Assembly (NCBI GenBank): GCA_017544265.1
Contig: JAFYEM010000024.1
Span: forward strand, 1 to 32,892
Reading direction: 5' to 3'
Length of the DNA stretch: 32,892 bases
Source: Bacteroidales bacterium
GTDB taxonomy: Bacteria > Bacteroidota > Bacteroidia > Bacteroidales > UBA932
The stretch's first letter is position 1; each line of letters starts with the position of its first letter. Of the stretch, positions 1 through 32,892 are shown piece by piece. The notes under the pieces were generated by a model, which was not told the origin of the DNA, ran no database searches, and worked only from the letters and a program-made list of their open reading frames with translations. Made by a program: the position numbers and the translations under genes.

Positions 1-630
1 CTGGATCGTGGCTTTGGTCATCGGATAGAAATAGGTCTTGTTGGCGCTACCGCCGCCCTTGGCGACCATCACGAAGCGGTACTCGTTGCCCTGGGTGGCT
101 TCGATGTCGATCTGGGCGGGAAGGTTGCACCTTGTGTTGACCTCGTTGTACATATCCAGGGGAGCGTTCTGGCTGTAGCGCAGATTCTCCTGGGTGTAGC
201 AGTTGAAGACGCCTCGGCTCAATGCCTCCTCGTCCTCGAAGTCCGTCCATACGTGCTGTCCTTTTTCGCCGTGGATGATGGCCGTGCCGGTGTCCTGGCA
301 GAACGGCAGCACACCCTTTGCGGCGGTTTCCGCGTTGCGAAGGAACTGCAGGGCGACATATTTGTCATTCTCGGAAGCCTCTGGATCCTTCAGAATGGCC
401 GCGACCTGAAGGTTGTGCGAGCGGCGCAGCATGAACTGGCAGTCGTGGAAGGACTGCTGTGCGACCAGGGTCAGGGCCTCCGGGGAAACCTCGAGTATGG
501 TCTTGCCTCCGCAGCCGCAGTGTCCGCCCAACTTTGAAGACTTTACGAGTTTCTCCGAACCCGGAATCTTGTAATATTCAGTGGTATCCTCGCCCAACTG
601 AAACATCGGTGCATATTTAAAATCAGGCAT
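1..630 (-). CDS. fum: Fumarate hydratase class I, N-terminal part (partial, runs off left edge)
   Basis: This gene is read on the minus strand from an ATG at 628-630; 210 codons are inside the window with no stop, so the C-terminus lies outside. The product would interconvert fumarate and malate in the cytoplasm with a [4Fe-4S] cluster. The translation begins [20 protein letters not shown]. It carries the class I fumarase signatures PFCQDTGTA, whose Cys is the first cluster ligand in the family, and [10 protein letters not shown] near the window edge. Class I enzymes are about 540 aa, so roughly 40 percent is visible. The stop of the Schlafen-type gene at 665 lies 34 bp upstream on the same strand, and no clear -7 box is seen in that gap, so read-through from upstream is possible. 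Family assignment is very secure. The paralogue letter (fumA/fumB) is not assigned. Confidence 0.95.
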
Positions 631-664
631 TTGGGTATGTGTTAATCGTTTGATATCAGAATAA

Positions 665-2116
665 TTATTTGGCATAGTAGCCACCAGTCTTCTTAGAATC
701 TCGATGCTCAATGAGATTCTTTTCAATAAGTAAAGCTATATGTCTGCTGATAGTGGCAGGAACACGCCCCGAACGGGTAACAATGTCCTTTCTCTTGATT
801 CCAGGATTAGTTTTTATCAGATTATATGTTGCAAGAATCGCCTGGCTTAATGTCTCATTTAATGTCTCATTTAATGTCTCATTCGATGAGTTATTATTAT
901 GAGCCGTTAAGTGTGGCGTGAGCGGCTCTTTGAACCGAATTGTCAGGCAAACAAAGTTCGGAATGCTCTCAAACTCAGGCTTCGGGAGGCCTGCAGCCTT
1001 GCATTCGCCATAAATGTCCGGAATACCACGGCCCCAAGCTTCCATCAGTCCGCTCTTGAAGAAAACATTGGAGATGACTTCGTTGATAGGTTCTGAGTGC
1101 GGACGTTTCCGGAAATCCTCGGCAGTGGTTCCAGGAGGGAAGAAGCCGGGATTCATAAACTCTATGCGGTCATCGAATATGGCGACGCTTGGAGTTCTGG
1201 CACCGGACCACCATGTGCGATGGACCAGCAGGTTCAGGGTTGCTTCCCGGAGAGCCTTGATGGGGACTGTAAGTGTGTCGATGCGCTCAATCTGATCCAT
1301 ATTCCCTGCCAGAAACATATGCTTCTGACAGAATTCTATGATGGCATCATACTGCTCGAATAGGTTGCCGTAACAGACCTTCTGGTCACGGAACTTATCC
1401 ATGTCGGTTCCCTCAAAGCGGGCAAGACGGACTTTGCACTGGGTGAACTCCCTGTTCGGCGTTTTACCGCAGAGTACTACGGCGCCGTTGGTCAGTAAGC
1501 CGTCTGCCGTGCGGAGGCCAAGGTGGTCAAGTTTTGCCAAACGGTTCATGAGACGGCTGGCCTCACGGGGGATGCGGCCTTTGTTGATGCCGGAGAGGAT
1601 GATATCGTCGAGTGTTTTAGCACTGATACCGTTCACGTCAACATCCGGGCAAGGGGACTTTTCCCAACTGAACTTCTTGGGATTGCTCAGGCGGATGCGC
1701 TCCTCGAACATCTCACGGGGCATTATGGACGTGGTGTTTTCAACTTTGTAGTACGGCCGGTTGTCGTAGGTATAAGGCGCGGCAAATCCATCGGGCGCCG
1801 GGAACCGGATGGCAATAACCTTCTGATTCGGCCTGCCGGGAACATCGATGTACTGAGCCGCCAAGTCGATGGCGGGAGTGAACTTGCGCATCTCTCTGGC
1901 AATCTCTTGACGCGTCTGGTCGGCGACATCCTGCCCAAGAATCTTCAGCGTCTTTGGATGAATGCCGAAAAACAACCAACCGCCTTCGGTGTTGAGGAAA
2001 GCGCAGCCTGACTGCATACCGGAGACAATCTCACCGGTAGTCTTCTTGGCCTCCATCACGCGGTTCTCATCACGGTGAAGGATGGTCTCTATGTCCTGAA
2101 TCGTCAGATCCTTCAT
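665..2116 (-). CDS. AlbA_2/Schlafen-type ATP-binding regulator with C-terminal winged helix
   Basis: This is a protein of 483 aa. The N-terminus has the divergent AlbA_2 (Schlafen AAA_4) pattern [13 protein letters not shown]...[14 protein letters not shown]. The middle has the HATPase_c_4 region ([11 protein letters not shown]..., then [13 protein letters not shown]). The last 60 residues ([21 protein letters not shown]) look like a winged helix. Family members are annotated as transcriptional regulators or as RecG-like helicases and are frequent in defence islands. The ORF is open back to 2149, but I start at ATG 2116 ([11 protein letters not shown]) because a strong promoter -7 box occupies 2137-2144 inside the longer version. 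A three-fold NETL repeat sits between the ATPase part and the winged helix. It is the gene nearest the fumarase edge of the island. Biological role unknown. Confidence 0.85.
849..884. repeat. Three tandem 12-bp units coding [12 protein letters not shown]
   Basis: Three consecutive 12-bp units (AATGTCTCATTT, twice exact and once with a final C) lie inside the Schlafen-type gene. On the minus strand they encode NETL three times, in the linker before the winged helix. The unit length is a multiple of three, so gain or loss of a unit would change linker length without breaking the frame. Confidence 0.9.
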
Positions 2117-2136
2117 GGCATCAATTTCCAACCTAA

Positions 2137-2168
2137 CAAAGATAGCCAATCCGTCTTACCTTCGCAAA
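2137..2168 (-). promoter_or_regulatory. Bacteroidetes-type promoter for the Schlafen-type gene
   Basis: On the minus strand TTTG (2165-2168) is followed by a 20-nt spacer and TATCTTTG (2137-2144). This is a full match to the Bacteroidetes consensus TTTG-N19-21-TAnnTTTG. It predicts a transcript start near 2130 and therefore supports the ATG at 2116. Confidence 0.75.
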
Positions 2169-2185
2169 TCTTTTGTGAAGATTTG
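2165..2185. promoter_or_regulatory. Perfect palindrome overlapping the -33 element (possible operator)
   Basis: CAAATCTT, 5 nt, AAGATTTG is a perfect 8-bp inverted repeat. Its left arm contains the -33 box of the Schlafen-type gene, so a protein bound here would block that promoter. Autoregulation by the downstream winged-helix protein is an inference. The palindrome lies 49 bp past the exonuclease stop and could also form an RNA hairpin, but there is no T-run after it in that direction. Confidence 0.5.
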
Positions 2186-2234
2186 TTTGACTTATGAGTT
2201 AGTGTCCATGGGAAATATTATTGATGGTTGGAGG

Positions 2235-2729
2235 TTACAGGAGCTTCATCGCAATATAAGCACACGCCTCTGCATCGGCCAGTGCATGGTGATGATTCTC
2301 GAGATTGTATCCGCAAGCTGCTGCAACGGTCTGTAGCTGATGGTTGGGCAAACTGTCGCCATAATATCTCCTGGAGACGGCCAGCGTATCGTAGAACTTG
2401 TAATCAGGATAGTCCATCTGGTACACTTTGAAGACCTCCTTCAGGCACCCCTCATCGAAAGGACTATTGTGTGCCACCAGTGGAAGGCCTTCAATCATCG
2501 GGGCTATCTTTTCCCATACAAACGGGAATACCGGTGCATCCTCTGTGTCTTCTTCCGACAGTCCATGAACCTGCTGGCAAAACCACTGGTAATACTCCGG
2601 TTCCGGATGTATCAGGCTGTAGAATGAATCCACAATTTCCCCGTTCCGGACGATGACCACACCCACACTGCAGACGCTGCATCGGCACTCGTTAGCAGTC
2701 TCAAAATCTATCGCTGCAAAGTCTTTCAT
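2235..2729 (-). CDS. DEDDh 3'-5' exonuclease (DNA polymerase III epsilon-like)
   Basis: This is a 164-aa single-domain exonuclease of the RNase T/DnaQ superfamily. The DEDDh residues are all visible: D8 and E10 in AAIDFETAN, D92 in AHNSPFDEG, and H147 with D152 in HHALADAE. The family cleaves single-stranded nucleic acid from the 3' end with two metal ions. There is no polymerase or other fused domain, so it is a freestanding enzyme rather than replicative DnaQ. Its ATG overlaps the stop of the WYL gene by 4 bp (2726-2729), so the two are translationally coupled and probably work together. Three cysteines near the N-terminus (ECRCSVC) are typical of Bacteroidetes members. Substrate (DNA or RNA) cannot be told from sequence. 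Confidence 0.9.
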   Translation of the reverse strand: MKDFAAIDFETANECRCSVCSVGVVIVRNGEIVDSFYSLIHPEPEYYQWFCQQVHGLSEEDTEDAPVFPFVWEKIAPMIEGLPLVAHNSPFDEGCLKEVFKVYQMDYPDYKFYDTLAVSRRYYGDSLPNHQLQTVAAACGYNLENHHHALADAEACAYIAMKLL

Positions 2730-3637
2730 CGACTGTACTGTTCAGACATATAGGCAACAGCGTCCTTGATTTCTTGCCTGAAATCCTCTGGGCTCAGCAC
2801 CTCCACATCCGGTCCCCAGCTCATGATTTCTTTTTTGAAATCGTGTGTCGGCGCCAGGTGGTATTTGTATACCGTGTACTCCTCGTCGGATTCTTCCTCA
2901 ACCTTCTGCTGGGAGATATGCAGCGGCAATGTGTCAAAGTATCTCACTTGGCTATTCACAACCTTGATTTTGACCTCCTGGGGCTCCCAATCAGTTCCGA
3001 TGATAACGCCAAAGTAGTTGGAGAAGAACTCCTCCGCATCGAATTTCTTGGGTATAGAATACTTTTCTTCAGTCTGGACGACATTAATCATCCTTTCATC
3101 TAAGGCGTATATCCACAAATCATCTACCCCAGCACTTGTGGCTAGCATATACCAGCGCTGTTTGAACAGTTTAAGGCAATACGGATATGCTACAAATGTG
3201 GACTCCTCATCTCTCCAGAAACTCTTATAGGTTATCTCGATGGCCTTCCTATAGCGCATGGCGTTGACTATGGCAGAAAGCCATTTCTGCGAAGATGGAA
3301 TCTTTTCTAAGAGAATTCTGTTTCGCATATCCCTAGTCTCATTAAGAAGGTTGTTAAGCGACAGAGACTCCAGTAGCCACTGACGTATATCGTCACCCTC
3401 TAGGTCATCAGTATTAGCAATGTAATAGCCCAGCGAGCGGTCGCACTTGATCTCGATACGGAAAATGTCATAAATCGCATCAAGATGATTGAAGAATGTA
3501 CGCTGCGGCAGTCTCTCGCGTGTCTTGTTATAGTGACTGAACTGCCAGGAACGGTCGATTTCCTCGAAACTGATGTGCCCACTTCTGTGAACAAGGTCAA
3601 TTAGCCAGATATACCTGTCGAAATAGTTCTTAGCCAT
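2726..3637 (-). CDS. WYL-domain transcriptional regulator
   Basis: This is a protein of 303 aa beginning MAKNYFDRYIWLIDLVHRSG. The first 90 residues or so form a winged helix, with HISFEEIDRSWQFS as the helix-turn-helix region. The central part is the WYL ligand-sensing domain, where LKLFKQRWYMLATS carries WYM in place of WYL, followed by a C-terminal WCX-like extension (PLHISQQKVEEE...). WYL proteins sense nucleic-acid ligands and control defence systems such as BREX (BrxR) and CBASS (CapW), usually as dimers on inverted repeats. The ORF is open to 3685, but a -7 box at 3661-3668 and a TGCC-N7-GGCA site upstream of it place the transcript start near 3655, so ATG 3637 is chosen. It overlaps the exonuclease by 4 bp. 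It is the best candidate regulator of the five-promoter regulon described here. Confidence 0.88.
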   Translation of the reverse strand: MAKNYFDRYIWLIDLVHRSGHISFEEIDRSWQFSHYNKTRERLPQRTFFNHLDAIYDIFRIEIKCDRSLGYYIANTDDLEGDDIRQWLLESLSLNNLLNETRDMRNRILLEKIPSSQKWLSAIVNAMRYRKAIEITYKSFWRDEESTFVAYPYCLKLFKQRWYMLATSAGVDDLWIYALDERMINVVQTEEKYSIPKKFDAEEFFSNYFGVIIGTDWEPQEVKIKVVNSQVRYFDTLPLHISQQKVEEESDEEYTVYKYHLAPTHDFKKEIMSWGPDVEVLSPEDFRQEIKDAVAYMSEQYSR

Positions 3638-3660
3638 AGTCCTTTTTTTTGTTTCACCCG

Positions 3661-3694
3661 CAAAGATAGTTATTATTCCTGCCAAAAAATGGCA
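3661..3694 (-). promoter_or_regulatory. Island promoter 1: TGCC-N7-GGCA operator plus -7 box (WYL-exonuclease)
   Basis: On the minus strand TGCC (3691-3694), seven nucleotides ATTTTTT, GGCA (3680-3683), an 11-nt spacer, then TATCTTTG (3661-3668). The inverted repeat can be read as TGCCA-N5-TGGCA, the most symmetrical of the five copies. No TTTG sits at the usual -33 distance. The site lies within the last codons of the interrupted upstream ORF. Confidence 0.7.
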
Positions 3695-4164
3695 TTTTTC
3701 AGCGATTCTCCATTTAGATAGAGGTCGATTGGCATTTCCGGGTTGAACATGGGGTGTAGAAGTGGCCCAATTTCTTTAATAAACGATTTAGTATCAATCA
3801 GGCGACGACTGTTCTCCTCACCAATTTCAGCCCTAAGCAGCATCCCATCCTGGGCATTGTCGTTTTCCTCAAATACAGATTTATCTTTTCCTCAACCATC
3901 ATTTATCACATAGGTAATTCTATGCTTAACGCCCGCCTTAAAGGCAATGACGATGAATTCTTTCACGCCTCCCTTTTTCAAAGATTCATATTCACTATCC
4001 GCCCTTTTCTCCAGATTCAATAAACTCACATTCTTGAATGATGCGCGAATAGACATGGCTGCTTCAGAAATTCCAAAGACAATACTTGTTACATGCTCCT
4101 CTGTTTCATGTAGTACATCATTAAGGAATCGACAGAGATCTCTCGTTATTTCTAATTGTTTCAT
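3673..4164 (-). pseudogene. Hypothetical ORF of 163 codons interrupted by one in-frame TGA
   Basis: Translation from ATG 4162-4164 gives 90 residues (MKQLEITRDLCRFLNDVLHE..., ending TYVINDG) and then TGA at 3892-3894. The same frame continues without a stop for another 72 codons to TAA at 3673-3675. That stretch is protein-like (GKDKSVFEENDNAQDGMLL...MPIDLYLNGESL...FWQE), so the two halves look like one ancestral protein. A recent nonsense mutation is the simplest reading; read-through or a sequencing error are alternatives. I do not recognise the family. The ORF has its own island-type promoter (4213-4246), and its tail overlaps the operator of the WYL gene, whose ATG lies 35 bp downstream. 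If the TGA is real, the product is a 90-aa protein. Confidence 0.6.
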
Positions 4165-4212
4165 TATTTTCTTGGTTTTTTCTCCGCGCTAACAGTAATA
4201 TTGTTGATGCGG

Positions 4213-4246
4213 CAAAGATATGTGGTAATCGTGCTAAATACTGGCA
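4213..4246 (-). promoter_or_regulatory. Island promoter 2: TGCC-N7-AGCA plus -7 box (interrupted ORF)
   Basis: On the minus strand TGCC (4243-4246), N7 (AGTATTT), AGCA (4232-4235), 11 nt, TATCTTTG (4213-4220). The spacing is identical to the other island promoters; one half site deviates. It predicts a leader of about 40 nt before ATG 4164. It is divergent from island promoter 3, with 30 bp between the two TGCC boxes. Confidence 0.65.
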
Positions 4247-4276
4247 GGAGAATAAAAATGGATTTTTGTTCTTTAC

Positions 4277-4310
4277 TGCCGGATTTTGGCAGAACCGGTT
4301 TGTAAATTTG
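4277..4310 (+). promoter_or_regulatory. Island promoter 3: TGCC-N7-GGCA plus -7 box (AAA+ operon)
   Basis: TGCC (4277-4280), N7 (GGATTTT), GGCA (4288-4291), 11 nt, TAAATTTG (4303-4310). It can be read as CTGCC-N7-GGCAG, a perfect inverted repeat. It lies about 110 bp before the AAA+ start codon and so implies a long leader. Confidence 0.7.
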
Positions 4311-4320
4311 TCGCAAAAAT

Positions 4321-4437
4321 ATGACGTATGGATATATTACCACGAATAGAAAGAGATCTCTAGCCTCAGGAAGGATATTGATTATTGCAATAAAAAACAA
4401 CTCTAAAAACCAAACAATCATATGTATTACGATCTGA
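4321..4437 (+). CDS. Possible 38-aa leader ORF overlapping the AAA+ start
   Basis: An ATG at 4321, only 11 nt after the -7 box of island promoter 3, opens a 38-codon basic ORF (MTYGYITTNRKRSLASGR...). It ends at TGA 4435-4437 and overlaps the AAA+ start codon (4422) by 16 bp in another frame. If transcription begins near 4317 it would be translated from an almost leaderless start and could couple to the AAA+ gene. Nothing beyond position supports it, and it may be chance. Confidence 0.2.
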   Translation: MTYGYITTNRKRSLASGRILIIAIKNNSKNQTIICITI

Positions 4438-5153
4438 ATAAAAGCCTCGTTAAGTCTAGTCTTAATCCGGCATATCGAATGAGCAATTATGTTCAAACTG
4501 ATTATCACTCTTTAGCATATCATTGGGCAGAAGAAATAATCAAAAACCCCGGCGCAAGCACTAATCCATGGCTCCTAATCGGTCGCAAAGGGGCCGGGAA
4601 AACTCATTTAATTCAAGCAGTTGGCAATGAAATCCTAGAATTAGAGCCAAATACCAATGTCCTATATTTGAGTGCGTCAGATTTTGAAAATCTCTATTTG
4701 GATGCTGTTAAAAGCGAACAACTTCCATCCTTTAAAAAGCACTTCTATAGCCTGGATGTCTTAATAGTTGATGATTTGCAGAACATGTCAAACCGAGATG
4801 CTCTAGAAATGCTGATAAAGGTGAAAAGAAATCTTATAAAAAAGCATAAGCAACTCATATTTGCGACTGGCAGCTATGATATTTTTCCGGCTTTCCCGAA
4901 GCAGCGAATATTTACAAATAAGAACTGCTCTGGTTGCTGGTTTGATGATTGGTCTGTGTGGGATGCCCGTCAAATAATAGATAAACTATCGAGCGACATG
5001 CCGGATAAGTATAAAGATTTCTTGGCTCGCATTATGATTGATGATTTTGGTGCTCTTAAGGAGGCTCTTTCCGTTATCAACGCAACACCAGACCCTGATT
5101 ACGAAGCAATGGTGAATTCAATTACGGCCCGTTTCCTAAGTTCGCGTGGGTAA
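4422..5153 (+). CDS. DnaA-like AAA+ ATPase without DNA-binding domain
   Basis: This is a 243-aa protein made almost entirely of one AAA+ module most like domain III of DnaA. Walker A is GRKGAGKTHL at residues 54-63 (compare GxxGLGKTHL of DnaA), Walker B is VLIVDDLQ at 113-120, and a sensor-1-like stretch LIFATGSYD lies near 150. The DnaA domain IV helix-turn-helix is absent, so it resembles Hda- or loader-type helper ATPases more than an initiator. Upstream in-frame codons are closed by TAA at 4404-4406, which fixes the start at 4422 or later. It heads a same-strand block with a coiled-coil protein and a UDG-like protein, and its promoter carries the island operator. Base composition is A+T rich relative to core genes. 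Its partner and role are unknown. Confidence 0.8.
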   Translation: MYYDLNKSLVKSSLNPAYRMSNYVQTDYHSLAYHWAEEIIKNPGASTNPWLLIGRKGAGKTHLIQAVGNEILELEPNTNVLYLSASDFENLYLDAVKSEQLPSFKKHFYSLDVLIVDDLQNMSNRDALEMLIKVKRNLIKKHKQLIFATGSYDIFPAFPKQRIFTNKNCSGCWFDDWSVWDARQIIDKLSSDMPDKYKDFLARIMIDDFGALKEALSVINATPDPDYEAMVNSITARFLSSRG

Positions 5154-5262
5154 GACTTAAGTAGAATCTTTATATCTTTCTTCAATTCAAACAAATTCAC
5201 TAACTTCGCGCATAGTGAGCGTAACACAACCTAATAATAAATTGTTCTTCGTATTTTGACAT

Positions 5263-5574
5263 ATGGCAGCATTTGAAAAAGAACTAAACAAACTTGAAAG
5301 CATCCATAAGCATCTTGAAGAGATATTGGATGAGAGTGTCGATTACAAGTTAACTCAAGAGAAGGTTATTGAAGAGATTGTTGGTATTAAAGACGATCTT
5401 CGCGAACTAAAAGATGTGGCCGGGCTTTTCATGCCGCCATCCATCGTTAATAAGGCGTTAAAACGCATCGAATCGGCGAATCGTCTTATAGCCAGAATTA
5501 GCAGAGAATGGGACCTTCCGGATCCCGCTGCAGAGCGTGCTATGATGTTCCCTAACGGAGAAGAAGATGACTAA
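5263..5574 (+). CDS. Small coiled-coil protein, unknown function
   Basis: This is a 103-aa, strongly charged protein (MAAFEKELNKLESIHKHLEEIL...). It has heptad-like leucines and isoleucines through the first half (KVIEEIVGIKDDLRELKDVAGLF), a second helical stretch (NKALKRIESANRLIARISREW) and an acidic tail (PNGEEDD). There is no signal peptide, membrane segment or metal motif, and I do not recognise the family. It follows the AAA+ gene by 109 bp and precedes the UDG-like gene by 11 bp. An adaptor or oligomerisation partner is plausible from that position but not shown. The 109-bp gap before it contains no clear island-type operator. Confidence 0.65.
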   Translation: MAAFEKELNKLESIHKHLEEILDESVDYKLTQEKVIEEIVGIKDDLRELKDVAGLFMPPSIVNKALKRIESANRLIARISREWDLPDPAAERAMMFPNGEEDD

Positions 5575-5585
5575 TTGTTGACAAT

Positions 5586-6389
5586 ATGGAAAAATCAAAG
5601 AATACTGTTCAGGAGCGATATAGACAATGGAACGACACGTTATATTATCGCTATATTGAAAGCTTTAACGAGGACACTACCATATGGGATGGAGTGGTTA
5701 ATCCAGATGTCTATGCACAATCCCCACTAAAAGTAATGTTTCTCAATCGAGAAGCATATGATCCTGATCCGGAAAACCTTCCGTATGATTTATGTCAAGC
5801 CATACGTGAACGAATTGAGAAAGATGATTGGGTTTTCCCGGGTCAAAACACTCTGCGCACCCATCTAAAGCACTATCTGACAGTACTTGATATGGGGCAA
5901 AATGGGTATCAGGCTCTTTCGGACGATACAGTACGCGAACACGTGCAGTCTGCTGATTATTACGAATTTATAAGGCTATTTGAACGCGTCGCATATTGTA
6001 ACGTCAAGAAGTCTGATGGAAGACCCAAGTCCAGCAAAAGGGATCTCAGAGAATATGCTGAAAAAGGATTAGATACATTGAAAGAACAGATTCTATTCTT
6101 TAATCCTTCGATAATTCTTGCTGGGAACGTTTGCGAAGATATCCTTGATAACCTTTTTGATTGGGGTGACAATCTCTATTGTGATCCTAATCATCGCTTG
6201 AATATCTGGCAGATTAAGATTGGTGAAAGGTTATTCCCATATGTTGATATGTTTCATCCTTCTCTAGTGAAGGGCATGAGCGAGTATTACATTGAGTTAC
6301 TCCACGCCTTACAGGTCGTGGAGAAGGAGCATCCTAGTTTCTGGCAAGATCGGATAGAGAAGACTAAGAACTGTTTCATAACTCAATAA
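5586..6389 (+). CDS. Uracil-DNA-glycosylase-superfamily-like protein (tentative)
   Basis: This is a 267-aa soluble protein. Several stretches sit in the order expected of the UDG fold: a strand then turn near the start (PLKVMFLNREAYDPDPE), FPGQNTLRTHL around residue 85, AYCNVKKSDGRPKSSKRDLR in the middle, the strand ILFFNPSIILAGN, and MFHPSLVKG near the C-terminus in the place of the family HPS motif. Bacteroidetes proteins of this general appearance are often annotated as hypothetical or UDG-family. The classical catalytic GxDPY motif is not visible, so activity may differ or be absent. It starts 11 bp after the coiled-coil gene and ends two bases before the convergent ParE-like gene (3' ends at 6389 and 6392). 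Family call is by eye and needs profile comparison. Confidence 0.45.
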   Translation: MEKSKNTVQERYRQWNDTLYYRYIESFNEDTTIWDGVVNPDVYAQSPLKVMFLNREAYDPDPENLPYDLCQAIRERIEKDDWVFPGQNTLRTHLKHYLTVLDMGQNGYQALSDDTVREHVQSADYYEFIRLFERVAYCNVKKSDGRPKSSKRDLREYAEKGLDTLKEQILFFNPSIILAGNVCEDILDNLFDWGDNLYCDPNHRLNIWQIKIGERLFPYVDMFHPSLVKGMSEYYIELLHALQVVEKEHPSFWQDRIEKTKNCFITQ

Positions 6390-6391
6390 GG

Positions 6392-6997
6392 CTATAGCTT
6401 TACACCATTGAGGATAATCGAAAAGCCCTTATACTTCTCGGCGTATTGCTTGACGATATCATTTACAATCTCCTGTCTGTAGTAGCTATTGGGGAATAAC
6501 TCCTTGTCAAAAGTGAACTTCATCCAGGTGCCGTCAGGCTCCTGATCTTCATCTACTTCGATTCCCTGGTTGTCAAGAACGCCTTTAAAGTACAATGCCC
6601 ATGAACGTTCAGCATTGCGATAGGAATTAATCAGAAACTCCTCAGCGAGGGCGTTGGCCACCTTGTAACCATTCGTGGCAACAACACCCTTTTTGGCGCC
6701 AATCCCAACTGAAAGGCCGCTTGTAGTATTAACTACAGACTTAAGCGGTATCCCTCGTCCATATTCCCTCAAATAAACGACTAGGCTGTTGTTTTCAATC
6801 TCGAGTTCCTTAGCCCATCCCATTTCATACTCGTCTACAGAGCAATCAATGAGGCTTTTAAGAAGGGTGTAGATGCCATCGTCAGGAGATGAACCGTCCC
6901 CAATCTTGCCGATATATTTTTCAACATTCAAGCGAATGTGCTCATACCATTCAAGCGTTTGAACGGTATCTCCATTAGGTTTGTTCGTTGAATCCAT
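6392..6997 (-). CDS. Standalone, degenerate ParE/GyrB-type GHKL ATPase domain
   Basis: This 201-aa protein resembles only the N-terminal ATPase domain of Bacteroidetes topoisomerase IV subunit B. The match runs through LEWYEHIRLNVEKYIGKIGD, DGIYTLLKSLIDCSVDEY, REYGRGIPLKSVV and TNGYKVANAL. TOPRIM and C-terminal parts are missing. The residues that make the domain an ATPase appear lost: the catalytic Glu of EVIDN is Ser (SLIDC), the Mg-binding Asn is Cys, and the GLxGVG ATP lid is shortened to ATNG. It looks like a non-catalytic paralogue that could imitate or bind topoisomerase subunits. It is the second gene of an operon with the zinc-ribbon protein (12 bp gap) driven by island promoter 4. 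Homology is clear; function is inference. Confidence 0.75.
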   Translation of the reverse strand: MDSTNKPNGDTVQTLEWYEHIRLNVEKYIGKIGDGSSPDDGIYTLLKSLIDCSVDEYEMGWAKELEIENNSLVVYLREYGRGIPLKSVVNTTSGLSVGIGAKKGVVATNGYKVANALAEEFLINSYRNAERSWALYFKGVLDNQGIEVDEDQEPDGTWMKFTFDKELFPNSYYRQEIVNDIVKQYAEKYKGFSIILNGVKL

Positions 6998-7009
6998 TGC
7001 CGTCTTATA

Positions 7010-7261
7010 TTAAAGAGCTGGAGAGTGATTCCCTTTACAGAAACCATTAGGATGTTTGGGACATGGCGAATTCGTCATATCGCGAATTGAAGAGAACTGA
7101 CGACCGCAATACTTGCAGGTATACTTGGATTTTTCGCTCCCTTCATAGAGAATATGATTGCCTTTGCAAAAACCATTTGGGTGCTTGGGGCAAGGGGCCG
7201 AAGTTAAAGACCTCACATCGGAGAATTCTCGACCGCAATTAACGCAATAATACTTAGGCAT
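7010..7261 (-). CDS. Tandem zinc-ribbon protein (two copies of one module)
   Basis: This is an 83-aa protein starting MPKYYCVNCGREFSDVRSL. It consists of two near-identical modules of about 33 residues, each CxxCGRxFS followed by CPKHPNGFCKGNH, separated by a short linker. Each module offers two Cys from CxxC and further Cys/His ligands for one zinc ion, so two metal sites are likely. The ORF is open to 7453, but the upstream part is poor coding sequence and contains the operator and -7 box of island promoter 4, so ATG 7261 is used. It precedes the ParE-like gene by 12 bp. A nucleic-acid or protein adaptor role is likely for such ribbons; none is proven. Confidence 0.75.
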   Translation of the reverse strand: MPKYYCVNCGREFSDVRSLTSAPCPKHPNGFCKGNHILYEGSEKSKYTCKYCGRQFSSIRDMTNSPCPKHPNGFCKGNHSPAL

Positions 7262-7293
7262 ATGCTTGAACTGTTTAACTATGAATTTTGCTA

Positions 7294-7327
7294 CAAATAA
7301 AGCCAATCTGGCTGCAATAATATGGCA
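7294..7327 (-). promoter_or_regulatory. Island promoter 4: TGCC-N7-TGCA plus degenerate -7 box (zinc-ribbon/ParE-like)
   Basis: On the minus strand TGCC (7324-7327), N7 (ATATTAT), TGCA (7313-7316), 11 nt, TTTATTTG (7294-7301). The spacing is exactly that of the other copies, but the second half site and the -7 box each deviate by one base, so it is the weakest of the five. The 11-nt spacer is itself palindromic (GCCA-GAT-TGGC). Confidence 0.5.
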
Positions 7328-7390
7328 GTGTTGTGATTTTTCTCCTCCAAATTTACCTTTTTTTGTGTATTTATAAAAAATATTGCTCAC

Positions 7391-7424
7391 TGCCACATTT
7401 TGGTAGTCAGATTCTATATGTTTG
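7391..7424 (+). promoter_or_regulatory. Island promoter 5: TGCC-N7-GGTA plus -7 box (261-aa gene)
   Basis: TGCC (7391-7394), N7 (ACATTTT), GGTA (7402-7405), 11 nt, TATGTTTG (7417-7424). It is divergent from island promoter 4 with 63 bp between the two sites. It predicts a short leader before ATG 7444. Confidence 0.65.
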
Positions 7425-7443
7425 TGGCCACAAAAGATTTGCA

Positions 7444-8229
7444 ATGGGAACAAACAAAAATACCATGTATATCCGCTCGCTGGATGAAGCCCAGCTGAAG
7501 GATGAGGTAATCAATATCGAGTCACGCATTCTTGCGATTACCCATGACCCCATTGACTTCCATAATCTTCGGCCATTCCTGGATTGGTGCGGGGACAAGA
7601 AAGCCTTAGAATCTGTCCAGGACATGATGGGATACCGCAAGTTCATCCTGGACACTCTGTTTGCCAAGCACTGTACCGAGGCTGAAATAGAACGGCTGGA
7701 GAAGGTCAATAGTCTGCTGTTGGAACTGACAAACCGAACCTACAAGCGCACGGCCGATTTATTCAGAGCTTTGATTGCCATGCCGAAGGACGAACTGGAC
7801 GATGACTACGAGATTGAAGGGAGCCTCGTTCCGGAATTCGACACCGTAGACTCTACGCTTCGTCTGGAAGAAGACCCATACTACGGCTCTGACTTTACGA
7901 GGATGGCCGCCATACTGCAGGAGACTGAGAAATACCTCCTTGATTTTGCACAAGTTAGGCCTGTATGGTCTTCTGAAGCCGAATATACTCCAACGATGAG
8001 TGACAAAGAATTGGGGTGCGAGCTCCCCCTTGATGATGGCACCAGCTGGGCAGAAGGTCCTCTTCACAATCCTAAACTGAAGCACATTACAATTTGCTAT
8101 GCGCTCCACGATCTGTGCACGCATATGAACTTCTCAATCCCAGATATCCTGAGGATGAACGACTTCAAGGTTGAAGTGAAGCTTACTGTTCAACAGTTCT
8201 CTGATCAAGATCGTAAACGACTCAACTGA
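7444..8229 (+). CDS. Hypothetical 261-aa protein, unrecognised
   Basis: This is a soluble, acidic, mostly helical protein beginning MGTNKNTMYIRSLDEAQLK. I find no catalytic motif, signal peptide or membrane segment. Recognisable stretches are only descriptive: a helical N-terminal half (ALESVQDMMGYRKFILDTLF, IERLEKVNSLLLELTNRTYK), an acidic middle (DDDYEIEGSLVPEFDTVDSTL) and a conserved-looking C-terminus (HITICYALHDLCTHMNFSIPD, then DFKVEVKLTVQQF). The ORF is open from 7333, but island promoter 5 (-7 at 7417-7424) lies inside that extension, so ATG 7444 is preferred; ATG 7465 is also possible. It is the last island gene before the GH20 gene. Codon composition is closer to core genes than to the A+T-rich AAA+ block. 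Confidence 0.75.
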   Translation: MGTNKNTMYIRSLDEAQLKDEVINIESRILAITHDPIDFHNLRPFLDWCGDKKALESVQDMMGYRKFILDTLFAKHCTEAEIERLEKVNSLLLELTNRTYKRTADLFRALIAMPKDELDDDYEIEGSLVPEFDTVDSTLRLEEDPYYGSDFTRMAAILQETEKYLLDFAQVRPVWSSEAEYTPTMSDKELGCELPLDDGTSWAEGPLHNPKLKHITICYALHDLCTHMNFSIPDILRMNDFKVEVKLTVQQFSDQDRKRLN

Positions 8230-8291
8230 ACAACCCGCATACTTCCCGCTGAAGATCCCGTAACTGTTGGGCATCCATTATTGACTGGTCA

Positions 8292-10352
8292 TCAGTTTAC
8301 GATGACTTCGCTGATGTGGCTGCGGACTATGGTGTCGCCGGTGTTGTAGCGGAGGCGGACGTATCTGGCTTTGGCGGAGACTGTCCCGCCGACTGTCAAT
8401 ATGTTGAAATGGCGCCTGTCGGGAGATAGATGAAGCTGCGGAACAGCGGTTTTTTCATAATTGACGCCGTCTGCGGACAAAAAGAATTCTGTATCCTGCG
8501 GAGCACACAATCTGCGAATATTGAAGTCTGCGAATTCGGCGCCGACATAATGGACAGTCTTGACTTCTCCGAGGTCTATGTCTATGGTGACGTTGCGCTG
8601 GCGGGTGTACAGCCAGACTGAGTCCGCCTTGAGGTTCCATCCTCCGAGAAATCCGTCCACAAGAAAAGGAGCCTCGCGCCCTGTGCTGTCGTCGCTCCCG
8701 GTGTAAACCACAGCCCTGGCTTCATTGGTTATGCGAGGAATCTGCACTCCGGCTTCAGGACGTTCGCCGGCCTCGTGGCTCAGGTCGAAGCACTTGTATC
8801 CTCCGGCAGAAGCAGTTACGCACAGCGACAGGGCCCGGGAACGGAAGTCCTCATAGTCCTTGCCTTCCCTGGGGGACCATCCCGTTTCGGCAATCGCAAA
8901 TGCCCGGGGATAGAGCATATACTCATATTGGCTGTCATCGACAATACATTCGGACCAGAGGTTCCCCTGGACCCCGAGAAGATGGTCCGTGTTTTCGGAT
9001 ATTTCCGCTTCGGGTTCGTAATCATAGACAGTCTTGAGCGTAAGGCAGCTGCTGAATGCAAGAGGCTCTTTCCAGGGGGCGTCCTGGTAATAGTCCAGGT
9101 AGTAACGGGTATTCGGCGTCATTATGACATCGTGTCCCATCTGAATCGACTTGAGGCCTCCGGAAGTGCCCCTCCAGGACATTACAGTGGCGTTTTCCGA
9201 AATTCCGCCCTCCAGGATTTCATCCCAGCCAATCAGCTTTTTCCCCCTCGACACTATAAAACTGTCAATGCGCCGGATACAGTAGCTCTGAAGTTCGAAT
9301 TCATCTTTCAGCCCTTCTTTCCGCATCCTTTCCCGGCAGCGGCTGCATACCGTCCAATTGGACTTTCTGGCCTCATCCCCGCCTATATGCACATACTGCG
9401 ACGGGAATAATTCCATAACCTCGTCCAAGACCTTGAAAAAGAAGGAGAAGGCATCTTCGTTCCCGACGCAGAACACGTTGTCCACCCCATGCTTCCTGTC
9501 GCAGAAGAATTCAGGATGGACGTGCAGCAGAGCTCTATTGTGTCCGGGAATCTCTATCTCTGGAATTATGTCTATATGTCTGGCGGCGGCATAGGCAATT
9601 ATCTCCTTGATGTCGTCTTTCGAATAGTAGCCGCCATAGACGCCGCCACGGTCATACACGGTGCCGCTGACATAATTCACCGGCTCGTGAAAGAACTTCT
9701 GGGAAAAGCGGGGCAGCATGGTGTGGAAATACAGGCTGTCTCCGAAGGCGGCTTCATGGGCCATCTCCGGAGCACAGTCCAGTTCTATCCGCCAGGCCTG
9801 GTCGTCTGTGATGTGAAGGTGAAGCACATTCATCTTCAGCAGGGCCATAAGGTCCAGTTGCTTGAGTATGAAGTCTTTTCCATGGAAGTGCCGGACCATG
9901 TCGAACATCAGGCCCCTGTGGGCGAAGCGTGGCGCGTCTTCGATGGTGCAGAATGGTATATCAGGGCTGGAAGCGCGTAGCTGAAGCAGAGTCTGCACAG
10001 CGTAGAAAGCCCCGGTATAGCCGGCTGAGAGAACGGTTATTCCCTTGCGTCCTACCTCCAGGGTGTAGGCGCCGTCATCAGCTTTCCTCCCGTTGAGGAA
10101 TTTCGGACCTGTTTTGAAGCGTATCACAGGCCGGGAACTCTTCCTTAACGCCAGTTCGCATTCCTCCAGGTATTCGGAAAACGCCTCTTTTCCGGGAGCC
10201 TGGCCTTCAAGAGTGTAGGAGCAGCCTTTTTCCAGAGTTATGCTTCCCTTGCCCCTGGCCGAGTAAGCAGCCGGCCGGGGAATCACAGGAATGTCCGTGA
10301 GCAGAATAGTCAATGCTGCCAGCGAACTGAAAAGAAAATTTGTCAGGAACAT
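8292..10352 (-). CDS. Beta-N-acetylhexosaminidase, GH20, exported
   Basis: This is a 686-aa enzyme that removes terminal GlcNAc or GalNAc from glycans or chitooligosaccharides. A hydrophobic signal sequence (MFLTNFLFSSLAALTILLT) directs export. An N-terminal GH20b domain is followed by the catalytic barrel: RGLMFDMVRHFHGKDFI, HLHITDDQAWRIE, and the acid/base pair Asp-Glu in HIGGDEARKSNW near residue 323. Residues from about 540 to the end form an F5/8 type C (discoidin-like) carbohydrate-binding domain ending ARYVRLRYNTGD...SEVIVN. Length is normal for a GH20 with a binding module. The start codon is 6 bp after the prfB stop on the same strand, so it may be read from the prfB transcript. Confidence 0.93.
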   Translation of the reverse strand: MFLTNFLFSSLAALTILLTDIPVIPRPAAYSARGKGSITLEKGCSYTLEGQAPGKEAFSEYLEECELALRKSSRPVIRFKTGPKFLNGRKADDGAYTLEVGRKGITVLSAGYTGAFYAVQTLLQLRASSPDIPFCTIEDAPRFAHRGLMFDMVRHFHGKDFILKQLDLMALLKMNVLHLHITDDQAWRIELDCAPEMAHEAAFGDSLYFHTMLPRFSQKFFHEPVNYVSGTVYDRGGVYGGYYSKDDIKEIIAYAAARHIDIIPEIEIPGHNRALLHVHPEFFCDRKHGVDNVFCVGNEDAFSFFFKVLDEVMELFPSQYVHIGGDEARKSNWTVCSRCRERMRKEGLKDEFELQSYCIRRIDSFIVSRGKKLIGWDEILEGGISENATVMSWRGTSGGLKSIQMGHDVIMTPNTRYYLDYYQDAPWKEPLAFSSCLTLKTVYDYEPEAEISENTDHLLGVQGNLWSECIVDDSQYEYMLYPRAFAIAETGWSPREGKDYEDFRSRALSLCVTASAGGYKCFDLSHEAGERPEAGVQIPRITNEARAVVYTGSDDSTGREAPFLVDGFLGGWNLKADSVWLYTRQRNVTIDIDLGEVKTVHYVGAEFADFNIRRLCAPQDTEFFLSADGVNYEKTAVPQLHLSPDRRHFNILTVGGTVSAKARYVRLRYNTGDTIVRSHISEVIVN

Positions 10353-10358
10353 ATATGC

Positions 10359-11496
10359 TCAGTCTATATCGTCATCCGTGACGGCTGCGCCGTTGCCCAT
10401 CAGATAGTCTTTCATGAAGCCCGAGATGTCTCCGTCCAGGACTCCCTGGGTGTCGGCGGTGGCGCGGCCGGTTCGCAGGTCCTTCACCAGTTTGTACGGG
10501 TGGAGGACGTAGTTGCGTATCTGGGAGCCCCATTCGATGCGCTTTTTCTGTCCTTCGAGCTCGGCCTGCTTCTCCTGGCGTTTCTTGAGTTCTATGTCGT
10601 AGAGGCGGGATTTCAGTATGCGGAGGGCGTTCTGGCGGTTGTCCTGCTGGGAACGGGTCTCGGTGTTCTCGACCATGATTCCGGAGGGAATGTGCCGCAC
10701 GCGTACTCCTGTCTCGACCTTGTTGACGTTCTGTCCGCCGTGTCCGCCGCTGCGGAAGGTGTCCCATTCCAGGTCGGAGGGATTGATTTCTATGTTTATG
10801 CTGTCGTCCACGAGTGGATAGACAAATACTGATGAAAAGGTGGTCTGGCGTTTTGCGAGGGCGTTGAAGGGGGAGAGCCGCACCAGGCGGTGAACTCCGT
10901 TCTCGGCCTTCAGGTAGCCATAGGCATAGTCCCCTTCGAACTGGATGGTGGCGGATTTGATGCCGACCTCTTCGCCTTCCAGCAGGTCCGTGACCGTCAT
11001 TTTGAAATTATTCCTCTCGCCCCAGCGCATATACATGCGCATGAGCATTGCGGACCAGTCATTGGCTTCGGTGCCGCCGGCGCCTGAGTTGATGGTGAGC
11101 ACTGCGCCGAGGTTGTCGCCTTCGCCTCCGAGCATATTGCGCAGTTCGAGGTTCTCCACCGCTTCCACGGCCTGGTCATAGACTTTCTGAAGCTCCTGGG
11201 TTTCATCTGTTTCGTCTGTTTCATCGCCGCCGCTGATACTTTCGGCGGCAAATTCATACAGCACGTCGAGGTCGTCGGCAAAAGCCGAAGCCTTGTCGAA
11301 ATCCGTAACCCAGGATTTTATGCCGGCGCTTTTTTTCAGGAAAGTTTCCGCTGCCTTGGGGTTGTCCCAAAAACCTTCTGCGAGGGATTCCTCCTCCCTT
11401 GATTTTACTTCTGCCCTCTTCGAGGGGATGTCAAAGACACCTCCCCAGCGTTTCCAAACGCTGATGCAGAGCCTTTATCTGTTCTGATGAAATCAT
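10359..11496 (-). CDS. prfB: Peptide chain release factor 2, with programmed +1 frameshift
   Basis: RF2 releases peptides at UGA and UAA. The gene is split over two frames: ATG 11494-11496 opens MISSEQIKALHQRLETLGRCL and reaches TGA at 11431-11433, after which translation continues in the +1 frame (DIPSKRAEVKSREEES...) to the stop at 10359. The slip site is the classical one, CTT-TGA-C preceded by a Shine-Dalgarno-like GGGAGG. Class hallmarks are the SPF stop-codon recognition tripeptide in RLSPFNALAKRQ and the GGQ catalytic loop in SGGHGGQNVNKVE. The protein is about 378 aa, normal for RF2. An acidic run of three DET units (GGDETDETDET) lies near residue 95. RF2 level autoregulates the frameshift: little RF2 lets the ribosome slip. 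Confidence 0.97.
11431..11447 (-). promoter_or_regulatory. RF2 recoding site (SD-like, CTT TGA C)
   Basis: On the minus strand a GGGAGG stretch is followed by TGT CTT TGA C. It has the spacing and bases of the conserved RF2 frameshift signal: an internal Shine-Dalgarno-like sequence three bases before the CUU slip codon and UGA in the A site. It explains why prfB has no single open frame. Confidence 0.95.
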
Positions 11497-11549
11497 ACTG
11501 TGCTCTCCATGTTTATGAAGCGGTTACCGCTCCGTTAAGTTCTTTCCTG

Positions 11550-11557
11550 CAAAATTA
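11550..11557 (-). promoter_or_regulatory. Possible -7 box for prfB
   Basis: TAATTTTG on the minus strand fits TAnnTTTG and lies 53 bp upstream of the prfB ATG. No convincing TTTG is seen at the -33 distance. Confidence 0.35.
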
Positions 11558-11581
11558 CAAAATAATTTCAATAATCATCAG

Positions 11582-11613
11582 TTGTAAAATTATTTAGAAT
11601 AATGTTATATTTG
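11582..11613 (+). promoter_or_regulatory. Promoter of the 29-aa orphan ORF
   Basis: TTGT (11582-11585), a 20-nt spacer and TATATTTG (11606-11613) match the Bacteroidetes consensus apart from one base in the -33 box. The start codon at 11639 follows 25 bp later. Confidence 0.5.
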
Positions 11614-11638
11614 CGTTCGACTATAAAGACTCTCACTA

Positions 11639-11728
11639 ATGAAGACTGTAAGAAACTTTAGGCTTTTGGCCCTGGCGTCGTGGATAATGATTTCATTATC
11701 CATCAAGAATTCGGAGTACAACCCATAA
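11639..11728 (+). pseudogene. 29-codon ORF, probable N-terminal remnant of an exported protein
   Basis: ATG 11639 to TAA 11726-11728 encodes MKTVRNFRLLALASWIMISL plus nine residues. Two or three basic residues followed by a hydrophobic run look like the start of a signal peptide, but the protein stops before any mature domain. A good promoter lies directly upstream. It sits head-on against the HipA fragment, so both look like leftovers of a rearrangement. It could instead be a true small membrane peptide. Confidence 0.35.
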
Positions 11729-11779
11729 ATGGCTAACTTGTAAATGTATTATTTGGCTTGACAGTATTGCCGAATAGCC

Positions 11780-12187
11780 TTATAGGCGCCCCAACCTTTC
11801 ATTGATCAGATCCATATATCTGGATTTCATCTTTTGGTCAAGAAAAGAAATGTCTATTATTTCGAACCACTTGTCTTTGCAGGCGATAATGGAATCGATA
11901 ATAGTGTTGGCATAACGGAGATCAACTCCGCTTTCAGTCATAACAGATACAAATGAATCTCTGTCATATCCGCCGATAGTTTCGTCATCATAAACACCTG
12001 GGCCTGAAAGTGTCATTGCGGTCTCGTTAGTATCATCGATACCTGTGAGGAGCACGGCCAGGAGATCATAGGCCGGAGAAAGAACATAGCCCAGGCCGTC
12101 TTTCCGGTCAATCAACGAAAAGTTTTTGCAGTGCATATCACTGTTGCCTGTAATCCAGGAAAATATATACAAATACTTTTGTAAAAT
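11780..12187 (-). pseudogene. C-terminal fragment of a HipA-type kinase
   Basis: About 136 codons match the C-terminal lobe of HipA toxins (Ser/Thr kinases that phosphorylate aminoacyl-tRNA synthetases). The catalytic-loop region reads GNSDMHCKNFSLI, with the usual GNxDxHxKNFS pattern, followed by YVLSPAYDLLAVLL. The N-terminal two thirds, including the ATP-binding loop, are missing. No ATG exists at the 5' end, only TTG at 12170-12172. In-frame homology (ILQKYLYIFSWIT) continues upstream to the terminator hairpin at 12190-12203, where it breaks off. No HipB-type antitoxin or HipA N-domain gene lies beside it, so this is a decayed remnant. Confidence 0.75.
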
Positions 12188-12189
12188 GG

Positions 12190-12210
12190 TACCCGTTCGG
12201 GTATTTTTTT
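12190..12210 (+). terminator. Intrinsic terminator-like hairpin 1
   Basis: TACCC-GTTC-GGGTA is followed by seven T residues (12204-12210). The stem is only 5 bp, though it can be drawn longer with a 2-nt loop. It lies at the break point of the HipA fragment. Confidence 0.55.
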
Positions 12211-12222
12211 GATATTTATTTG

Positions 12223-12252
12223 AACAAATAGCCCCGAGCGGGGCTATTTGTT
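12223..12252. terminator. Strong bidirectional terminator, 13-bp perfect stem
   Basis: AACAAATAGCCCC, loop GAGC, GGGGCTATTTGTT form a perfect 13-bp stem with a GC-rich apex and A/T-rich base, so it can end transcripts from both sides. It insulates the GNAT gene from the prfB/HipA side. Two terminators 12 bp apart with only decayed genes to the left suggest that a former neighbour was deleted. Confidence 0.75.
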
Positions 12253-12318
12253 TTATAATGTACGGAAATGTGAGCCGCGAAGCTCCCTACGGTTCTAATT
12301 TACAGATTTTATTTTTCC

Positions 12319-12326
12319 TATATTTG
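12319..12326 (+). promoter_or_regulatory. -7 box of the GNAT gene
   Basis: TATATTTG matches TAnnTTTG. It ends only 8 bp before ATG 12335, so the transcript would have almost no leader. Confidence 0.5.
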
Positions 12327-12334
12327 CAGTCAGA

Positions 12335-16131
<3,797 letters not shown>

Positions 16132-17214
16132 TTACAGCTTGGAATCAAGATATCTGCTGATGGATTCCGCGTCGCTGACGGAGGCGGAGGTGTCTATGGC
16201 ACCCTCCGTGATGAACCATATCGTGGGCAGGGAAGAAAGACCATAGAGGCCTATGAAAGGAGAGGCGGCACCGCGTGTGTCGCAGACATTGATCCAGGGT
16301 AGTTTCTGGCCCCTGACTACGCCAGCCCAGCGTGTCTTGTCCACATCCAGGGAAACTGCGTAAATCTCCAGGCCCCGGGGTGCGAATTCTTCATAAATGG
16401 GCACGAGAGCGTCTATGTTGAACATATTCTGCTCGGCGCTGCTGGCCCAGAAATATAGCATGGTCATTTTGCTCCGGACCTCGCTCAGTTTATGATTCTT
16501 GCCGTCCATTCCGGGCAGGTCGATTTCCGGGAAAGGGACTTCTTCCGCCTTTTCAAGCCGGGCGAGAATCTCCATTTCGCCCTCGCGCCTGGCCGTTTCT
16601 TTTTCAAGCGCTTTCACTACCGGAGCACCTGGCCATACAGCTTTCAGGGAGTCGGTCACGTTGCGGAAGATAAGCGCGTCGGTGCTCTGGCGGAAAAGCG
16701 GCAGGCCGTCCGGCAGTTCCTTCATCAGGACAGCGGCGCTGGCAAGGGACCCTGGGTTGGATATAACGAAGGAAACACTCTTCCGGTAGTAGTCCAGATA
16801 GGCCCTGGCAAGTTCCTCGCGGGTGTCCGCAATCAGGGTCGCGGTGTAATAGGCCTGAAAATCCTTTTCCGCTTCGCTGAGTTTTTCGGATTCGGGAGAA
16901 CCTTCGATTACGCAGTCCCCGCGGTCGCCTCCGGTGAAGGAGATCTGGTCTCCGGGGAGGGCGATAAGCGAGCCGATGCGGCGGCTTCTCATGTTCAGAT
17001 AGACAAATCTGGGACTGTCTATGGGCTTTATTTCATAATGGAAGCATCCCTCAGCGTCGGTTTTGAGCGTGTCCGTGCGGACGCCCTGGACGGTTACGAT
17101 AAGTTCGGCTTCCGGCCGTCCTGAGATTTTTCCTTCGATTACGGCCTTCTTTTCACAAGATGTGAAAAAGGCGGCAATGACTGCCGCCACTATAATGGGC
17201 TTAAAGTTTTTCAT
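16132..17214 (-). CDS. TlpA-like lipoprotein with DUF4369 domain, thioredoxin fold without CxxC
   Basis: This is a 360-aa protein with a lipoprotein signal (MKNFKPIIVAAVIAAFFTSC, lipobox ending at Cys20), so it is membrane-anchored. The N-terminal part (VIEGKISGRPEAELIVTVQG...) is the DUF4369 beta domain typical of Bacteroidetes. Residues about 225-360 are an AhpC/TSA-TlpA thioredoxin fold: FPEIDLPGMDGKNHKLSEV, MLYFWASSAEQNMFN, and the cis-Pro region SSLPTIWFI. The redox CxxC that normally follows FWAS is replaced by SAEQ, so disulfide exchange is unlikely and a binding role is more probable. Its start overlaps the end of the HIT gene by 14 bp, placing it in the greA-HIT transcript. Confidence 0.88.
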   Translation of the reverse strand: MKNFKPIIVAAVIAAFFTSCEKKAVIEGKISGRPEAELIVTVQGVRTDTLKTDAEGCFHYEIKPIDSPRFVYLNMRSRRIGSLIALPGDQISFTGGDRGDCVIEGSPESEKLSEAEKDFQAYYTATLIADTREELARAYLDYYRKSVSFVISNPGSLASAAVLMKELPDGLPLFRQSTDALIFRNVTDSLKAVWPGAPVVKALEKETARREGEMEILARLEKAEEVPFPEIDLPGMDGKNHKLSEVRSKMTMLYFWASSAEQNMFNIDALVPIYEEFAPRGLEIYAVSLDVDKTRWAGVVRGQKLPWINVCDTRGAASPFIGLYGLSSLPTIWFITEGAIDTSASVSDAESISRYLDSKL

Positions 17215-17605
17215 ATTCTTTAGCGATGCTCTCTGCGATTTCTTTCATCCTCTCAGGAGGAAGCTGGAGTTTTGCTTTCCGGAAGTCCAAATCCGCTTCG
17301 CTCTGAAGGGGAACCAGGTGGATGTGGGTGTGCGGAACCTCCATTCCGAGCACTGCCACCCCGATTCTCTTGCAGGGAACGGCCGCCTTCAGGGCCAGGG
17401 CCACTTTGCGGGCGAAGTCCGTGAGGCCTCGGTAGGTCTTCTCGTCGAGGTCGAAGATATAGTCCTTCTCGACTTTGCGGGGAATCACGAGAGTGTGCCC
17501 TTCGGCGAGGGGAGCGATGTCCAGGAAGGCGTAGAAGTCTTCGCTTTCAGCCACTTTCCACGAGGGAATCTCCCCGGATGCGATTTTTGTGAAGATTGTT
17601 GCCAT
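17201..17605 (-). CDS. HIT family nucleotide-binding protein
   Basis: This is a 134-aa protein of the histidine-triad family (HINT/Fhit-like), which hydrolyses nucleoside phosphoramidates or dinucleotides. It starts with the family N-terminus TIFTKIASGEIPSWKVAE. The triad is HTHIHLVP near residue 93. It shares one base with greA upstream (greA stop and this ATG meet at 17605) and overlaps the TlpA-like gene downstream by 14 bp, so greA, HIT and the lipoprotein form one operon. Confidence 0.95.
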   Translation of the reverse strand: MATIFTKIASGEIPSWKVAESEDFYAFLDIAPLAEGHTLVIPRKVEKDYIFDLDEKTYRGLTDFARKVALALKAAVPCKRIGVAVLGMEVPHTHIHLVPLQSEADLDFRKAKLQLPPERMKEIAESIAKEYEKL

Positions 17606-18072
17606 TACAGAGAGATGTCAAGAATTTTGAACTTCATTATTCCGGAAGGCACTTTCGCTTCCACTGTGTCGCCCTTGGCATGTCCCATGAGGGCTTTGCC
17701 TATGGGGGTAGTGGCTGCGAGAAGCCCCTTTGAGAAGTCGGCTTCGGATTCGCCCACGATGGTGAAATTCATAACGGCCTTGTTAGCGAGATTCTCGATT
17801 TTCACTTTGGAAAGAAGCTGGACGGAGTCTGTGGATAGTTTAGACTCGTCTATCACGCGGGCGTTCGCCACCTTGTCCTTGAGCCGGGCAATTTTCATCT
17901 CCAGAAGGCCCTGGGCCTCCCTCGCGGCTTCGTATTCCGCATTCTCGGAAAGGTCTCCCTTTTCCCTTGCTTCCGCAATCGCTGCGGAAATGACAGGGCG
18001 CTGAGCAAGAGCGTCTGCAAGCTCCTGCTTTAGTTTCTCATACCCTGCCTGTGTCATGTACTCTAATGCCAT
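17605..18072 (-). CDS. greA: Transcription elongation factor GreA
   Basis: This is a 155-aa protein, the usual length. It rescues backtracked RNA polymerase by stimulating cleavage of the transcript 3' end. The N-terminal coiled coil carries the acidic tip signature ISAAIAEAREKGDLSENAEY, and the C-terminal FKBP-like domain holds IVGESEADFSKGLLAATTPIG and GKALMGHAKGDTVEAKVPSG. It is the first gene of the greA-HIT-lipoprotein operon. A consensus promoter lies 150 bp upstream, leaving a structured leader of about 145 nt. Confidence 0.97.
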   Translation of the reverse strand: MALEYMTQAGYEKLKQELADALAQRPVISAAIAEAREKGDLSENAEYEAAREAQGLLEMKIARLKDKVANARVIDESKLSTDSVQLLSKVKIENLANKAVMNFTIVGESEADFSKGLLAATTPIGKALMGHAKGDTVEAKVPSGIMKFKILDISL

Positions 18073-18101
18073 AATATTTCTGAATTTTGTTATCGTTTCA
18101 G

Positions 18102-18165
18102 AATGACCCGCATTTGTCAGCGCACTGTTCAGGGTGTCTATGTGCCCAAACTGATGCAGGTCATT
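18102..18165. repeat. Inverted repeat in the greA leader, related to the 15.9-kb element
   Basis: AATGACCCGCAT (18102-18113) and ATGCAGGTCATT (18154-18165) pair over 12 positions, with one G-U pair in RNA. The core TGATGCAGGT (18152-18161) is shared exactly with the inner arms of the element at 15913-16131. A smaller CTGCC/GGCAG hairpin lies at 18193-18207, followed on the greA strand by a run of T. Confidence 0.5.
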
Positions 18166-18224
18166 TCACGCAAAGTGAACTAAAAAGGAGTCCTGCCAGT
18201 GCGGCAGAACCCTCAGTCCGATGG

Positions 18225-18255
18225 CAAAGATAGGCAAAAAACCCGACTTTGCAAA
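18225..18255 (-). promoter_or_regulatory. Consensus promoter of the greA operon
   Basis: On the minus strand TTTG (18252-18255), a 19-nt spacer and TATCTTTG (18225-18232) match the Bacteroidetes consensus exactly. The transcript would start near 18218 and carry a leader of about 145 nt. Confidence 0.75.
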
Positions 18256-18293
18256 TTTTTCATTATATTCGCAGAAATACAAATATTTCCATT

Positions 18294-20228
18294 ATGGCCG
18301 AGCTTTTTCAAATTACCCCTGACCGCGAGTTTCTGAAGCATTTCCTCACGCGCTGGCGTACCCTGAGTATTTCTCCTGAGATGGTGCAAAAGCTTAAGGA
18401 AAACAAAGATACAGACCCGTATGCAGCCTACGGCTACGGTCGCTGGCTGTCGCTGGCGAATCCGGAACCTGACAGCCTCAAGGAGGCCGAGGTGCTGCTT
18501 ATCTGGGCTGCAACAAAAGGAAACATTCCCGATGCCAAAGCTGCACTCGGACTGATGTATTACGATGGCCGCGTCGAGGCCGATAAAGCTATGCCTGAGT
18601 ATCAGGCTGTTCTTTCGAATGACGCCTACAAGGCCGGAAGCGAATTGCAGCAATACCTTACTCTGTTGAACACCGTTTACGGGAATTATGGATATAAGAA
18701 GGATCCTGACCTGGTGGTGGACATTCTGCAAAAGCATCTTGAGAAAAATCCCCTCAGTGATCCCATTTATTATGATCTTCTCGCCCAGGCGCTGGAGTCT
18801 TCGGACAAGAAGGCGGCCGAGAAGACCTATCTGACCAGCATCGAGCGCGGCAACACCGAGAGCTACTTCTCCCTTGCCAATTTGTATCAGAACGAGGGTG
18901 ACTTGGACCGGGCTTTTGAAATCGCCTCGGATGGCGCCCGGAAGGGTGCCGTGAACTGCCGCCGCTTCAAGGCGGGGCTTGATCAGGAAGACTATCTCAA
19001 GTTGTCTCCAAGGGAGCAGGATGCTGTGCACCGCGAAATTGTCGAGGGGCTTGAATATGCCATAGACCATTATGACCGTTATGCCTGTTACCTCAAGGGA
19101 GCTCTGCTGTGTGACGGCTTATTGGGCTTCCCCGAGGATCCGGCAGCTGCACTTGCACCTCTTGAAAGGGGCTGCGCTATGGGGGTTGCAAACTGCTACT
19201 GGCTCAAGGCCTATATTAACTACAACTATGCCGACAGCCTGCCATCAGAGTTGAAATTGAGCTATGAAGATTTCGCAAAAACCTGCCTGCAGGCAGCCCG
19301 TCTCGGAGACCGTGAACCGTTCACCCTTGAACAGATTGCACGCGCATACGTTTCGGGATATCTCAAGGACCACACTGAAGAAATAGAAAAACGTTGGCTG
19401 AAAGAATATCTGGAGGTGAATCCGGAAGAAGAGGATTCCAAGGACAGCACAGGAGTTGTCGCAGTGTATCCGCAGGGCTTCTACTATTGTATGGATGCGG
19501 ATCCGAAAGAACTGGATCTGGACGAAATAGCCGAATTCACCGGGGCACGGAGCTTTGACATAGTGCATTTCTCCCCGCTTCTTACCCGCATCACCAAGGC
19601 GCTGTCCCTCGACAAAGAATCGTGTCACGTGGCAATGCTGGTGGATAAGGACGGCTTCGCGAAGGATATCCCTGACAATATGTGCGGAACGCTTATTTAC
19701 GGCCAGGGTTCGGAAATACTCGGAACAGTTGTTTTTGTCCTGGAGGACGATAAGAGCTACGACCTTATGCCGATGCTGGGTCTTCAGCGTGTCTATATGT
19801 TCCTCCAGCTGCTTGACGCCGCGACGCAGGGCCTTGTCCGTATGCCTACAGCCGCAGAACTCAAGTCAATCGGGGCGGAAGTAGAGGAGGATGATGAAGA
19901 AGAGGATGTCGAGGACGATGAGCCCGGTCCCTGGAGCAGACTTATAATAGATGTGGATTACAGCCCCTCCGATCCGGGCATCAACAACCATTTCTGCGAA
20001 AGCACTCCCTACGGCAGGGATGATGTTACGGATGGCCGGCGCCTTAGCTATGAGGATCCCGGCGGTCTTTTCGGCGCCATTTATGTCAAAGAGGCCGGGG
20101 ATGACTTTGTTACTTTATTCTACCGGGACGAGGAATACACCCTGACGCAGGATGCTCCGGTCAAAAAACTGGATACCGGCGGACGGAACTATACCAACTT
20201 CTACCTTCACGCCCGTCTGGAATTCTAA
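18294..20228 (+). CDS. Sel1/TPR-repeat protein with unrecognised C-terminal domain
   Basis: This is a 644-aa cytoplasmic protein without signal peptide. The N-terminal 380 residues are helical repeats of Sel1/TPR type (AALGLMYYDGR, YFSLANLYQNEGDLDRAFEIA, PLERGCAMGVANCYWLKAYI), which usually serve as protein-binding scaffolds. The C-terminal part (FYYCMDADPKELDLDEIAEF, CGTLIYGQGSEILGTVVFVLEDD) is a separate domain I do not recognise, interrupted near residue 530 by an acidic stretch (EVEEDDEEEDVEDDE). The ORF is open to 18249, but ATG 18294 (MAELFQITPDREFL) has the better N-terminus. It is divergent from greA and has no partner on its strand. Function unknown. Confidence 0.85.
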   Translation: MAELFQITPDREFLKHFLTRWRTLSISPEMVQKLKENKDTDPYAAYGYGRWLSLANPEPDSLKEAEVLLIWAATKGNIPDAKAALGLMYYDGRVEADKAMPEYQAVLSNDAYKAGSELQQYLTLLNTVYGNYGYKKDPDLVVDILQKHLEKNPLSDPIYYDLLAQALESSDKKAAEKTYLTSIERGNTESYFSLANLYQNEGDLDRAFEIASDGARKGAVNCRRFKAGLDQEDYLKLSPREQDAVHREIVEGLEYAIDHYDRYACYLKGALLCDGLLGFPEDPAAALAPLERGCAMGVANCYWLKAYINYNYADSLPSELKLSYEDFAKTCLQAARLGDREPFTLEQIARAYVSGYLKDHTEEIEKRWLKEYLEVNPEEEDSKDSTGVVAVYPQGFYYCMDADPKELDLDEIAEFTGARSFDIVHFSPLLTRITKALSLDKESCHVAMLVDKDGFAKDIPDNMCGTLIYGQGSEILGTVVFVLEDDKSYDLMPMLGLQRVYMFLQLLDAATQGLVRMPTAAELKSIGAEVEEDDEEEDVEDDEPGPWSRLIIDVDYSPSDPGINNHFCESTPYGRDDVTDGRRLSYEDPGGLFGAIYVKEAGDDFVTLFYRDEEYTLTQDAPVKKLDTGGRNYTNFYLHARLEF

Positions 20229-20358
20229 TAAAGCAGAAGCCCGCCGCGAATCACTTCGTAACGGACCTCCAGACGTGTACTAAAACCTAAACCTGCCTTA
20301 TAGATGCAGGCTTATAGGGAAACGTTGCAGAAAAATTGAAAAAAAGTTGATTTTTTTC

Positions 20359-22269
20359 TTACGACCTTGTGCAGACGAAGCGGAAGAACTCCTCTGCTTC
20401 CTTCTTTTCGCCGAATCTGGCCATATAGACCTGGTCGCTGAGGGCTGATGCGAGAGCGGCAGGCATACGGTCGCACATGCATATAACCGAGCCGTAGCGG
20501 GCCATGATTTCTTCGTGGCTGTGGATATAGCTGCAGCGGTCGCGCCTTCCGGCGTATGCACAGATGAACTGCTCTCCCTCGACTTTGAGGCGGCGGTCGT
20601 AGGCTACCATCTCGGCCCAGATCTGATAGACATCCGTGCTGTGCGCGAAGTTCATCATGTCCGGGGTGTATCCGCCGGCCGGGCGCATATTGACTTCCAG
20701 GCCTACGAAATCGCCTTTTTTACCCAGTCCTTCTCGGTCGCGGTCCAGGCGGAAGAACTCCAGGTGCACGAAGCGGCTGCGGATTCCGAAGGCCTTGATG
20801 GTGCGGCGTCCGAGTTTTTTGAGTGCTGCGGGGACGGTCTTATCAACATAATAACAAGTGTCCAGATCGCCCGCGACAATGTCCATAATCGGGGTGGGGA
20901 ATACGCCCATAGACTCGAAAAGCGGCTCGGAATTGCTGTCGCAAATGGCATCGTAGGACACCAGAAGGCCGGTTATGAATTCTTCCAGCACGAAGACGCC
21001 GAGGTCGTTGTGATGGTCCGAAAGCCAGCGGTCAAGTTCTGCTTCGTTATTGAATTTATAGGTCCCTGCCGCTCCGACACCGTTGTCAGGCTTTGCAATC
21101 ATGGGGAATCCAGCCTTGGCGGCAAAGGCCTTTACTGCCTCGGGACCGTCGGCTCCGCGTACCTGGCGGGCGGTTGGAATCTTTCCGAGCGCATAGTATT
21201 TCTTCATCTGGGATTTCTCCTTGATGGCGCTGATATGGTCTGTGTGGATGCCGGTGGTCACATTGAAATCCGTCCTCAGCCGTGCGTCCTGCTCCAGCCA
21301 GTATTCATTGTTGGATTCGATCCAGTCTATATGGCCGTATTTGAAGGCGAAGAACGCGACGGCGCGATAGACCTCGTCGTAATTTTCCAGATTCGATACC
21401 TTATAATATTCTGTCAGCGAGTCGCGCAGTTCGCCCTGCAGCTGCTCGTAAGGTGCATCCGCTATCCCTAGAACAGTAACGCCGGCCTCTTTCAGATGGC
21501 GGCAGAAATGGGAATAGGTATGAGGAAAATGCGGAGAAATAAAAACGAAATTCATAATACTGCAAATTTTATTTTCATCATTTATCAGCTTCATGCCGCC
21601 GCCGGAAATCTCCCAGGCGCGGCCATGGACAAGGCTGCGGCCGTTCCCGACAGTTATATAGCCTCCGTCGGGAATGCTTATGAAGCGGTGCTGATGGCTG
21701 TCGGGGTAAATAATATCTTCAAAAAGAGCAAGATTGTCTATGCGGACGTACCGGACCTGGTCGTAATGGGGAATCAGGTTAATGTCGGTAAGGCCAAGAC
21801 CGTCAAGCCAGCGATGGTAATTTGTGTCTATGGCCTCGCCCGCAAGCTCCGGATGGGAATAGACCCTGGTGGCGCAGTTCATGCTTCCGGCGCTGCAGCC
21901 CATAACCACTCCGTCCCACTCCTTCAGTATCGGGCCGAGGCCGGTTTCATGGAGGAAACGGTTCTGGGTGGGGACATGTCCGCCGCAGAGGATTACCCAG
22001 TCGGAGGCGAAAACCAGTTCCCTGGCCTTATGGGCGTTTTCGCGGCGGAGCATGATTATGGACTCCGTCTCGATTCCGGAAAGATGGATGCAGTCTGACA
22101 TGCCTTTCAAGACGGAGCTTGTGAAGCCGTCGTCATCCGGCGCGGCACTCACAAGAAGCACCCGTGGCTTCGGAGGAAGGGCTGCCCTGACAGCGTCCAG
22201 AAAGCCGTTGTCACGTGTGAACCAAGGTTCGCCGAACCGCGTCGGACTGCCTGTAAGGAAGAGAGTCAT
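20359..22269 (-). CDS. Peptidase S51-like domain fused to ATP-grasp ligase
   Basis: This is a 636-aa two-domain protein. Residues 1 to about 230 are a peptidase S51 fold (dipeptidase E/cyanophycinase family), with the nucleophile Ser126 in GCSAGS, the strand-turn LCGGHVPTQN at 94-103 and His168 in LIPHYD. Residues about 240-636 are an ATP-grasp carboxylate-amine ligase: MIAKPDNGVGAAGTYKF binds nucleotide, VFVLEEFITG follows, and GLEVNMRPAGGYTPDMMN carries the metal-binding Glu and Asn. The first part would cleave, and the second would form, an amide or peptide bond. The two domains are in one frame with no stop or start codon preference at the joint. The ATG overlaps the truA stop by 4 bp, so the two are co-translated. 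Substrate unknown. Confidence 0.85.
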   Translation of the reverse strand: MTLFLTGSPTRFGEPWFTRDNGFLDAVRAALPPKPRVLLVSAAPDDDGFTSSVLKGMSDCIHLSGIETESIIMLRRENAHKARELVFASDWVILCGGHVPTQNRFLHETGLGPILKEWDGVVMGCSAGSMNCATRVYSHPELAGEAIDTNYHRWLDGLGLTDINLIPHYDQVRYVRIDNLALFEDIIYPDSHQHRFISIPDGGYITVGNGRSLVHGRAWEISGGGMKLINDENKICSIMNFVFISPHFPHTYSHFCRHLKEAGVTVLGIADAPYEQLQGELRDSLTEYYKVSNLENYDEVYRAVAFFAFKYGHIDWIESNNEYWLEQDARLRTDFNVTTGIHTDHISAIKEKSQMKKYYALGKIPTARQVRGADGPEAVKAFAAKAGFPMIAKPDNGVGAAGTYKFNNEAELDRWLSDHHNDLGVFVLEEFITGLLVSYDAICDSNSEPLFESMGVFPTPIMDIVAGDLDTCYYVDKTVPAALKKLGRRTIKAFGIRSRFVHLEFFRLDRDREGLGKKGDFVGLEVNMRPAGGYTPDMMNFAHSTDVYQIWAEMVAYDRRLKVEGEQFICAYAGRRDRCSYIHSHEEIMARYGSVICMCDRMPAALASALSDQVYMARFGEKKEAEEFFRFVCTRS

Positions 22270-23096
22270 CGCTTGTATTCCACCTTACTGAGAAACAAAG
22301 CATGGCCGGGGACGGATTCGCCGGCGTCGGAGCGGGTGCCGGAGGTGATGAGGGTGGCAATGCTCTCGGGGGTGCGTTTGCCGCGGCCGACCTCGATCAT
22401 GGTGCCCACGATGGCACGTACCATGTTCCGGAGGAAGCGGTCGGCGGCCACCCGGAAGTACCAGTAGGGCCAGGAATTGTCCCTGAGCGGCGTCGGAATG
22501 AGTTCCTTGGAGTGAACGGGGCTCTCTATCGGCATGACTGCGATGTGCGTAGGAATATAGGGTTCCCAGCGGGCTTCGAAGATGGTGCAGATGGAGGTCT
22601 TGGAGTTGCCGCCGGTCTTTTCGAAACAGGAGAAATCGTGGGTCCCCAACAGGAAGTTGCAGGCGCGGGACATGGCCTCGAAATCCAGCCCGGGATAGGT
22701 GCATTTCCATGACCAGGGGTCTGCAAACGGGTCTTTCTTCCTGTGTATGAAATAGGTATATTCCCTGCGCCGTGCATCGAAACGGGCATGGAATTCGGCC
22801 CCGGCCTCCTTAATGCTGTGAACCACCACTTCGCGTGGCAAAATGGCATTTAATTTGCAGCAAAAATCTGCCGCGATTTGTCCCGCCTCAGACGGGAGTT
22901 CGAAGTGGGCAATGTACCCGCGGGCATTGACAGAGGCATCTGTCCGTCCGGCTCCGGTTACAGCAACCGGACACTTCAAAAGCGTTGAAATGGCGCTTTC
23001 AAGCGTCTCCTGCACCGAAGGAGCGTTCGGTTGGACCTGCCAGCCTGAGAAGGCGGCTCCGTTGTATGACAGACAAATCGCGTAGCGCATAGACAT
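22266..23096 (-). CDS. truA: tRNA pseudouridine synthase A
   Basis: The product modifies U38-40 in the tRNA anticodon stem. The catalytic motif GAGRTDASVNARGYIAHF holds the nucleophilic Asp; other family stretches are YNGAAFSGWQ, REYTYFIHR and FLRNMVRAIVGTMIEVG. It is about 276 aa, near the family norm. The ORF is open to 23111 (MHNQFMSMRYA...), but a TATTTTTG -7 box covers 23109-23116, so MSMRYA (23096) or MRYA (23090) is the more likely start. It is divergent from moxR with about 30 bp between starts and overlaps the S51/ATP-grasp gene by 4 bp. Confidence 0.95.
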   Translation of the reverse strand: MSMRYAICLSYNGAAFSGWQVQPNAPSVQETLESAISTLLKCPVAVTGAGRTDASVNARGYIAHFELPSEAGQIAADFCCKLNAILPREVVVHSIKEAGAEFHARFDARRREYTYFIHRKKDPFADPWSWKCTYPGLDFEAMSRACNFLLGTHDFSCFEKTGGNSKTSICTIFEARWEPYIPTHIAVMPIESPVHSKELIPTPLRDNSWPYWYFRVAADRFLRNMVRAIVGTMIEVGRGKRTPESIATLITSGTRSDAGESVPGHALFLSKVEYKR

Positions 23097-23108
23097 AAAT
23101 TGATTGTG

Positions 23109-23116
23109 CAAAAATA
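23109..23116 (-). promoter_or_regulatory. -7 box of truA
   Basis: TATTTTTG on the minus strand fits TAnnTTTG. It sits in the 29-bp gap between the divergent truA and moxR starts. No -33 box is clear. Confidence 0.4.
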
Positions 23117-23125
23117 AACATAATT

Positions 23126-24114
<989 letters not shown>

Positions 24115-24115
<1 letters not shown>

Positions 24116-24999
24116 TGACAAGCACAAGTGACCTTCTGAAAAAAGTCCGGAAAATTGAAATCCGGACCAAGGCGCTCTCCCACCAGATTTTCGCGGGAGA
24201 GTACCCTTCCGCGTTCAAGGGGCGCGGCATGGCGTTCAGCGAGGTCCGGGAGTACCAGTGGGGAGACGATGTCCGCCAGATGGACTGGAACGTGACCGCG
24301 AGGATGTCCGCACCATACGTGAAGGTGTTCGAGGAAGAGAGGGAACTCACCGTGGTGCTTATGGTGGATGTGAGCCGTTCCGGGCTTTTCGGCACGGTCC
24401 AGACCACAAAGCGCGAAAGGCTTGCCGAGATTGCGGCAGTGCTCGCTTTCTCCGCCATCGTGAACGGAGACAAGGTCGGAGCCCTTCTTTTCAGCGACAG
24501 GACAGAAAAGTTCATCCCTCCGGGAAAGGGCCGCGGCCAGCTTCTCAGGATTATTCGCGAAATTCTGGAATATGAACCTGATGGCCGTGGAACGGATATC
24601 GGAGGAGCCCTTCGTTACATCAGCGGCGCAATCAAGAAAAAGTGCAACGTGTTCCTGCTTTCGGACCTTCTGGACGTGGATCCGGATGGGGCTCCGAACT
24701 ATGAGGAAGCCCTGAAGGTTGCTGCGTCCAGGCACGATATCACGGTAATCCGCATCACCGATCCGCGGGAACTGTCCATACCTGATGTGGGGCTGGTGAG
24801 CGTTAAGGATGCCGAAAGCGGCCGCACCGCCTGGGTAAATACATCTTCGCCGAAGGTCCGGGAAAGCTACCGGAAGTGGGCCGAAGCTGCATCGGCGAAG
24901 TCTTCCAAACTCTTCGGCTCCCACAATATTGACCATACGGACATTTCCATAGATGAAGACTATGTCCGTTCGCTGATTGCCTTATTCCGAAGCAGATGA
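24115..24999 (+). CDS. DUF58 domain protein (vWA-like), Bat operon
   Basis: This is a 294-aa cytoplasmic protein. The DUF58 signature is GRGMAFSEVREYQWGDDVRQMDWNVTAR (split here for reading: GRGMAFSEVREYQ, then GDDVRQMDWNVTAR). It is followed by a vWA-like fold with VVLMVDVSRSGLFG, whose DVSRS resembles the MIDAS DxSxS. Such proteins are the standard partners of MoxR ATPases. The ATG shares one base with the moxR stop, and its TGA overlaps the next ATG by 4 bp, so the operon is tightly coupled. Confidence 0.93.
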
Positions 25000-25994
25000 A
25001 ACGACTGACAGTCATATTTGTAACCATCCTATTCAGCGTGCTGTCCATCGCTCAGCCGGACAGCCTCCGTCTGGGCAGTATCATCCCGATGGGTCCCGGC
25101 TTCCTGGAGCAGGAAACCCCGGGGGACTCGATACTTGTTGCAGACCGCATGCTCTACGGCTTCGAACTGAAAGACTGGCCGGACAGCGTGAAACTTATAT
25201 TTCCGGAGATTCCGCAGCCATATATGGAAGAGATGATAGCCCTTCCCATGTGGCAGGTGGATACCCTTAAAATTAAGAAGCAGCGCCGTTCGAATCAGCG
25301 GCTGCTGGACATACGTGCCGCAATTTCCCTGCAAGCGTTCAGCGAGGGGACCTATAATCTGCCGCCCCTTATGGTGCTGCGTCCCGGCGCGGACGGGGTT
25401 ATGGACACGCTTGTCTGGCGGAGTGCGTCGATGGAGGTAAAGACTCTGCAGGTGGATACGGCGAGCTTCGTTCCGCATGATATACGGGGACAGCTGGAGT
25501 ATCCGCTGACTTTCAGGGAAATTGTTCCATGGCTTGCCGGAGTTTTCTTCGTCGGGGTTATCATCGTGCTGATAGTCAGTTTCTTCCTTGCGCGTAAAAA
25601 GCGTGCGGCTGAGGCTTCCCGGCCCAAGGATCCGCCGCATATTACGGCTCTTCGCAAGCTGGACCATTACCGTGGCGACAAGTTCTGGGCCCCCGAAAAG
25701 CAGAAGCAGTTCTATTCCGGAGTGACCGATGCCCTCCGCGAGTACATTGCTGCCCGTTACGGAGTCGGTGCCCTGGAAATGACCACTGCGGAGATTTTCG
25801 AAGGCCTTAAGGAAAGTGATATGCCGGAGGACCTGAAGTCGGAGATGCGGACTTTGTTCGAGCGTGCCGACTTCGTGAAATTCGCGAAGTTTATCGCCAC
25901 CGATGAAGAAAACGCCACCGTCCTTCCCCAGGCCGTCCGCTTCGTAACCACCACCTATCAAACCGAAATAGAAGAAGAACAAAAAAATGCATAG
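24996..25994 (+). CDS. DUF4381-like membrane protein of the Bat operon
   Basis: This is a 332-aa protein with a signal peptide (MKRLTVIFVTILFSVLSIAQ), a periplasmic beta-rich region of about 160 residues, one membrane segment (WLAGVFFVGVIIVLIVSFFLA, about 175-195) and a cytoplasmic tail. The tail (HITALRKLDHYRGDKFWAPE...YSGVTDALREYIAARYGVGALEMTTAEI) is the part conserved in DUF4381 and in BatD C-termini. It fills the usual slot between DUF58 and BatA in Bacteroidetes. Its start overlaps DUF58 by 4 bp. A 74-bp gap follows before batA, with no clear promoter box. Confidence 0.8.
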   Translation: MKRLTVIFVTILFSVLSIAQPDSLRLGSIIPMGPGFLEQETPGDSILVADRMLYGFELKDWPDSVKLIFPEIPQPYMEEMIALPMWQVDTLKIKKQRRSNQRLLDIRAAISLQAFSEGTYNLPPLMVLRPGADGVMDTLVWRSASMEVKTLQVDTASFVPHDIRGQLEYPLTFREIVPWLAGVFFVGVIIVLIVSFFLARKKRAAEASRPKDPPHITALRKLDHYRGDKFWAPEKQKQFYSGVTDALREYIAARYGVGALEMTTAEIFEGLKESDMPEDLKSEMRTLFERADFVKFAKFIATDEENATVLPQAVRFVTTTYQTEIEEEQKNA

Positions 25995-26068
25995 TGATAT
26001 TAGAATAAGTTGGTGTTGTTAAACGTGGTTTTCAAACAATACAAGCTTGTTTTTTGACAGAATATAAA

Positions 26069-27055
26069 ATGTTTTTTGAATATCCATACCTTCTGTGGCT
26101 GCTGGTGGTGCCGGCGTTGCTTCTGTGCCTTTACATCTGGCGGGAAGTGAGCGGCCGCACGCCTCACCTGAGGGTATCATCCTTAGACCAGTGGACTGCC
26201 GGAGGCAAATCCTCCCTCGCGTGGATCAGGCATCTGCCGCCGGTGCTCCGCGCTGCCGCACTATGCCTTATCGTGGTCGCCATCGCCAGGCCGCGCAGCC
26301 GCAGCGAGATGGAGCGCATAGACACCGAGGGCATAGACATAGTCCTTGCGATGGATGTGTCCACGTCTATGCTGGCGCGCGATTTCAAGCCGGATCGCCT
26401 GAGCGCCGCCAAGGACATAGCCATAGAATTTATTTCGCAGCGGCCGACCGACCGCATGGGCATCGTCGTCTTTGCCGGCGAAAGCTTCACGCAGTGCCCT
26501 TTGACCACCGACCGTGCTACCCTTATCAATCTGATGAAGGATGTCCAGACGGACCTTATCGAGGACGGTACGGCAATCGGCAACGGACTCGCGACCGCCG
26601 TTGCGAGGATGAAGGATTCAGACGCCAAGTCGAGGGTGATCATACTTCTGACCGACGGCGTGAACAACCGCGGCGAAATAACTCCGCAGACAGCCGCCGA
26701 AATCGCGAAGACCTATGGAATACGTGTCTATACGATCGGTGTCGGAGCCAACGGAGAGGCGCCCTATCCGGTGATGACCGCCTGGGGGCCGGACGTGCAG
26801 ATGGTGAAGGTGGAGATAGACGAGCCGCTGCTGAAGGAAATAGCATCTACCACCGGAGGAACGTACTTCCGCGCCACCGACAACACGAAACTTGCCGAAA
26901 TCTATGCTGAAATAGGCCGTATGGAGAAGACCCGTACCACCGTGGACAGTTTCCCGGTATATAAGGACCTGTATCTGGACTATGCGCTCGCAGCATTGAT
27001 CTGCCTGCTCGCGGAGATGCTTCTGAGGGCTTTTTTAATGAGGAGGATGCCGTAG
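26069..27055 (+). CDS. batA: BatA, von Willebrand factor A membrane protein
   Basis: This is a 328-aa protein with two N-terminal membrane segments (YPYLLWLLVVPALLLCLYIW and the region LPPVLRAAALCLIVVAIA), a periplasmic vWA domain and a C-terminal membrane segment (YALAALICLLAEMLLRAFL). The metal-ion-dependent adhesion site is DVSTS in VLAMDVSTSMLARDF, with the further ligands in TDGVNNRGE. Bat proteins are linked to aerotolerance in Bacteroides fragilis. The frame is open to a TTG at 26054; ATG 26069 (MFFEYPYLLWLL) is the natural start. One base separates its stop from the batB ATG. Confidence 0.94.
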   Translation: MFFEYPYLLWLLVVPALLLCLYIWREVSGRTPHLRVSSLDQWTAGGKSSLAWIRHLPPVLRAAALCLIVVAIARPRSRSEMERIDTEGIDIVLAMDVSTSMLARDFKPDRLSAAKDIAIEFISQRPTDRMGIVVFAGESFTQCPLTTDRATLINLMKDVQTDLIEDGTAIGNGLATAVARMKDSDAKSRVIILLTDGVNNRGEITPQTAAEIAKTYGIRVYTIGVGANGEAPYPVMTAWGPDVQMVKVEIDEPLLKEIASTTGGTYFRATDNTKLAEIYAEIGRMEKTRTTVDSFPVYKDLYLDYALAALICLLAEMLLRAFLMRRMP

Positions 27056-27056
27056 T

Positions 27057-28055
27057 ATGCTGATGTTTGCCGAACCTGTTTATCTGTGGCTGCTCCTGCT
27101 TGTGCCCCTGATTCCGGCGGTCTATGGCGTTCTCCGCTATTTCCGCCGCCGCAGGGTGCTCCGCTTCGGGGACGAGGCGCTGGTGCGTTCGCTGATGCCG
27201 CGCTGGTCATCGTCAAAAGGCTGGGTGAAAGTACTGCTGTTCGCCTTTGCATTCATGTTCTTCGTCCTTGCGCTTGCACGTCCCCAGACCGGGGCGAAAC
27301 TCTCCGAGCACAAGTCCAAGGGTGCGGAAATAATAATCTGCCTGGATGTCTCGAACTCCATGCTGGCCGAAGATTATTCCCCGAACCGTCTGGAGAGGGC
27401 GAAACTTTCTATTTCCAGGCTTACCGACAAGTTGTCCGGGGACCGTGTGGGTCTTATCCTTTTCGCAGGTACTTCTTTCGTCCAGCTTCCGGTCACTACC
27501 GACTATATCTCCGCCAAAATGTTCCTTTCGAGCATAGACACTCAGTCTGTGCCGGTCCAGGGCACCGCAATCGGCGACGCTATCCGCACGGCCATCCGTT
27601 CTTTCAGCGAGCAGAGTGAGAAAAGCCGCGTGATAATAGTGATTTCTGACGGCGAGAACCATGAGGACGACCCCGTCGCAGCCGCTAAAGACGCTGCGGA
27701 AATGGGCATCAAGGTCTATACTATCGGAGTAGGCTCTCCCGAGGGGCAGCCGATTCCTTTCGAGGGCTCCCTGATGAAGGACAGGGAGGGAAATATCGTG
27801 GTCACCAAACTGGACGAGGCGACTCTCCGGGAGGTGGCTTCTGCCGGTGGCGGGGCCTATATCCATGCGGGCCGCGAGGAGTTCGGGCTGAATCCGGTCG
27901 TGGATGACATAAGGCGGCTTGAGGACGAGGAGTTCGGGAGCGTGGTGTTCGAATCCTTTGACGAGCAGTATATGTACTTCCTTGGGGCGGCGCTGCTGCT
28001 GTTTGTAATAGAGGCGCTGATCGGCAGCCGCCGTTCGCTCAGAAAGATGTTTTAG
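27057..28055 (+). CDS. batB: BatB, von Willebrand factor A membrane protein
   Basis: This is a 332-aa paralogue of BatA with the same layout: membrane segments near the N-terminus (VYLWLLLLVPLIPAVYGVL and LLFAFAFMFFVLALA), a vWA domain with the MIDAS motif DVSNS in CLDVSNSMLAEDYSPNRLE, and a C-terminal membrane segment (YFLGAALLLFVIEALIG). It follows batA without a gap and batC starts 3 bp later, so BatA and BatB are made together and are expected to form a periplasmic complex. Confidence 0.94.
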   Translation: MLMFAEPVYLWLLLLVPLIPAVYGVLRYFRRRRVLRFGDEALVRSLMPRWSSSKGWVKVLLFAFAFMFFVLALARPQTGAKLSEHKSKGAEIIICLDVSNSMLAEDYSPNRLERAKLSISRLTDKLSGDRVGLILFAGTSFVQLPVTTDYISAKMFLSSIDTQSVPVQGTAIGDAIRTAIRSFSEQSEKSRVIIVISDGENHEDDPVAAAKDAAEMGIKVYTIGVGSPEGQPIPFEGSLMKDREGNIVVTKLDEATLREVASAGGGAYIHAGREEFGLNPVVDDIRRLEDEEFGSVVFESFDEQYMYFLGAALLLFVIEALIGSRRSLRKMF

Positions 28056-28058
28056 AAT

Positions 28059-28811
28059 ATGTCAAGAAGCTTAGTGTTAATACTTTCGCTTGTTTTGCTT
28101 TCGCTTTCTGCCGGAGCACAGGTTCCGGACAGGGGCGATGTGCGGCGCGGCAACAGAGAGTTCAAAAAGGGACAGATGCAGTCTGCTGAACTGAGCTACC
28201 GGAAGGGACTCGGGGCGGATACCACCTCGGTGCACAGCGCCTATAATCTGGCCTCGGTGCTCTACCGGAACGAGGATTATGAAAATGCCGCGAAATATCT
28301 CGCCCAGGCTGCGAGGCATGTTGCCGAAGAGCCGGAGAAAGATCGCCTGGATGAAGCGTTCAAACTGCAGTTCAACCTTGGTGACGCGGCTCTCGGAAAG
28401 AAGGACTACAAGGCTGCAGTCGAGGCTTTCATGGCAGCCCTGGTCCTGAAGCCGTCAGATCTGGAGGCGAAGGAGAATTATATCTATGCCCGCAAGATGC
28501 TGGAGAATCAGCAGCAGCAACAGCAGCAGGGCGACGGTGACTCTCAGCAGAATCAGGACCAGAATCAGGACCAGAATCAGCAAGATCAGCAGAATCAGGA
28601 CCAGCAGGACCAGAATCAGGATAATCAGAATCAGGACCAGCAGAATCAGGATCAGAATCAGCAGCCGCAGCCTTCGGAGGACGAAATCTCTCCCCAGCAG
28701 GCTGAGCAGATTCTGCAGGCTATACGGGCAGAGGAAGAGGAAACCCAGGACAAGGTGAAGAAGGAGAAGGCCGCGGTCCTTAAGTCCCGTCAAAAAGAGA
28801 AGAATTGGTAA
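28059..28811 (+). CDS. batC: BatC, TPR protein with Gln/Asn-rich tail
   Basis: This is a 250-aa protein with a signal peptide (MSRSLVLILSLVLLSLSAGA), so it is periplasmic. Residues about 25-145 are TPR repeats (GNREFKKGQMQSAELSYRKGL, AYNLASVLYRNEDYENAAKYL, LGDAALGKKDYKAAVEAFMAA). About 55 residues from 151 on are nearly only Gln, Asn and Asp (NQDQ units), then a charged helix ends the protein. TPR proteins in this slot are the BatC/BatE scaffold. Its TAA shares a base with the next ATG at 28811. Confidence 0.92.
   Translation: MSRSLVLILSLVLLSLSAGAQVPDRGDVRRGNREFKKGQMQSAELSYRKGLGADTTSVHSAYNLASVLYRNEDYENAAKYLAQAARHVAEEPEKDRLDEAFKLQFNLGDAALGKKDYKAAVEAFMAALVLKPSDLEAKENYIYARKMLENQQQQQQQGDGDSQQNQDQNQDQNQQDQQNQDQQDQNQDNQNQDQQNQDQNQQPQPSEDEISPQQAEQILQAIRAEEEETQDKVKKEKAAVLKSRQKEKNW
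28509..28671 (+). repeat. Low-complexity CAG/AATCAG repeat tract in batC
   Basis: A 163-bp tract of CAG triplets and AATCAGGAC hexamer-to-nonamer units encodes the Gln/Asn/Asp-rich segment. All unit lengths are multiples of three, so length changes would keep the frame. Confidence 0.9.
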
Positions 28812-31441
28812 TGAAAAAGTCAGTTGCAGCATTAATAGCTTTGCTTCTGCAGGTGGCGGCCTTCGCGCAGGGCACCATCCGTGTGGAAACACATAATATC
28901 GTGGGCCTGGACGAGCAGTTCAATGTGGTTTTCGTGATAGACGGAGACAGCCAGCCAAGTTCCTTCTCGTGGTCGGCGGGCGAGGATTTCGACTGTGTCT
29001 GGGGACCGCAGAAAGGCTCTTCCACAAGCATCAGCATAGTAAACGGAAAACACAGCCGTACTTCGCAGACTACCTATACCTATATTCTCAAGCCCCGCCG
29101 TACCGGTGCTTTCTCACTTCCTGCCGCGACGGCGAAGATGGGCGGCCAGGATATTTCCTCCGGGAGGTTCACCATTCAGGTCGTGGATAACGGTTCCCAG
29201 GCGGCCGCCCCCTCCCAGGGCGGCTCCCAGGCTCAGCAGGGCTCGGCTCAGAGGTCCCGTACGGAGGCTTCTTCCCAGGAAGAAATCTTCATGAAGTTCT
29301 CCATAAGCAGTACCTCCGCCGTGGTCGGAGAACCCATTACGGCTACTCTCAAACTCTTCCAGAGGGCCAATATTGCCGGTTTCGAGGATGTGAAACTGCC
29401 CACTTTCAACGGCTTCTGGAGCACCGAGACCGAGGCTCCCCAGAATATTGAATTCCATCGCGAGCAGGTGGGCGACAAGATTTACAATGCCGCCGTACTC
29501 CGCCGTTACACCCTGATTCCCCAGAAACAGGGCGATCTGGTCATAGACCCGGCTGAACTGGTATGCCTGGTGAATGTGCGCACCCGTGCGAGTTCGCCGC
29601 AATCCATTTTCGACGCGTTCTTCCAGGACAATGTCACGACGGTGCGCCGCCGCGTATCGACCCCCGCGGTCACTGTCCATGTCGGCGGCCTTCCTGCCGG
29701 CGCACCCGCTTCTTTCGCCGGCGGTGTGGGTGAATTCTCCGTCAGCGGCAAGGTGACCAAGGATTCCCTCAAGACACATGAGGCTGCTTCCCTCTTGCTG
29801 ACTGTTTCGGGAAAGGGCAATATCGCCCTCGTGGATGCCCCAAAGGTTTCTTTCCCTGTGGATTTCGAGGTCTATGACGTAAAGGCGACGAAACAGGTAT
29901 CTTCCGGAGGAACGTCCGGATCGAAGGTCTTCGAGTATCCTTTCATACCCCGCAGCCACGGGGATTTCGTGATACCCCCCGTCAAGTATTCTTACTACAA
30001 TGTCAAGTCCCGGCGCTATGTTACTGTCCAGACGGACAGTCTCCGCATAAGCGTCGCCCGGGGGACAGAGACCGTGGTCTCGTCGGATGGCTCCGGGGTG
30101 CTGACTGTGGACAAGAGGGGCGTCAAGACCTTGGGAGAAGACATACGGTTCATCCGGGTGAAGGCATCGTCCCTTTCCACACCGAGGATGCTGGTTTCCA
30201 GGCCTCTGTACTGGATTATTGCCATATTTATGGTGCTCGGCGCCGCGGCTCTGTGGCTGTCCATGCGGAGGATCGCTGCCCTTCGCAGCGACGTGGCGCT
30301 TTCCCGCAAGCGCAGGGCGACCAAGATGGCCATGCGCCGGCTGAAACTGTCCGGAGATTTCCTACGGCAGAATCTTCCGGTTGCTTTCTATGAGGAACTT
30401 CACCGTGCACTCATAGGCTTTATTTCCGATAAACTGTCTATGAATATGGCGGAACAGACTAAGGAAAATATCGCGTCTTCACTCACTTCCCGAGGCGTTT
30501 CAGAGGAAAATGCCAGGGCCTTTACAGCTCTTCTGGATGAATGCGAGTATGCCCGCTATGCTCCTTCCGCAGGTAATTCATCAATGAAAGAACACTACGA
30601 TTCCGCCGTCCGCCTGATCACGGCCATAGACGGCAGCATAAAATCGCCGTCCATGTCCGGCACGGCGGCCATGTTGCTCTGGGCGTTGCTTATTCCATCG
30701 ATGCTTTTCGCCCCTTCTGCATTAAGGGCGTCCGAAGCGCTTTCTCCGGAAATGCTGTGGGAAAGGGGCGTCGAGGCCTATTCTGCGGCTGATTATGAAA
30801 GTGCCGCCGGGTATTTCCAGAAACTGGTTGATTCGGGCCATAAAAGTGCTGATGTCTATTTCAATCTCGGCAATTCGCTTCTGAAGCAGCGCGAAACCGG
30901 CCGGGCTATACTGAATTACGAAAGGGCCCTGAGGCTCGATCCCTCCAACGAGGATGTGCGCTATAATCTGGAATTCGCACGCTCGCAGACCATAGACAAG
31001 ATTGACCAGGTTCCCGAATTCTTCCTTACATCCTGGATGAGGACTGTGTGCTACAGCCTTCCGTCCAATGTCTGGGCCGTCATATCCCTGTTCCTTCTTG
31101 CCGTCACCCTTGCGCTGGTGCTGCTTTTCCTGTTGGGACGGACGTCCGCCGGCCGCAAGGCCGGATTCTTTACGGCAATAGCAGCTCTGCTGCTCACCCT
31201 TCTGTGCTGGAACTATGCCAGAATGCAGTATCGGGACAGCGTCCGGCAGGATGAAGCAGTGGTGGTGAAGGCAGTGGTCGCCGCAAAGAGTTCACCGTCG
31301 GACGACAGTTCGAAAGACCTATTCGTGCTTCACGAGGGGACCAAGGTGTCCATACGCGAATCCGTGTCCACCTGGCTTCTTGTCTCAATCGAAGACGGCC
31401 GCCAGGGCTGGATTTCCGAAAATTCTATTGAAGTTATTTGA
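28811..31441 (+). CDS. BatD-BatE fusion protein
   Basis: This is an 876-aa protein. The N-terminal 600 residues are BatD: signal peptide (MKKSVAALIALLLQVAAFAQ), periplasmic beta domains (FMKFSISSTSAVVGEPITATL, RYTLIPQKQGDLVIDPAEL, EYPFIPRSHGDFVIPPVKYS), a membrane segment near 463-482 and a cytoplasmic helical region (LPVAFYEELHRALIGFISDKL). After a further membrane segment near 620 comes a BatE-like part: TPR repeats (YFNLGNSLLKQRETGRAILNY), two membrane segments near 755 and 785, and a C-terminal SH3 domain (WLLVSIEDGRQGWISENSIEV). These are usually two genes in Bacteroides. No stop or frame break separates them here. ATG 28811 overlaps the batC stop by one base. Confidence 0.88.
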   Translation: MKKSVAALIALLLQVAAFAQGTIRVETHNIVGLDEQFNVVFVIDGDSQPSSFSWSAGEDFDCVWGPQKGSSTSISIVNGKHSRTSQTTYTYILKPRRTGAFSLPAATAKMGGQDISSGRFTIQVVDNGSQAAAPSQGGSQAQQGSAQRSRTEASSQEEIFMKFSISSTSAVVGEPITATLKLFQRANIAGFEDVKLPTFNGFWSTETEAPQNIEFHREQVGDKIYNAAVLRRYTLIPQKQGDLVIDPAELVCLVNVRTRASSPQSIFDAFFQDNVTTVRRRVSTPAVTVHVGGLPAGAPASFAGGVGEFSVSGKVTKDSLKTHEAASLLLTVSGKGNIALVDAPKVSFPVDFEVYDVKATKQVSSGGTSGSKVFEYPFIPRSHGDFVIPPVKYSYYNVKSRRYVTVQTDSLRISVARGTETVVSSDGSGVLTVDKRGVKTLGEDIRFIRVKASSLSTPRMLVSRPLYWIIAIFMVLGAAALWLSMRRIAALRSDVALSRKRRATKMAMRRLKLSGDFLRQNLPVAFYEELHRALIGFISDKLSMNMAEQTKENIASSLTSRGVSEENARAFTALLDECEYARYAPSAGNSSMKEHYDSAVRLITAIDGSIKSPSMSGTAAMLLWALLIPSMLFAPSALRASEALSPEMLWERGVEAYSAADYESAAGYFQKLVDSGHKSADVYFNLGNSLLKQRETGRAILNYERALRLDPSNEDVRYNLEFARSQTIDKIDQVPEFFLTSWMRTVCYSLPSNVWAVISLFLLAVTLALVLLFLLGRTSAGRKAGFFTAIAALLLTLLCWNYARMQYRDSVRQDEAVVVKAVVAAKSSPSDDSSKDLFVLHEGTKVSIRESVSTWLLVSIEDGRQGWISENSIEVI

Positions 31442-31465
31442 GACAAGACAGTTGCTGCTTGTCTC
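31440..31465. terminator. Bidirectional terminator between the Bat operon and tsaB
   Basis: GAGACAAG (31440-31447) and CTTGTCTC (31458-31465) form a perfect 8-bp stem that can extend with CAG/CTG across a bulged A. It starts inside the BatDE stop codon and ends one base before the tsaB stop, so the convergent genes share it. Confidence 0.7.
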
Positions 31466-31466
31466 T

Positions 31467-32138
31467 TTACAATAATTTTTTGGGAGTGGTGGCGATGAAT
31501 TCCTTCAGGTAGAAGGGTTCGAAGTAGGCGAGGTCTTCGAAGCGTTTTTCACGGAATGCTTCTGTGGCAAGCGCCGCCATCGAGGAGGCTTCCGGGCAGC
31601 ATTCCATATACTGGAAACGCTCATCTCCAAGCACCGGGCGGCATTTGGCGGCCCCGTCGCCGATCAGCAGTATCCGCCCGGGGAATTCTTTGAAACTCTC
31701 TTCAGTGATTACCTCCGGCGCGGTTTCCCGTGCAAGTTTTCCCTCGGGTGAGAATACGGCGTCATAGACCTCGAGACGTCGTGCGTCAATCATAGGTACA
31801 ATCCAGTCGAATTCCCCGGCTTTCTCTCCGGCCTGGGCGAAAAGCAGCTCAGGCGTGCTTACGGCAATCAGCGGAATTCCCGCGCCGAAGCAAAGTCCCT
31901 TCGCCGTGGAACTGCCGACCCGCAGTCCAGTGTAAGACCCCGGCCCTTTGGAAAGGCATACCGCATCGCAGTCCCGGACCGTCAGGCCAGCCTCCCTGAG
32001 CATCTCATCTACATATACCGCAGTCATGGCCGCATGCGAGCGAGGTTCCCCGCTCCTTCTCGAAGCAATAACCAACCCGTTCTCGCAGATAGCCGTGGAA
32101 CACAGCGCCGTCGATGTTTCTATAAGTATTATTCTCAT
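31467..32138 (-). CDS. tsaB: TsaB, tRNA threonylcarbamoyladenosine biosynthesis subunit
   Basis: This is a 223-aa ASKHA-fold protein that pairs with TsaD to make the t6A modification at tRNA position 37. Family hallmarks are the N-terminus RIILIETSTALCSTAICENG and the loop CLSKGPGSYTGLRVGSSTAKGL. Length is normal. Its 3' end meets the Bat operon terminator; its 5' gap of 71 bp to cvpA contains no strong -7 box, so it may be read through from cvpA. Confidence 0.95.
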   Translation of the reverse strand: MRIILIETSTALCSTAICENGLVIASRRSGEPRSHAAMTAVYVDEMLREAGLTVRDCDAVCLSKGPGSYTGLRVGSSTAKGLCFGAGIPLIAVSTPELLFAQAGEKAGEFDWIVPMIDARRLEVYDAVFSPEGKLARETAPEVITEESFKEFPGRILLIGDGAAKCRPVLGDERFQYMECCPEASSMAALATEAFREKRFEDLAYFEPFYLKEFIATTPKKLL

Positions 32139-32209
32139 TGTAAGTAATTAAACGAGTTGCCTGCTGTTTCAAAGCCCTGGACGCCCATGTCCGGTGAATG
32201 GGAGGGATA

Positions 32210-32704
32210 TTATTGTTTTAGCAGAAGTTGTTTGAGGAAGGGGAACAGGGCATAGGCATAGTTCCTGAGCAAGCCGTAAATTACCGAGGCGTCCAGGATT
32301 TCCGAGTTGATGAAGCCGAACTTCACGTTGAGCGTGTCGATAAGGATAATCACGATACCCAGTACAAGCCCCGTGAGAAGAATCGAAAACACCAGGCCCA
32401 GAAGCTTGTCCAGCCACCCCAGCATCGCCAGCTCGATAATCTTTGTAATCAGCTTTCCTATGAGCACGAGGGCGAGCGAAACCAGAATCAGAAGAGAGGC
32501 GAAAACCAGAACATTGAGCAGTGTCTCGTTCATATTCAGGTATGGCGCCACCCAGAGCACCGCCACCTTCGAGAACTTGAAAGCCGCCCAGACGCTCGCT
32601 ACAATCGCTATCATCCCGATGGCCTGCTCCAGAAAGCCTTTGCTCAGGCCCCTGATGATTGCCGGAACGAAAAGGACTAGTAAAACTATGTCAAGAGTAT
32701 TCAT
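32210..32704 (-). CDS. CvpA family inner-membrane protein
   Basis: This is a 164-aa protein with four hydrophobic segments (LDIVLLVLFVPAIIRGLSKG, GMIAIVASVWAAFKF, VLVFASLLILVSLALVLIG, LGLVFSILLTGLVLGIVIIL), the CvpA/colicin V production family. The GLSKGFLEQ turn after the first segment is typical. Family members are general membrane proteins linked to envelope homeostasis; colicin V itself is not implied. It is divergent from ileS. Confidence 0.88.
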   Translation of the reverse strand: MNTLDIVLLVLFVPAIIRGLSKGFLEQAIGMIAIVASVWAAFKFSKVAVLWVAPYLNMNETLLNVLVFASLLILVSLALVLIGKLITKIIELAMLGWLDKLLGLVFSILLTGLVLGIVIILIDTLNVKFGFINSEILDASVIYGLLRNYAYALFPFLKQLLLKQ

Positions 32705-32712
32705 TTTTTTGC

Positions 32713-32720
32713 TATCTTTG
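32713..32720 (+). promoter_or_regulatory. -7 box of ileS
   Basis: TATCTTTG on the plus strand lies 29 bp before the ileS ATG. Confidence 0.55.
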
Positions 32721-32732
32721 CGAATTCCTATG

Positions 32733-32740
32733 CAAAAGTA
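32733..32740 (-). promoter_or_regulatory. -7 box of cvpA
   Basis: TACTTTTG on the minus strand lies 28 bp before the cvpA ATG. The two divergent -7 boxes are 12 bp apart, so the polymerases would compete for one site. Confidence 0.5.
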
Positions 32741-32749
32741 GCAATTTTT

Positions 32750-32892
32750 ATGGCTTTCAAAGAATATAAAGGACTGAATTTGGTCGAGGCTGGAGAGGAT
32801 GTGCTGAAAAAATGGAAAAGGGAAGGGGCCTTCGCAAAGACCCTGAGCCTTCGTGACGGGGCGCCTGAATTTATTTTCTTTGAAGGTCCCCC
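32750..32892 (+). CDS. ileS: Isoleucyl-tRNA synthetase, first 47 codons (partial, runs off right edge)
   Basis: ATG 32750 opens MAFKEYKGLNLVEAGEDVLK and ends at the window edge with PEFIFFEGP. This is the conserved N-terminus of class I isoleucyl-tRNA synthetases, directly before the HIGH motif. The enzyme charges tRNA-Ile with isoleucine. The remaining roughly 1,050 residues lie outside the window. Confidence 0.93.
   Translation, partial: MAFKEYKGLNLVEAGEDVLKKWKREGAFAKTLSLRDGAPEFIFFEGP

Follow-up and report, generated by a model that had tools for sequence, protein, structure and literature searches.

Five promoters of a Bacteroidales island share a palindromic operator at fixed spacing and a candidate WYL-domain activator

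Results

Why should otherwise unrelated genes of one island carry nearly identical promoters, and which protein reads them? The question arose from an original prediction, made for a 32,892-nt stretch of Bacteroidales DNA (the window), that five island promoters share a palindromic operator at fixed distance from a -7 element and are tied into a single regulon by a WYL regulator encoded in the island. A scan with the pattern TGCC-N7-NGYA-N11-TNNNTTTG returned five matches of 34 bases each (mean 0.01, maximum 1, in 100 dinucleotide shuffles), reproducing the predicted coordinates, strands, half-sites and 7-nt and 11-nt spacings exactly. The copy in the promoter of the WYL gene (3661..3694, minus strand) consists of TGCCATTTTTTGGCA, 11 nt and TATCTTTG, has the half-site GGCA, and lies 23 nt 5′ of the start codon. 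The copy 5′ of a 90-aa ORF (4213..4246, minus strand; TGCCAGTATTTAGCA ... TATCTTTG; half-site AGCA; 48 nt to the start codon) forms a divergent pair with that 5′ of a DnaA-like ATPase gene (4277..4310, plus strand; TGCCGGATTTTGGCA ... TAAATTTG; half-site GGCA; 111 nt). A second divergent pair comprises the copies 5′ of a zinc-finger gene (7294..7327, minus strand; TGCCATATTATTGCA ... TTTATTTG; half-site TGCA; 32 nt) and 5′ of a gene for a 260-aa protein (7391..7424, plus strand; TGCCACATTTTGGTA ... TATGTTTG; half-site GGTA; 19-22 nt, by the ATG chosen). As predicted, every copy lies upstream of an island gene, with start codons 19-111 nt away, and all five sites end 11 nt 5′ of the -7 element.

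Scored against TGCCA-N5-TGGCA, the WYL-gene copy matches at 10/10 positions and each other copy at 9/10, in agreement with the proposal that the regulator's own promoter carries the most symmetrical site. When the host genome was scanned (1,867,360 bases, 90.5% complete), the pattern occurred five times, always in the island and nowhere outside it, and the reversed pattern did not occur. Sites are kept in the nearest orthologous islands (five each in L066 and L067, three in L068).

The proposed binder of the five sites is a 303-aa transcription regulator (2726..3637, minus strand) whose Pfam WYL (2.4e-11) and WCX (1e-11) scores are above the cut-offs. Its N-terminal part is a region of ~100 aa that is conserved in the alignment and gave no Pfam HTH match. 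A PDB search with the family profile retrieved PafBC (2.4e-13) and DriD (1.2e-10) ahead of CapW (0.0018) and BrxR (0.18); by these scores, which are not a tree, the island protein is closer to the activators PafBC and DriD than to the repressors CapW and BrxR. Of 48 homologues with at least 50% identity, the window included, 37 have a site in front of the gene itself; the relaxed pattern was absent before the WYL gene in the other 11, in 25 of 40 homologues at 40-50% identity and in all 20 below 40%. Some of the site-less homologues sit in operons. When proteins encoded downstream of sites were grouped into 59 clusters, the WYL gene formed the biggest (23 loci). Leader attenuation was considered and rejected, as a terminator-like hairpin 5′ of some WYL genes only modestly beats shuffles (z of -1.6, -2.1 and -1.1 for three leaders).

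The geometry was examined in 118 loci picked by WYL match, a set that leaves out the window and two loci, L104 and L105, which had been chosen for their sites. The -7 element lies exactly 11 nt 3′ of the palindrome in 82 of 117 distinct TGCC-N7-GGCA sites, with at most three at any other distance from 0 to 40 nt. In the same loci a half-site spacing of 7 occurs 83 times, and spacings of 3-6 and 8-13 are found 0-1 times each. Adding the window, L104 and L105 gives 88 of 126 at 11 nt and 89 with spacing 7. A search 5′ of WYL genes for palindromes regardless of their letters gave 48 of 108 at this register and 0-5 at twelve other shifts. Outer half-site bases vary among WYL subgroups while remaining complementary (CTCTGCC/GGCAGAG, AACTGCC/GGCAGTT, CTGTGCC/GGCACAG and TTATGCC/GGCATAA), and the geometry is constant. 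The N7 spacer is not neutral: a T tract abuts the promoter-proximal half-site. Among 124 sites from the WYL-chosen loci, 92 have TTT ahead of GGCA and 4 have the mirrored arrangement, with AAA following TGCC. Duplicates were removed by sequence in the spacing, register and WYL-promoter counts and are kept in other listings; the genomes were sampled from larger groups, related genomes do not count as independent, and one genome may supply two loci (e.g. L066 and L176). Among the matches listed (150 in the genus), 91 are strict palindromes that lack the GGCACA extension, and 39 of these have an island-type WYL gene no more than 15 kb away; by rough arithmetic, stretches so close to such a gene make up at most ~0.5% of the searched sequence.

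The canonical Bacteroidetes TTTG, ~19-21 nt before TAnnTTTG, is absent from all five copies, as had been noted at the outset; this is a descriptive feature mostly dictated by the operator letters. TTTG was found 18-22 nt before the -7 element in 0 of 63 site-bearing promoters vs. 35 of 229 other promoters, which is no independent test because the letters TGC[CT] at that position exclude TTTG at 20-22 nt and nearly do so at 19. Within the palindrome, TTTG occurs at spacing 14 in 43 of the 63 promoters, where it might represent a shifted -33 element.

The start of a DEDDh-type 3′-5′ exonuclease gene (164 aa; 2235..2729, minus strand; RNase_T 4.7e-18; PADLOC PDC-S48 and DEDDh models) overlaps the WYL stop, and a homologue is present in 78 of 121 loci, in 53 immediately after the WYL gene. 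An AlbA_2/HATPase_c_4 gene (494 aa by the ORF list; 665..2149, minus strand) follows the exonuclease after 85 nt on the same strand, possibly in one operon. The 90-aa ORF (3892..4164, minus strand), which has no assigned function, had no homologue in any other of the 121 loci (tblastn, E<=1e-8); these loci likewise yielded none for the 243-aa stand-alone DnaA-type AAA+ domain protein (4422..5153, plus strand; Bac_DnaA 2e-30; DnaA structures 2e-21). Next come a 103-aa ORF without assigned function (5263..5574, plus strand), kept in the relatives G084 and G195, and a 267-aa ORF (5586..6389, plus strand), which has no family match and a G195 homologue at 61% identity. A stand-alone GyrB/ParE-type GHKL ATPase domain (201 aa; 6392..6997, minus strand; GyrB structures 5e-9; PRK05644 1.4e-13, under the model's cut-off) starts 12 nt after the gene for a two-zinc-finger protein (83 aa; 7010..7261, minus strand; C2H2/zinc-ribbon matches). 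The 260-aa protein (7447..8229, plus strand) has no family match, and neither it nor the 267-aa protein could be identified with PHROGs or NCBIfam. A uracil-glycosylase likeness of the latter was a guess by eye and was dropped after family and structure-profile searches gave no support. The distinct regions upstream of zinc-finger homologues contain a site in 8 of 13 cases, and those upstream of homologues of the 260-aa gene in 3 of 12; distant homologues of island genes are often without it, and promoter conservation appears mixed.

DNA of G084 and G195 aligns with the window up to 3698, 4 bases past the WYL operator, and resumes at 6380/6391. The segment 3699..5192 has no blastn match in either relative; G195 matches 5193-6392 at 72%, and G084 matches just 5261-5575 of it. 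Identity to both already falls inside the coding sequence of the WYL gene rather than at the operator. In the window's own cargo, besides the regulator, strong PADLOC matches were limited to the exonuclease, and of 19 distinct proteins hand-chosen from other loci, 12 match PADLOC models, including IetA-like AAA ATPases, a PDC-S26 nuclease and GmrSD/HEC-06-like proteins. The best reading is that the cargo is swappable and partly defence-like, with a putative role in defence.

Among the matches listed, a CA-extended variant of the site, TGTGCC-N7-GGCACA-N9-TANNTTTG, was detected in 109 of 250 genus genomes with one mismatch allowed. In relatives it sits 5′ of recA and other chromosomal genes; the host genome contains zero TTGGCACNA-N8-TANNTTTG. 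The architecture is therefore not private to islands and, judged from sequence, is the promoter type of a WYL subfamily, chromosomal and island alike. The TTGTGCC-N7-GGCACAA class, located 5′ of recA in relatives, goes together with a WYL gene adjoining recG; this gene is present in 95 of 109 genomes with the variant vs. 42 of 141 without; a Fisher value for this association overstates it, as related genomes are not independent. The recA comparison used 15 genomes picked for carrying both class B sites and the recG-side WYL gene, and another 15 in which the gene is lacking; 2 of the 30 gave no recA match. A sigma-54 site was rejected as an explanation for the CA-extended class since the spacing is off by one base (judged by eye).

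Discussion

From the sites, their geometry, their co-occurrence with WYL genes and the homology of the regulator, we infer binding, activation, a ligand and a defence function. With a probability of about two in three, the island WYL-WCX protein is an activator that controls the five promoters as one regulon and replaces -33 recognition. A WYL dimer would occupy TGCC (~34-37 bases ahead of the transcript start, as placed from the -7 element) and GGCA (~23-26 bases ahead of it), with the half-sites flanking the spot where sigma normally reads the -33 TTTG. Operator letters would stand in for the -33 element, leaving RNA polymerase reliant on the regulator. Polymerase contact might take the form of DriD-like activation across the -35 position or PafBC-like sigma adaptation, and would require the fixed 11 nt to TAnnTTTG. 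The signal, by analogy with DriD and PafBC, would probably be single-stranded DNA, generated by damage or phage attack and bound by the WYL domain. The site on the WYL gene itself would provide positive autoregulation and, because that gene bears it, the exonuclease, ATPase-domain and uncharacterised island proteins would be induced together. The predicted regulon thus gains support, with the WYL protein as candidate binder and with an architecture that also occurs outside islands.

Comparison with known systems, for which excerpts of the cited sources were used, points in the same direction. DriD of Caulobacter crescentus is a WYL activator that recognizes ATACGAC-N7-GTCGTAT at a single distance from the -10 element, with a poorly matching -35 at the site centre, spacers CGTTTCT, CTCTTCT and CGTTTCT in three printed promoters, and a dispersed regulon of didA, bapE, recJ, dnaG and the operon divergent from driD (PMC12340889, preprint). 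Common to both systems are a WYL regulator, 7-nt half-site spacing, a site over -35/-33 at one distance from -10/-7, a poor -35, a T-rich spacer beside the promoter-proximal half-site, and several dispersed promoters. DriD differs in its half-sites, its phylum and promoter language, and its chromosomal location; activation by an ssDNA-bound WYL protein would apply to the island protein by analogy. The island sites may, less certainly, also share DriD's absolute distance to -12: a value of 15 nt, which assumes that an invariant G is G-14, a centred -35 and a bapE site picked from two equal candidates, scores 8 of 21 consensus matches, and distances of 10 (12 matches), 20 (10) and 13, 14, 16 and 21 (9 each) score higher. 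PafBC and SiwR of mycobacteria are WYL activators that act at about -26, between -35 and -10, in response to DNA damage; sigma adaptation has been demonstrated for PafBC and proposed for SiwR, whose target is an imperfect 19-bp palindrome (PMC11804915, PMC10693628). PafBC differs in being a heterodimer whose promoter is read by PafB alone; the half-sites of both systems are different, and the excerpts describe neither as the common switch of an exchangeable island.

The original prediction had left open whether the palindrome is an activator or a repressor site. The invariant spacing, the DriD-like geometry and PafBC and DriD as the closest solved relatives tilt the evidence towards an activator. 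That the protein is instead a repressor, which in the uninfected cell covers the -33/-7 region until a phage or damage signal releases it, we consider unlikely. WYL repressors of phage-defence islands or operons with palindromic operators are established in CapW (PMC9122588) and BrxR (PMC9122601), the palindrome sits over the -33 position, TTTG at spacing 14 could allow a basal promoter, autogenous sites suit negative feedback equally, and an operator for a repressor, embedded in the core promoter, could also account for the fixed spacing. However, according to the excerpts, the CapW operator overlaps -10 and BrxR R-BOX1, with a 5-bp spacer, lies past the predicted promoter, placements seen at none of the five sites, whereas 82 of 117 sites across WYL loci have the upstream register, and the profile matches to both repressors are far weaker than those to PafBC and DriD.

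The link between the WYL protein and the palindrome is itself drawn from sequence, and 28 of 91 strict palindromes, among the matches listed, come from genomes in which no island-type WYL protein was detected at E<=1e-55. A different regulator, with WYL genes as mere common neighbours, nevertheless seems improbable, given that WYL genes head the downstream clusters and that outer half-sites shift with WYL subgroup. The prevalence of the CA-extended variant and its position 5′ of recA might suggest a general genus promoter, read by a sigma factor or broad regulator, that the island simply uses. This is rejected for the host genome, where 5/5 matches are in the island and the variant is absent; in relatives, the variant is a separate class that follows the second WYL gene, leaving the idea with hardly any weight. 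The end of alignment 4 bases past the WYL operator would suit recombination sites for cargo swapping, with promoter position secondary, but each copy faces a gene and has its -7 element precisely 11 nt away, neither of which recombination requires, and identity drops within the WYL coding region; we regard this as very remote.

The shared site most likely serves the island's own WYL protein, a switch of the DNA-damage type, and the recA variant in related species is a close version of the same design. If the activator reading holds, the DriD mode of WYL activation would extend across phyla whose promoters are very unlike. The promoter code TGCC-N7-GGCA-N11-TAnnTTTG could be used to find unlabelled, partly defence-like Bacteroidales genes and to assign them to a regulator. 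More tentatively, at somewhat less than even odds, a Bacteroidales DNA-damage response would run through WYL activators: the recG-side protein would drive recA and a small-ORF gene, mobile-island paralogues would share the sigma-replacing geometry with outer half-sites of their own, and ssDNA made by phage or damage would induce the cargo as one regulon. Non-canonical Bacteroidetes LexA proteins, S24-family repressors with GGA-N5-TCC or CTAA-N5-TTAG operators, likewise use palindromes before DNA-damage genes in this phylum, and TGCC-N7-GGCA matches neither motif reported in the excerpt. Both LexA groups are reportedly absent from Bacteroidales (PMC8565304), an order for which the variant and the recG-side WYL protein now provide a candidate operator and regulator of recA.

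Five promoters with a shared predicted operator

The five-site pattern of the island is real, conserved, mechanistically informative and specific in its own genome. It is of a known kind, predicted DriD/PafBC-like control by a WYL protein; new are the phylum, the promoter language, and the use of such control as a switch common to exchangeable genes of the island. In the literature on WYL proteins with Bacteroidota defence, regulons and DNA damage, as represented by titles and the beginnings of abstracts and with subscription papers mostly outside its scope, the system is not described.

The original prediction claimed five copies of TGCC-N7-NGYA-N11-TNNNTTTG in the window, and five were found at exactly the predicted positions, where shuffled sequence is expected to yield 0.01. 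The proposed search for copies outside the island came out in favour of the prediction: the genome (65 contigs, 1,867,360 bases, 90.5% complete) contains the same five and none elsewhere, and the reversed pattern gave no match in the whole genome. Each copy faces a gene. The site at 3661-3694 (-) lies 23 nt from the WYL regulator gene, that at 4213-4246 (-) lies 48 nt from a 90-aa ORF, and its divergent partner at 4277-4310 (+) lies 111 nt from the gene for a DnaA-like ATPase; the second pair, 7294-7327 (-) and 7391-7424 (+), faces a zinc-finger gene at 32 nt and, at about 20 nt, the gene for a 260-aa protein. Same-strand genes further downstream could be read from these promoters, namely the exonuclease gene and perhaps the AlbA_2 gene after the WYL gene, ORFs of 103 and 267 aa after the DnaA-like gene, and a GyrB-like ORF after the zinc-finger gene. 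Judged by same-strand gene spacing, nine or ten genes may thus be under the five sites.

The palindrome belongs to WYL genes

The TGCC-N7-GGCA motif belongs to WYL genes. WYL homologues (E<=1e-20) were found in 142 of 299 family genomes, and symmetric motif copies adjoin them by eye. Forty stretches were fetched, 38 by WYL match and two (L104, L105) for their sites; a further 80 named loci were the best of at least 580, with labels that were all Bacteroidota of some rank except for one "uncultured bacterium". When 117 distinct palindromes in 118 WYL-chosen loci were scored without demanding a -7 element, T[AT]NNTTTG lay exactly 11 nt away in 82, every other distance accounted for at most 3, and 27 had no such element within 40 nt. 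With the -7 element fixed at 11 nt, a half-site spacing of 7 was found 83 times and spacings of 3-6 and 8-13 either never or once. Including the window, L104 and L105, 88 of 126 palindromes had the -7 element at 11 nt, and 89 were counted at spacing 7. Upstream of 108 distinct WYL genes, of which L146 had been identified by its site, palindromes of any sequence (at least 5 of 7 positions complementary) occurred 48 times in this register and 0-5 times in twelve others.

With a relaxed pattern, possession of a site at the regulator's own gene was followed against identity to the window WYL protein: 17/19 at >=60% (window counted), 20/29 at 50-60%, 11/33 at 45-50%, 4/7 at 40-45% and 0/20 below 40%. 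The outer half-site bases vary by WYL subgroup, yet remain mutually complementary, as expected if the regulator rather than the core promoter sets them. Between the palindrome promoter and the WYL start codon, one subgroup (L069, L071, L073, L075) has a GC-rich hairpin with a run of U's after it, possibly an attenuator.

Promoter architecture

The known -33 element of these promoters is expected at a spacing of 19-20. We compared 292 TAnnTTTG promoters in the fetched loci, 229 without and 63 with a palindrome. TTTG stood at spacing 19-20 in 29 of the palindrome-free promoters (35 at 18-22); its absence at 18-22 from all 63 palindrome promoters is largely forced by the operator letters. In 43 of the 63, TTTG was found at spacing 14. 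Seventeen ordinary promoters also have TTTG at this position, and half or more of them resemble, by eye, degenerate copies of the site. The N7 spacer is also asymmetric, in that 92 of 124 sites have TTT beside the promoter-proximal half-site and 4 have the mirror image. Since a symmetric dimer needs no such asymmetry, either the DNA may be bent by the T tract or a displaced TTTG may be read by sigma.

Relation to described WYL regulators

The profile of the island WYL family matched PafBC (2.4e-13) and DriD (1.2e-10) far more closely than CapW (0.0018) or BrxR (0.18). CapW operators overlap the -10 (PMC9122588), and R-BOX1 of BrxR lies downstream of the predicted promoter (PMC9122601). The nearest described mechanism is that of DriD of Caulobacter. 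According to PMC12340889, its consensus is ATACGAC-N7-GTCGTAT, the distance from site to -10 is constant, the -35 occupies the centre of the site and agrees with the consensus at 1-2 of 6 positions, and activation proceeds through polymerase contacts. Alignment of the three promoters printed there, for which one of two equal candidates was picked as the bapE site, gave the spacers CGTTTCT, CTCTTCT and CGTTTCT; counted from the first base of the right half-site, a G is invariant 13 bases on. If this G corresponds to the conserved G-14 of the authors, the DriD -12 might lie at distance 15, equal to that of the island sites, a tentative placement; distances 10, 20, 13, 14, 16 and 21 agree better than 15 with the -10 consensus.

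Island genes and exchange of cargo

Besides the regulator, with WYL and WCX domains, the island encodes a DEDDh exonuclease, an AlbA_2/HATPase_c_4 protein, a DnaA-type AAA+ domain alone (4422-5153), a GyrB/ParE-type ATPase domain alone (6392-6997) and a protein with zinc-finger matches; the remaining island proteins had no family match. Both ATPase domains are encoded without the rest of DnaA or GyrB. GC content is 37-45% over about 3-8 kb and 49-59% in the remaining kilobases within 1-16 kb, with one exception at 45%. A glycoside hydrolase family 20 gene and prfB form the right flank, and prfB is also near the island in two relatives, G084 and G195.

Window positions 1-3698 and 6380/6391-8230 align with both relatives at 79-91% identity. 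The segment 3699-5192 had no match in either; 5193-6392 matched G195 at 72%, and within it only 5261-5575 was matched in G084. A divergent site pair is also present in the corresponding stretch of both genomes; in G195 its two sites point at ORFs that are 106 and 111 aa long. The WYL gene (2726-3637) is itself a mosaic relative to the nearest orthologous islands (L066, L067): in 60-base steps, identity is 83-100% over the sensor half and the exonuclease and 52-78% over the strongly diverged DNA-binding half. The predicted operators at 7294 and 7391 held up in the upstream regions of relatives, where they are nearly unchanged, which suggests that the DNA-binding half and the adjoining cargo were replaced together while operator recognition was kept.

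Other loci have among their cargo IetA-like AAA ATPases (one cluster, present in 13 loci, of which 4 were scanned), a PDC-S26 nuclease (its cluster present in 3 loci, of which 1 was scanned) and GmrSD/HEC-06-like proteins. PADLOC models matched 12 of 19 distinct cargo proteins scanned and none of the other 7; among the window genes at 2235-8229, strong matches were confined to the exonuclease and the regulator. It is because of these likenesses that the cargo may be read as defence.

Specificity across the genus and family

Outside its own genome, the loose pattern is not specific by itself, as the reversed control also gave scattered matches across family genomes. It matched at least once in 211 of 299 family genomes, and, judged by sequence, much of this is chance. 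The strict palindrome was found in 92 of 250 genus genomes. Among the 150 matches listed, 59 carried the GGCACA extension (class B) and 91 lacked it (class A and noise). An island-type WYL gene was within 15 kb of 39 of the 91 and of 2 of the 59; another 24 of the 91 were elsewhere in genomes having such a gene, some of them on a different contig where the assembly is fragmented, and the remaining 28 were in genomes lacking one. Palindromes of the same kind also precede a Cas3-like gene (L124) and a cytosine-methyltransferase-like gene (L122), both named by eye from the protein start. One genome in which no WYL match reached E<=1e-20 has two divergent class A-like sites (L125, G286:C45); because this contig is short, the assembly may lack the WYL gene.

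A second palindrome class and recA

Class B, searched as TGTGCC-N7-GGCACA-N9-TANNTTTG with at most one mismatch, was found in 109 of 250 genus genomes, and its reversed control gave one match among those listed. It lies upstream of recA in L107, L111, L168 and L170, and before a WYL gene in L146. TTGTGCC-N7-GGCACAA in the same 11-nt register was also seen upstream of recA in L258-L261, L267, L270, L271 and L276.

A second WYL gene lies directly 3' of recG in L128, L130 and L135, where RecG scored above cut-off, and similarly, by eye, in further loci. This recG-side gene (E<=1e-80) is present in 137 of 250 genus genomes: 95 of the 109 that have class B carry it, against 42 of the 141 that lack class B (Fisher 1.7e-20, kinship uncorrected). 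Some of the 14 genomes with class B alone are incomplete. Of the genomes picked for a recA comparison, 28 had a recA match. Class B preceded recA in 8 of the 14 that carry the recG-side gene (9 counting the G288 site), all 14 preselected for class B somewhere, and in none of the 14 that lack this gene. Both the gene and class B are absent from the window's genome, and in the copies examined the recG-side gene had no class A site of its own. Both Bacteroidetes LexA groups are reported in PMC8565304 to be absent from Bacteroidales. From sequence, we offer as a testable proposal that recA would be controlled by the recG-side WYL protein.

In 12 of 30 class B loci (L146-L175), namely L151, L152, L154, L155, L158, L162, L163, L165, L167, L172, L173 and L174, the site precedes an ORF of one kind, about 40-50 aa. 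This conserved ORF, like MNTENTLSGLSTMFTSEASYRTLVDLI..., begins just past the site, with the next gene apparently on the opposite strand, and is a candidate damage-induced small protein.
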